Source: Acholoe squamosa
Lineage: Eukaryota > Annelida > Polychaeta > Phyllodocida > Polynoidae
Length of the DNA stretch: 64,000 nt
Direction: 5' to 3'
Assembly (NCBI GenBank): GCA_949317995.1
Contig: OX439051.1
Coordinates: 43,589,250 to 43,653,249 of the forward strand
Positions within the stretch are counted from its first letter, which is position 1. Every line of letters starts with the position of its first letter. Below the pieces are notes generated by a model. That model saw only the letters and a list, made by a program, of their open reading frames with translations, was not told where the DNA came from and made no database searches. The position numbers were made by a program, and so were the translations under genes. Shown piece by piece: positions 1-64,000 of this stretch.

Positions 1-61
1 ACTACTGTCTGACTCCTTTTGGGCCTGAACTTTTGTTGATGAACTGACACTTCGCCCACAG

Positions 62-123
62 CGGGAGAGATCAGGAAGATCTTCGGAGTCATCCTGGAGA
101 GAATTGAAAAAGATAATGTTTAA
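62..123 (+). CDS. Candidate terminal coding exon (3' end of an unknown gene)
   Basis: A 3' splice site (cgcccacag at 53-61) is followed by an open frame that, read with the first two bases completing an upstream codon, gives GEIRKIFGVILERIEKDNV and then TAA at 121-123. The peptide looks like an amphipathic helix, as expected of a real protein end. An AATAAA signal lies at 175-180, about 50 bases after the stop, consistent with a last exon plus 3' UTR. The rest of the gene would lie to the left of the window. Family not recognised. A second frame through the same DNA is also open for about 70 codons, so the frame choice is an inference from peptide character and the poly(A) signal. Confidence 0.42.
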
Positions 124-494
124 ATTAAGCCTCAGAACTACCCTCAAGTTAGGATGCAAGGACACAGAAAAGGAAATAAAATTTGAAAAAGAAACGCGAA
201 ATAGGTTCTTAATTAGGATCACACATGAAGGGAGAGGAGAAAAAAGAGGTAAACTAAGCTCTTGTCCCTTTCAAATAGACTGAAAGATCATAAAAAATGA
301 GTACACAGAGAATTTCCTCTTATTACATAGTTCGCCAATGTTTTTGTTCTAAATCTCCTGTTATGGCCCAACAACATCAAGAAAGGAAGACGGAGGAGGA
401 GAATGTGGGGGGTTAACACTTTACATCATAGACATAGGGAGAAGCGGGGTGAAGTATTACATGGTTTTTAATTGATTCTGCATGTTTACTTACC

Positions 495-733
495 ACAGAA
501 GCCGAGAGAGACATGTTTCTTCCTTGTTGTTTCGGAACTACAAGCGGACTCATCTGCCAAAGCTGGAAGTGACTTTCCGGAGGGCAGTAGGTCAACTTTC
601 GCTGGTTCAGGCATGCTTTTTGACGCTAGGGACAAAAGGTGCTGCAGCTGCGCAAGTCGGCGGAGATCTAGAGACGCTGCAACAGCGTCTGACGCTAATA
701 AGATGCGGAACCTTTTCTGTAACGGGTTTCAGG
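495..733 (+). CDS. Candidate 5' exon in a CpG-rich patch, unknown gene
   Basis: This stretch is richer in CpG than its surroundings, contains an ETS-like GGAAGTGACTTTCCGG at about 566-581, and ends at a consensus splice donor (CAGG|GTATGTC, GT at 734-735). Two frames are open across most of it. The simplest reading is a first exon with mostly 5' UTR and a start codon at 703-705 giving MRNLFCNGFQ before the intron in phase 1. The alternative is an internal coding exon bounded by the acceptor tttacttaccacag ending near 498. No downstream exon was identified. Function unknown. Confidence 0.28.
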
Positions 734-1039
734 GTATGTCGTTATGACTTGCACATAACTAGCGCAATTTGCACTAGCGCAAACATCCTGTTTTCTGTAA
801 TGACCCCCTGAAGGGTAAGTGGGGCATAGTCAGAGGGTGTCTGTGTTGATCAGGAAGGGTAAGTGAAGCAGGGTCAAGGGGTGTCTGTCTAAAAGTCGTT
901 GATATCCTGTCAGGGCAAGTCAGGATTGAGGCTGTTGGCTCAAGGGGTGGTTCAAGGGGCTGGAGTGCATGTAGACCTTGCACTGGAAGAGGTGAAAAGA
1001 CTTGCATAGATTAGTATTAACTTTTCAAAATTGCATGTA

Positions 1040-1060
1040 ATATATATATATATATATATA
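1040..1060. repeat. (TA)n microsatellite
   Basis: A run of about ten TA dinucleotides. It has no coding context. Confidence 0.9.
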
Positions 1061-1287
1061 CATATATTGATGTATAGATCTGAGTTAGAATAGACCAGTT
1101 CTCCCTTTGACATTACGATTAACAGTGTGAAACTCTGGTCTGGTGTTTGCAGGATTTAGTATAAGGATTGAGCAATACCTCAAAATCCATATCCCCTCAT
1201 GTACTTCAATCTGTGTTGCCTGGCGCGTAGCGCCCGTGATGTTGTGTACAACTCCAATAATGGTTTCGGTTTGGCTGCTGGGTGTTG

Positions 1288-1344
1288 TGACGTAATGATC
1301 ACTGAGTGACGTCATTTGTGACGTATGCATTGGTAGTGACGTCA
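1288..1344. promoter_or_regulatory. Cluster of four CRE/ATF-like sites
   Basis: Four TGACGT octamers occur within 57 bases, all on the plus strand: TGACGTAA (1288), TGACGTCA (1307), TGACGTAT (1319) and TGACGTCA (1337). TGACGTCA is the palindromic cAMP-response element bound by CREB/ATF bZIP factors. Such clustering is unlikely in unselected sequence and suggests an enhancer or promoter. A minus-strand open frame (1085-1345) with a donor-like GAG|GTATTG near 1175 lies next to it, but I could not establish a gene. Confidence 0.45.
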
Positions 1345-1899
1345 CAGGCTATCGTGAATCAGACTCAGCTGGAGAAACAGGGCAGCCTCGGTAATACAAG
1401 CAGTCTGGGCCCTGCTCAACCTGCATGCTCCCCAGCTCATCTTTAGAACTTGCCAGGCCCCAAGCGGCCAGGGATGTTGCATATCAGGCTGCAGGCCGGT
1501 GTCGTCATTAGATGTTCGGCAAACCTCCAACAAATCTCTCACTCTCGCACTGCAGGACCAATCTGTGTTTAGATGTGTCTTCCTCTAAGGCACCTTAGTT
1601 AATCTTAGGCAACTCCCATTCCGTCCCTCCTCCATGGAGATACGGAATGAGTTACATGCTGGAACTATGGCACTACCGAACGAACCTCTAGCAGGACCTG
1701 TAGGTACAATCATGTCGCCATGGTATAGGCCTAGCTATGGTCACGTTGCTTTGGTGACAAAGGGTCAGACAGATGCTGTGAGTGCTGTGCGGTACTGGAG
1801 TTAGATTCCCGCGCTCATCCCTGGCACTCATCCTGGAATCCAGTGGTGGAGTGGGGGGGGGGGGGGGGGTAGCCACTCTCGTAGCCCTACCGTGGTGAA

Positions 1900-4800
1900 C
1901 GGCAAACACGTGACACAGACGAAACTCAGTCTAGGGTAGGGGTAAAGGAGTGGTCATTATTAAAGGCCTACCAGGTATCAAGGGGGGTGGGTGGGTCTAA
2001 CTCTTTGACAGGGGGGAAAGTAAAAATTTGCAGACCCCTCCTGAGTGGGGTAGGAAAAAAATTGAAACCCCTTGAGTGGGGGGGGGGCGTAACAGATTTA
2101 CCCTCTTAGCCTGTGTGCTACTACAGATCAAAAAAAATTGACTGCTGTGGAGGGGGTCATGAAATTTTGTTAGCCCATCCGTGCGAAAACCCAACATGCC
2201 TAGATCCCTGTATTAGCCTAGGGAAAAATTTTTTTTTTTTGAAAAGCTAGGTCCACTGGGGATTTCTTTTCCTTTTTTTCATCAGGGCCTTTTTGTGGGG
2301 GGGATAGGCCTAGCAATCTTCGTGTCACTCTTTTTGCATGACTTATGACCATTTTGTTTGGATATATTAAATAGTCATGAATATTTTCAATTTTATTTGA
2401 AATATTTTACAATATCTTTTTTTACACAATTGTTAGGTTAACTTAAGAACAGACTAAAGAACTTATTATTGGGCTTAAATTGACCCCTGGTGTATCCTGT
2501 AATAGGAAAAAATGGTTTTTAGATTCTAAAGCTTATTTGCACTGTATGTCATAGGTTGATTTCAAAAGATATTTTTTTCCACAACTTCTTTAATAATCAA
2601 GATAGAGAGACAAAAATTATGCAGATTTGTAGCTTGGGACATGTTGGCCATGATTTGATAGATGAATGTTTCATGGTCTATATTTAGACCCATTAATATT
2701 CATGAAAATTGAAAATTCAAGGGCTTTCGACTTTAGATACTGTAAAATGAACAATACAGGGATGATGTGAGACAAACTTATAAAGGTGTAGATAGGTTCC
2801 TTCTGATCTTGGTCAATCTGTTAGATCTTTTCTAAAGCCTATAACGATATCAATCCAAATTCATGCTTATTGATATTCATGAGGGTGGGCTCTCTCTAAA
2901 CCTATTGAGTCATGGCCTTTGTTAACTGCAATAACATGGACCATGACTCTGTATGTACTGGGCATGCATACGACACAGAAAGTTTTAAGTTCTAGTTGAT
3001 GAAATGCTGCTCATGTAAGTATTTTTATATGCTGGATGCCCCATGTGCCTACTGATTAGCTGCCATAAAGCTTAGCTATAGCTGACTGCCCTGCACCCCA
3101 AAGAAAAGAACTGAAGAACCTGAAGCTATTTACATATGAACATTCACACCTCACTGGTAGATGTAGCCTAGGTAGCCTTGTAATGCTATGGCTGCTCTTC
3201 TGATGGCTATCAATATCTTCATAAATCATTCCATTAATAGGGGGTTTCAGCATTAAACAAACAAGCATTGCTATTATGTAAAGGTTTACTCAAGATCTTA
3301 GATATCCAAATAAGCATGTTTTTCACCATGCAGGCCATTCAGTCCTGCATGTAGAAAAATTTATGGGTTTGTATTTTGATGACGGCTAATGGATATAACA
3401 TGACATACTAAAAGCAACGGTCCAGAGTTCTCAGAAAGCTGGCACTGGCCATAAAATGGATATAAGTGTCGGGTAAAGACATCCTTTTTAATATGACGAT
3501 TCTCGATGATATTGATGAAGAGATAACTCAAGAACCCGTAGATACAGTTTATATATCTTTATTGCATAGGCTTAACAATTGATGTTTCATAGTGAACAAT
3601 ACTTCTAGCTTGGCTAATGAAGTGACACACATTTCCATTGTGAGAGATTCCATACTCAACTTACAATATAATAAATAAGTGATGATGATCTCCATTGTGC
3701 ACTCTGATATTACCATAGGAAGTCTATGATTCCAGGCTTGGTATGCCTGTATGTTAGTTAACCTATAGGGTGCAGCACATAGTGCTGCATGGTTATACTA
3801 TTGTACACTGGAAGGTGGCGTTGCACAACCTGCGTCCGAGCTGGGTGACCGTCGAGGCTGCTTCTGATTCTACTAATAGGGATAAGGGTATCCTGTCCCA
3901 TGGGCTTGCTAAGTCTGGTTCATACAGGAATAAACCGGTCAATGGGCCTCACTATGGGATCCCCCTGTGGTTATCCTGTGTGATGGGTCTTCTGCCTAAT
4001 GGTTATCCCTTAAATGTTCTTTATACATTCTGGACTATTAGTAATACGGTTTACATGTAATTGTTTTAGTGGGGTCTAATTAAACAGAAAGGTGAAATAC
4101 GGGTGGTTAATAGGTAGAGGCGATAATTGTATAGGAATTACTATAGGGAGAGATTTATAATGAATTTAATGTATGTATTATGCTGACATAAGTCAGCTTT
4201 TCTACTTATTTTGCCTATTCAGAAATGTTTTTTGATGAACGAATGGGGGAAGTGCTAATCCCCATTCAACTGCTAGTATATTCAAATAATAAAGGAGATG
4301 GATGTAGGCATCTCAAGATTTGACTAAGACTATAAAGAAGTATGGAATTCTAAAACCCAACTGTTCCAGAGAAAGAAAAGGAATAGCAGATTGGAGGCCC
4401 AACACCCTCCACCAATAGGGAAAGGGTCAGACCTCTATAGTCCCTTATGCTTATGCCTATCAAACTGAATCTAAATGACTGATCCAGAGTTTTCCAGTTA
4501 TATATCAAGGTGAACTGGTGGTATGTACCCTCCACCTCCCCATCAGAAATCAATTTCAGTTGAAGTTGCCCTCTCCTTTTCCTCTATGCCTTAGCATCAG
4601 CATATTTTATTGGGTTATAGACTTCAACACCCAAAGCTTATGATTGGTCAAACTTTAGAATTTTCTTCATATTACTCTATTAGTTGGTAATAGAGTTGTT
4701 TTCATTGCTAATTGAAGCAGGTCTACATGTGCCTTAGGTGGATGTCCAACTGCTAGACTGCTATTAAGGTTTCTTAGCATAAAAACTACAGATTCTTAGC

Positions 4801-5800
4801 ATAAAAACTACATTTGTACCACTATTAGACAGACAACTGCGATAATGTTAGGGCTGGATAATTGGTCCTCTAATAATCCATTGACCTCAAATTTACTGCA
4901 TATAGATAGTCTGATGCCATATACATTGCTACTTTTCTAATATTGTTTCAGTGAAATGATATCCCTCAATAATTGATACATGCTGGGGTGTACTCCCAGA
5001 TGACCTACATTGTATTTGTTTCTATTTCATATTCATTTGACTTCCTTTGGCTAATTTCCATTTGGGATAAAGAAGCACACTGGCTCAGATTTACCCAGAT
5101 CTGCAAGTCATTGGCATGTTCCCTTCGCCCATGTTTCTATACTCTGCCTCATTTACTGTCCCTCTGTATTCTAGCAGAAATTTGTTTTGATGCTGTTATG
5201 GATGCAATAAGCATCTGGTATGTTGTAGTGTAAATCTATGCTATTAATATGTAATAAAAAGCACAATTGGTAGAATATGGAACATGTCAACCTTGAATAA
5301 GAGGCTACCTGTTCTGGTTAGCTCTCTGCAGCCTGGATAGCTGACCTGCTGTGAATCAAGGTCAGCCTGTTATAGCAGCCTGTCTGGCTTGAATAAACAG
5401 GCTGGCCACACACACAGTCTCTCCTTTACTGTATCAATCCTCTACCTGCCTATGAGAGAATAGGTCATTAGAGCCTTAACGGCAGGCCCTATGTCCTAGG
5501 GCAGCAGAATGGGCATAATATACTGTTCTAAAATAAGGTTTATTGAGTATCAAATGATTTCAACAAAATCTTTTACTTTGCTGACAAGGGCTCTGATATT
5601 AGAAGGCCATGATGTAGTACTGCTGCCCTTAAGCAATCCTTTAGTACTGTTCTGAGGCAGCAGTGGCTTTTCACAGTGCGCCCTGCAGCAGTCCTTAAAC
5701 GGTAAATGATACCCCCCCCCCCCGGCCAACATACCTTGGCCTTTGCATAAGAGAAGGGGAGGGGGAGGATCTAAACTTTTTCTATTTGCCTGTCAAATGA
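1900..5800. other. Non-coding stretch with decayed repeats
   Basis: No supportable gene. It holds homopolymer-rich material at 2000-2300 (runs of G or A with CCCC blocks) like that at 20,990-21,140 and 30,690-30,815, an AT-rich stretch at 2330-2990, and a 24-base duplication (ttcttagcataaaaactac) near 4775-4812. Frames of 60-96 codons here lack splice or compositional support. Confidence 0.5.
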
Positions 5801-5845
5801 GTACAACATATCTGTGAAAGGAGAGCGTTTGTGAGGGTTGCCACC

Positions 5846-5972
5846 GGTCAGGAAAAGGTCAGGAAAAGCCATATTTTTTTCAGGGTCAGGAAAAAGTCAG
5901 TATTTTTCATGAAACGGTCAGGAAAGTTTGGGATTTGGGGAAAAGTCAGGAAAAAGTCAGTATTTTTCATTA
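5846..5972. repeat. Short dispersed/tandem repeat with GTCAGGAAAA units
   Basis: Repeated units of gtcaggaaaaagtcagtattttt and variants. The pair 'gtcaggaaaaagtcagtatt' occurs twice, about 50 bases apart. Similar GTCAGG(G)AAAA blocks are common dispersed repeats in marine invertebrate genomes. The open frame across it is an artefact. Confidence 0.55.
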
Positions 5973-7429
5973 GTGAGGAGGTTGATGACCAACTAAATTA
6001 CAGGACTCACATGAGTCAAGTTGTGTCTAAAATGGAAAGAACCACACTACAATTCACGAAGATTTTTTTGAGTGGTTGATTATCTGTGAATGGTATTTGG
6101 ACAATAATGAGTGAAGTAAGTCCTTGGTTAGCAGAGTGCAATGTAAGTAGTTTATCTGCTAAATCATAGCAGTATAGTTGTCCCTGTCCTACACACAAGG
6201 GTTATTCACGGTAAGAATCCTATGCTGTGAGGGTCCTGACTAGGGAATAATTTCGCAGGCTCTTTTCCAGGAGTTTGCATATGAGACTTCCACAAAGTCC
6301 TGCAGTCATTGTATAATGTTAGAATTTGTACTTGTGGTTTGCAATCAAATGTCTATATAGTTCTGATTTGACAAGTATACCTAACTTCAACCTTCTTTAA
6401 GTTCTTGGCAACAAGGATTCTGAGCATATCCACAATGTGAATTGCTGGGGAGTCATGGAAAAGATAGTACAGGGATTGTAGAGTGTAGCCTCTGTTCCTG
6501 TCTCGAATGCCCCATGAACTGTGTGAAGACCACAGGATTCAATATTAAGGAGGTTTGGACATTCAGGGTTCCCTATGTTACATTCTTTCTGTAAGATGTT
6601 ATTAAAGACCTTCCAGTTCTGTTGGCAGCTGAAGCACTGGTGAGCTGTCCAGTCCATTAACATACATCACTTTTAAGTTTTCTACAATGTCTTCAGCAGT
6701 TGTGTGTACTGGAAATAATCACTGATTGAAAAAAAAAAATTTACTGAAGGGGGGATGGGTCTAGTACTCTGACGGCAACAGATAGAATCCCATACCGGCA
6801 AACAAGTTCTTGAAAAGCACCAGATTGCACCATTCGGCCTCGAGATATTCAAAAGTTTCCTCGGCTTCTTGGGGTTACCCGACCCCCGCCCCCCTCACCT
6901 TTCATTCACAAAGCTACTTTTCCAACAACAACAAAATGACTGTCACAGTTTGAAGAAAATAAGATTTCCAAAATATTCTGGGAAGTATGCCCTGGAACCC
7001 CCTACATTTATCTTACCCAAGCATTACAGATGTAGCCTCTGTAGGCCATTTTGTACCATAAAATTGTTGTGTTTTGGGAAATTGACTTTTTAACAATTTT
7101 CAAATCACATCCCTGTAGAAAATTGGTCATCAGGTAGTGTGTTTACTCAGCATGCTCCTTATAAAAAAAAATTCATCAGTGGGGTTTCTAAAAATCATAT
7201 TCTAATATGTCCTACAGGTGCCTGCCAGTATCTTAATATGATCGTGATCGATTGAGGACTCGGGACTGGGCCAGTATGATACAGATGACGCTTCGAGCAA
7301 TCCGGTACTGGTACTGGTACATCCACTGGGAAGTCAGGAGTGCCCCAAACTGCTTGCTAACTGGTAACTGGGTTGAGGGGGAATGCGGGGTGCTAGTGGA
7401 TGGTGGTTGGAACTGATGGGGAACAGTGT

Positions 7430-7615
7430 CGAGGCAGTAATTCCCCGTACTCAGTTGACTGACCCCCAGGGGAAGGTCTCTGGGTAATCACTACCCCTAG
7501 TGTGTATCATACCGATCCAGGTGTGGTTGGAAGGTGAGAATGTCAGGCCAGGGGAAGTAGCTCAGAGGTAGAGCAGCTGCTTTGAAGTTGGAGGGCCTAA
7601 TCCTCTATACTGAAG
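7430..7615 (+). repeat. tRNA-derived dispersed repeat, degraded copy
   Basis: Shares a long block with 63,349-63,571: a 'gcagtaattccccgtac' lead, then 'tgtatcataccgatccagg', then a tRNA-like segment with an intact A-box (gtagctcagaggtagagca, about 7558-7576). The B-box half has decayed in this copy, so no cloverleaf forms. The order (unrelated lead, then tRNA-like part) suggests an old element carrying a tRNA-like module rather than a tRNA gene. Confidence 0.6.
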
Positions 7616-8174
7616 ACACAAGGTAGCCTAGTTTCATGGAGGGTAGAGGGGGGGGTGGCCTGTCACACTCTACCCATAAACTATACTCTCAGTGACCCCT
7701 CCTATTGTATCTAAGCTTCTTGCCTCTACTCCCACCACCTTCATGATCCCTCTTTTACCCCTTCTTCCTACACATTAAGGGGTTTATGATGCTGCCATAT
7801 CCACCTTCCTCACTTGTATTGATGCATCAATACAGTATGCATACCTTCTTCATTTGTATTGATGCACCAATGCAGTGCTAATGAATCTACATTGCTGCAT
7901 CATACTGACAGTTCAGGAGTGTATGCACCCACTAGCTCATCATGCCTATGCGATCTTGAAAGGGTTGATTCTTCTCTGCATCATCCCTGCCCTACCCATC
8001 CCTGCCCTCCTCCCTTTGGAATCCATCTTATATTGATGTGTACAAATCCCGGACAGATCCTGATGTGTTCAATATGTAATATTTTAGAGTCTGCAGTAAG
8101 TAGTAGCAATTACAGACGCATCACTAATCCCTGCAGTCACAGTCCTCCCACACAATTCGATGTAACGACACAGG

Positions 8175-8273
8175 TATAGAAAGGTGCTGCATTTTGTCAA
8201 CATGCTTTGGCTCAGGAATGTTTGGGTGCTGCATTTTGTCCACATGCTATAGCTTGGGTATGGCCAGGTTCTA
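8175..8273. repeat. 45-bp-scale tandem duplication flanking an inserted element
   Basis: The phrase 'gtgctgcattttgtc' plus 'acatgct' occurs at about 8184 and 8226. A third, diverged copy ('ttctgcattctgtct') follows at 9138, after the element at 8274-9132. The element therefore seems to have inserted into an existing short tandem repeat. Confidence 0.5.
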
Positions 8274-9132
8274 CGGAGCCCCTAAAAGGACATACCACAA
8301 ATAATTTTTCCCCTGAAAAAATATTCTTGCAGGTACTGAAGAATTCTTGCCGATGGTGATGAATTCTTGTGGATACTGAAGAATTCTTGCGGATACTGAA
8401 GAATTCCTGCGGGTACTGAAGAATTCCTGCAGGTACTGAACAGTTCTTGCGGGTACTGAACAATTCTTGCGGATACTGAACAATTCTTGCAGGTACTGAA
8501 CAATTCCTGCGAATACTGTATAATTCAGCCCCTAATTGGACATACCAAAATTTCTTTCCCAAAAAAATTATTCTTGGGGAAATGGAACAATTCTTGCAGA
8601 TACTGACAATTTTTGCAGGTACAGGAACATTCCTGCAGGTACAGGAACAATTATTGCAGGTACAGAAAATATTCTGGCAGGTGCAATAGAATTCTTGTGG
8701 ATACAGGAATAATCATGACTGGTACAAGAAAGATTTTATGGCAGGTGATTACATAATTCTCGCACCCACAAGGATAATTCTAGCACCTACAGGAATTCTT
8801 TGTGCACCTGCAGTGAGAATGGTTGTGTACCCACAGGAATGTTCATGTACCTGCAAAAATACCCCTGTACCTACAAGAATACCCCTGTATCCGCAGGAAT
8901 CCTCCCTGTAGCCGCAGGAATCCCCCAGTACCCGCAGGAATCCCCCAGTACCTGCAGGAATCCCCCAGTACCTGCAGGAATCTCTCAGTACCCGCAGGAA
9001 TCCCCCACTACCCACAGGAATCCTCCCTGTACCTGCAGGAATCCCCCAGTACCCGCAGGAATCCCCTAGTACCCACAGGAATATTTTTTGCATGAAAAAG
9101 TTTTTTGTTTGTTTGTCCTATTAGGGGCTCCG
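8274..9132. mobile_element. TA-flanked terminal-inverted-repeat element with inverted internal minisatellites
   Basis: The left end begins CGGAGCCCCTAAAAGGACA and the right end reads as its inverse (cggagcccctaataggaca), each flanked by TA (8272-8273 and 9133-9134). The left arm (about 8325-8520) is a tandem array of a 20-base unit with core ATTCTTGCGGGTACTGAA. The right arm (about 8870-9085) is an array of the inverted unit (core CAGTACCTGCAGGAAT). A second, internal copy of the left end (gcccctaattggacatacc) lies at 8525-8543. There is no transposase. A TA duplication suggests mobilisation by a Tc1/mariner-like or other TA-targeting enzyme. This is an inference. Confidence 0.72.
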
Positions 9133-9607
9133 TAAGGTTCTGCATTCTGTCTATACACTATGAATCATTATTTTGTCCAAGTGCAATCAGTTTTGTTGGG
9201 TACTTACATGCTTCTAAGGGGTTTATCTTCCATCTACTGAACCATCAAGGCAATATTATCTTTTATTTATTGACACTAATCTCAAAACCATGCAATGACT
9301 CTTTCCTTACTACAATGCATTTGACTTAGTTAACAATAATTACATTTTTCTGCCCAAAAAGAAATGAGCTAATGCAATTCCATTTGGCTTCAATGTATTC
9401 AAACCTAATCAGATTTTTATAACATATGTCTCTACTTACACAAGCCCTTTGGATCCTGGGGCCTCTGATCCTGAACTGATAAAGGCCCCTCCCTAACCCT
9501 CTAGACGTGGTGTTAATTAGACATGCTTTGTTAGTGAGTCTGAGTCTGAGAGCTAACAGCTGGGTGATGTTAAGGCTGATGTTATCCGCCCGATCCCCTT
9601 GGGTGTA

Positions 9608-10954
9608 TAGTGGCCTTATACACCCCAGGAGCATACATGGGACTGACCCGAGGGAATCCTATACACGGGACCTGCTCCATTCTGTCCTATACATGGGACT
9701 CCACCCGAGGAAAACCTATACACGGGACCTACTCAGTTCTATCCTATACACAGGCATTCTATCCTATACACAGGACATACCTGAGGAAATTTGTACATAT
9801 ATACATAGTCCATACAAAGAAGCATACACAGGACAAAACAATTCTTTCAAGTCATATAAGTCTGGTGTATGCGATTGAACCTAGTTGGCTAGGTAGGAGC
9901 CATAACATAGCGACCATAACTTAAACAGCGACCATAAATAAAAAAAACCAGCCCTGTGCTGCCACCTGACGTGATACAACTGAACCAATTAAAGGGTAGG
10001 TGGTTACTATGATCGCGTTTTCATCGTTTTGTGAACTTTTGTCAAAATTATCCAACTTTTTAACGAAAGCAAAAATCTAGAACATTATGAAATACATCAA
10101 CCCAAGCAGTTATAGACTTTAAACAAGCATACGTTATTCAAACTAGACCGACGACGGCAAACGGCATGTCTGCACACCTCAACAGTAGTTCCAGTGAGGT
10201 GGTGGGGTATATAAACAAGCTGTGCCTCATTAATAATTGGGAAGGTGGTAAGCCCCTGATACTGTAGTTACACCAATTAACCAATTAACTTAGGGGCACA
10301 AATGAAATATGATTAACAGCTACATGTTACATGGACTCAGTACCTTCCCTTTTGTTCACATAGCTAGGGACTAAAAGCACATGTCAAACTGATTACGGCC
10401 CTATTATGAGTGAGGTATAAATGTTCTTTACAGTTGAAGATCTGGTGTATGTCATGAATTTCCCATGTATGTTATGAATTTCCCATGAACTAGAGAATTT
10501 CCCATGTATGGAGAAAGAAAGGATGACGAAAAATGTAGCCGGAGGGGAGAGGCAAACTCGGTACCCCACGATTGGCAGTCAGTCACCTTAACTGCTCAGC
10601 CACGTCTCTGATGAACTGGCCACAATAACCAAGTTATAATCCCATGCATCCTGTTTCCCATTCCCCTGTCCCCCTTCCCCTACCCCCTTCCCCTGTCCCC
10701 CTTTCCCTCTTCCCCGGTTACCCTTTCCCATGTCCTGTGTATGGCCTTTGTATGTCCACACATCCCATGTATGGCCCTCCAAATGTTCCCGTGTATGGGC
10801 TAAAAAATGTCCCGTGTTTGTTGCTTGGGTAGAGTCCCATGTATAGGCCAAAAAGTCTCAAATCCTGTGTATGTTATATATGTTCTGTGTATGAATTGGT
10901 TGTCCCATGTATGGAAAAGTCCTGTGTATCCTCCTCGGGCGTATAAGGACACTG
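9608..10954. mobile_element. TA-flanked foldback element with internal CCTGTGTAT-type repeats
   Basis: The termini are TAGTGGCCTTATACACCC at the left and the inverse of CAGTGTCCTTATACGCCC at the right, each followed outward by TA (9606-9607, 10955-10956). The CAGTG start and TA target resemble Tc1/mariner ends. The left arm (9640-9840) carries irregular repeats of 'ctatacacgggacc'. The right arm (10,430-10,930) carries the inverted motif (tcccgtgtatgg, tcctgtgtatg). The middle is unique AT-rich DNA with a pyrimidine-rich block (10,650-10,725). No transposase frame is present. Confidence 0.65.
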
Positions 10955-11039
10955 TACGCTCAAGTAGCTCAGGCATATAGCGCTTGGCGTCAGCTAACTT
11001 CTCCTCCTCCACAACCTCTGTTATCAACATCAATATCAT

Positions 11040-11500
11040 TTTGATAGTCTGGGTTGAGGCGTGAGACAGACTAGTCGTGTATTTCTCTTAATTCTCTAAT
11101 TGCTCATAATTACCCACTGTGATATTGATGAAAGTCTTGTTCAAGATGGTTGTCTATTGATTCTCCAGGTCGAGTCTCTCTTATGCCTTCCCAACAAGTC
11201 TGTCAATGCTGTGAGTTTTTTACTCTGACAAAACTTTGTGCTGGAGGGGACGAGCCTGTTTACTTGTAGGCTTTGGATCCTCCTTGTTGTGATGGTCTTA
11301 TCATTAATCCATACTGGGTTTACATGTAACCTGATGTATAAAGACATAGGTCCACACTTGTTGTGCCAAACTAGTGCTTCCTCATGAGCTACCCAAAAGG
11401 TAAGTGAAATACAGCTTGAGGGCAATAAATGAAGAAGCACTTAGTTTGTAGCAATAAAACTATATCTCTGTATTTATCCTATGTCACATCAGTATAACAA
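11040..11500. other. Non-coding stretch, nothing recognised
   Basis: No gene, RNA or repeat was recognised. A minus-strand frame of 99 codons (11,141-11,440) shows no family resemblance or clear splice boundaries. Confidence 0.4.
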
Positions 11501-11519
11501 CTATATCTCCCAGAAAAAA

Positions 11520-12200
11520 GGCACGAGAAGACATTTTGTAAGTGTCACTGATCAAGAAGCAAGAAGCCATTGTTATTGTTCCTTGCCGGCAGTGGTACTG
11601 CTGTGTTTATGTCACTTTTCATCTTTATTCTAAGCTTGTCATTTTATAATATTAAAATCCCAAGAAGTATTCGATCCATAGATGATGAAGGCATGCACAA
11701 TGTCTCCAATATATACACAATAAAGAAGAATCCATTGATTTTTCCATTGTAAACAAGTCGGGCACGGCCATTCTGTGAGTCTTCTTGCTTTGTCCTGTGA
11801 CCCTCATCCAGGCCACTGACACATTTCTTCGAGCAAGGAGGTGGGGGAATGGTGGACCGCGACTCGCTTATAATGGAAAAATCAATAGATTCTTCTTTAT
11901 TGTTAATATTATGGACTCATTTAGCATGGAGGGATCATCTAGGCTATCTGAGTATGTATATATTTTAATAACTTGACATGAGAACGTTGGATTCAATACG
12001 AAATATGGCTGTAAACACAGCAGTTCCGCTACCGGGTAGGTCCTACAGGCTTCTTATATATATATATTAACATTGGAGTTCATCACCATTCAGTGTGGCG
12101 CAATGGCTAACATCCTCGCCAACCAGCACTGCGGCCAGTGTTCAATACCCCAACGAGTCTGGACAGTTTTTCACATTGAAACATGGCGAGATTGACTTAA
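11520..12200. repeat. Divergent-core repeat family, copy A
   Basis: The left part read on the minus strand and the right part read on the plus strand share a head (atggaaaaatcaat.gattcttctttattg) around a GC-richer centre near 11,760-11,870, so the unit is an imperfect palindrome with divergent arms. The right arm starts a short frame at 11,911 (MDSFSMEGSSRLSE) matching the frame in copies B and C. A tRNA-like segment follows at about 12,088-12,160. The left arm contains gagaagacattttgtaagt, also found in copy B at about 41,670. No known transposase or reverse transcriptase is visible. Confidence 0.6.
12088..12160 (+). repeat. tRNA-like module of copy A
   Basis: Contains an A-box-like ggcgcaatggctaaca and a B-box-like gtgttcaatacccc with 'actgcggcc' between them. 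The arrangement matches 42,237-42,307. It is too diverged to be a functional tRNA. Confidence 0.45.
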
Positions 12201-12390
12201 TGTCTTAGCCATACATTTCCCAAAAGATCCTGAGTCCAACTTGACCTTGATAAAGTACATCCAAAAATCCCTAAAAAGCACATGTTTGTATATTAAGGGC
12301 ATATATAACAAATAGAGGTGCACTTGGTGATTCTAGGGGCAGATAAGGAGCACGAGGCCATGGGTCGCGTGCATTCTTATTTAGCCCATA

Positions 12391-12433
12391 CCATGGTTAT
12401 CCGCCAAGAACGTGATAACCATGGTATAAGCTC
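12391..12433. repeat. Short hairpin
   Basis: The arms taccatggttatc and gataaccatggta are separated by about 12 bases and form a 13-bp perfect stem. Confidence 0.7.
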
Positions 12434-12699
12434 TGATAAGGCAATGGTAGAGGATAGCATAACAGTAAGGGAGGTGGAAGAATAGTGGTATAAAGAGTAA
12501 TAATCACTGATTTAGTACACCTCTATATCCTCCATGCAGGTGCACAGGACACCAGGGTCAGCAAAACCATACTACCAGGCACCAGAGACACGGCCACGAC
12601 TAGGCACACAGGGTCTCAGCAAGCCTCTACCTCCCTCCTTTTTTTTCTCCTTTGGAAATCGTTTGGATAATTTTATCTACATGCCTTAACACATGGGAT

Positions 12700-15600
12700 T
12701 GTGCTTTACTCATTTTAGTTATAGGTGAACCCCCACTTTTTAAGATCTTTCCTGTTGCACTCATTTGAGTCTCTGTGTACAACCCTAATTTGGTATAAAA
12801 AAAGTATTCTGTCATATAAGGGAGGAGTTGTCATGTTTAAGACACAGCAACCTGTTTCCGTATCAAGGATTATCTTGATCTTGACCTTGAGGAGTAGTAT
12901 TGGACACAGAAATTACATGGCAACTTACTGCCATAATTCCGTCAGCGTTTCATAAATCCATGCAGCAATTTCAGTGTGCTGAATAAGCTCCATCTAGCAG
13001 ACATAATGTTAGATTTTTACCAATTTAAGCAATCTAGCTCTTGGGAGATTGAGACCTAAATGGTGTATGGTTTACTTGTGCTGAAGGCTTCAACAGATGG
13101 CTGTAACACAACAGGAGATTAAAAGGCAAAGATTGCTTTCCGCACAAAAATTACCATATCAACAGGAAAGGAATTGTCATTACAAAGCATTCAAGAAATT
13201 CAAATAATTCAGATTGGGGGAAAAGGTAGCGGGAGGGGTGAAGGATGGAGAGTGATAGGAACAGTGAGGTATAGATAATGATCCTATGAGAAAAATAGTA
13301 CCAAAGTGTATCTAGAAACTTTCCAGGAGTTCAAGTAATGGTGAATTCCGTTGTTATTTTAACAGAGGTTCCTTGTACTGCTCTACTGTCCTCATAATCT
13401 AGGGCTTCATTGATTGTAGAAACTACCCTACTTGACTGCGGTGTGATTATGGTTGTTCACAAGGAGATCTGGTAGATTCAACGGTTACGTTTTCAGAGTG
13501 TATTTGACAGGCTTATGTGACCAAAGTAGCCTGGCATTAGGTACAAATGTTCTTTAACACAGCAAGGGTCATAACGGGCATCTCCTGATATATACAGAAA
13601 GTTATAAATGCACATTTCAGAATATAGCCTGGCCAAACCTTTGCAGTTGCACCCACTGAGGGAGCATTACCAGAACTGATGTCCTTTACCTATTGGCCCA
13701 TAGCTTGGTGACATTTAGGGGTTTGAGACCTTGCGGTGCACCTGATGACCCTTCAGTGGGACTGGAGGTGTAGATAAGTACAGGAGAAGGCACTAGGTGG
13801 CAGGCTGACAGATAAAGCCTCCATATTTTGTGTACAGAGGAGTCCCCACACACCCCCTGATTATGGTCTAACAGTGACCTTAACCTAATAGGTTAAAGAG
13901 TCTAATATGGCTTATTTAAAGGACAATGAAATGGAGGACAAAAACAAACCATCTTTGAAAAAATCAAGGTGAGCTATCTAGTCTATTGAATGTGATTTAT
14001 CAATTGGTATACCTTTCATGGTGCATACTGAACCCAATATTCACCATCCAATATTTTTCGCATATCAGGGGTGTACCTAAGCATGACCTACAACACATAT
14101 CTCATGGAAAGGTTATTTGATACAAGCCTCTACAATCTAATCATAATTTAATGTGCATATGTGGATCAACACAGGAAAAGGGACCTCTGTGAGGGGCTTC
14201 CTGGTGGTCCCCTTCCCTGGTACAGCAAACTCAAACATGTGTCTTGATTGGTGCTATTTGCAGTGTGGCCAGACAACCCTCTGTACCTGTGCTATGTAGG
14301 GTAGATGCACCGTCTCTACTATACATGAAGTTGCTAAATCTTATACCCAAAGGTTGCCTGTAGAGTATGGGATGTGCCTTATCCAGAAGCGGTGTGCTCT
14401 CACAGGCAAAATGAAAATATCATGAATAAACTAAAAAGCATTTCTAATTCCTTAAGTATGGAAGCTTTGGATATGCAAAAAGTGAAATCCAGTGATAAGA
14501 ATGGGTATTGGTGAAGTATGAATGTATCAGACCTAAAGTGTTGATGAGATGGATTACATCAGATCAGTGAGGAATATTTATGATAATACTGTCGTATTTT
14601 TCAGAATCATTTCTCGCTGCATGGTGCCATGATGATAGATTGTGCTTACTACTTTTACAAGTCATAGGCAGGTCCATTTTCATATGGTTTAGGGGGACAT
14701 GTGCCCCCTAGGACATGCCCCCCACCCCCTTGGACATGCCCCCCACCCCCTCAATCTACCCCTGCACTCAGTGTGGCATATAAAAATGTGGATGCTGGCT
14801 ATTGTAGTAAACCAAGCATTTCATCTTAAAGGTAAAACCCCACAACACAAGTGTCAACGCAAGGTGAATCTACCCTAACCACACTATAAGCACATAGTTG
14901 GTAGACTGCTCTTTCATGACATGATTTATTTACAGTGGTGTGGTAACAACCCTGCCTACTCTTAGCTGTAGTGTGCCCAGTTGTTACTCAGCCTGCACTG
15001 GCCTTGTCAGACTGCCTGTATATGTGGATAACCAACTCCCATATCAAAGTTTCAGACACCATTCACACTACAAACTAGTGTTCCCAAAACACCCATATCC
15101 AATATTTCACATCAGATTTTCTCAGCGTCTAGGTAACTTAAGATCAAAAGAAAAACTCATTAGGACTTTGGCTTGCATGGACAAACAGATTTTCTGACAT
15201 CGGAAATATAAGTTGGATTTTAGAATTCCTCTCCTGTTCCTAGTGTAGAGTAATTGGTCCATAGTGGGTGATGACAGGTGACTCAGAGACAGTACATCAC
15301 AATGTACAGCTGTCATTCAACATGTCAAGACTTTGTATGGACAATCAAGTAACACACCCATTTTGGGATGTACATCTCAATATTTTATCATGCTCTTCTT
15401 GCAATGTGCAGGTATCATGTTCTTTGAGGTGTAGAGTAAGCGGTCCATGGTTGGTGATGGTAGGTCAAGTTGGGTAAGAAAATCATTTTGTGAGTTGTGT
15501 GTCCATATTCAAATTACATTGTATACTTTATTACGTCATGTGTGTCAAAATCCTTGGGTTCTACAGGTCTGCAAAGGTTTTCCATCACATGACCTCTCGA

Positions 15601-17600
15601 CTGCCTGCATTGATATATAGGAGTCTGGTGGAAATTATCTAAATAGTGTTAATAATCATCCACAAAGAAGAGTGATAAAGATGCCTGCATTATCCCTCTG
15701 AGCCAACATGTACAACTATATTTTCAGCTCCTAGGGAGATGTGATAGTTTGAAGTGATACTCTTGTGAAGGCTTCTTTTGATTTGAGCATTTCATTTTCC
15801 TAATGGAATTTTCCTGTCTGAAACGAAACAGTACTGTAAGAAGACCTGAGAGTGCAGAAAGGACATCTCTTGCAGGACTGCATGATGCGAAAGAAAAAAT
15901 ATAAACTTGTGTCGTCTTTTTTTCAGTGTTACGGGATTAGACATATTTTATAGAGAGGTATTATGTCCACTTAGAATAATTTATCAATATGGGTCCTTAT
16001 CTGAAATTAAATTATGAATAGACTTAAGGTTGGACACTGCCTGTGCAATGAGGGTCTTCGTATTGGCTGTCAGACTCTTTAAGAAGGGCAGAACTAATAA
16101 GTCTGCTGGAAAGGAACTCAAAAACAAAGGAAGGCAAGAGATAGTCCGGGAGGAAATCCATTAGGATGTTTGGAAACTCCATCTAGGTAAAACTTCAAGC
16201 CTCACAAGGGCTTTGGTGAAAATGACCCATGGAGACAAGGGACCTGTCAACTATTCAGTTCATCACATTTTAGTACTGGATGGTAGGAAGAATATGAAAT
16301 GAATAACCATTTCAGTGTATAAGTATAACTATAAAAACAACATAGATCCATCTCACTAGAATACTTATGCTGTGATTTGTCATCTAATCAATGATTAACC
16401 TTCCTTATTCCATAATGTAATATATCAATACATTACAGAGAGACACTCTGACCACTTGGCTGACAGAACCAAGGCAATGTGACTGTGTATGTACTGTCAC
16501 AAAAGGAACAATGATCAGATTTAGAAACTAGACACATCTAGGAGGCAACAATAAATATAGCACTCCAATCAACAACAGAGACGATCCTCAATCAGATAAA
16601 GGCATACTGTAGTGGGCCATTTAAACACCCAGGCACTCATACATTTCAACCCCTCCGGTCCATATTCGAGACTGGCGCTTATTTGAATACTGTTTTTTGG
16701 TGCTTATTATTTTTTTCAATACCCCTGGAGCTTATTCAAGACCAGCACTTGTTTGAGACCCAGGTGTATTAACAAGCCATTTTGGAACCTGAAAAGATGC
16801 TTCATAATGATGAGCTCCAAGTAAGGAGCTTTCTCACTTCACCAGTCTGGAATAATCCGAGATTTCTGTCCTTATCCTCAAGCATGTATAGAACCTATCC
16901 CCTTGAAGTCCATCCAGTTGAGAAAGTACCATCATTTTGCTGCCTTCAAAACTATAAACTGCTCCCAATCCATTCATGGGCCCCCCAGGGGACTGTCAGT
17001 GTAGAATGAGGCCAGGGGACTGTCAGTGTAGAATGAGGCCTTAATGTAGAGAAAACGTCTCTGGTTCTAATCACATGGAGTGTCCTACAAGAAGTCTATT
17101 GGACAGTCTTTGAACTTTTTAATGAGGTACTTTGGCCCATCAGTGCCACTTCTAGCAGACCTAAGCCCTACCCTAACCCTGTGCCTCTACTTGTATCCCC
17201 CTTAAACCCCAGCTTTCCTTTAAGACAGAACTGATAGTAGGAGAGTAAGCCAGCTGTGAACTGGGGGAGTCTAAATCAATTCTTTCTTACCCATATCTAA
17301 TTCTAACTGTTCTGTGTAATTGAGTGAGATCATCCATTGAATCACAAGTTGTTAGAGCTGAAAGGTCTGTACATGGCTGTATCTGGTCATGGTCCCTAGT
17401 ATGATATACCATTTTATTATTCCATAAATTCCAACATATTTTGTATTAATCAAAGAATATCTATGAAATTAATACATAGGTTGGTTCTAAGAGCTATAAG
17501 AGCGCTCAAACTTTGTATAAGAGCGTTCATGCCCCACTGCACACCAGCCAGGTCAGTTACAAACACACTCTCTGACATCAAAGGCTCCGACCTAATGGTT
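12700..17600. other. Long quiet non-coding stretch
   Basis: No supportable gene. Minor items are an accccct/ggacatgcc tandem patch at 14,690-14,755, a copy of a GCTTATT dispersed repeat at 16,620-16,770 and a 30-bp tandem duplication (ccaggggactgtcagtgtag...) at 16,983-17,041. Open frames of 62-85 codons show no domain signature. Confidence 0.5.
16620..16772. repeat. Dispersed repeat with 'gcttatttga' units, copy 1
   Basis: Contains 'gagactggcgcttatttgaa', 'cccctggagcttattcaaga' and 'cagcacttgtttgagaccc'. The same order of phrases recurs in decayed form at 63,010-63,180, so this is a multi-copy element, not a gene. Confidence 0.6.
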
Positions 17601-17649
17601 CACTGCACAATATAATAAAAATGAGGGTCTCAGTGTGCGACCTCATGGT

Positions 17650-18143
17650 TCAGTGCACAAACTAATAAGTTGTAAGTGAATGCAACCGGCCGTCACGGGT
17701 GCCTGAGCACCGCTGACGCCGTCATGAGTGTCTGAGCACTCTAATAACTGAACAATGGGTTACATAAGCACGACGCCATAACCGTCCGGTCGCTCTAGCG
17801 TCGCTCCTGAGCAAGCTAGGTCAAATATCAAAGCATTTATGGAAAGCCCATAATTAGACGGTCAGAATGAGCCCAAGATCAAGGCGGAACTCCCATTATT
17901 AGGGAAGTTATGCCATGGAGACTGAATGGAGCTCCGAGTGCACTACAGACAAACTGGCAGGAGTTACGCGCCTATCCAGCGGGCAGTTTAAACTTGGAAT
18001 ATTCAACTCCGCGCATGCACAAAATGGCGGCTGTAGCTGCGTAAACGACCGAGTTATGAGGGTTTGAAGTTACAGAACCGACCAAGACAATGGGGGACAC
18101 AGCGGCGCCCATGGGGGTCCTTTGTGCACTCAGTGACACATGA
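17650..18143 (+). promoter_or_regulatory. CpG-rich promoter-like patch with NRF1 and YY1 motifs
   Basis: CpG dinucleotides are frequent here, unlike the flanks. GCGCATGC at 18,011-18,018 matches the NRF1 core and AAAATGGCGGC at 18,021-18,031 matches YY1. The two together are typical of housekeeping promoters near the transcription start. The first ATG (18,024) opens only six codons. A second ATG in good context (18,090) opens MGDTAAPMGVLCALSDT to TGA at 18,141-18,143. A longer frame without that start crosses to a donor-like AGAG|GTAACA near 18,271. The downstream gene could not be followed. Confidence 0.42.
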
Positions 18144-18299
18144 AAGGCTCCCCTCTAACAATTGTAGAGTTAGGCAGATGCTACTGGCCCCAGTCAGTCT
18201 GGAGGTGCTATTTGCTACAAATAGCCTGTCTGCACCTCCAGGAGGACAGAACACCAAGAACCGCTCTAGAGGTAACATCTCCAGTCATCTCCTGCTACC

Positions 18300-20270
18300 T
18301 GCTATACCACTGCACTATGGTGAAACTATGCTAGAAAGGCATTGGTTTCTATCATTAGTGGCCAGGGGGTATCTTCCTCAAGACTTCCACCAGAGGGTAA
18401 AGTTATTCATTATTACATTATTCCTCTAAGCAGCAGGTCAGGAGCTAGGTGTGGGAACCCACCTAGAACTATGCTGGACATTGTATTATTAATACCTCAC
18501 AGGTGGAGTGGAACAGAACATTATACTTTATAACTTACTGTATATTTACTGTATGTACAAATTACCTACATACTAACTACTGTATGATTGATATTCCTTA
18601 CATGTTGCCTAAAGCTGAATAAACCAGTGACAACTGGAAATAACACTATTTATAAGAGCCTTGAGGTAATTACACTATATACCACTAGTCTTATGATATT
18701 TCTCATATGACAACTTGATCATGCACAATCACTAGTATGACACTAGGAACCCATCCTGCCCAATCTAGGAGCTTATTCATTGATCTGCCAGCGTTTAGAG
18801 CTGGATGTATATGTATAGGGCTATATTTAGGCTCACCCAAAAGGTCGATAGACCCTATACTTCTCTCAGGGTATTTGACACTGCCATAATACCTTGCTTA
18901 TAAGGCATGGAATATACATTATAGAATGTACTTGAAGTTTGAATACCCCTTGTCGGCGAGGATTTCTTACAACATGAAAGTTCTATAGTTTCCAAAATCA
19001 AGCTCCAGCTGTGCTTAAAGGCCGTCCTTCGACTTAGTGTTTGTCGCATATGCGGAATGCACCTTATATGCAGGGTATTATGTTAGTTCTGCCCTTGCAT
19101 GTACTGCATGTCTTCGTCTACTAGTCACTCTGCTATAAGTGCACCCATAATATACATGTACATCCACACTGTACTGTCATTATTGGTTGATGCTCAAAAC
19201 AAACTGACACTTATATGTCAATACTCTCACACTTGTCTCTACTAGACTATCAAATACAACACAACTCTATATTGACTTAAATTGGCACAGTCTGAATTTA
19301 TATGGGCTTTGGAAGGGAGTGCCATATTGGGGTGCTTGGTTGATCATTAAGGTAGGTGGCGCCCATGGTATCAAAGTAGCTAAATTTTCACCAAACTTTT
19401 GCGACAAGATCTAAATGATATATACTTTCCAATGGTGATGACAAAATATAGAGGTCCCAGGCAATTTTCAAAGATATTCATCCATGAAGATACTGTGAAT
19501 ATTCTATAGGTTTCTATAGCATTTCATGTCAATATTTGTAGAATGACGTTAAAGAGTAGCTAAATTTCTGTATAACTTTCCCAGAATATTCTCAGTAACC
19601 TTCTGCACCCAGACAATGTATTACCACCATATGGTCCCAGGCACTTTTTTTTACTGTTTTTCCACATTGAAAAAATCTTATGAAAATAACAGAACTACAT
19701 CAAACAGGTTATATACTGCTCCTATACCCGAACACAACCAGCTGACTTGGTGGCCTAATCAGTAAGTTTGCCAGGTGTACACACAGAAGGTTGAGAGTTC
19801 GCCCCAGCTTCATGTCCTGGGTCCTTCTATGATTTTGTAGTCTGTCTATAAGCCATAGAGAAGTATGAGCAGAAACCTGCGCACAGGATGTGTTTGGCAT
19901 GGTAGCCATCCACCTTAAGGAAAACTGACCTCTGTATGCCAATAGTTGCAGACTTAACTGGGGATAGTCTGATATCTTAGATCTATATGATGTTAATGCC
20001 ACTGACGGCTTCACTCAATACCTGAATTTGCATAAACAGTGAGAATTGAAATTAAAAATCATCTAGGGTTGAAAAAGAGTAAATAGGTGCTTCATGGCAG
20101 CACATTGCATTTTGTACATTGACGTCTATTATGCTTGAGGCCATGTTTGACTGTTATTACAGAAGGTGACAATTACACAGTTCACTCTGACAGCAAACAC
20201 TTTTCACATTTTGTTAATACAGAAAACATGAAAAGCCATTAGCAGCTGATTGCTGTTAAATTAGCCAATT
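18300..20270. other. Non-coding stretch
   Basis: No gene recognised. It is AT-rich unique sequence. Around 19,370-19,660 the phrases 'agtagctaaatttt' and 'ggtcccaggcaattttc' recur in diverged form ('agtagctaaatttc', 'ggtcccaggcactttt'), suggesting an old internal duplication. Confidence 0.4.
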
Positions 20271-20274
20271 AACC

Positions 20275-20395
20275 TATTAAGAGCCGCTGGTGCATCAATG
20301 CATCATTTCTGCTGGTCAGCATGGTGCATGAGTGCAGCCCTGCGTAGTCTACCGATCAGGACTGCATCCATGTATCATGCCTGGCCTTGAGGAAT
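20275..20395. repeat. TCATGATGCA foldback family, decayed partial copy
   Basis: Starts ttaagagccgctggtgcatc and continues with the family order (catcat, ggtcagcatggtgca, gcagccctg). Only one arm is recognisable. Confidence 0.5.
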
Positions 20396-20989
20396 ACCTT
20401 CCCATAATGTAGGTATGATGTTGAATACAGTCCTGCAGAAGAGACCCACTGGCCGCAACCATTTATCATGGCTATCAACGAACATATTAAATGCACTAAT
20501 GTTGATGGTATATTAATTTACAAGATGGCACTCATCTTTAACTGGCTACCTGCCCGTATACAGGCAGGCCATGCCTAAGAGGTTACTTTTCAACCATCCG
20601 CTGTTTTCACACTTACTCACAAGGGGGGACCCTTTCACCCCAAAGGTCCAGCATGTCTCTCCTGTACAGATGTTTGGAATAGACTGTGATTGGAGATCTA
20701 AAACTGCCATCTAGTGGAGTTCAAGTAAACTTCTCCAATATCTGGGGAAAAAGCCGTCAGGTATGGCCTGCAGGTACTTTGCCCATAATACCTGCAGGAC
20801 ACTAGCGTACACTCATCTAATCTCTCAAAGTCAGAATATCATATGTTTGCACTAAAACTGAAACCCATCTTTCCCCAGAGCACAACCTGTGATGAGGCAT
20901 GGGTTTCATTTCCCTGTGTACAATGACGACTGTGTAACAGAGCAGGTATTAAGTTTATGTACCACAGTGTGACAGCTTAGGGAGCGTTC

Positions 20990-21145
20990 ATTATTTATGG
21001 CAGGGGGGGTGCCGATCTGGCAGAACGAATACGTAAAAGAAAATTATCCCCCTCTGGAATAGGTTGAAAAAAAGTGACCCCCCTCCCCTTAGGAATGGGT
21101 TGAAAAAAAAATGACCCCTCCTTAGAACTGATTAAGAGAAAATGA
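20990..21145. repeat. Dispersed repeat starting 'gggagcgttcattatttatgg'
   Basis: The gggagcgttcattatttatg lead followed by alternating A-runs and C-runs (ttgaaaaaaagtgacccccc) is a common dispersed element type in invertebrate genomes. It resembles the homopolymer-rich block at 2000-2300. There is no coding capacity. Confidence 0.5.
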
Positions 21146-21284
21146 TTCCCATCACATTACCTTATACATTTAACTATGTTCAACAAAGTCTATGTACATC
21201 AGGTCTCTTCTTTCCTGTCATATAAGGAGAATTTGAGGGACTAATGCACTTTAGCAGGCGCTGAAGTGAACTCTTTAAGGCAGC

Positions 21285-21445
21285 CACAGACGGGCCAGAC
21301 TCGATCCATTACTAGGGAGTACCGATCCGATCCAGTCGGTCAATATCAAACATGTTTGATATTGACCGACTGGATCGGACGTCTCCTGCAGATGTCCCTG
21401 ACGTCACGATCAGCCGACCCAGTAAGGCGCGTCTGCAGTCCCCTT
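21285..21445. mobile_element. Small foldback element containing a perfect 54-bp palindrome
   Basis: Bases 21,326-21,379 form a perfect palindrome with no loop: 27 bases starting TCCGATCCAGTCGGTCAATA and their exact inverse. Outside it, cagacgggcc (21,287) and ggcgcgtctg (21,427) are imperfect outer inverted repeats. This fits a short MITE-like element. Target duplication unclear. Confidence 0.6.
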
Positions 21446-21479
21446 TACCTATCCTAATGCTGACCCTAACGTGCAGCAA

Positions 21480-22790
21480 GATGTACGCCAGCTAAAGTGT
21501 ATTCTACCTGAATTTAAACCATTCCAATTATGTGTTAAAAATTGGGTGGTCGTAAAAGCTATCAGCCATTGGCCAGCTTTCATTTCGCATAAAGGCAAAA
21601 CCTATTTCAAAATGGTTCCAATCTTTTGAAAAATTGAAATGTGAAGACCCTGGCATTGATTGATTAACATCTGTAATAGTACCTATTTTGAAGGCTCCTC
21701 CATAGGGGGTGCTAGCATGGGCCACTACTGATATAGTTTAAGTGGGTACTATATTACCCCGTGTATGGCCTCTGTGCTCAATGATAAAGCATTTTGGACC
21801 ATTACCATACTTCAACATATGGTATTTATATATTTTTTCAGCTATATCAATATCCCCTACTGCTATATTTGTTGCAAAGAAAGATAAAGGATTATAGAAA
21901 ATGTCTAAAGAATGATGTACAACCATAGATAAGTCTTGAGCAAACTGTTTGCCACTCCCGCATTATTTCATGTAGAGAAATGTAAGCCTGCCCTGTGTAT
22001 AAGCCTGCCCTGTTTATAACCCTGGTAAATTTGCCACTTAGTGTGTTTACAAGTTCGTAAGTTCGTCAGCCACAGGGAAATATGGGATGTCTTAGCCAGC
22101 TATATCATGCGACCTATTCCTGACTAACTGTAGTGATTGAGGCACTTGCAGCTGTCTTTTTCAAAATTTGCGCATACAAAGACAAATTTTTGAGAATATT
22201 CTAGTGTTTCAATTTCATTCTGATCTCATTTTTTAACATTGATTTAGTAGGTGTGATGGATATCAATCGCAACAGCATCGATTTCAAAAGTGAAACTAAG
22301 GGTTAGAAACTGGAGGTTCTGATCAGTAGTCGCTGTGATTATAGTAGGTGACTATTTTACCACCGAGAACTTTGCTGGCACCTCTCAGCTCAAGGGACAT
22401 TCATCAGTCCTGTTTGTGTCATACCCATGCCAACCCCTTTTCTATGTATACTTCTAGAAAGCCACTTCTGTCATCTATTCAGATGGTCCACAACAGATTG
22501 GAGAATGTTTACCATTCTCTCTTTCTTGACAGAAGACCCTTGTGTCACATATAAGATGATAAGGTGATTTGAGGCAACCCCAGGCCGCAAGAATCATCCA
22601 AGTGAAGAACCAATTACCATACAATCAACAAATAATACAATGCATGAACATGTTATCTGTTCATTTTGCATCACCCATATTTAGCTTTCAACAAAGAACA
22701 GGACACAGTAATGAGTATTCACAATAACAATGAGTTGGGTACATAAGGAAGAATAATATTAGCTGTTTGCACAATACATGAGTGTGTAAT
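21480..22790. other. Non-coding stretch
   Basis: No gene, RNA or clear repeat seen. Minus-strand frames of 62-65 codons lack support. Confidence 0.4.
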
Positions 22791-22794
22791 GGTT

Positions 22795-23103
22795 TGTTCT
22801 ACCAGTTTGGTGGTTCGGGTCTTACGATCAGGTAGGAGAAGGCAAGACAGTAATTTGAGTGTATGCCAACGGTTTATTATAGCTCAACGGCTACCCGGAA
22901 GGTATAGAAAAGGGCAGCTGATATTCTACTTAGAATAGATGTATTAAGAAGGAGGGCCTCTGATGTAGCAACTGAGCCCAGAGCTTTATATATGAACCCT
23001 AGGGTTTGTCGCCAGATGTCCCATGGGTCCAGACAAGTGCCGCCACCCATCCGAAACCCTAGGAACATCCAGCAACAGGACTCACCCGCCACGCCAGACT
23101 ACA
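22795..23103 (-). mobile_element. Candidate solo LTR (fossil), minus strand
   Basis: Read on the minus strand the block begins TGTAGTCTGG and ends GGTAGAACA, with the TG...CA ends usual for long terminal repeats. In order it contains a TATA-like catatataaag and an AATAAA followed by a short R/U5-like tail. No internal retroelement genes adjoin it, so it would be a solo LTR left by recombination. No convincing 5-base target duplication was found, so the exact ends and the superfamily (perhaps Gypsy-like) are inference. It appears old. Confidence 0.45.
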
Positions 23104-23484
23104 CCTTAGTACAGTACATATTACCGGTGTACCTCTACAAGTGTAACCACGAGTGAAAGGATAAAGATGGGTCCCACACATAAACATACCACAGTCAAAC
23201 ACAAGATTATCCGGTTTACAGCAGAAACGCAATCAGTGTTTACAATAGAACACAATCAGCATGCATTAAAATGATACCATATTCACGCTACAAGTCCCAG
23301 AATTCAAATACGAGGAGCAATTCCTCAGAACTCCTACATGTACACGTGGCATTTAGTGTATGACACTCAGGGCAGAACTGATGGACTTTTGTCAGAGCAG
23401 TATCTACGCTGACTTTCTTGGACTAGAGAGGGGAGACTTAACCTGACCATGCTGGTAGGTACTTCTCTTAGCTTAAGGCCTTTA

Positions 23485-24307
23485 TATATAAACAGAAGGC
23501 AACACCAACACTTGGGGTATTAGTGATATAAACAGAAGGCAACACCAACACTTGGGGTATTAGTGATATAAACAGAGGGCAACACCAACACTTGGGGTAT
23601 TAGTGATATAAACAGAAGGCAACACCAACACTTGGGGTATTAGTGATATAAACAGAGGGCAACACCAACACTTGGGGTATTAGTGATATAAACAGAAGGC
23701 AACACCAACACTTGGGGTATTAGTGATATAAACAGAGGGCAACACCAACACTTGGGGTATAAGTGATATAAACAGAGGGCAACACCAACACTTGGGGTAT
23801 TAGTGATATAAACAGAGGGCAACACCAACACTTGGGGTATAAGTGATATAAACAGAGGGCAACACCAACACTTGGGGTATTAGTGATATAAACAGAGGGC
23901 AACACCAACACTTGGGGTATAAGTGATATAAACAGAGGGCAACACCAACACTTGGGGTATTAGTGATATAAACAGAGGGCAACACCAACACTTGGGGTAT
24001 AAGTGATATAAACAGAGGGCAACACCAACACTTGGGGTATTAGTGATATAAACAGAGGGCAACACCAACACTTGGGGTATAAGTGATATAAACAGAGGGC
24101 AACACCAACACTTGGGGTATTAGTGATATAAACAGAAGGCAACACCAACACTTGGGGTATAAGTGATATAAACAGAGGGCAACACCAACACTTGGGGTAT
24201 TAGTAATATAAACAGAGGGAAACACCAACACTTGGGGTATTAGTGATATAAACAGAAGGCAACACCAACACTTGGGGTATTAGTGATATAAACAGAAGGC
24301 AACACCA
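23485..24307. repeat. 40-bp minisatellite, about 20.5 copies
   Basis: The unit core is caacaccaacacttggggta followed by ttagtgatataaacagaggg. Copies are nearly identical. From about 23,720 to 24,180 units ending tattag alternate regularly with units ending tataag, giving an 80-bp higher-order repeat. Frames on the minus strand (63 codons, repeated every 80 bases) are by-products. Confidence 0.97.
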
Positions 24308-24477
24308 TTGAGCCACTAGGTTAAATGCACTGTTGTAAATAAAGTCAAAATAAAGCTATCCACTGAAACGTTTATTCTAATCTGGATAGCTACAACATAA
24401 CGATACCTATAGGTGCTCATTTATGTATAAGTAACTGGCCACTTGTTAAATTCAATGACACTGTACCCACAGTACTT

Positions 24478-24668
24478 AAACAGGAAAGGCGCTTCCCTAG
24501 CCTACTTAAATGGGTCTATATCTCCTCTTTCCTATCTTCTCTGATGTGTATAGTACAACGACACAATCCTCTGTAAAATTGTGTAATGTAGTTCTCAGCA
24601 TGAATATGACCTTAGCTGTCGCAACGGCATTAAACCACTATTACTCACACACTTAAATGGGAAAAACA
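24478..24668. repeat. SINE-like repeat, copy 1 (decayed)
   Basis: Shares with 25,769-26,097 and 62,334-62,572 the order: cttccctagcc(c/t)acttaaa, a pyrimidine-rich block ending in ctcag/tctg, ttgtaatgtagttctc.gc, then atgaatatgaccttagctgt and cggc(a/g)ttaaac with a ctcac-type tail. The ending resembles tails of short interspersed elements in marine invertebrates. Confidence 0.6.
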
Positions 24669-25002
24669 CTTCTTTGAGATACAGTTTTCATTCTTTTGTA
24701 CTCATTATAACACCCTTGTACCCTTGTACACTTAGCAAAACGTTGCGACAGTGCTTACATGCACCAGCTTGGTAGACACAAAGGGCTGCTCCCTATATGT
24801 ACCACATTTTTCTGAGAGGGTCAGGGTGTGTACCCCGATTTTACAACTATTTCCCCTGTGTACCTGCACTGACACTTAGGGCGATTACATTGATGGGGCA
24901 CGTCTATATGCACACTCATGGACTGCATCTAACTCTGTTTTTCTGTTAGCCCTAAAGGCGTCTCATGAGGCCCCAAGGAGGGTCTTGCCGAAAGATAATC
25001 AA

Positions 25003-25768
25003 ACTGAGAAGTGGTATACCACAGGGCCTCGACTGAGCAGTGGTATACCACAGGGTCTCGACTCACACTGAGAAGTGGTATACCACAGGGCCTCGACTCA
25101 CACTGAGAAGTGGTATACCACAGGGCCTCCACTCACACTGAGCAGTGGTATACCACAGGGCCTCCACTCACACTGAGCAGTGGTATACCACAGGGCCTCC
25201 ACTCACACTGAGCAGTGGTATACCACAGGGCCTCCACTCACACTGAGCAGTGGTATACCACAGGGCCTCCACTCACACTGAGAAGTGGTATACCACAGGG
25301 CCTCCACTCACACTGAGAAGTGGTATACCACAGGGCCTCCACTCACACTGAGAAGTGGTATACCACAGGGCCTCCACTCACACTGAGCAGTGGTATACCA
25401 CAGGGCCTCCACTCACACTGAGAAGTGGTATACCACAGGGCCTCCACTCACACTGAGAAGTGGTATACCACAGGGCCTCCACTGAGCAGTGGTATAACAC
25501 AGGGTCTCCACTCACACTGAGAAGTGGTATAACACAGGGCCTCCACTCACACTGAGAAGTGGTATACCACAGGGCCTCCACTCACACTGAGCAGTGGTAT
25601 ACCACAGGGCCTCCACTCACACTGAGAAGTGGTATACCACAGGGCCTCCACTCACACTGAGCAGTGGTATAACACAGGGCCTCCACTCACACTGAGAAGT
25701 GGTATAACACAGGGCCTTCACTCACACTGAGAAGTGGTATACCACAGGGCCTCCACTCACACTGAGCA
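25003..25768. repeat. 35-bp minisatellite, first block (about 22 copies)
   Basis: The unit reads cactgagcagtggtatacca then cagggcctccactca. It contains the 12-bp palindrome GTGGTATACCAC. A/C variants (gagaag versus gagcag) and shorter units lacking 'ctcaca' are interspersed. Minus-strand frames (67-78 codons) come from the array and are not genes. Confidence 0.97.
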
Positions 25769-26097
25769 CGGGCTTCCCTAGCCCACTTAAAAGGGTCTAC
25801 TTCTGATCTTTCCTATCCCCTCAGGATGTTTGTGGTGCACATATGTGCGGGCACTGTCACATTCCTCTGTGAAATTTTGTAATGTAGTTCTCGCCATGAA
25901 TATGACCTTAGCTGTCGAAATGGCGTTAAACATCTATTACTCACTCACTCCCTCCTCTTTCCTATCCCCTCAGAATGTGTGTGGTGCACATATGCGCGGG
26001 CACTGACACATTCCTCTGTTAAATTATCAACCTGTGAAGCACGGGATAGCCACTTAGTGCCGCTGAAGTGCTGTAAAACACAAATCAATCAATCAAT
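25769..26097 (+). mobile_element. SINE-like insertion splitting the 35-bp minisatellite
   Basis: The insert starts cgggcttccctagcccactt and ends in an (AATC)n tail (caaatcaatcaatcaat). CACACTGAGCA occurs directly before it (25,758-25,768) and directly after it (26,098-26,108), as expected of a target duplication, although the array itself also contains this phrase. The insert is itself a partial dimer: the tcccctcag.atgtgtgtgg part occurs twice, with the first unit ending in cggcgttaaac-like sequence (tggcgttaaac). Confidence 0.68.
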
Positions 26098-26999
26098 CAC
26101 ACTGAGCAGTGGTATACCACAGGGCCTCCACTCACACTGAGCGGTGTTACACCACAGGGTCTCCACTCACACTGAGCAGTGGTATACGACAGGGCCTCGA
26201 CTGAGCAGTGGTATACCACAGGGCCTCCACTCACACTGAGCGGTGTTACACCACAGGGCCTCCACTCACACTGAGAAGTAGTATACCACAGGGCCTCGAC
26301 TGAGCAGTGATATAACACAGGGCCTCCACTCACACTGAGCAGTGGTATACCACAGGGCCTCGACTGAGCAGTGGTATACCACAGGGTCTCGACTCACACT
26401 GAGAAGTGGTATACCACAGGGCCTCGACTCACACTGAGAAGTGGTATACCACAGGGCCTCCACTCACACTGAGCAGTGGTATACCACAGGGCCTCCACTC
26501 ACACTGAGCAGTGGTATACCACAGGGCCTCCACTCACACTGAGCAGTGGTATACCACAGGGCCTCCACTCACACTGAGCAGTGGTATACCACAGGGCCTC
26601 CACTCACACTGAGCAGTGGTATACCACAGGGCCTCCACTCACACTGAGCGGTGTTATACCACAGGGTCTCCACTCACACTGAGCAGTGGTATACCACAGG
26701 GCCTCCACTCACACTGAGCAGTGATATACCACAGGGTCTCCACTCACACTGAGAAGTGGTATACCACAGGGCCTCCACTCACACTGAGCAGTGGTATACC
26801 ACAGGGCCTCCACTCACACTGAGCAGTGGTATAACACGGCCTCCACTCACACTGAGAAGTGGTATAACACGGCCTCCACTCACACTGAGCAGTGGTATAA
26901 CACAGGGCCTCCACTCACACTGAGAAGTGGTATTACACAGGGTCTCCACTCACACTGAGAAGTGGTATAACACAGGGCCTTCACTCACACTGAGCAGTG
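26098..26999. repeat. 35-bp minisatellite, second block (about 26 copies)
   Basis: The same unit as the first block, resuming in phase after the insertion. It contains more variants (gcggtgttacacc, single-base losses) than the first block. Confidence 0.95.
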
Positions 27000-27768
27000 C
27001 ATGGTATACAGTATAGTAGTGGGTGCACATGGTAATTACATGTGTAAAATTACCAGGTCTACATTTAGGCATAGATAAACTTAATGTCATTCTCTATGGC
27101 ATCGAAATTACCTCATCCCCATTTCAAAATGTGTTTTTTCCCTATGGAATTGATCCACAGACACAACAAAAAATAATACAGAGATCCACTTAAAGTGTTC
27201 CAAACTGGACATTTCATCCCTGACTAGTCCAGAAGCATTATTCCGTTCAGCTTTGCCTTGTTGAATACTTCTTCCAGGATTATTCGTAAATACAAACAGT
27301 TTGGAGCGATTCATCGTCATTCAAAGTTAGATATATCACATATATACCAGGCCTGTAATCACACCATAGATAGTTATGAACACTGGCCAAGACACCAAGT
27401 CGAAGCACCTTCTGAAGTAACCTCCCGGTCCAACACCATTGAACTTTGACCTATTCCGTTGGAGGCACACACTTGCATTGTCTAGTATTACTGTGTTCAC
27501 TGTGCCATCTCATCCTCTACACAATACAGGTTTACTGCTGATGCTGCGTTCTTGCTGCGTCTGTAGGTGGCGCCACCTGGCCTGTTCCCTCCTCTACTTA
27601 CCCTTGATGTCTGTCTCTCACCAAGAGTTGATCTTGTACTGGGTCCTTATAATAGCTACCTTATTGAACTAGTTCCTGGGTGCAGCACATGCATGCTGAT
27701 ATTAGCAATTTCTGACTCACGCTTTTGCTAGTTCCATGCAGATTTTGTTGTGTCTTTGTCTGATACCT
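27000..27768. other. Non-coding stretch
   Basis: No supportable gene. A 77-codon plus-strand frame at 27,439-27,672 contains 'ctgtaggtggcgccacctgg' but has no splice or domain evidence. Confidence 0.4.
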
Positions 27769-27769
27769 T

Positions 27770-28302
27770 CCCTAGGTGTCTGTACTGTGGCCTACCAATA
27801 TCAGCCTGCTACAGTCTGTGTACAGGACCCTAGATGTCTGTACTGTGGCCTGCCAATATCAGCCTGCCACAGTCTGTGTACAGGACCCTAGATGTCTGTA
27901 CTGTGGCCTGCCAATATTATCAGCCTGCTACAGTATGTGTACAGGACCCTAGATGTCTGTACTGTGGCCTGCCAATATCAGCCTGCCACAGTATGTGTAC
28001 ACGACCCTAGATGTCTGTACTGTGGCCTGCCAATATCAACCTGCTACAGTCATACAGGACCCTAGATGTCTGTACTGTGGCCTGCCAATATCAGCCTGCT
28101 ACAGTCTGTGTACAGGACCCTAGATGACTGTACTGTGGCCTGCCAATGTCAGCCTGCCACAGTCTGTGTATAGGACCCTAGATGTCTGTACTGTGGCCTG
28201 CCAATATCAGCCTGCCACGGTCATACAGGACCCTAGATGTCTGTACTGGGTCCTGCCAATATCAGCCTGCTACATACAGTCTGTGTACAGGACCCTAGAT
28301 GC
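27770..28302. repeat. 58-bp minisatellite, about 9 copies
   Basis: The unit starts ccctagatgtctgtactgtg and continues gcctgccaatatcagcctgc, then tacagtctgtgtacagga. Some units are shortened by loss of 'tctgtg', giving about 52 bases. Confidence 0.95.
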
Positions 28303-28643
28303 CTTTATGTCATTGCAGATACGATTGTTACTATAGAACAGTACTGGACATTTTTATATCGCATTCCCTTCTCTGTGGTCTGTCCGCATCATATTCAGCC
28401 TACAAGGCTTCATGTGATATGAACAGTTCAATTGATAAGGTGCACTTGAGGCTGATTTCGTAAAAAGACCCAACCTGACTTAGGGTTAATCCTACTAGGT
28501 GCTCAGGCTGCACCTTAAAAACAAGGTTCTATGGTAGTGGACCTGCTACTAGCCATTCTTACATAGAGGTAAGAACTCTTGAACTGCACCTATAGCACCA
28601 CCCTACAGTCTGTACATCCACCTTCCTCCAGCTTCTTCCTCAG

Positions 28644-28785
28644 GAAGCCAACCCCAGTGTGTGGCTGTGTCCCTCCTCCAGGGTCCCCTGCCTCCTGTCT
28701 CCTCCCACCCACATACGTCCCAGCACCACACAGTAGCATCTGGAGGAGGCAGGAGCAGCTCACTGTGGTGTCATACAGTGTTTGA
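28644..28785 (+). CDS. Candidate terminal coding exon, proline-rich, unknown gene
   Basis: A strong acceptor with a pyrimidine tract (ccttcctccagcttcttcctcag) precedes a frame beginning KPTPVCGCVPPPGSPASCLL and ending RRQEQLTVVSYSV, stop TGA at 28,783-28,785. It is GC-richer than its flanks. However, the minus strand also has a frame (beginning SELLLPPPDATVW) that resembles the frame at 31.8 kb, so strand assignment is uncertain. No AATAAA lies immediately downstream. It could also be non-coding. Confidence 0.27.
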
Positions 28786-29080
28786 TCCCCTCACTGTGTG
28801 TATGTACAACCAATAGTACAGTGCCTTATTATGCCTCCAAACACTCTATGGGCACAGCATGATGTATGAATGCCTTGATGCCAAGTTACTCATCAGGTCT
28901 GGATTGATATGTCATGATGCCCGGTGGGCATTGTGCAGCCATGCAAGCCATGAAGGCTTAAACACAAAGAAGTGGCACACATCTGCTATGCTGTACCACA
29001 TAAGGCACATAAAGACGCAGGACAGACCAAGGCACTCTGGGATGTGTGCATTGTGCCCGCACCACCAGAGCAGCAGCATT

Positions 29081-29210
29081 AGGGTGCAATAAAACAGTTG
29101 TCATGGTGACACCACAGGCATGATAACACAGTTGCCATGGTGATACCAGGTACAACAACACAGTAGTCATGGTAACACCACAGGTACAACACCACAGTAG
29201 TCATGGTAAC
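29081..29210. repeat. 34-bp minisatellite, first block (about 4 copies)
   Basis: The unit is aacaccacaggtacaacaac followed by acagtagtcatggt. The block is cut off at ggtaac(a), where an unrelated segment begins. Confidence 0.9.
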
Positions 29211-29670
29211 ATAGGATTTAATATAGGATTTGCATAATCTATTTGCCCTCATCATCACATCATTTTAACAGTATTTTCTTATGTGTCAACTGTCTTGCTT
29301 ACTAAGATTAGAAGAAAGGTTGAACCAGAGGAATCAACCCTTACACAGATTTCTGTGGGGATGAGGTTCTCTTCCTTCAATATTATCTCGATTTGATTTT
29401 TGATTATTCTCACATGAATTTCCTTGTTCGTTCTTGTTGGATATTGATACACTGATCATCACTGACAATAAATGCTATGTTTACTACCGGAGATCACTAT
29501 AGATAAGTATATTACCTACCATAATGTACTCTATATCTATGAAACAATTATGTACTTTACCAGTAAACAAAACATGTATGTATAAAATTCAGTTATCAAT
29601 GTATCAACAGAAAGGACTTATAGATTGTATTTGATACTTGAGATAATAAAGTAAATACAAACCAAAAAAA
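29211..29670 (+). mobile_element. Retroposed-transcript-like insertion in the 34-bp minisatellite
   Basis: A unique AT-rich 460-bp segment interrupts the array and ends with AATAAA (29,645-29,650), then about 14 bases and a short A-run, after which the array resumes (caccacagg). This is the structure of a reverse-transcribed, polyadenylated RNA. No open frame over 40 codons or known family was recognised, so it may be a 3' UTR fragment or a truncated LINE 3' end. A short (ac)a overlap is compatible with a target duplication but too short to prove one. Confidence 0.55.
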
Positions 29671-30133
29671 CACCACAGGTACAATAACATAGTAGTCATG
29701 GTAACACCACAGGTACAACAACACAGTAGTCATGGTAATACCACAGGTACAACAACACAGTAGTCATGGTAACACCACAGGAACAACAGCACAGTAGTCA
29801 TGGTAACACCACAGGTGTAATAACACTGTAGTCATGGTAACACCACAGGTACAATAACACAGTAGTCATGGTAACACCACAGGTATAACAACACAGTAGT
29901 CATGGTAACACCACAGGTACAACAACACAGAAGGCATGGTAACACCACAGGTGCAATAACACAGTAGTCATGGTAACACCACAGGTACAATAACACAGTA
30001 GTCATGGTAACACCACAGCAACAACAACACAGTAGTCATGGTAGCACCACAGGTGCAATTTCACTGTATTCATGGTAACACCACAGGTACAATAACACAG
30101 TAGCCATCGTAACACCACAGGTGCAACAACACA
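29671..30133. repeat. 34-bp minisatellite, second block (about 14 copies)
   Basis: Resumes with caccacaggtacaataac and acagtagtcatggt. Variants include gtgcaat, gaacaac and gcaacaac. Confidence 0.95.
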
Positions 30134-30822
30134 GTGGTTATAATTGCTTGACTAATGTGTCAATCACACACAGTCAAACCTAAGTTGAGCTTTCTGAGAA
30201 GGGCCTGATAATTTTTTGGTATGTCTGTCATAGAAACCTATTTCCTATGGCCCTAAACTGTCAATTAAATTGAATTCTTACAGATTCTATCCCAGGCACT
30301 TTTCAATTATAAATCAGTTGTCCGCAGGGCATGAGTGAAACAATTGGAAATCAGTCCAAGAGCAATTCTATGTTTATGTCAGAACACTAAAGACTCGAGT
30401 GCCTCATATAGCCAACAGATACACTAAAGGAACGCCATCAGTAGCTGTCTGATACCCCATCACATTCTCTTATGTTGGCACTGAGCACATGTGAGCTGCT
30501 CTCACCCTGTGGGTGAGCGCCTGGTGAGGAGGAGGGAGAAGCACACCTTCAGACTGCCGCGCGACAGGCTGACAAAGAGACAGGACAGTGCCAGTACTCT
30601 CACAGACCAATATAAGGTGGCCAACATGAGTGGTTGGTAAAATTCTGCGCGTGCATGGCGAAAGATTTTCCATCCCCTTCTCCGAGGGGTCTGAAATTTT
30701 TCCATCCCCCCCTTTTATTCTTTAGTGGCGCACAGGCGTTTTTGCTCAAATGAGGCAAAAAAACTTTTGTCCCCCCCTAAGATGGGTCTGAAAACTTTTT
30801 GTCCCCCCCAGGAGTAAGGACA

Positions 30823-30896
<74 letters not shown>
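30823..30896. repeat. (GA)n microsatellite
   Basis: More than 30 AG dinucleotides with one early interruption (agac). It adjoins, and may have seeded, the gagagacatc array that follows. Confidence 0.95.
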
Positions 30897-30899
<3 letters not shown>

Positions 30900-30904
30900 A
30901 AATG

Positions 30905-31700
30905 AAAGAAGCTGAGAGATTTCAGGACTAGTTGAGGTTATCCTGAGAGATATCAAGACCAGCTGAGACACAATAGAGCCAGCTAAGAGACATCAGGACC
31001 GACTGAAAGACAACAAGACCAGCAGAGTGAGAGCAGAACCAGCTAAGTGACATCAGTTGAAAAGCATCAGGACCAGCTAAGATATATTAGGACAATCTGA
31101 GAGACATCAAAACCGGCTTAGAGACATCAGGACGAGCTAGGAGACATCAGAATCAGCTGAGAGATATCAGGACAAGCTGTGAGACATCAGGACCAGCTAA
31201 GAGATATCAAGACCAGCTGAGACACAATAGAGCCAGCTAAGAGACATCAGGACCGACTGAAAGACATCAAGACCAGCAGAGTGAGAGCAGAACCAGCTAA
31301 GTGACATCAGTTGAGAAGCATCAGGACCAGCTAAGATATATTAGGACAATCTGAGAGACATCAAAACCGGCTTAGAGACATCAGGACGAGCTGGGAGACA
31401 TCAGGACGAGCTGAGAAACATCAGGACGAGCTGGGAGACATCAGGGTCAGCTGAGAGATATCAGGACAAGCTGTGAGACATCAGGACCAGCTAAGAGACA
31501 TCAGGACCAGCTGAGAGACATCAGAACAACCCGAGAGACATCAGGGATAGCTGAAACACATTAAGACCATATGTGAGACATCAAGCTTGATCAGCTGAGT
31601 GATATCAGTTTGGAGGCATCAGGACATCCTGAGAGACATATTAGGACCAGCCGAGAGACATCAGGGCCAAATGAAAGACATCAGAACTAGCTGAGGGGGG
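30905..31700. repeat. 20-bp minisatellite with 254-bp higher-order duplication
   Basis: The unit is gagacatcaggaccagctga with many variants. A block starting tatcaagaccagctgagaca at 30,951 recurs with few changes at 31,205, showing that about 200 bases were duplicated as a unit with a 254-base shift. Confidence 0.93.
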
Positions 31701-31795
31701 GTCATCAGGACCAGGTGCCAGGTTGAGGTGGTGGTTGGACAGTAGGACCAGGTGCCAGGTTGAGGTTGCCCTGATGTCTGAGACTGCTCAGTGAG

Positions 31796-31981
31796 CTGCT
31801 CCTGATGGTGTACTGGAGCAGTTCAGCACTAGGAGGAGACGCTGTGTGGCGGGTAGTGGTGGCGGCAGTGGCCGGGACACCAGTACAACAACCACCACAT
31901 CCACCACCAGGAGGACTCCAGCTGCAGCAGGACTTTAACACTGAGCAGCTCAGGGCCTACAGTGAGCTGCTCCTCCTCACT
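31796..31981 (+). CDS. Candidate coding exon, unknown protein
   Basis: The frame continues from SELLLMVYWSSSALGGDAVW through VVVAAVAGTPVQQPP to LQLQQDFNTEQLRAYSELLL without a stop, in GC-rich sequence with clear codon-like composition. Possible boundaries are an acceptor at gactgctcag (31,795) or ttcagcactag (31,834), and a donor near 31,981 (ACTG|GTTG) or 32,003. Both are weak. A minus-strand frame across the same DNA is also open and plausible. The phrase agtgagctgctcct occurs twice here and once inverted at 28.75 kb, hinting at related exons. Function unknown. Confidence 0.3.
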
Positions 31982-32320
31982 GGTTGTTGTTACTACTACA
32001 CAGGAGGTAGTCTCACCTGCTCCTCCTCCTGCTCTCCTCTACTACTCACTGCCTACTCACCCTCCTCTGTACCTCTATCTCTGTAAGACTGTTATAGCAC
32101 ACAGGGACGTCTTCCCTGCAGGAAGGGCTCTAAGCACTCTGTGGTTGTACAGGAGACTGCTACTGGAGGTTCCTGTGGTACTGTAGGGCTTATACCTGCA
32201 TGTGTGTGGTAGAGTGGAGTAGCCCCCAGTACAGGAGCCTACCACTACCTACTGCCCTTACACACCTGTAGGCCTACAAGGTGAGCCATCACCTGCTGTA
32301 TACCCCTGATACCTACACAC

Positions 32321-32541
32321 CTTGAAGACGCAGTGGTTGAGGGCCTTGCTGAGTTGTCTCTCCTGTTGCAGCCAGTAGGTCTTGTGACACCTGTACAAGA
32401 CACCAGACACCTGCAGGGACGTGTGAGGATAGGTCAACACCTGCAGCAGCAGCGGCAACTTCTCAGGGTGATCTCTGAGTGTGGATACAACTTGTACTGT
32501 TAGCCCTGTCTGATAGGGTTTGACAACACTGTGAACTCTGA
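32321..32541 (-). CDS. Candidate internal coding exon, unknown protein (73 codons)
   Basis: On the minus strand an acceptor (cccttactgcctacag) ends just above 32,541 and a donor (CTTCAAG|GTGTGTAGG) follows 32,321. The 221 bases between them are 2 bases plus exactly 73 codons with no stop. The peptide runs from RVHSVVKPYQTGLTVQVVST through DHPEKLPLLLQVLTYPHTS to KTYWLQQERQLSKALNHCVF. It is leucine-rich and probably helical. No family was recognised. This is the best-bounded internal exon in the window, but neighbouring exons were not found. Confidence 0.48.
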
Positions 32542-32960
32542 CTGTAGGCAGTAAGGGCATCACAAGGCCCGGGTCACACCTACCCACATACCTACATGAA
32601 GGCACACCCGACTGTTAAACTCTAAATAATACTATACGTACCAGGGCAGCATCTGTGCTTTCCCCCTTTTCTAGCATCTTCTACTTCTCCCCTTCCCTAC
32701 CCTAACATTAACCCAACTACCCCCCTGTGCTACCACACCTAGTTTTTACTATCTCCTCGAGCAGTGGGGGCACATACACATTGGACATCTACAGGAGTTG
32801 ATCTAGGACCTGACAAGAGGCAGAGAGGGGAGGTGAACTGCTTGTACCAGGACAACAACGCTAAGGTGGGTAATACCTGGGTATATATAAATATGACTTA
32901 CAGGTGGGGAATGCTATAGTATACAGGTGGTTATTCTGTGATGTTATCATTCTTGAACAT

Positions 32961-33085
32961 TTTAAGGGCTACTGATGCATCAGTGCATCATTCCCAATCA
33001 TCGGTATGATGCACAAAATAAAGTGATAGCGTGTCTGCTTGCCCGCACTGTATTGTCAAACCATGCCAACCCTTCCGGAGAGTGT
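32961..33085. repeat. TCATGATGCA foldback family, partial copy
   Basis: Starts tttaagggctactgatgcat and contains ggtatgatgca and 'catgccaaccct'. The right arm is decayed. Confidence 0.6.
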
Positions 33086-33169
33086 TAAAAGTGTAGGGGC
33101 ACGGTTTAGTATTAGCATCTATGGCTTATGGGTTGACTAGTTTCTGAGCAGAGCGTCCTTTTGGGTTGA

Positions 33170-33458
33170 GGCCGGTTACACCTGGTGGATGGTGGCAGCA
33201 CTGTCTCTGGCTTCCTGGCTTAAGCTGAGGGGTCGCCACCCCTGTGGCTATATAATAGTCGGGTCAGAAGCTAGTGAGACAAAATCCCCTCGGATTCTAT
33301 ACGAACACCCTAAGATCTCCCTGACTCCGAAACCTTACCTGGTAGTCATAAATCAGAGCTATCTGAATGATAACACGCCTACTCAGAATACCCTTAGTTT
33401 ACTGTATATTAGTATACTGAATAAACCTTGTTGCCTTCTGAACCGGACATTCTTGTAT
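33170..33458 (+). mobile_element. LTR-like block (fossil), plus strand
   Basis: In order it contains a ggttacacctggtggatggt lead, a TATA-like gctatataatag (33,247-33,258), AATAAA at about 33,420 and a short tail ending near ccggaca. The spacing and order match the candidate solo LTR at 22.8 kb, and 'gaccc/gaaccggaca'-type ends are similar, but boundaries and target duplication are not established. No internal genes adjoin it. If correct it is a solo LTR of an old element. Confidence 0.35.
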
Positions 33459-33734
33459 TTGTGATCCTTTCCAAACAAGCAGACAGCCAATCTGAGACCA
33501 AACCATTACAAAACCAAAGGGTTGCCATCATGCATTTGTGTAGCATTTGTGCATTGCTCACTAGGGCTGCACTCATGCATCTTGAAGACAATCAGGCATA
33601 AAGCATTAATGCCCTACCAGCTTCTAATGGTTGAGGATTGATACACCATTGTGGCCCTATAGTGTGAACCAACAAGACTGCATTTTGCATCATGACCTCA
33701 GACTGTGAGGTATCAGGACCTCACGGTCAGGTCA

Positions 33735-33888
33735 GGGTGCATCATGAAGCAATGGTGGATCATGCATCGTGGTCAGCAATATACAGATCTAGTCATCCAG
33801 TGGGGTTGATGTGATACATTCATGAATGCAGCGCTGGTGAGTTACCTGCCAGAGCTGCATTTATTCATGACAGGTCGGGTACAATATG
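33735..33888. repeat. TCATGATGCA foldback family, decayed copy interrupted on its right
   Basis: Family phrases (gtgcatcatgaag, ggggttgatgtgatacattc, gcagcgctggtgag, gagctgcatttattcatga) run up to the TA at 33,889, where another element is inserted. 'Gcacagtgcagcccc' continues beyond that element at 34,768. Confidence 0.45.
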
Positions 33889-33890
33889 TA

Positions 33891-34760
33891 CACTGCAAAA
33901 ATGGCGTTTAGATCCTAAACACAATTCTAAACATGTTCTTGCAACATTTTTGTAATCACATTAATTTCCTAAACATGTTTAGCCAAACAATGTGCTTAGC
34001 TCAAGTGTTTAGAAATGTAGGTGTTTAGGTTAAAACTTTGTGTTTAGATATTTATGAATTTTTGTGTTTAGGTGTTTATGAATTTTTGTGTTTGGATGTT
34101 TAAATGATTTGATGGAGAGTTAAGGTTTGCAGACATGTATGCATTAAAAAGGAAGAGATATATTTTGTTTGTTTTCTCATTTACTTGGGGGACATCAGCA
34201 GGTATTTACTTGTCAAAGTCTCCAAAGATGTCAGCCACAGCTATATATGTGTACATGTAGTACACACTGCATCAGAATGAGAGACTTTAGAAAGTACAAC
34301 AGCTTGGCAGGAAGGACATTGCCTTATCTATTCCAGAATAACATCAAATAGGTGTCAGTCATAGAGCTTATTGATTATTTTATGCCAATGATGGTGATGT
34401 AAGGTGAATATAGTCAATTTTCTATTGCCCTTTCTATTCACATGACATTCTATGAAATGAAACCATGATAAACATGGGATTTGGGGACATTTGTCAGAAC
34501 AATTAATTATAACTGTGTGCAGATAGTCCAATAAAGGTAGTGCTGCTACCTGGTGTGGATTCAACTTCCAAGTATCTAAACATATTGATATTTAAATCTA
34601 AACATCTAAACATGTTTAGCGTAAACGTTTATGTAGTTAGAATAAAAGTGTCCATTTCCTAAATGTGTAGTCGATAAGATACCTAACTGACCTTTATGTT
34701 TATGTTTTAAACGTGTTTAGACCTAAACGTGTTTAAAATCTAAACACCATTTTTGCAGTG
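33891..34760. mobile_element. TA-flanked inverted-repeat element with GTGTTTAG repeats
   Basis: The termini are CACTGCAAAAATGGCGTTTAGA and its inverse, each preceded outward by TA (33,889-33,890 and 34,761-34,762). Both subterminal regions are packed with variants of taaac(a/g)tgtttag, itself near-palindromic: about 33,905-34,110 on the left and 34,570-34,745 on the right. The middle is unique AT-rich DNA without a transposase frame. CACTG-type ends occur in several DNA transposon groups, so superfamily is left open. Confidence 0.72.
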
Positions 34761-34970
34761 TATTGTTGCACAGTGCAGCCCCCAATGTTTAGTGCTGTCG
34801 TGTTCAGGTTTGTACAGCCTGTGGGATAAAGACAGGTAGTTATTTGACTCCATGTTGGGACCTGGTGCCATCTGAGCCCTGTCCCTGTACTGCTGACACA
34901 GCACCAGGAGGCAATCCATCTTAGGCTACATTCACATTGTGTCTGCTCCTGGCACGGGCTGTAGTAGTCC

Positions 34971-35196
34971 TTAACACCTTAAGGGATAGATTAATGCATC
35001 ATGCCCATTAGTCGGCATGATGAATTAAGGTAGACCTAGTGAGAATCTCGCCAGACCTATGCCGACCCTATGGGGTTGATACAGGAAGTCCAGGAGGGAC
35101 ATCACGATGCACCATTGGTGCACCATCGATCATGCATATATCATGTCGACCAATCGGCATGGTGCAATCCTGCATCAGCGGTCTTTAATGGGTTAA
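34971..35196. mobile_element. TTAA-flanked foldback element (TCATGATGCA family)
   Basis: TTAA at 34,971-34,974 and 35,193-35,196 bounds caccttaaggg... and ...gcggtctttaatggg. The left arm catgcccattagtcggcatgat is mirrored by atgtcgaccaatcggcatgg in the right arm. No coding capacity. Confidence 0.68.
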
Positions 35197-35675
35197 GGAA
35201 TCATAACAATTAGTCTTCATAATGCATGAACAGTGGGGGCGGTGCAGCTGAAACAGTGTTGGGAATGAGCTATGTAGATTACACTATATGTAACAATAAA
35301 ATCTAAATTGAAACTGAAAGAAACTGTAGAGGGATGTATTTCCAGCATTCCCAACGGCTCTGCCGCCAGTGAAATGAATGTAACCATACTGGGAAAATCA
35401 CATATACATGCTACATCAATACAAATCATACAGAAAGAGCCACACAGCTGAAGGGCCTGCACGATGCACTAATGCAGTGTTATCATAAGTTCAGTTCTAT
35501 ACTATAGGACAACCACTAAACATGAGTCTGGAGGTATCATGCAGCTTGCTGGTTTGAGAACATCTGTAGAACATCTCGAGCGGGTGTTGGTAACATGAGG
35601 TCCATACCTTGGTACCTAAGGGCAGTACGTTGATGCGCTGTACCCTTTGGTTGTATTGATACATGAGATGCAGTC

Positions 35676-36584
35676 CTGGCTAAGCTACCCTCTACAGCCT
35701 TCACCGCTAAGCTACCCTCTACAGCCTTCATGGCTAAGCTACCCTCTACAGCCTTTATGGCTAAGCTACCCTCTACAGCCTTCATGGCTAAGTTACCCTT
35801 TAAAGCCTTCATGGCTAACCTACCCTCTAAAGCCTTCATGGCTAAGCTACCCTCTATAGCCTTCATGGCTAAGCTACCCTCTACAGCCTTCACGGCTAAG
35901 TTACCCTCTACAGCCTACACGGCTAAGCTACCCTCTACAGCCTTCACGGCTAAGTTACCCTTTACAGCCTTCATTGCTAAGCTACCCTCTACAGCCTTCA
36001 CGGCTAAGTTACCCTCTACAGCCTTCATGGCTAAGCTACCCTCTACAGCCTTCACGGCTAAGTTACCCTTTACAGCCTTCATGGCTAAGCTACCCTCTAC
36101 AGCCTTCACGGCTAAATTACCCTTTACAGCCTTCATGGCTAAGCTACCCTCTTCAGCCTTCATGGCTAAGCTACACTCTACAGCCTTCATGGCTAAGCTA
36201 CCCTCTACAGCCTTCATGGCTAAGTGACCCTCTACAGCCTTCATGGCTAAGCTACCCTCTACAGCCTTCACGGCTAAGCTACCCTCTACAGCCTTCATGG
36301 CTAAGCTACCCTCTACAGCCTTCACGGCTAAGTTACCCTCTACAGCTTTCATGGCTAAGTTACCCTCTACAGCCTTCACGGCTAAGCTACCCTCTACAGC
36401 CTTCATGCCTAAGCTACCCTCTACAGCCTTCATGGCTAAGCTACCCTCTACAGCCTTCATGGCTAAGCTACCCTCTACAGCCTTCACGGTTAAGTTACCC
36501 TTTACAGCCTTCATGGCTAAGCTACCCTCTACAGCCTTCACAGCTACGCTACCCTCTACAGCCTTCATGGCTAAGCTACCCTCT
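35676..36584. repeat. 27-bp minisatellite, about 34 copies
   Basis: The unit is atggctaagctaccctctac then agccttc. Because 27 is a multiple of 3 and the unit has no stop in several frames, long frames of 9-residue repeats appear on both strands (MAKLPSTAF on plus, MKAVEGSLA on minus; up to 244 codons). Units alternate between catggct and cacggct, so part of the variation is C/T at a CpG. I find no flanking exon signals and regard it as non-coding. Confidence 0.95.
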
Positions 36585-36599
36585 AATAATCCACCCGAC

Positions 36600-37500
36600 A
36601 TTCAGACAAGTAGGAATAATAGCCCTTAAGAGCCTGATTCAGGAGTGTGATTGCAGTATGGTATGTGTGCAGTCTGCAGTCCATTTTCATTATGGATTCA
36701 GGGTTTAACCATTCAAGTGAAAGATGGTAATTTGAGGTATTCCAAAAATTTTTCATCATTTATTATTGCGTGAATTCTCACCAAGTGCTAGATTCATGCA
36801 TTAAGCAGACAGTGTCCAAAGTCATCACAGCATGGTGAACTGTGGGTTAACTGCCTTAACCTACGGTTACATGAAATAACCACAGTTTTTCCTTATTTCA
36901 TTTTGTTTTAAGGTTCATGGTTGGTTAAGGCACCATAGAGAGTTGACCCAACTGCAAAACGTGTATGTTGTTACAGCTTTAGAAAGTTAATGAGACGGAG
37001 GCCGGACCTTCTAGGAGCAGGAAGGGCCCACACCCTGCTGTAAAATTGATTAAAAGAGAGACCTTTACCTGGTTCCTTTCCTCTAACGACGCTCTTACCA
37101 GGAAGATCCTTTCATGAACTTCTAACATCTTTGCAAAGTTTTTTTTGTTTTTTTTTTGCAAATATCGCTCTTGGCAGCCACGAATGCCAAGATATTAATG
37201 ATAATTTCAAACGAATAACGGATAAGCAAGATTCGTATCCATCATGCTCCATTAATATAGTTATGGCCCCAGAACCCACCAACAAATACTTCTGGCATTA
37301 CATGTTCTTCATAGGCACCATTTATAATACTCAGCATATTCCCTCTCTACCATGTACACTTATATCACTTATATAAGGCGTTATTGGACAGCCACCGGGC
37401 TCAGCCATTGCCTGGCCTGGTCACCAGCGAGTATAATATCACTGATAAAGGCTATCAGATAGGTATCAGTTGACCCCTGAGAAATCTGCAGTAAATACAG
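36600..37500. other. Non-coding stretch
   Basis: No supportable gene. An 81-codon plus-strand frame at 37,131-37,376 follows a pyrimidine-rich acceptor-like tract (ttttttttttgcaaatatcgctcttggcag) but has no recognisable product. Confidence 0.4.
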
Positions 37501-37522
37501 GAAGAAATCTCATTGGCTGATA

Positions 37523-37612
37523 ATGAACCTGCTAGCTCGGTATGGGCCTGCCCAAGAGGATATCCCAGAGGACTGGGAATTTGGAGAACCTACATCTGCC
37601 GACATTTGCAAG
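37523..37612 (+). CDS. Possible first coding exon, unknown acidic peptide
   Basis: The 30 codons from ATG read MNLLARYGPAQEDIPEDWEF then GEPTSADICK, ending at a moderate donor (CAAG|GTGGTG). The peptide is compositionally convincing, but no promoter or partner exon was found, and the start could instead be an acceptor at gaacctgctag (37,534). Confidence 0.24.
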
Positions 37613-37794
37613 GTGGTGACGTATCTGATTCATAGCTGCTTTAACACATGGCCACCCCACACTCCTACTTCTCCATCTCTGTCAGCAATGTATCAGTATT
37701 ATTCTCCTCTCTGACAGCTGGGTCCTTTCATGCCTCCATACATTTAAGTCCACAGCATTAGTAAATTTAGTATTTTGCCCATACTAATTAAGCA

Positions 37795-37886
37795 TAGGTG
37801 TCTGCTAAAGTCAAGGCTAGCATACTGCCTTGGCCTTGGATAGGTGTCTCCTAGAGTCAAGGCTAGCATACCGCCTTGGCCTTGGG
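37795..37886. repeat. 46-bp tandem duplication, 2 copies
   Basis: The phrase starting taggtgtct and containing agtcaaggctagcatac and gccttggccttgg occurs twice in a row. Confidence 0.9.
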
Positions 37887-37928
37887 GGTTTGACTTCAAG
37901 AGCTGCATAACTAAAGCACTAAATGTGT

Positions 37929-38588
37929 CCCCTGAGAGTGTCCAACATTTCAATGGCTTATATCATGTAGTCAGTGAGAGTGTCCAACCCTCAGTGGCGT
38001 TTATCATGTAGTCAGTGAGGGTGTCCAACTCTCAGTGGCGTTTATCATGTAGTCAGTGAGGGTGTCCAACCCTCAGTGGCGTTTATCATGTAGTCAGTGA
38101 GAGTGTCCAACCCTCAGTGGCGTTTATCATGTAGTCAGTGAGAGTGTCCAACCCTCAGTGGCGTTTATCATGTAGTCAGTGAGAGTGTCCAACTCTCAGT
38201 GGCGTTTATCATGTAGTCAGTGAGGGTGTCCAACCCTCAGTGGCGTTTATCATGTAGTCAGTGAGAGTGTCCAACCCTCAGTGGCGTTTATCATGTAGTC
38301 AGTGAGAGTGTCCAACTCTCAGTGGCGTTTATCATGTAGTCAGTGAGGGTGTCCAACTCTCAGTGGCGTTTATCATGTAGTCAGTGAGGGTGTCCAACCC
38401 TCAGTGGCGTTTATCATGTAGTCAGTGAGAGTGTCCAACCCTCAGTGGCGTTTATCATGTAGTCAGTGAGAGTGTCCAACTCTCAGTGGCGTTTATCATG
38501 TAGTCAGTGAGGGTGTCCAACCCTCAGTGGCGTTTATCATGAATTCAGTGAGAGTGTCCAACCCTCAGTGGCGTTTATCATGTAGTCA
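37929..38588. repeat. 41-bp minisatellite, about 16 copies
   Basis: The unit contains gtgtccaaccctcagtggcg and tttatcatgtagtcagtgag. Two variable positions (gagagtg/gagggtg and aaccctc/aactctc) recur in patterned blocks, indicating that groups of two to four units were duplicated together. Confidence 0.96.
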
Positions 38589-38802
38589 ATCCCTTATTAC
38601 TGTGTGGGTGGCAATATAGGGTCTCCTGGGTCCAGCCTATCACAGTAGAGTGATAGGTTCTTCATCATTTGAAACACAGATACGTAGATGCAGCACCACA
38701 TTAATGAATTCAGAATTTAGAATGGCAGACAAATGGGAATCATCCCTTAATCTTCATTCAATCAGTTTAAAAGCACCATAACTGCAGACAAATGTTTAGT
38801 TA

Positions 38803-39033
38803 AAGCCACATTGTGCCCTCTTTATCACCATGGTGCGTGGATGCATATCTGGCAAGACAACTGGTGGGCCATCACTATTGCATAACTGGTTTCCCGCCAT
38901 TGGTCGACATGGTGCATCAATGGAGCACTGGAGAGTGTATGTGTACATACCAGCGATTCATCGGTACATAATGCTGATCTGCCAAGAGGCTAGTCACTTG
39001 GCAGGGTTGATACAAATAGGTTGATGCAACTGA
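38803..39033. repeat. TCATGATGCA foldback family, decayed copy
   Basis: Scattered family phrases (cattggtcgacatggtgcat, caatggagcactgg, gcagggttgatac) directly precede the 12-bp array. Confidence 0.4.
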
Positions 39034-39104
39034 TGCACCTTGCACCAGGGGTACAGGGGTTTTGAAATTGATAAGTGTCTCGATGCTTTTAAAAACAGGC
39101 CACT

Positions 39105-41478
39105 GTGGTATACCCCTGTATATAACCCTGTGTATACCCCTGTGTAAAACCCTGTGTATAACCTGTGTAAAACCCTGTGTATAACCCTGTGTACACCCCT
39201 GTGTATAACCCTGTGTAAAACCCTGTGTAAAACCCTGTGTATAACCCTGTGTATACCCCTGTGTATAACCCTGTGTAAAACCCTGTGTAAAACCCTGTGT
39301 ATAACCCTGTGTATACCCCTGTGTATAACCCTGTGTATACCCCTGTGTATAACCCTGTGTATACCCCTGTGTAAAACCCTGTGTATAACCCTGTGTATAC
39401 CCCTGTGTATAACCCTGTGTATACCCCTGTGTATAACCCTGTGTATACCCCTGTGTATAACCCTGTGTATAACCCTGTGCATACCCCTGTGTATAACCCT
39501 GTGTATACCCCTGTGTATAACCCTGTGTATACCCCTGTGTATAACCCTGTGTATAACCCTGTGTATAACCCTGTGTATACCCCTGTGTATAACCCTGTGT
39601 ATACCCCTGTGTATAACCCTGTGTATACCCCTGTGTATAACCCTGTGTAAAACCCTGTGTATAACCCTGTGTATACCCCTGTGTATAACCCTGTGTATAC
39701 CCCTGTGTATAACCCTGTGTAAAATCCTGTGTAAAATCCTGTGTAAAACCCTGTGTATACCCCTGTGTATAACCCTGTGTAAAATCCTGTGTATACCCCT
39801 GTGTATAACCCTGTGTATAACCCTGTGTAAAACCCTGTGTATAACCCTGTGTATACCCCTGTGTATAACCCTGTGTAAAACCCTGTGTATAACCCTGTGT
39901 AAAACCCTGTGTATAACCCTGTGTAAAATCCTGTGTATACCCCTGTGTATAACCCTGTGTATAACCCTGTGTAAAATCCTGTGTATAACCCTGTGTATAA
40001 CCCTGTGTATAACCCTGTGGAAAACCCTGTGTATAACCCTGTGTATACCCCTGTGTATAACCCTGTGTATACCCCTGTGTATAACCCTGTGTATACCCCT
40101 GTGTATACCCCTGTGTATAACCCTGTGTAAAATCCTGTGTAAAATCCTGTGTAAAACCCTGTGTATACCCCTGTGTATAACCCTGTGTAAAATCCTGTGT
40201 ATACCCCTGTGTATAACCCTGTGTATAACCCTGTGTATACCCCTGTGTATAACCCTGTGTAAAATCCTGTGTAAAACCCTGTGCAAATCCCTGTGTATAC
40301 CCCTGTGTATAACCCTGTGTAAAATCCTGTGTATACCCCTCTGTATAACCCTGTGTATAACCCTGTGTATAACCCTGTGTACACCCCTGTGTATAACCCT
40401 GTGTATACCCCTGTGTATAACCCTGTGTATACCCCTGTGTATAACCCTGTGTATACCCCTGTGTATAACCCTGTGTATACCCCTGTGTATAACCCTGTGT
40501 AAAATTCTGTGTAAAACCCTGTGTATAACCTGTGTAAAACCCTGTGTAAAACCCTGTGTAAAACCCTGTGTATACCCTGTGTAAAACCGTGTGTAAAACC
40601 CTGTGTAAAACCGTGTGTAAAACCCTGTGTATACCCTGTGTATAACCGTGTGTAAAACCCTGTGTATAACCCTGTGTAAAACCCTGTGTATAACCCTGTG
40701 TATAACCTTGTGTATAACTCTGTGTATAACCCTGTGTATAACCCTGTGTATAACCTTGTGGTATAAACCTGTGGTATAACCCAGTGTATAACCCTGTGTA
40801 TAACTATGTGTATAACCCTGTGGTATAACCCTGTGGTATAACCCAGTGTATAACCCTGTGTATAACCCTGTGTATAACCCTGTGTATAACCCTGTGTATA
40901 CCCCTGTGTATAACCCTGTGTATACCCCTGTGTATAACCCTGTGTATACCCCTGTGTATAACCCTGTGTATACCCCTGTGTATAACCCTGTGTAAAATTC
41001 TGTGTAAAACCCTGTGTATAACCTGTGTAAAACCCTGTGTAAAACCCTGTGTAAAACCCTGTGTATACCCTGTGTAAAACCGTGTGTAAAACCCTGTGTA
41101 AAACCGTGTGTAAAACCCTGTGTATACCCTGTGTATAACCGTGTGTAAAACCCTGTGTATAACCCTGTGTAAAACCCTGTGTATAACCCTGTGTATAACC
41201 TTGTGTATAACTCTGTGTATAACCCTGTGTATAACCCTGTGTATAACCTTGTGGTATAAACCTGTGGTATAACCCAGTGTATAACCCTGTGTATAACTAT
41301 GTGTATAACCCTGTGGTATAACCCTGTGGTATAACCCAGTGTATAACCCTGTGTATAACCCTGTGTATAACCCTGAGTATAACCCTGTGGTATAACCCTG
41401 TGTAAAACCCTGTGTAAAACCCTGTGTAAAACCCTGTGTATAATCCTGTGTATAACCCTATGTATAACCCTGTGTATA
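39105..41478. repeat. 12-bp minisatellite, block 1 (about 2.37 kb)
   Basis: The unit is CCCTGTGTATAA, with variants CCCTGTGTATAC and (C/T)CCTGTGTAAAA in mixed order. The 12-base period keeps frames open on both strands for more than 400 codons (4-residue repeats such as YTGL/YTGV), but there is no gene structure. Past 40,500 irregular units of 11 or 13 bases (gtggtataa, cccagtg) appear, and a 493-base stretch is repeated. Confidence 0.98.
40400..41385. repeat. 493-bp higher-order duplication inside the 12-bp array
   Basis: Distinctive variants occur twice with the same shift: aaaattctg at 40,501 and 40,994, and gtataaacctgtggtataac at 40,761 and 41,254. The two copies are almost identical, so this block was duplicated recently as a unit. 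The outer limits are approximate. Confidence 0.85.
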
Positions 41479-41479
41479 A

Positions 41480-41612
41480 TAAGCGTTTAATGTATGTTAT
41501 GGGTACGCACGAGTGGGTTTATGGGTTAATAATCCACAACCCCAAAGGGGGAGTGGATTATTAACCCATAAACCCACGAGTGCGTACCCATAACATGCAT
41601 TAAAGCGTTTAT
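41480..41612. repeat. Long near-perfect hairpin at the left end of copy B
   Basis: Arms of about 57 bases (left: aagcgtttaatgtatgttat...aataatccac; right inverse: aaacgctttaatgcatgtta...) enclose a short GC-rich loop (aaccccaaaggggga). The arms differ at only a few positions, including gag versus tcg. It abuts the minisatellite on the left. Confidence 0.85.
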
Positions 41613-41648
41613 CGAACATATTTCTCCATTTTGTATCAATTTCTTACC

Positions 41649-41933
41649 TTATAATCCAAGATTTAATCCAGGAGAAGACATTTTGTAAGTACATGCGATC
41701 TGCTCGCTTTGGCAACCCGCCGTGGCCATGTTGTCACTCGTCGACATAGCTCCACATTTACACTCATTTTTCGGGTATAATCCAAGCATGTCAAGTCCCA
41801 TACTTCTAGCAGCGCCAAATATATGATCTCTAGTTGGTGATTGCTTACATTTTGTATCCATTTTCTTCGAAATAAATAAGAATCCATTGATTTTCCATAA
41901 CGATCCAACGCACACGGCCCGGTACACGGCCAT
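41649..41933 (-). CDS. Open frame in the left arm of copy B (94 codons), unknown
   Basis: Starts MAVYRAVCVGSLWKINGFLF and is open to a stop within 'cttggattataag'. A consensus donor AAG|GTAAGA follows at about 41,649. It shares WKINGFLFISK with the opposite arm, so both frames start inside the palindromic core. Beyond that the two differ. The protein is cysteine-containing (CKQS, CKCGAM, CQSEQIAC) without a family I recognise. It may be part of a repeat-encoded spliced transcript or a chance frame. Confidence 0.3.
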   Translation of the reverse strand: MAVYRAVCVGSLWKINGFLFISKKMDTKCKQSPTRDHIFGAARSMGLDMLGLYPKNECKCGAMSTSDNMATAGCQSEQIACTYKMSSPGLNLGL

Positions 41934-42074
41934 TGCTTCTTGATGACAGAGCGGGGAGGTGCCCGGATGTAAGAACTAGGTCAGCCACGAGTCGAGCAAG
42001 GAATGGCCGGACGGGGCGGGTCCCGACTCGTATCGATGTGGAAAATCAATGGATTCTTATTTATTTCGAAGGAA

Positions 42075-42185
42075 ATGGAGGAATTTGGCATGGCATGTTC
42101 ATCTAGGATATCTAAGGATGGTTCTCTGTTAATAACTCCACCAGGCTCCATTGAAATCTATGCTAACGAGGTCTGCAAACATCAG
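42075..42185 (+). CDS. Repeat-encoded mini-exon, copy B
   Basis: Thirty-seven codons from MEEFGMACSSRISKDGSLL to YANEVCKHQ, followed immediately by GTATGTGG, a good splice donor. The frame is open upstream to 42,003. Copy C (58,879-58,990) encodes an alignable peptide with 24 of 37 residues identical, also followed by GTATGT. Changes fall at all codon positions and the exon length differs by one base, so selection on the protein is not demonstrated. Confidence 0.4.
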
Positions 42186-42236
42186 GTATGTGGGAAAAGA
42201 TTTTGAAAAACTGGATGTAGATTCAGTTCTATCACC

Positions 42237-42307
42237 GGTCGGCTTGGTATAGTGGACAGCGAGCTCCTCTCCTGCCACAGCGGCCGGGGATCGATTCCCC
42301 GTTGACC
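42237..42307 (+). repeat. tRNA-like module of copy B
   Basis: The seven-base ends GGTCGGC and GTTGACC can pair, an A-box-like tggtatagtggacagc is followed by a B-box ggggatcgattcccc, and total length is 71 bases. The anticodon arm is not canonical. It resembles the polymerase III promoter of a tRNA-derived repeat rather than a working tRNA. The same layout is seen at 59,042-59,106 and 12,088-12,160. Confidence 0.6.
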
Positions 42308-42490
42308 CTAAACGGTTTTAACAGGAAACGTATGGAGGAGTTGACATTGTATACTTCTCCAATTTATTAACATGTCCAGATTGAAACCAGCAGCTTCTTG
42401 AAGACGAAGAAAAGGTCTCAGAGTGTGTTATGGCTGGATAAGGAACTGGGGTTATGAGCAAAAAAGCACTGTTGAGGCTCAGATAGTTAG

Positions 42491-43663
42491 ATAACCCTGT
42501 GTAAAATCCTGTGTAAAACCCTGTGTATAATCCTGTGTAAAATCCTGTGTATAACCCTGTGTATAACCCTGTGTATAACCCTGTGTAAAACCCTGTGGTA
42601 AAACCCTGTGTAAAACCCTGTGTATAACCCTGTGTAAAACCCTGTGTATAACCCTGTGTATAACCCTGTGTATAACCCTGTGTAAAACCCTGTGTAAAAC
42701 CCTGTGTAAAACCCTGTGTATAACCCTGTGTATAACCCTGTGTATAACCCTGTGTAAAACCCTGTGGTAAAACCCTGTGTAAAACCCTGTGTATAACCCT
42801 GTGTAAAACCCTGTGTAAAACCCTGTGTAAAACCCTGTGTATAACCCTGTGTATAACCCTGTGTAAAACCCTGTGTAAAACCCTGTGTATAACCCTGTGT
42901 ATAACCCTGTGTAAAACCCTGTGTAAAACCCTGTGTATAACCCTGAGTATAACCCTGAGTATACCCCTGTGTATAACCCTGAGTATAACCCTGAGTATAA
43001 CCCTGAGTATAACCCTGAGTATAACCCTGTGTATAACCCTGAGTATAACCCTGTGTAAAACCCTGAGTATAACCCTGAGTATAACCCTGAGTATAACCCT
43101 GTGTATAACCCTGAGTATAACCCTGTGCATAAACCTGAGTATAACCCTGAGTATACCCCTGTGTATAACCCTGAGTATAACCCTGTGTATAACCCTGAGC
43201 ATAACCCTGTGTATAACCCTGAGTATAACCCTAAGTATAACCCTGAGTATAACCCTGTGTATAACCCTGAGTATAACCCTGAGTATAACCCTGAGTATAA
43301 CCCTATGTAAAACCCTGTGTATAACCCTGAGTATAACCCTGAGTATAACCCTGAGTATAACCCTGAGTATAACCCTGAGTATAACCCTGTGTAAAACCCT
43401 GTGTATAACCCTGAGTATAACCCTGAGTATAACCCTGAGTATAACCCTGTGTAAAACCCTGTGTATAACCCTGAGTATAACCCTGTGGTATAACCCTGAG
43501 TATAACCCTGAGTATAACCCTGTGTATAACCCTGAGTATAACCCTGAGTATAACCCTGCGTATAACCCTGTGTAAAACCCTGTGTATAACCCTGAGTATA
43601 ACCCTGAGTATAACCCTGAGTATAACCCTGTGTATAACCCTCTGTAAAGCCCTGTGTATAACC
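42491..43663. repeat. 12-bp minisatellite, block 2 (about 1.17 kb)
   Basis: The same array resumes after copy B. To about 42,935 it is CCCTGTGTAAAA/TATAA. After that the variant CCCTGAGTATAA dominates and the TATAC variant nearly disappears, so the two blocks have evolved different unit mixtures. Confidence 0.97.
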
Positions 43664-43884
43664 CTTTAGGGACCACTGGTGCATTAATGTATCATGCCCA
43701 TTGGTTGTCATGATGCACCAATGAAGTGCTAGCGCGACTGCTCGCCACTACTTCATTGGAGCATCATGCCAAACCTCTGGGATCCCCGGGATGCGGGAAT
43801 GCAAGTAAATTGCCAGGGCTGCATTCATGGATCATGACGACCAATGGCGATGATGCATTAATGTATCAGCAGCCCTTAAAGGGA
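43661..43884. mobile_element. Foldback element (TCATGATGCA family), near-complete
   Basis: Starts accctttagggaccactggt and ends cagcagcccttaaaggga. The left half contains catgcccattggttgtcatg and tgcaccaatgaagtgct, mirrored by cacttcattggagcatcatg and atgacgaccaatggcgatga. Confidence 0.72.
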
Positions 43885-44988
43885 TAAGCAGGTATGTAGA
43901 TAAGGAGGGATGGAGGTGCGTTGTTGTGGCGGGTCGTTTTTTGTAGCGGCGCGGCACACAGAGCTGGTACATGTGTGATGTATACTACAATACTGATGAG
44001 GCGCAATGGCACAAGGGGAGGGGATAAGGACTCAACAAGCCACTGCAGCGCCAGTGGATAAGTTCTAGTAGCAGCAGAGAGATGTAGGCCATTTCTTAAG
44101 TTACTACGGCTGCACATATTCACAACCTCGAACCTATAATGATGACTTTAGGCCTTACGACTGCTCTTCATGATCACTATTCATGAAGTGATTAAATAGG
44201 GTTTTGTCATGCTTGCCCCATCACGACCTTTAGTATGAGTCATTGCTGGTTTAGAGGCATTTTGGGTTGAATAGCTCCTGCCCACTGGTTGTCGTAGTGG
44301 TGACACATACTTAGGTACAATACAGGACTGTACTGGTATATGCGTGAAGGCTATCACTACAACTCGAGGAGGTGTGGGAGTAATAGTATGCTAAGAAATG
44401 CCCTTCTGAATTGTTTATTTTATAACACATGAACACAGAGCTGGCAAATCTACTCACCAAAAAGCCATTGGACCATCATGCTGACTGATGAGGACAGCAA
44501 CAAGCTCTGATGCCTGACAGCACTGGTAAGTTATTTGCTGAGCTACATTCATGTAATGATGTCGGTCGGCTCATTGCTCACAGACATGCAATTCAGGCCA
44601 ATGTGAAACCTTTGTTACTCTGTGGGAACTTGCCGCTCTTAAGCTGTAGTTACACTGGCAGCATCGGTCGTGCCCACCATTGCCACCAATGCAGCATGGA
44701 TAAAATTAGCTGCAGAAGCTTGCTGCAGCTAAAGCTCAGAGTGTCAGCTTTCCTGAGGCAAGCTGCTGTGCCTGATATCCTGCGGCAGAAGTCATCAGTG
44801 CAACCGCAGCATTAAGGTTCAAGATGGCGGCTGCCAATGAGTTACCTGTTAGGGTGTTATAGTAAGGGCTGGAGTAGATGAGGGAGGAGATGGAGGGACA
44901 TGAGAACCGCAATACATAGAGCAGCATACGGAGGCAGACCACAAGGTATTATGTCTCACTGTTAGACATTTCCATATGCATTGTTAAC

Positions 44989-45053
44989 CCTTCAAAGGCC
45001 ACTGTTTCCATAATGCATTAAGGCTGCTTGTGAAGCCTGTAGGTTTCGATGCA
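44989..45053. repeat. Foldback family, short partial copy
   Basis: ttaacccttcaaaggccact followed by ataatgcattaaggc, directly before the next copy. Confidence 0.5.
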
Positions 45054-45294
45054 TTAACCCTATATGGGCTGCTGATGCATTAATGCATCATACCCATTGG
45101 TCGTCATGATGCAGCAATGAAGTGCTGGTGAAACTGCTTGCCAGTACTTCATTGGAGTATCATAACGACCCTCCACCATAAGGTTAGCATGATGCGTCAA
45201 TGTAGCCCTGGCGAGTCACTCACATAGGCTGCAGTCATGTATGACGACCAATGGGAATTATGTATAAATGCATCAGCGGCCCTTAAAGGGTGAA
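45054..45294. mobile_element. Foldback element (TCATGATGCA family), near-complete
   Basis: TTAA at the left border. The left end is ccctatatgggctgctgatg and the right end catcagcggcccttaaaggg. Both arms and the central 'gaccct...agggttagc' segment are recognisable. Confidence 0.75.
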
Positions 45295-45503
45295 CAGGTC
45301 CCATCAACACCGTCCTCATAGTATATGGCTAGTGTCTGGGGCGTCCTCAAGACTGAGGACTCCCTGAGTACTGAGCTATGGCAGCGTCCTCATATTTTAC
45401 TGTCACTGTGTCCTCATATTTCACTGACACTAACACTAGTAAACCTATAACTAAAATGTGATTTTTATGTTAAGGTTTAGAAATATTTTACCTATAATAT
45501 AGG

Positions 45504-45554
45504 TGAGATCTGTGTCTAACAGTGCATATTATGCACTGTTAGACACAGATCTCA
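45504..45554. repeat. Perfect 25-bp-arm hairpin
   Basis: The left arm tgagatctgtgtctaacagt..gcata and its exact inverse are separated by a single T. There is no obvious link to the element families around it. Confidence 0.9.
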
Positions 45555-45559
45555 TCTAG

Positions 45560-47340
45560 TCAAATCTGCAAAATCTAAGGTACCCTAACTAGAATAAGAG
45601 AGATATATTGAGTTTAAATACTTGTATTAAAATAAGCACCTGTCCCCTTACTCAGCCATCCCCACTCCCTGCCATTTCCCTGTGTACTCAAGTTGGTAAG
45701 TGTGGGGTGGTACATCGACAATTCGTTTATAATTTTATGACTACAGTTGAGCTTAGTTTCTGTAGAATACATCAATAGATGTGGAAAATATTACAGACAC
45801 ATGTAGTTATTCACTATCATAATTATAAGAGGTTGAGTGAACCTTTATGAAATTACTTTTTTTCCTTACCCTGGGGATCATAATAAGATTTTGATCTGGA
45901 AACTTAACCACGAATACAGATTTAAAGGTGGACCACATAGCACTATAAGCAGTCACTGTAGGGCAGTCAAACAGCCTGCTAGATTAAAATCCATGGTGTT
46001 CATCTCAAAACGGGTCAATTTACACTTATATCCATACAATGTTCCCTATTAATTAGGTTAGTGTGGCCTTTATAGTATTCTGCCGAAATGACATTGTTTA
46101 AAGTGATACATAATGCACCTTTTAGACTTTATGGTGCCATGAATTGCCTGCGCACATGGAGCTAAAACTGAGATCTCCCTGCACTTTACATGACTATATT
46201 GACATAATGTTAACTGGTTATGAGACAATAGCTATCATGGTAGGATGCGCCTATTCATTGGCTTTAATTCAATGCCTGGCTTGTCACTGAGTGATGGATA
46301 ATAAAGTTTTGAGCAGCTTATATGTAGCACCATTTCCAGATTCTATAGATATCTGCTTGCTGGACACATATTTGGCAGCCCTATTGACACCTTAGTATGG
46401 GGAGGGAGTAGGGGAGTGTGCGGGCATCCCCGGCAGTCAGGATGCCATCCCCAGCAGGGAGGACACACTTTTGAACATAGGGCGTTCTGTCATTTCAACA
46501 GTTGCTCAGACCTGGTGAATGCTCTAGCAGCCTTAATTTCAAAATATTTATGTCTCATTGAGCCATGTAACCCATTAACGGTCACTGCTGCAATATATCC
46601 AAAGAACAGCATGATGCACCAGAAACCACAACAATGATGGCCTGTGGGTGTGATCCATGAATCAAACTTCAAATGATTCACAATTATATTTATCTATCAT
46701 GTCTTATTATGTGAGGCACTTCCATATATTTCAACATCAACTCCTGAAACTCTACCAGGCCTACTTGAGACTTTATGCAAGCAGCGTATGTATATATCTG
46801 TCTAGTGTCCCTGCACCCAGTAATACATCAATCCTCAATGTCTTCATGCCGGCCCTATGGCAGTGTATCTACCCTGGTAGGTCACCATGATGTAGGAATG
46901 CAGCACTGGTTAGTAGACTTTGGGAGTGTATCTACCCTGGTAGATGCACGTAGCACCGGTTAGAATGACCAAATACACCTTTCTCAACATTGTTGAGAAA
47001 TGCCCTCCTGTGGGTTAACCTCCTACACATCAGCCATATAATGTACACTGTAAAAAATTGTCATAATAACGGTGAACTCCTTGTCCCAAAATTACCAGTG
47101 ATTAGTCATTATTTTCATAGAAATTATTTGTGCCACTGTGCTGAACTGTACTGCCAACAGAGACTTCATTGTGGAAGCTACACTGCTTTGCTGAAACATG
47201 ACTAGAGTGGTTCACCGTTCAGTTCGTTGTGGATGCCTGGTAGATTCAACAATGATCTCTTAGAGCGTATGCCAGCTTTGTGTGCATGCCATTCATAGAG
47301 TCACAATGCCCTACATTAGAGCCTACATTGTCCTTGTCCT
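45560..47340. other. Mostly non-coding stretch
   Basis: No gene recognised. Weak traces of the foldback family (catgccggccctatggcagt, ccatgatgtaggaatgcagc) at 46,845-46,950. Open frames up to 77 codons are unsupported. Confidence 0.4.
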
Positions 47341-47350
47341 ACCCCATGTA

Positions 47351-48237
47351 CAACTGCTATCTGTATCAACAACCGCTATATGTAGTACTACAGTTAGTGG
47401 TTGACCATCCAACCACTATCTGTGTAAAAGAAACACTATCTGTATCAAATTAAGTGTATCAAAAAGGGGTTATCTGTATCAACTGGCCATTGTATTTCCC
47501 CTTACACTAAGTGATCAATGTTGTTTTTAGACTGACTCAAGTTGGGTAAATCAGGTCAAAAGAGATTAGATTTGTACAAGATAGGTCAATTGACTCTGGC
47601 TTGGACCAAATTTAGACACATTGACCCAAGGTGGGTAAATTAGGTTAAATAAGGTCAAGTGACCCAAATTGAGTCAGATCGACTCAAGTTGGGTAGATTA
47701 GGTCAAATCCAACCAAAATAGGTTAAATTGGCCCAAGATGGACCAATTAACCTGAGATTGGCCCAAACTGAGTCAGTTTGATCAAAATTGGGTCAATCAG
47801 GTCACGAGTTTCATCTGGCCTAAAATTGATTGAATCGATTGACCCAGGATTCACCCAATTTGAGTCAGAATGATGCAAGTTAGGTGAATAAGGTCAAATC
47901 CATTCAAAAGTGGTAAAATTGAAAGATTGCCCCATTTTGAGTCAGATTGATCCTAGTTGGATTAATTGGGTCTAATTCAGCAAAAAGTGGTCAAATTGGC
48001 ATTGGTCAATTGACCCAAGTTTGTCCCAAATTGAGTCAAAGTAGATTAATATGGGTCAGAATGGGTAAAATTAGCACATGGGTCAGAATGGGTAAAATTA
48101 GCACATGGACTGAACATAGGTAAATTGGGGCAAAAACAGCTCTAACTGGCTAATTTAAGGCTTATTTGGCCTATTTTGGATGGTCAGCCGCTATCTGTAG
48201 TACTGCAGATAGCGGTCGTTGATACAGATAGCGGTTG
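47351..48237. mobile_element. TA-flanked inverted-repeat element with internal GGGTAAATT-type repeats
   Basis: The left end is CAACTGCTATCTGTATCAAC and continues, with few differences, for about 65 bases to ggttgaccatcc. The right end is its inverse (ggatggtcagccgctatctg ... gcggttg). TA lies outside both ends (47,349-47,350 and 48,238-48,239). The interior from about 47,520 to 48,160 is degenerate repetition of short phrases such as gggtaaattaggtcaaat, ttgagtcag and ttgacccaag. No transposase frame. Confidence 0.75.
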
Positions 48238-48366
48238 TACACACCACCGAGTCCCAGTGATACAGGGCTGCACGCCCTACTGTGATTAGGGTGTTACTTT
48301 GATTACATGCCTATGATAGGTAGGTACAGGGTATGCAGCATATCTGTATGTACAGCCGGGGATTCT

Positions 48367-48620
48367 ACCCTTTCAGGGCCACTAATGCATCATGCCCATT
48401 GGCCATCATGATGCACGAATGCAGCCCTGGCGAGTAACTCACCAGGACTGCATTTATGCATCAAGCTGACCCTACAGGGCTGATACACCCCTGCAGGGTT
48501 AGCCTGATGCTCCAATGAAGTGCTGGCGAGCAGTCTCGCCAGCACTTCATTGGTGCATCATGCCGACCAATGAGCACGATGTACTCCTGCATAAACGCCC
48601 CTTAGAAGTTAGCGGGTTAA
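48367..48620. mobile_element. Foldback element (TCATGATGCA family), near-complete
   Basis: Starts accctttcagggccactaat. The centre carries the long arm caatgaagtgctggcgagca/tctcgccagcacttcattgg with only a few bases between. Right-hand catgccgaccaatgagcacg mirrors the left catgcccattggccatcatg. Confidence 0.75.
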
Positions 48621-48812
48621 TGAGTTCAACAGCAGCCACGGGGAGAAACATTAAAGCACATCGAGGCTGGTTACTGCACATTGCCTAACACAGGTACAGC
48701 TGTACTACACTCTGAATAATGCCTAGGTCATCATCCTCTCATCATGTTGCCATTGCCCAGGGATTCCTGACTGGCAAAATTAGATGAATGGGATAGCCAC
48801 CCTTAAGGGCTC

Positions 48813-49024
48813 AGCCCCTTTAGGGCCCCTAAAACAGGGGTGCATCATGCCCATTTATTAGCATGATGCACCAATGATGTGATGAGGAGTCTGCTCATCA
48901 GCACTTCATCGAAGCATCAGGCCAAAGTGTGCATCAACCCCATAGGGTTGGCTTGATGTATGAATGCATCATGATGGCCAATGAACATGATACATTAATG
49001 CATTAGCGGCCCTTAAAGGGTTAA
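48813..49024. mobile_element. Foldback element (TCATGATGCA family), near-complete
   Basis: Starts agcccctttagggcccctaa and ends gcattagcggcccttaaagg followed by gTTAA at 49,020-49,024. Confidence 0.7.
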
Positions 49025-49185
49025 TAGGTAGATGGTGGTGGTTGTCTTGTAGAGCCCAGGCTGCATATAGGGTCAGATAAAGGGGTGAGCGCAGTGATCC
49101 ATCAGTCACTGATCAGGACATGGTGCTATGTTACACAATATGTCAGCTCATCCAGTCTTCTCACGTTTACTATGGAGGGCATTCA

Positions 49186-49280
49186 CCCTACCAAGGGCTG
49201 CTAGTGTTTCACTGCGTCATACTCATTGGTCGTCATGATGCACTAATGAAATGCTAATGAGTTAGCTTACAGGCACTTGA
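49186..49280. repeat. Foldback family, left half only
   Basis: accctaccaagggctgctag then actcattggtcgtcatgatg and cactaatgaaatgct. The right half is missing. Confidence 0.6.
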
Positions 49281-50105
49281 TTACATTCAAAAACTTACCT
49301 TCTAGGGTAGGATACTTGTGACGGCTTAATATGCTATCAAACCATATCTTTGTCATCATAACACATGGATGCAGGCCTGCCATCCCGGCCCCCGCACTTT
49401 TTTGCTCAAAAATCAGTGGATAGGGGGTAAATACTAATTCTGGTAACGAGGATAGTGTCTGTTGATACAGGGAGTGTGGGGGCCGGGCCTCCCATATTAT
49501 ATGCCTTGGCTGTAGTTTCAACTCATGCCAACCTGATATGGGCGTCTCTCGAAAACTGGGGTCGATTTAGCAGAGAAAAACCTGAAGATGCCCTAATGGT
49601 TCTGTTTCTTTATTGGGTGAACAACCTAAGGGGAGGTTTTTAAGTTCTGGCTTTTACTCATAGGATTATGAAAAATGTTGTTAAAAACATTAATAACGGG
49701 CCTTACGATCGTCAAGGCATGTAGGTTCAGGATTGGTGCAATGTTTAAAAAGAATACTGGGAGCTTACACTGGTACCAGCATTGGATCCATAACGTATCT
49801 GGTGTTATTCTCTGATGCTACTTGGTTTCAACTATTGTAATGATTACCCGTCTAATGAGATTAAATTATATCGTAATTATGTATTCAGATGGAGACCTTA
49901 AAGCAGGAAACAAATCTATATTTGATGGTTCTCATTGTCTTGCATAATTGTGCCAGAACCATGACACTAAATGTTACACAGGGACGTATTCATTTTGTTT
50001 TATGATTCCCATGGATACTGATGCTATCGTTCTACAGGATGAAATAGGGATGTCCTTCACGCTTTCTCTGCAGGGCATTTTTCAATAATAATAATATCTC
50101 CATTA

Positions 50106-50355
50106 TTAACCCATTAAAGGCCGCTGATGCAGGAGTGCATCATGCCAATCAATCATCATGATGCACTAATGAAGTGCTGGCAAGACCATCATGCCGACCC
50201 TATGGAGTTGATACATGTATATATACTCCCGAAGGGTCGGCATGATGCTCCAATGAAGTGCTGGCGAGCAGCCTCGCCAGCACTGCATCATTACGACCAA
50301 TTGGCATGCATCAGCAGGTTAGTTAAGGAATCAAATGCATCAGCGGCCCTTGTTA
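50106..50355. mobile_element. TTAA-flanked foldback element, near-complete
   Basis: TTAA at 50,106-50,109 and 50,352-50,355. The left end is cccattaaaggccgctgatg, the right end catcagcggcccttg. Central arm gaagtgctggcgagcagcct/cgccagcact. Confidence 0.75.
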
Positions 50356-50359
50356 AAAA

Positions 50360-51680
50360 ATGCCCTTCACGTCTCTCTTCACTAATGACAAGCATACACA
50401 CATAATATTTGAGGCCAATATTTAGAGACAGAAAAACAAACAAACTGCTGACTGGCCAAATGTAGATGAGGCTATGGCTAGACATGAATAAACTGAGCAC
50501 AGCCAGGTCAAGTAAAAAAAAGCCTCCAATCCCCCAGAGCCATCGTACTACACAGCTGTTGTCTTGCAGAGAGAGGGTGGGGGAGTAGACTACAGTAAGA
50601 CCTATGGAATGATGGCTAGAGGTCTATGCCAGCTCTGTACGATTAACTGTGAGTTGTACCCCACTGAACAGCATTTGATTTGAGAACGTTCACAACTGGG
50701 TGAATTTGGGGAGGTGTCCAATTCTTGTAGTGTTCACAAGTTGGGACGTTTTTGAGACCTTTTCGAGTGGGACATGGCCTTTTTAGTTCTAGCACAGCCA
50801 AGATCATCAAGCGTTAACAAAATGAACCCAAGTATAATGTTGCAAATACCTCTCCACATGACCATGTCTGGGTAAAACAAGGAATAGCAACCTGAATGTG
50901 GGGCAGCATTCCTGCAACCTGCTGAGGCTGCGAATTAGAGACCACACACCCACTGCTCTCTAATTCTGTGCCTTTCATCTCCAATAAGCCCCACAAGAAA
51001 CTACCCAGTGTCCACCTTTAACTTTTCATGCAGGAGTTGTCCTTCTAAGGGATCAGGTACTCAGATTTAGGGAAGTTTATGGCAAGTTGTACATGTAGAT
51101 CGTGGCTGGGGTATGTAGTACGTATTGTTATATGCATTAACAGTAGGCACATGTTAAGGTCCAGGATGCATGACTATATTTTTATATCCAAACATCGACG
51201 CGCGACAGAAAGTTTGAGAGCAGTCAGAGATTTTTAAAGGTGTTGATATCTGGAGATCTTGTCACACCCTGCATGTCTGTAGCACTGATGCTGTCACAGT
51301 GTGTCATCTACTAGTGAAATGTTTTAAGTTTTTGTACATGTACAACAAGAAACACTACATACAGGATGGCATCCCAGCCTTAGATTCACATTCAACCTCT
51401 GGGGGTCAGTACGCCTGAAACACATAGGAGCACGGTGTATTTTGAGTAAACCTTTCAGAGCTGTATTTATTCATTGTCACTGGAACAATGCCAATAGCTA
51501 AGATGTATCATGTAGCCAAGCCACTAGATTATACCTAGTTTTTCAATCTGTGGAACATTCACTGTGAACCTTTCCGATTTTGAGCCAATTTCCGCATATG
51601 TGTGCTACATTGTTTTGGTAAGGAGCTGGTGAATATTTTTATCATTACAAGTTTATAGCTGCTGAAAACAGGCCACTATG
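50360..51680. other. Non-coding stretch
   Basis: No gene or recognisable repeat. Frames of 60-69 codons on the minus strand are unsupported. Confidence 0.4.
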
Positions 51681-51687
51681 CTAAGTG

Positions 51688-51921
51688 GACCCTTTAAGGG
51701 CCGCTTATGCAGGAGTGCATCATGCCCATTGGCTGTCATGATGCACAAATGCAGTAACTCACCATGCATCATGCATCATGCAAACCCTACAGGATTGATA
51801 TACAGGGTCAGCATGATGCTCCAATGAAGTGCTGGCAATCAGTCATGTCAGCACTTCATTGGTGCATCATGACGACCAATGGGCATGATGCAGTAATGCA
51901 TTAGCGACTCTTAAGTGTTAA
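51688..51921. mobile_element. Foldback element (TCATGATGCA family), near-complete
   Basis: gaccctttaagggccgctta at the left; right end gcattagcgactcttaagtg followed by TTAA (51,918-51,921). Arms caatgaagtgctggcaatca/gtcagcacttcattgg. Confidence 0.72.
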
Positions 51922-51969
51922 TACATGTACGCGGCATACAGCAGCACCACCTGGTGTGTGCCGGCGGCC

Positions 51970-52098
51970 ATGACAGTACCTGTTATGGATAGGGACCCAC
52001 CCGGGACCCACACCGTGTTAGCATCAAAGGCAGATTATTATGAACTGGTAATGCAGCTTCACAGAAGCAGAAAGAAGCCAGCCCAGATCCACATTAAT
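51970..52098 (+). CDS. Possible coding exon, unknown
   Basis: Forty-three codons in GC-richer DNA: MTVPVMDRDPPGTHTVLASK then ADYYELVMQLHRSRKKPAQI, followed by GTGAGA after a non-consensus AAT. The peptide looks protein-like, but the start could equally be an internal ATG and no partner exon was found. Confidence 0.25.
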
Positions 52099-52611
52099 GT
52101 GAGAAAAGCACCAAGGTGTGGGCGGGGAACCCTGGGAGGATACCATTCTTATCTCTCACTGAGATGAAGGCATATGGCAAGCCGACTCTGTAAACCCAGG
52201 TACTGACAAATCTAGACAATTGGAATGGCATTACCCTTAAGTGCTGGTTTCATGGCCATTGGCTAGGTGATTTTTTTTCCGATCTGACTTATTTTTCAGT
52301 AAATTTATAATATCAAAAATTGTCTGATTAGCAAAAATGCGTCTGACCGACAGCAGTGGATTCAATGCTTTATGGAGATTATATGCCTGTTTGATTGAAA
52401 TCTAAAGGTTTTATAATAAATAAGCAATCTAAGTATTTGTGGCCAGATTTTACATATCACTTGCTTCATTGCCCAACATTTCTCAACTGATCAGTTTACA
52501 GTGGAGAAACATGTTTTTATTTATTTCCTAAAACACCCTCAGTTTCATCTGGTTTAAAGCAATCGGCTTGCCATACTGGACTCCATACGTATTTGTGTTA
52601 TGGTAGCTTCA

Positions 52612-52815
52612 ACCCTCCAAGGGTAACAGGATGTAACATTCTCAGTTATTTGAGGTCAGGATGCATACACGCAATTTGGCTGATGAACCCAACAGGTGTA
52701 TGAGGTTGTATCGCATTGACGCTTCACTGGTGAATAACCCCAAAAAGCTTAGAGCAATTCATGACGGTAATCCTAGCATGCATTTCGCCAGAGCTGCATT
52801 GATGCATCATGATAA
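52612..52815. repeat. Foldback family, strongly decayed copy
   Basis: Only isolated phrases (aaccctccaagggtaaca, gcattgacgcttcactgg, gagctgcattgatgcatcat) remain. Confidence 0.35.
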
Positions 52816-52829
52816 CAAAACCACATTTA

Positions 52830-54080
52830 ACATCACTATAGCACAATCCAGCACTTACAGGTTTAGACTGTGGGGAGGTTGGTTATCCCTGGGTATGGAA
52901 GAAAAGAGCAGAAATGGATCTTTTGTGATTGGAGGCTTTCACCAAAGCCACCTATAATTTTGCATCTAGGCAGCCCTATTTGTGTTCATATTCAGCTGGA
53001 TGGGGCACTAAAATGGGAAATCTCCAGTGTGGAAAAGATTGCTGTGCTAAATAATGCACAAAGCTATTGGAGAGGGAAGATCCTATTATTAAAGAACATT
53101 AAAGGAGAAACAACAATACCGAAGGATAAAGATCCAATTCAACGCCACACTGGACTATCAAGAAAATAGAACATCATGTCACCTGACACCATGTTATCTA
53201 GTTGTCCAGAGTTACTGCAGAGGCATAATTATTAGATTTCTACTAGTGCTAAATCAAGATCACGTTTGGTGGTTAAGAATTTTTTTCAACAACTGTTCCA
53301 CTCTGCTATATTTGTACGAGTTGGGCACTCATTCAGAGCCGCACCTTGTATTGAGACCTCTGAGACCTGTACAGTGCATTGCTACATGACGGCCATGATG
53401 GTACAGTATGGGTGTAGGAGAAATGGGGCCTAGCCCCCCTTTCCAATTAAGGAGGAGGGAGGGGTAATTATGTTGAACTCCCCCAAATTTGCAAACCATA
53501 TCATGAAGAAATCTCACAAACGGAATTAGATCAATGCGGTCATGGGATAAGGAAAACATGAGGGCCTAGGCCTCAAAACTTTAATAGAGTCATGAAAACC
53601 TTCTCTTTTATTCAAAGCCTGTATAGGCATTCATAGCCATCAGAGTGCTCATGCTGATTATTCAGGGTGGTTGTGGTGGGGCCTTCCTGGAACCTCTGAC
53701 TGTATCTTGTGCCAAGGCCCATCCACCTTTCAATCCTCCAACATGAAGAAGACTCCCCCTGGGAGTCCACAAGGAGAAATCTCCTTCCATACTAACAGTG
53801 GGCATACCAGATTCGTAAAAGGTGACAAAGTCTTACATGCTTGTCTTTTGCCATGGGATTCCCCCTCAGTGAACCACGTCTGAGTTATCAAAGGCCATGG
53901 TTTGTCTGGCCCTGCCTATGGGACCAGGCAAATAAAAGAAAACTTGCTATCCTTCGAAAAGAGCAGGGGAATGAAGCCCTGGTAGCGGTTTTCCCCTCAT
54001 CCCTCCTCATAGATTCAGTCATTCATCTCATAGATTCGGTCATTCATAGATTTGGTGTCGGGCAAGCAGCATATAAATAC
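52830..54080. other. Non-coding stretch with unassigned frames
   Basis: Frames of 70-99 codons (52,661-53,169, 53,671-53,883, 53,841-54,125) overlap one another and run into a SINE-like tail, so they are not supported as genes. No domain recognised. Confidence 0.4.
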
Positions 54081-54180
54081 CTGTCCAAAAAGAAAAGAAA
54101 GGACTCAATGTCCGAGAACCCTTGAATGTCTGCTTTCCTTGATGGCCCCCAGATGTAAAACTAAACAAACAAACAAACTG
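54078..54180 (+). repeat. SINE-like 3' end with (AAAC)n tail, copy 1
   Basis: tacctgtccaaaaagaaaag, aaggactcaatgtccgaga, ctttccttgatggcccccag, then taaac(aaac)n. The match to 55,285-55,375 defines a dispersed retroposon tail. Confidence 0.72.
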
Positions 54181-54389
54181 CCGCCCCTGGGACAAATTAT
54201 AGTAGTAGCCAACATGTGTGGTGGCTAAGGGCTGCAATGGCCCCGTGTGCAGGGCCTAATAGGCGCAGTGCCACACCCTTTTCATTACACGGCCCTACAG
54301 GGTAATAGGGTTTGTGAGGGAGGCTGGAACCCACATACACAGATCAGCTTACACAGCTAGTGAGTGAGATCGATGGGACAGCTTGCTAC

Positions 54390-54500
54390 CCTTTAAAGAA
54401 CACATGATATCCTTTAAATGCTCATAAGTCATGATATACATGAATGCAGCCCTGGCCGCTAACTCACAGCACAGAACTACATTTGTGCCTTAAGGCAGTT
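54390..54500. repeat. Foldback family, decayed fragment
   Basis: taccctttaaagaacaca, then catgaatgcagccctggccg and aactacatttgtgcc. Confidence 0.35.
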
Positions 54501-54768
54501 GAGGGACATAACCCGGCTAGCATCACGTGGACCTTATATGGTAGCCTTCCCATGGGAAACAATGGGAGCACTCCTAGTGGCTGTCCCTGCCACTGTTTAA
54601 GAGTCCTGTAAAGCCCATACAACAAGGAGGCTAGGAAACAGGAAGCAGTTGGAGGCCAAGGGGATTATCAACCATTTCTGACCTTTCTTTGGCATAATAG
54701 GTCCTATGTCTTATCTTTATAGTGCAATGGCAAGGAGATTCGCCAGCACTGGATTGGTTCACTATAGC

Positions 54769-54877
54769 GTTGGTTCCACTGCCATCAGTTGGGCGAATTG
54801 CCACTAATCTGATGAGTTATGATATAACAAATGTATAAAAAAAATTCAGTTGGACTAATGGCAGTGGAACCAGTGCT
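54769..54877. repeat. Imperfect inverted repeat
   Basis: Arms ggttccactgccatcagttg and cagttggactaatggcagtg...gaacc flank an AT-rich loop of about 60 bases. Confidence 0.6.
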
Positions 54878-55284
54878 TGAATTGGCTACAGGACACAAAC
54901 CTTGTAGCATCATGTGGCCTTGTAGTGTTGCAGGCACTGTGTGTGCCTTGGTATGTACTGTATGGAGTGTGAGACAGGGGGTGTGGCTGGAGAGGTAGAT
55001 GAGGGAAGGACTGACCACGTTCTGCACACACACTTATAGAATGTACCAATAACATGCTGACAGGTCTCCATTAAGTGCGGTTAGGAAGGATATTTTTCAA
55101 TTTTTTAAAAACATTGGTAATTTTTATGCTTCAAATAAGTGCAGGTCTCATATGAACGTAGGCTAAACCAGAGGAGGAAATTTATTAGCAGATAAAAAAC
55201 CAACCTGTCGGTTGGAAAGGCTGGAATAGCGGTGGTCACTTCAGAGCTAATTCCACCAACATCTTTCTGCGTAATGGATTACCT

Positions 55285-55375
55285 GTCCTAAGAGAAAAGA
55301 AAGGACTTCATGTCCAAAATCGAATGTCTGAGTTCCTCGATGGCCCCCAGAACTAAACAAACAAACAAACAAAAG
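55285..55375 (+). repeat. SINE-like 3' end with (AAAC)n tail, copy 2
   Basis: tacctgtcctaagagaaaag, aaggacttcatgtccaaaat, gagttcctcgatggccccca, then aactaaacaaacaaac. Homologous to 54,078-54,180 with few differences. Confidence 0.75.
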
Positions 55376-55793
55376 CATAATGGACAATGATCCTTTGGAT
55401 GGTCAGTCCTGTTGATTAAAGGTGTGCATGAAATAGTCAGTCAGACAATGAGGCAGGAAGCAGTTAGAGAGAACAGAAGAATTTATACTTTATCCATATT
55501 TTACATCAATTATCTGATTGCCTTAACCTTTATAAGTCATTACTCAACATGTAAACTGTTAAAGATCTAAAAATGTCAAAGATCAGGAAGTCCTAAAGCA
55601 ACTAAAACAGTTGACTTTTCCTTTACCTCTTCCCTTGATAACCAGATGCTCTTTTGACACATAAACTTTGCATATCCACATTTTTATGATAGAGTTGACA
55701 TCAAACCAAGTATTTTCCATATGAACGTCCTGATATTCATTTTTAGGAAGATTGGTTTGAAAGCCCCTAATCACTTATCCAATATATTGAATT

Positions 55794-55856
55794 ATTTTAA
55801 AGCAATTTAAGTCATATTAACATATATGTTAATACGATTTAAAATTGCTTTAAAAT
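55794..55856. repeat. AT-rich near-perfect palindrome
   Basis: Arms of about 31 bases (attttaaagcaatttaagtc / inverse attttaaagcaattttaaat...) meet at catatatg with no loop. AT-rich and able to extrude a cruciform. Confidence 0.85.
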
Positions 55857-56328
55857 GACGGTTAAAAATGCTAACAATGGCAGGATATACAGCATAAGGC
55901 AGTTTAGCAAAGCCTTGGTGCTTTATGTCATAATTAATGTAAACTGCCGCATATCCTAACCGGCACTGTCGGTAGTAATGAAGCCAGGTATATTTCTTAC
56001 AGATTAATGTTCAATTAGTCTGTTACCTGCTGACTGTTTACAACCCTCCCCCGTCCTACCACTATCTATGTCCACTGTGTGCGGAACAAGATGGCTGCTC
56101 ACAGTGTTGTATGAAAAATATCGCTTTATTAAAGACGTTTTCCCCGAAATTCAAGTACCTCTGAAGTTACACTTTGCACAGTTTACAGTTCTATGAATAG
56201 GGACAGTATCCTTAGGGTTGTTGTTTATGTCAATTTCTATAAGAATAGAGGGATATTATCATGCTTTCTCCCTTTCATCATACTGCACTTCGTCAATCCT
56301 ATGCACATTCGCCTGAAGCATTATTCAG

Positions 56329-56482
56329 CACTTCAAGGTTTTTCTACTTGACACAGAATGCAGATAGTCTCATGTTTCATTCACCCATAGCAGAGAAACT
56401 AGATCCAGCAGCCCCTAGGGAAACCATTATGATAATGAGCGCTAATATGTTTGTAGAGAGTAGAGGCGGTATAAAATTGTAT
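56329..56482 (+). CDS. Candidate internal coding exon, unknown protein (51 codons)
   Basis: An acceptor-like gcattattcag ends at 56,328 and a perfect donor (GTAAGTAG) starts at 56,483. Between them one base plus exactly 51 codons are open, including NADSLMFHSPIAEKLDPAAP and RETIMIMSANMFVESRGGIK. The frame extends upstream to an ATG at 56,261, so this could also be a first coding exon. The peptide is convincing but I do not recognise the family, and no partner exon was found. Confidence 0.45.
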
Positions 56483-56519
56483 GTAAGTAGGTGATCATTA
56501 TTTGAATAAAAAGGAGAGG

Positions 56520-57375
56520 GTTGATGGGACTTCATCCAGGTGTGTGAGTGTGTTTGTGTCCTATCCTATACACAATAGGAATGGTCCACATCAATACAAC
56601 TGGCTAATTCCTAGTGTAGGAAACATCAAATGTGGTCCTTTGATGCTAAAGGGGACACAATGGCTGCCCCAATGAGTGTCCAGCCGCAGGTGTATAAGTG
56701 TGGGTGTTTCTGTGTGTAAGGGAGAAGGGACTGCTGCCCGGGGGAACCTGCTCAATTATTAAAAGCCACTCTCTCCTTCCCGGCTTTTTGTTCCCTGCAT
56801 TTTAAATGTTGAGGTGTTATGGAATGTAGGAAGACGATATGGGCAGTTCCTCCTTTTTCTTTAGTAGCCGATGAATATGGCCGATAACTATGGAAACACT
56901 GGCTTTCTTATCAATTATTCACATTCACCCTAAAAGAAATGTTACATTTCATTAAAATATGGATATTCTGTTTGCCGATTTTCCATCAACCAACATTTAC
57001 CTGACAAGTCAGTGTTTAGAAGAATATCCAGGGGTTCAATGCAACAAATCTTAATTGGCATCTTTTCAGATATCATTTTTTTTTTGTAATAGAGAATGAT
57101 TTAAATTAGGTTCTTTGGATTAACTAATGTGTCACACTAATCATATATAAGTGGTGGTATAATGAAAAAATGCTTGGTCCTACTCATTATGTACCGGAGA
57201 GGCATACAGCTTAACTTGGTTACATAACTAGGATTATGATTATCAAATGTAATGGCTTTAGGCCCCCAGGGTCCAAGCATTATATGGCATTCCCACACTC
57301 ATTCAATGCCCGCTGTACGTAGTATTGTACTACAAGGGGGCTGGTTCAGGAACCCACTAAAAGCACTTATTTAAG
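56520..57375. other. Non-coding stretch
   Basis: No gene, RNA or repeat recognised. It may be the intron of the 56.3-kb exon. Confidence 0.35.
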
Positions 57376-57380
57376 CACTA

Positions 57381-57575
57381 ACCCCTCAAGGGCCCTATCG
57401 CGTCTGTTCCTTATCATGATGCATGAATGTGGCCCTGGGGAGAAGCCCATCTACGCCATACCCATGCATCATGCTAGCTCCTAAAGGTTCAGGCACTTTC
57501 CAAGGGTTGACATGATGCACTTAAACAGTGCCAGTGAGCTACTTGTGAGTGGACATGATGCCTTCACAACAAGGG
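57381..57575. repeat. Foldback family, decayed copy
   Basis: aacccctcaagggccctatc, then tcatgatgcatgaatgtggc, ggttgacatgatgcac and gagtggacatgatgcc. Confidence 0.5.
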
Positions 57576-57903
57576 TGGCTGCATAGAGTTAAAGGAAAAG
57601 GCACCCCTCTATTCATGATGCCTTAACAACTATGGCTACAATATTAGCTGTGAGCATTTTGGGGGGACAATGTGACTATACGGTATTAGATGTACCTTCA
57701 CTATTGACCCCCTTACAGTCCATACAGAGCATTGTACCTGGCTGTTATATGTGGAAGCTTCAGCTACAGGGTTGACAATAGGCAGTAATTAGGCAGGCCG
57801 TATGACATGGGGTGGACAATACAGGCATTGTGCATGTATATTGCCCATGGCCTACAGCAAAACTTCGATGACCTGTTCCACTGTTCACGCCAAATAGCTC
57901 CTT

Positions 57904-58325
57904 AACCTTTTAGCTAATTTAGCAATTTAATGCTGGTATGTTGTCCAAAGGCATTGGCCTGCACAACAGTGTAAGCGTGCCTGCCAGCTACACACTGAAG
58001 CATCATGCTGACCCTGTGGGAGTATCACAAGCCTGTGGCGTCAGCATGATGCGTCATTACATCTCTGGTCAGCTAATTGACAGGGCTGTATCAATGCATC
58101 ATAATGTCCAATGGACATTAATGGCCGTTATAGATTTTTGGCACCTAGTGAACAAAGCATGATGTCCACCTTTCGCGAGTGACTTTTTCTACCCCTGTGG
58201 GTTAGCATGATGTATTATAAATGTATTCCTGGCTAGAAGACTAACCAGCACTACATTCATCACTGTTCATCTACTATGCTGCGCAATGGGCATGATGGGT
58301 GAATGCATTAGTAGTTCTTAGCCCT
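57904..58325. repeat. Foldback family, two decayed copies in tandem
   Basis: Two runs of family phrases: catcatgctgaccctgtggg and gtcagcatgatgcgtcat (to about 58,135), then gttagcatgatgtatta, agcactacattcatc and gcaatgggcatgatggg (to 58,325). Confidence 0.5.
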
Positions 58326-58460
58326 TTGAGGTCTTGTCAGGAGTGCATCATGCCCATTTGTCAGCTTGATGCACCAATTAAGCCCAGCGAGACTGCTTGC
58401 CAGCACTTCATTGGAACATCGTGCTAACCCTTTGGAAGTGTATTAAATCCATTGGGTAAC
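58322..58460. repeat. Foldback family, left half
   Basis: agccctttgaggtcttgtca, ggagtgcatcatgcccattt, gatgcaccaattaag, ccagcacttcattgg and cgtgctaaccctttgg. Confidence 0.6.
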
Positions 58461-58464
58461 CATG

Positions 58465-58602
58465 ACCATTTCTATTTACTTACATCTAAACAAGCCATAG
58501 CCACACTCAATCCTTCATTTCTATCCACTACTTACAACTAAACAAGCCATAGCCACACTCAACCCTTCATTTCTATCCACTACTTACATCTAAACAAGCC
58601 AA
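58465..58602. repeat. 52-bp tandem repeat, about 2.7 copies
   Basis: The unit has cttacatctaaacaagccat, agccacactcaatccttcat and ttctatccacta. Phrases of the same unit (ttacagctaaacaagccgta) reappear at 59,256 after copy C, so copy C may have been inserted into this repeat. Confidence 0.85.
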
Positions 58603-58639
58603 GCCATTAACCTTTTAACCTATAAATTCTTTACTACAT

Positions 58640-59255
58640 GGTGCCGAGGATTATTCTCGCCATGTTTCATTGCCATTCTGGTCTATATAGAGGCCAAATA
58701 CCAACAAATTATTTATAAATCAAAGCGAAAAGCCAAGCTGGGGCGTGTTGACACTGTAAAAGTAGACCGGATGTCAGGGCGTGACACACTTACGGGTCAA
58801 AGGTCAGCAAGCCGCAATGAAGGGTGCCGAGACGTATCGATATGAAAAATCATTGGATTTTTATTTATTGCAAACAATATGGAGAATTTAGGCATGGCAT
58901 GTTCATATTGGATATCTAAGGATGTTTCCCTGTTAAAAACTCGACTTGGCACCATTAGATTCTATGCTAATGAGGTGTGCAAAGCCCCAGGTATGTCAGA
59001 CAACTTTTTCAAATCCTTCATGTACATTGGCTTCTAGTACCGTTCGGCTTGGTGTAGTGGATAGCGAGTCTGTCTATTGCCACAGCGGCAGGGGAACGAG
59101 GGTGACTTTATCCTTCTCCAATTTATTAACATGTCCAGTTTGAAACCAGCACCTTCTTGAAGATGAAGAAAAGGTCTCAGAGTGTGGTTATGGCTGGATA
59201 ATGCACCGTGTATTATAAGAAAAAAGCATTGTCCAAGCCAAAATCGTTAGATAAT
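58640..59255. mobile_element. Divergent-core repeat family, copy C
   Basis: Matches copy B from the centre rightwards: cgtatcgatatgaaaaatca, the mini-exon, GTATGT donor, a degraded tRNA-like module (59,042-59,106), ccttctccaatttattaaca, gaagatgaagaaaaggtctc and the terminal gttagataa. The left arm is reduced. ccatgtttcattgcc at 58,659 is the inverse of a phrase in copy A (about 12,175). Confidence 0.65.
58879..58990 (+). CDS. Repeat-encoded mini-exon, copy C
   Basis: MENLGMACSYWISKDVSLLK through RFYANEVCKAP, then GTATGTCA. Twenty-four of 37 residues match copy B. One extra base before the donor changes the splice phase relative to copy B, which argues against a strictly conserved multi-copy gene, or indicates decay of one copy. 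Confidence 0.35.
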
Positions 59256-59741
59256 TACAGCTAAACAAGCCGTAACCACACTGTAAGTAGTATATAGAAG
59301 GCCTCTGATTCATGTATAAGAAACGCCTTATATGCAGGACATTACGGTTTATGCCATGTCAAGGGCCACATGACAGCAACTGGTGATGTTGCACCCTACA
59401 CTAGGCGCCCTCAGTCAGCTGAAATTTGAGGTGATGAGGGATGATTGCCAAAGCTCCCGATATAAAGAGCTAGCTACAGCCACGTTCAATATATCATTCC
59501 TATACAGTATTCACAGCTGGGCAGGTTAGGGACTCTCAGACCCAACACACTACTAACAGCAATTGCACTGAGGGCTGGTGACGGAAGCAGCATTGAGAAG
59601 AATGGGGATGGGGTTATGGGGGTTGATGAACTCCGAAAAAATCTTCCCCTGATTATTCTTTCTAATTTTTCTTTGGTGTAATTTCTTTTATTGCAGTAAA
59701 CTTATATACATAAATATTCATCTGTTTCATATTGTACATAT

Positions 59742-60110
59742 TTACATTTGCAACAAAACAAGAAGGAACTCAGTTTGGGGGAACTGATTCTGACTGTTCC
59801 TTCTGTGGTGTAATCTCTTAATTAAATGATCTATATGCTCCTCGGACAAGGAGGAAATTGGTAATGGTAATATCGATGAGAGCCAGTATACACTGTGGAA
59901 TCTACCAGGGATCCTCATAACACTGAACAATGGACCACCATAATAAAAAAAGGAATGCACCAGTGTAGTTTTAACAAGAAGCCCCAGATGGCAGTTCATT
60001 GGTACACAAATGTACAAGTAAGCTCTGTGAAAATGGGACAAGGAATGTGCCTTTATTTCGACGACATTTATTTTACAGTGTACATATGATGTTATATCAA
60101 CTGCTACCAA
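59742..60110 (-). CDS. Possible last exon on the minus strand, unknown protein
   Basis: An open minus-strand frame of 122 codons ends LSEEHIDHLIKRLHHRRNSQ then NQFPQTEFLLVLLQM and TAA at 59,742-59,744. An AATAAA (minus strand, 59,687-59,692) follows 50 bases later. Acceptor-like sites occur inside (tagattccacag; cattttcacag), so the true exon may be shorter than the frame. A last exon or a retrocopy would both fit. A shorter plus-strand frame overlaps it. Family not recognised. Confidence 0.3.
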   Translation of the reverse strand: MVAVDITSYVHCKINVVEIKAHSLSHFHRAYLYICVPMNCHLGLLVKTTLVHSFFYYGGPLFSVMRIPGRFHSVYWLSSILPLPISSLSEEHIDHLIKRLHHRRNSQNQFPQTEFLLVLLQM

Positions 60111-60346
60111 AAAACCTTTTACCTACATATATGACTCCATCTTGAGATAAAGTGATAACAAATAGTATAAGACCTTAATATTTCCTTTCCTTCTAGGTAC
60201 GACCAGAATCCTGCACAACGAACACCAATAGTGCTGCATTTAGAGGTGAAATACACAGAGACTAGAGTGCTCTCACACTGAATAATTAGCACCAGACAAA
60301 AACACCAACTGCAGTGTACGAGGTGCCGCCATTAGCGTTCTCCGAC

Positions 60347-60358
60347 ATGGTTCACTGA
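60347..60358 (+). promoter_or_regulatory. Short upstream ORF in the 5' leader
   Basis: ATGGTTCACTGA (three codons and stop) lies 90 bases upstream of the signal-peptide start and could reduce initiation there if included in the transcript. Confidence 0.35.
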
Positions 60359-60415
60359 CTTCCACTCCCACAGTTCACACGGCCACCACCAGGGGCAGAC
60401 ACCAGCCACAACCAG

Positions 60416-60423
60416 TGACGTCA
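60416..60423. promoter_or_regulatory. CRE site near the signal-peptide exon
   Basis: A palindromic TGACGTCA located 17 bases upstream of the start codon at 60,440. It is a CREB/ATF-type motif in the promoter or leader. Confidence 0.4.
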
Positions 60424-60439
60424 CGCACTACCAGTAACC

Positions 60440-60500
60440 ATGGATACCATCACCGGAGCGCTGAGGCTCCTCCTCCTTGTCGCTATGCTGGCCCAAACAG
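60440..60500 (+). CDS. First coding exon: signal peptide of a secreted or membrane protein
   Basis: ATG in strong context (accATGG) opens MDTITGALRLLLLVAMLAQT plus one base, then a consensus donor ACAG|GTAGGT at 60,501. A short polar N-terminus, one basic residue and a hydrophobic core LLLLVAMLA form a typical secretory signal sequence. A phase-1 intron straight after the signal exon is characteristic of modular extracellular proteins. The rest of the gene lies in the following 3.5 kb or beyond; no second exon could be assigned. A foldback element starts only about 23 bases into the intron. An acceptor-like tttcctttccttctag at 60,181-60,196 suggests an upstream non-coding exon boundary. Confidence 0.62.
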
Positions 60501-60522
60501 GTAGGTCATGTTCTATCTACCC

Positions 60523-60755
60523 TTAACCCTTTAAGGGCTGCCTGTGCATTAACGCGCCATGCCCATTGGTCGTCATCTTGCGGTTACTTGACAAGGCTGC
60601 ATTCAATCATCATGCCGACCCTACAGGGTTGATACAGTCTTGGAGGGTTCTCATGATGCACCAATGAAGTGCTTGTGAGTAGATTCGCCAGCACTTCATT
60701 GGTGCATCATGATGACAAATGGGCACGATGCACTCCTGCATCTACCGTCCACTGT
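60523..60755. mobile_element. Foldback element (TCATGATGCA family) in the intron
   Basis: TTAA at 60,523-60,526, then ccctttaagggctgcctgtg. Arms catgcccattggtcgtcat / atgatgacaaatgggcacga and caatgaagtgcttgtgag / cgccagcacttcattgg. It lies immediately downstream of the 60,501 donor. Confidence 0.72.
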
Positions 60756-60779
60756 CAGTGAAGATAGGTATTGTCGTTT

Positions 60780-62140
60780 CTCTGTTTGCATGTTTTACCT
60801 ATATTACTTGAATTCTACTGTGATTGCCTTTAGTCCATGTCATTTGTTATGGAATGGCAGTCCTGCAGGATACAGCAGCTACCGTTGAATATGTACACTT
60901 CTTTTTATCATTAATGTGACTGCACTACTCAGCAATTTAGGCAAGCAGACTGCATCTTTTTTAAGAAGACAATGCACTAATGTAGCACATGACCCTATGC
61001 TTTGAATCCCCACAAGTCTTAGCAGGCGGTCATTGGTATGTTTCACAATGATTAACGTTCAACAAATGACCACCACTTTCAGATTCTAGTAGGGGGTAAG
61101 CCCTGATTTGAGGGCTGCCAGTCGTACCTTGTTAAGTGACAGTGAGAAGGATATTGGAAGAAGGTCATGTTTCCACCTCTCTTTCAAAAATAAGTAAAAG
61201 ATATTTAAGATGTGATTATATCTAATATGGAGAGGATTAGGCTGTTTAGAATTATCACACAGTAAAATTCCGATACTGAGCTAGCATGTGAAAATGCCCC
61301 TAGTAAGAAGAGCCAGAGTGTGCGGTTGGGTGGTTACAAACATAATCATACTGCCACCGGATCTAATGCAGTCTGTGAATATTAGTCACTGGGCGCGACT
61401 CAGTTAAGGACTGAGTCGCTGGGACTGGCATACCTAAAACTTTAAGGTGCTCTAGAAACGGCAAGTTTCTATGAATAACATTTGACAGAAATAAATCCCC
61501 AACAATCAGCTTATGATATTGACAAGAGTACCACCTTAGTTTTGCTGTCTGTGAGTGGGAAGAGCGTCTTTTGTTGGAAACTTTTAGATCGCACCCTTTT
61601 CCAAGATTTGGCACATGCCATGTGGGTTGCACAGGTAGCTATCAGCAGGTGCATTTTCTGCCAGACAGGAAGTCAATCTCCACTCTCCAAGCAGATTCTC
61701 ATGAATAACATTATTTCATGAATAACACCTCTGTTGTGAGACCTGAAACCACATCCAACATGGCCGACTGTGGCAGCTAAACTTGATATGAAGGCTAACA
61801 GATTTGCGAGAACCAAATAATCTGGGCCCCCATATTAAAGGTTTCTCACAAAATGGCAACAAACATGTCTTAGGAAACCATCTTTAAGAGGAAATCGACA
61901 TAAAAAAATTATGTCCTACAATTCCAGCCACCTGACAAATGAGCCCTATGCAGGAAGCCTGACTCTCCCGTCAGGTAAGAGTCAGTGCCCGCCGGACAAG
62001 TGAATATATACCTTACATAGTAGAGTAGGCGATGTTCATCTCACATATCTTTGTGTATTTGTGTGATATCTCTACATCCTCACCTCAGCATCTTGAGGAT
62101 GACCTTTAGTGAAGTGTCCTAATATCACCTACTTCATGGA
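60780..62140. other. Probable intron, nothing recognised
   Basis: Overlapping frames at 61,363-61,632 (minus) and 61,482-61,721 (plus) have no supporting splice pattern. A small inverted motif (gactcagttaaggactgagtc at about 61,395) is present. Confidence 0.4.
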
Positions 62141-62146
62141 CTACCT

Positions 62147-62325
62147 AACCTTTGAGGGCCGTATAGTGTGTTGATGTATACTATGCCCTTTAGTTGGCAC
62201 GTTACATAAATGCCAACCTAACGAGAAACTCACCAGGGGCTGTATTCATGTGGCATGGCAATCCAACAAGGCTGATGCATCTCTGTGAAGTTAGCATGAT
62301 GCACCGAGGTAGCTTAGGTGGGTCA
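62147..62325. repeat. Foldback family, decayed copy
   Basis: aacctttgagggccgtatag, then gccctttagttggcacgt, ctgtattcatgtggcatggc and gttagcatgatgcaccg. Confidence 0.5.
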
Positions 62326-62333
62326 AGTCACAT

Positions 62334-62572
62334 CGGGCTTCCCTCACCCACTTAAAAGGGTCTTTTTCTCTTCTTTCCTATCCCGGGCTTCCCTAGCCCA
62401 CTTAAAAGGGTCTAATTCTCATCTTTTTTATCCCCTCAGGATGTGTGTGGTGCACATATGCGTGGGCACTGACACATTCCTTTGTAAAGTTGTGTAATGT
62501 AGTTCTCGCCATGAATATGACCTTAGCTGTCGAAATGGCGTAAAACATCTATTACTCACTCAAGTCACATCA
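62334..62572 (+). repeat. SINE-like repeat, copy 3
   Basis: Homologous to the insert at 25,769-26,097: cgggcttccctagcccactt, tatcccctcaggatgtgtgt, gcgtgggcactgacacattc, atgaatatgaccttagctgt and gaaatggcgtaaaac with a tactcactca tail. The first 50 bases are duplicated (cgggcttccctcacccactt precedes). Confidence 0.72.
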
Positions 62573-62854
62573 GCGCATCATGACAACAAATGTGGACATT
62601 GCAGTATACTGTACCCGATAAAGGGTTTATAGGCTACTGTGCATTAATAAGCATTGTGTAAAAAAGGAGGTCCTTCAGTCCTCACTACGGAAAGCATGGA
62701 GAAGAAGAATAAGGAAGGCGCAGTGCAACCTATCTTATCATACAGTACCTGATATCACATATCATATTTCATTACTGCACAACATCACTTTATTCTGCCT
62801 TCCCATTCAATTGAAGCATTTTATACAGAGGCCTTTTGTGGGGGAATTCACCAT

Positions 62855-62990
62855 GTCCTTTGAAGGCGGATAATGCATTATTCTACCATGCCCATTGGCC
62901 ATCATGATACAGGGTGCAGCCGAACCAAATGGTTTATACACTCAATCCTGGAGGGTCGTCATGATGCACCACCGAAGTGCTGGGGAGCAG
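62855..62990. repeat. Foldback family, partial copy
   Basis: gtcctttgaaggcggataat, ccatgcccattggccatcat, gagggtcgtcatgatgcacc and accgaagtgctgggg. Confidence 0.55.
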
Positions 62991-63009
62991 ACATACCGTA
63001 TACTGCAGT

Positions 63010-63180
63010 GGTCGGTTTAAGTGATCGAGCACTCATCAATCTCAATACCACTGTTCCCCTGGCCCTGGTTTTAGACAGGCACTTATTTGAATAAGATTTT
63101 CAGTGCTTTATATGATTGATTCCAGTACCCCTGTAGCTCATTCCAGACTGGGCATTATTTTAGAGCCATGGGCTTAAAGG
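63010..63180. repeat. Dispersed repeat with 'gcttatttga' units, copy 2
   Basis: cgagcactcatcaatctca, aggcacttatttgaataaga, tacccctgtagctcattcca. The same phrase order as 16,620-16,772, more decayed. Confidence 0.55.
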
Positions 63181-63348
63181 AGCCAATAATGTAGTCATGT
63201 TTACACACCGGGTTCTGAATTACTACTGGCCTCACATGAAAGTGTCATGTGGGTGTTTTAAATATTTTAAGATTAAACACCACAGTAGCCTATGCTTTGT
63301 ATATATTTTGGATGAGAGTGAGGGATAATTTTACTCAATAATCTGTAG

Positions 63349-63571
63349 GGGCAGTAATTCCCCGTACTTGGAGGAGATACCGAGTGGTCCCACCTTGCGA
63401 GGGGGATCTCTAGAGAGCTCGGTACCAGGTAATCACTGCCCCCTAGTGTGTGTATCATACCGATCCAGGTGTAGTTGGAAGGTAGAGAATGTCAGGCCAG
63501 GGGAAGTAGCTCAGTGGTAGAGCATCCGCTTCGAAGTTGGAGGGTCCCGGGTTCGAGTCCCGGTTTCTCCA
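63349..63571 (+). repeat. tRNA-derived dispersed repeat, well-preserved copy
   Basis: The lead gcagtaattccccgtacttg and the phrase tatcataccgatccaggtgt match 7430-7552. The lead ends in a full tRNA-like segment at 63,500-63,571. It is the second copy of the family in the window. Confidence 0.7.
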
Positions 63572-64000
63572 TGACATTTTCCGCTGACCACTACATTGGT
63601 GGAGCACCATCTGCAGATAAAGGTTTAACTGCTCCGGGGTGAAGTTAACTGGGAGGGTGGCTGGAGCGGATGCGGATCCGGCGGCAGCAGGTGCTGAGGT
63701 CTTCTTGGGAACAAGTCGACCACCCTTTCCAACGACCAAGGTCTGGCTCTCAGGTCCAGGTCCCTGGGTCAAGGACGGAAAGTTGCGGGGGCTAACTTTC
63801 CTAGGTTTTGATACGGCGCCTGCGTATCCGGCAGGTTCGGGTTTCTTGAACACGGGAGTGCCCTGAACCTGCTCGTGGGGGTGACGAGCCAGAGGAGACC
63901 TGGAGCGGTCATCTGCTCTGACTTTAGTAGTGGTGGTCTGACCATTACAGTTACCACCACGGTTCTGGTCCCTTCTGCTCCTTTCATGAGCTCTCTTTCC
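63455..64000 (-). CDS. Open frame entering from the right edge, basic and low-complexity, ends in antisense repeat
   Basis: Read on the minus strand from the window edge the frame is open for about 180 codons: GKRAHERSRRDQNRGGNCNG, then DDRSRSPLARHPHEQVQGTP, GGRLVPKKTSAPAAAGSASA and LPVNFTPEQLNLYLQ. After that it runs into the inverse of the tRNA-like repeat (RDSNPGPSNFEADALPLSY) before stopping. The N-terminal part is rich in Arg, Ser, Pro and Ala and resembles a disordered, nucleic-acid-binding region. It could be a host exon or part of a mobile element extending beyond the window. The tail is repeat-derived. No family assigned. Confidence 0.4.
   Translation of the reverse strand, partial: GKRAHERSRRDQNRGGNCNGQTTTTKVRADDRSRSPLARHPHEQVQGTPVFKKPEPAGYAGAVSKPRKVSPRNFPSLTQGPGPESQTLVVGKGGRLVPKKTSAPAAAGSASAPATLPVNFTPEQLNLYLQMVLHQCSGQRKMSWRNRDSNPGPSNFEADALPLSYFPWPDILYLPTTPGSV
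63500..63571 (+). tRNA. tRNA-like sequence (probable pseudo-tRNA / SINE head)
   Basis: The 72-73 base cloverleaf has acceptor arms GGGGAAG and TTTCTCC (with G-T pairs) plus A, an A-box TAGCTCAGTGGTAGAGC, a T arm CCGGGTTCGAGTCCCGG with perfect five-base stem, and an anticodon loop TTCGAAG. Counting gives anticodon CGA, but the anticodon stem has a mismatch next to the loop and there is no long variable arm as tRNA-Ser would need. With its homologous lead at 7.4 kb this is more likely a tRNA-derived repeat head than a functional tRNA gene. Confidence 0.45.

What the first reader, a model, noticed from the sequence alone, without database searches (positions are those of the whole stretch)
41480..42490. 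Divergent-core repeat family: palindromic promoter-like centre, open frames ending in splice donors, tRNA-like module and terminal hairpin
Three copies (11.52-12.20, 41.48-42.49 and 58.64-59.26 kb) share an unusual architecture. Two arms diverge from a GC-richer imperfect palindrome, and in copies A and B both arms start with the same ggaaaatcaatggattctta-type head. The plus arm carries a short frame; in B and C 24 of 37 residues match, and both are followed directly by GTATGT. A tRNA-like A-box/B-box module comes next, and the unit ends gttagataa. Copy B adds a 57-bp-arm hairpin. This is not the layout of a known SINE, MITE or LINE that I can name. It could be a bidirectional, spliced, RNA-mediated or foldback element, or copies of a small gene pair. 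Caution: the B/C differences fall at all codon positions and the donor phase differs by one base.
Basis: partly seen in the sequence, partly recalled or inferred. Interest (0 to 1): 0.75.

Follow-up and report, generated by a model that had tools for sequence, protein, structure and literature searches.

The report
Non-coding SINE-like repeat with palindrome
Three scattered copies of a non-coding, probably once-mobile DNA repeat combine an inverted front part, a tRNA-like piece and one strongly preserved stretch; it looks like an unusual relative of the common 'SINE' type of jumping element rather than a new gene pair.

Summary
The three copies are real and homologous: A about 11.50-12.26 kb, B 41.61-42.49 kb, C 58.60-59.25 kb. 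A and B share both arms; C shares only the plus side and has no palindrome. The gene-pair reading fails: between B and C the frame evolves neutrally (dN/dS 0.98), 24 shared residues are what random substitution gives, A's frame has a stop, and the frames read through GTATGT. The 'terminal hairpin' is a separate insertion with its own 9-bp duplication.

What is preserved is non-coding: a tRNA-like A-box intact in all three copies, an 87-bp block 84/87 identical in B and C against about 78% elsewhere, and the 3' end GTTAGATAA of B and C. B and C each interrupt a tandem array; C has a 17-bp target duplication (16/17). Best reading: a non-autonomous retroposon that works like a tRNA SINE with a conserved central domain. 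Its tRNA module is internal, so I do not file it as a SINE.

The oddest fact: the inverted heads change together within each copy (8 columns split by copy, 0 by arm), the outer arms do not (5 against 12). No genome is held and no relative was found, so family-wide tests remain undone.

The parts
41480..42494 (+). Copy B as inserted in the 12-bp (CCCTGTGTATAA) array, including a later nested hairpin; the last 4 bases (ATAA) could equally be array
   Evidence: Same 12-bp array on both sides, 39103-41479 and 42491-43665; ends read
41488..41602 (.). Separate hairpin insertion, arms 51/56 complementary, flanked by 9-bp direct repeats AAGCGTTTA (41481-41489 and 41603-41611; 7-9 bp depending on where the ends are drawn)
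   Evidence: no equivalent in A or C
41613..41856 (-). Left (minus) arm of B, outer part; 41669-41690 is 21/22 identical to A 11522-11543
41857..41904 (-). Left inverted head of B
   Evidence: 42/50 identical to the right head
41905..42036 (.). GC-richer imperfectly palindromic centre of B
42037..42085 (+). Right head of B
42075..42206 (+).
42236..42312 (+). tRNA-like module: A-box 42245-42255, B-box 42288-42298
   Evidence: Rfam tRNA model not matched
42355..42441 (+). Conserved non-coding block, 84/87 identical to C
42442..42494 (+). 3' tail ending GTTAGATAA (36/50 identical to C up to 42492)
58601..59254 (+). Copy C, inserted in a 52-bp array; target duplication TTACATCTAAACAAGCC 58584-58600 and TTACAGCTAAACAAGCC 59255-59271 (16/17)
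59050..59060 (+). A-box of copy C, 0 mismatches; B-box lost in a deletion
11500..12260 (+). Copy A (profile envelope 11498-12301): long inverted repeat (173/231 aligned bases identical between arms) plus a tRNA-like module (A-box 12096-12106, 0 mismatches; B-box-like 12139-12149, 3 mismatches)

Best explanation
A, B and C are damaged copies of a non-coding, non-autonomous interspersed element that most likely moved by RNA: a transcript was copied into DNA by another element's reverse transcriptase, starting from the fixed 3' end (GTTAGATAA) and leaving a target duplication (17 bp in C, perhaps 12 in B). It works like a tRNA-derived SINE with a conserved central domain: tRNA-like promoter boxes, then an 87-bp block held nearly constant between source lineages, then a short 3' tail. 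Unlike a SINE it carries 5' material in front of the tRNA module, which in A and B is an inverted pair of arms around a GC-richer centre. Shown: homology, neutral plus frame, intact A-box, block conservation between B and C, shared 3' end of B and C, their position inside arrays. Inferred: retroposition, the helper element, the promoter in use, and selection on the block.
For: Three homologous copies; A and B share left end, plus arm and tRNA module. Neutral frame: dN/dS 0.98, with 53% of 1760 stop-free null runs at or below it; 24/35 residues identical against a null mean of 23.4. Block 84/87 identical against 22.5% divergence elsewhere; best 80-column window permutation P 0.0009. B's box pair is the best in 64 kb after the one annotated tRNA (0+1 mismatches, spacing 32 in both); 15 shuffled windows, one strand each, gave none with 1 mismatch or fewer; the A-box has 0 mismatches in A, B and C. 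C interrupts a 52-bp array: right flank matches the unit at 46 against a maximum of 29 in 2000 shuffles, and a 16/17-bp direct repeat abuts its two ends. B interrupts a 12-bp array.
Against: Pol III initiates just upstream of an A-box (recalled), so a tRNA promoter would not transcribe the 5' part that the copies share. Only three copies are known. B's target duplication cannot be told from array periodicity. A has only an 8-bp flanking repeat (TATAACAA, 11493-11500 and 12304-12311), of which about 0.6 are expected by chance for stretches of that size (my arithmetic). The Rfam tRNA model does not match B or A. A shows neither the block nor the GTTAGATAA end; two occurrences of that 9-mer came up in 9 of 100 shuffled windows. 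No helper LINE was seen: no Pfam family reached its cut-off among 20 of 270 ORFs of 55 aa or more plus four typed peptides; the other 250 were not scanned.
Confidence: 0.58

Rival explanations
1. A non-autonomous DNA transposon (foldback, MITE or Helitron-like) that picked up a tRNA SINE; the inverted arms are its own structure and it moves as DNA.
For: Long inverted arms in A and B; the part upstream of the tRNA promoter moves with the rest; minisatellite surroundings.
Against: The inverted arms are central, not terminal; C has no palindrome; B and C share only the right end; C's 17-bp duplication is longer than usual for cut-and-paste elements (recalled).
Confidence: 0.22
2. Degenerating copies of a host locus: a divergent gene or pseudogene pair with a SINE in an intron, spread by local duplication.
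For: B can be read as two exons in one frame joined by GT...AG; the A-box lies at the same place in all three copies and the block in B and C; all three copies have one orientation.
Against: dN/dS 0.98; A's frame has an internal stop and the block's three substitutions are all replacement changes in the would-be exon 2 frame; no Pfam family at cut-off for the four typed peptides and no PDB match for the joined one; B and C sit inside two different tandem arrays, which duplication of a locus does not explain.
Confidence: 0.13
3. A hairpin-RNA or bidirectional-promoter module: the paired heads are kept complementary because the stem or the paired promoter elements work.
For: Heads (43 columns): 8 split by copy, 0 by arm, 0 crossed; outer arms (117 columns): 5, 12 and 3. 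Fold z -15.7 and -10.7.
Against: No clear wobble bias expected of a selected RNA stem: G-U against A-C transitions 12:8 in A and 3:2 in B. C lacks the second head. Gene conversion between close inverted arms gives the same pattern.
Confidence: 0.07

Closest known systems
tRNA-derived SINEs with a conserved central domain, e.g. HaSE1 and HaSE2 of Helicoverpa armigera (PMC3272025; abstract and sections 14 and 18 read)
   Same: tRNA-related part followed by a central domain better conserved than the rest (62 bp, 96.8% between HaSE1 and HaSE2; 84/87 here between B and C); the paper reports one HaSE1 copy in a microsatellite
   Different: In HaSE the tRNA part is in the 5' region and the central domain follows immediately; in B 623 bp of non-tRNA sequence, partly inverted, precede the module (41613-42235) and about 43 bp separate it from the block. 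The letters of the CORE, V, Deu and Ceph domains were not available to compare.
Foldback/MITE elements (recalled)
   Same: Long inverted arms able to form a hairpin in A and B
   Different: Arms are internal and unequal; C has none; ends are not inverted repeats. The nested hairpin at 41488-41602 does fit this kind.
LINE-derived non-autonomous retroposons such as trypanosomatid SIDERs (recalled; PMC2424063 seen in the listing only)
   Same: Non-coding, several hundred bp, presumed dependence on another element's reverse transcriptase
   Different: No tRNA-like module or inverted 5' part recalled for SIDERs

Membership tests
tRNA-derived SINE | Internal pol III A- and B-boxes of tRNA type | tested here: met
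   Met in B: 0+1 mismatches; A: 0+3; C: A-box 0 mismatches, B-box deleted. Rfam tRNA model not matched in B or A
tRNA-derived SINE | tRNA-related region at the 5' end of the element | tested here: not met
   All three copies share sequence upstream of the module
tRNA-derived SINE | Flanking target-site duplications | tested here: inconclusive
   C 16/17 bp; B confounded by its 12-bp array; A only 8 bp, chance level
tRNA-derived SINE | 3' tail shared with a partner LINE | not testable with these tools
   No genome held
tRNA-derived SINE | High copy number, dispersed | not testable with these tools
   3 copies in 64 kb; no genome held
MITE / foldback DNA element | Terminal inverted repeats | tested here: not met
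   Inverted arms are central in A and B and absent in C
LINE or LTR element | Reverse-transcriptase reading frame | tested here: not met
   Longest stop-free frame in the copies is 108 aa, too short for a reverse transcriptase; no Pfam family at cut-off for 4 of their ORFs and 4 typed peptides
Protein-coding gene pair | Purifying selection on the frames | tested here: not met
   dN/dS 0.98 for the B/C plus frame; A frame has a stop. The minus frame was tested only by Pfam

The most novel reading that the evidence does not exclude
A mobile non-coding unit in which a paired, inverted ~43-bp promoter-like or cruciform module is actively kept matched between its arms (by conversion or selection) and is carried in front of a tRNA/central-domain retroposon, so that each insertion would plant a divergent promoter or hairpin-RNA source.
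Probability: 0.1. Interest if true: 0.6.

Novelty: new variant of a known kind. Interest (0 to 1): 0.33.

Why it matters
If the family is confirmed, it would be a SINE-like element whose transcript must start upstream of its tRNA promoter, which asks how such units are transcribed and copied. Its conserved non-coding block would add a case to the SINE central domains. The within-copy matching of the inverted heads would be a countable test of arm-to-arm conversion at very short range.

Tried and rejected
Coding reading: B/C substitutions are neutral and amino-acid identity is as expected by chance; Pfam (four typed peptides, best DUF7481, E 0.13, below its cut-off) and PDB (the joined peptide only) gave nothing. 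B's long minus ORF (108 aa) is not remarkable: 16 ORFs of 105 aa or more in 43,700 nt of the window (1-23400 and 43701-64000; B itself lies outside) against a mean of 9.65 in 20 shuffles.

RNA-stem selection: no clear wobble bias. The 87-bp block does not fold better than its shuffles (z -0.1). Rfam: in the whole window only the tRNA at 63500 reaches a gathering score; matches below threshold in B and A are chance level.

Relatives: exact patterns from the block, a head and an abundant local repeat found 0 matches in viral contigs, and the block and the local repeat 0 in genome contigs. These are viral and prokaryotic collections, so this says little about a window that looks eukaryotic. The organism was not identified. 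Literature; judged by the titles and abstract openings shown (10 of 35 papers, 12 of 62, all in the others), none matched the layout; PMC3272025 was the only paper opened.

Full report
1. What was checked. The window looks eukaryotic (inference): tandem arrays make up much of 23-44 kb, and no Pfam family reached its cut-off among the 20 ORFs scanned of 270 of 55 aa or more outside arrays. No genome is held for it, so everything rests on 64 kb.

2. The copies are real. BLASTN of B against the window gives C over 480 columns at 73% (E 6e-84) and A at E 3e-11. A profile of the three finds, at E below 0.01, only these three on the plus strand; its minus-strand hits lie inside the same copies and reflect the inverted arms. 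Against dinucleotide shuffles, A and B match in the left end (54 vs maximum 45 of 400), plus-arm body (89 vs 74) and tRNA module (47 vs 40). Other parts are weaker: the left-arm body of B matches A's left arm (66; 1 of 400 as good) hardly better than A's right arm (60; 1 of 400), A's tail matches B at 8 of 400 and C at 49 of 400, and the centres match at 2 of 200. So A and B share both arms, the left end most clearly. C shares the plus side and the right half of the centre; its left part 58607-58780 matches neither B nor A (36 and 158 of 200 shuffles as good).

3. The frames are not genes. In the 35 codons that B and C share, differences fall 5, 6 and 6 on codon positions 1, 2 and 3; dN/dS is 0.98. 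Random placement of the same 17 changes gives a mean of 23.4 identical residues; 24 are seen. In that null a stop arose in 3236 of 5000 runs, so C's frame staying open is a 35% event. The frame runs through GTATGT in both copies, by 6 codons in B and 15 in C. A has a stop in it. In the block, the three substitutions are all replacements in the would-be exon 2 frame. Pfam gave nothing at cut-off for four typed peptides and PDB nothing for the joined one.

4. What is preserved is not coding. Along the B/C alignment, 42355-42441 is 84/87 identical while the rest diverges by 22.5% (binomial 7e-7 for that chosen stretch; 0.0009 after permuting columns and taking the best 80-column window). The block has no special fold. 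One reading is that B and C are young copies of older, diverged source lineages in which this block was constrained, as proposed for SINE central domains (PMC3272025, section 18). Local gene conversion between B and C is not excluded, and A does not show the block.

5. tRNA-like module. With A-box TRGYNNARNGG and B-box GGTTCGANTCC (consensus recalled), B's pair has 0 and 1 mismatches at the same 32-base spacing as the window's one annotated tRNA, and is the second best pair in the window; 15 shuffled windows (one strand each) had none with 1 mismatch or fewer. A has 0 and 3 mismatches; C keeps the A-box and has lost the B-box. The Rfam tRNA model does not match B or A, so the module is tRNA-derived at best, not a tRNA.

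6. Ends. GTTAGATAA occurs twice in the window, at the ends of B and C (9 of 100 shuffles had two or more). C stops a 52-bp array after TTACATCTAAACAAGCC (58584-58600), and after its GTTAGATAA the array resumes with TTACAGCTAAACAAGCC and 11 further bases, 9 of which match the unit. That is what insertion with a 17-bp target duplication leaves. B lies in a 12-bp array that is the same on both sides; a 12-bp duplication would fit but cannot be told from the repeat period. A has one 8-bp flanking repeat, TATAACAA at 11493-11500 and 12304-12311, close to its profile envelope 11498-12301; about 0.6 such repeats are expected by chance (my arithmetic), so it proves nothing.

7. The hairpin is another insertion. 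41488-41602 has arms 51/56 complementary and is flanked by AAGCGTTTA twice; in the window parts tested (1-23000 and from 43701 on) no 9-mer repeats at that spacing. It is absent from A and C.

8. The palindrome. A folds into one long hairpin (z -15.7), B's centre too (z -10.7), C does not (z -1.7). Wobble counts give no clear sign of a selected RNA stem (12:8 and 3:2). In the heads (43 gap-free columns of alignment columns 1-48) 8 columns set A apart from B in both arms alike and none sets left arms apart from right arms; in the outer arms (117 columns) the counts are 5 and 12, with 3 crossed. The heads therefore change together within a copy while the outer arms keep separate histories. Arm-to-arm conversion is the simplest cause; a working paired element is the bolder one. 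The test rests on two copies, and where the heads end was chosen after seeing the alignment.

9. Judgement. Best supported: a non-coding, non-autonomous retroposon-like family that works like a tRNA SINE with a central domain but fails the 5'-tRNA-head criterion, so it is not filed as one. The main rival is a DNA element carrying a SINE. Interest is moderate: the layout is unusual, but with three damaged copies and no genome the decisive tests are undone.

Noticed in passing
43711-43766, 48505-48560, 51814-51869, 60654-60709: A short palindromic repeat (TGATGCACCAATGAAGTGCTGGCGA facing its own inverse, 6 bases apart each time) recurs; 12 matches of the 25-mer with up to 3 mismatches against a mean of 0.00 in 100 shuffles. 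Probably a hairpin MITE family.
   Followed up: partly
25769-25947 and 62384-62562: A 179-bp repeat at 92.7% identity; the first copy begins where the 35-bp array is interrupted (array pieces end at 25768 and resume at 26094), so it may mark another insertion into an array.
   Followed up: no
63500-63571: The one annotated tRNA is called Ser with anticodon CGA but is only 72 bases long, without the long variable arm expected of tRNA-Ser (recalled); it overlaps an open minus frame of 181 aa that runs off the window.
   Followed up: partly
41488-41602: Near-perfect foldback insertion (arms 51/56) with a 7-9 bp target duplication, nested at the left edge of copy B.
   Followed up: yes
23486-24307, 25003-26999, 35677-36585, 37933-38588, 39103-43665: Dense minisatellite arrays with units of 40, 35, 27, 41 and 12 bp; several give long open frames, probably meaningless.
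   Followed up: no
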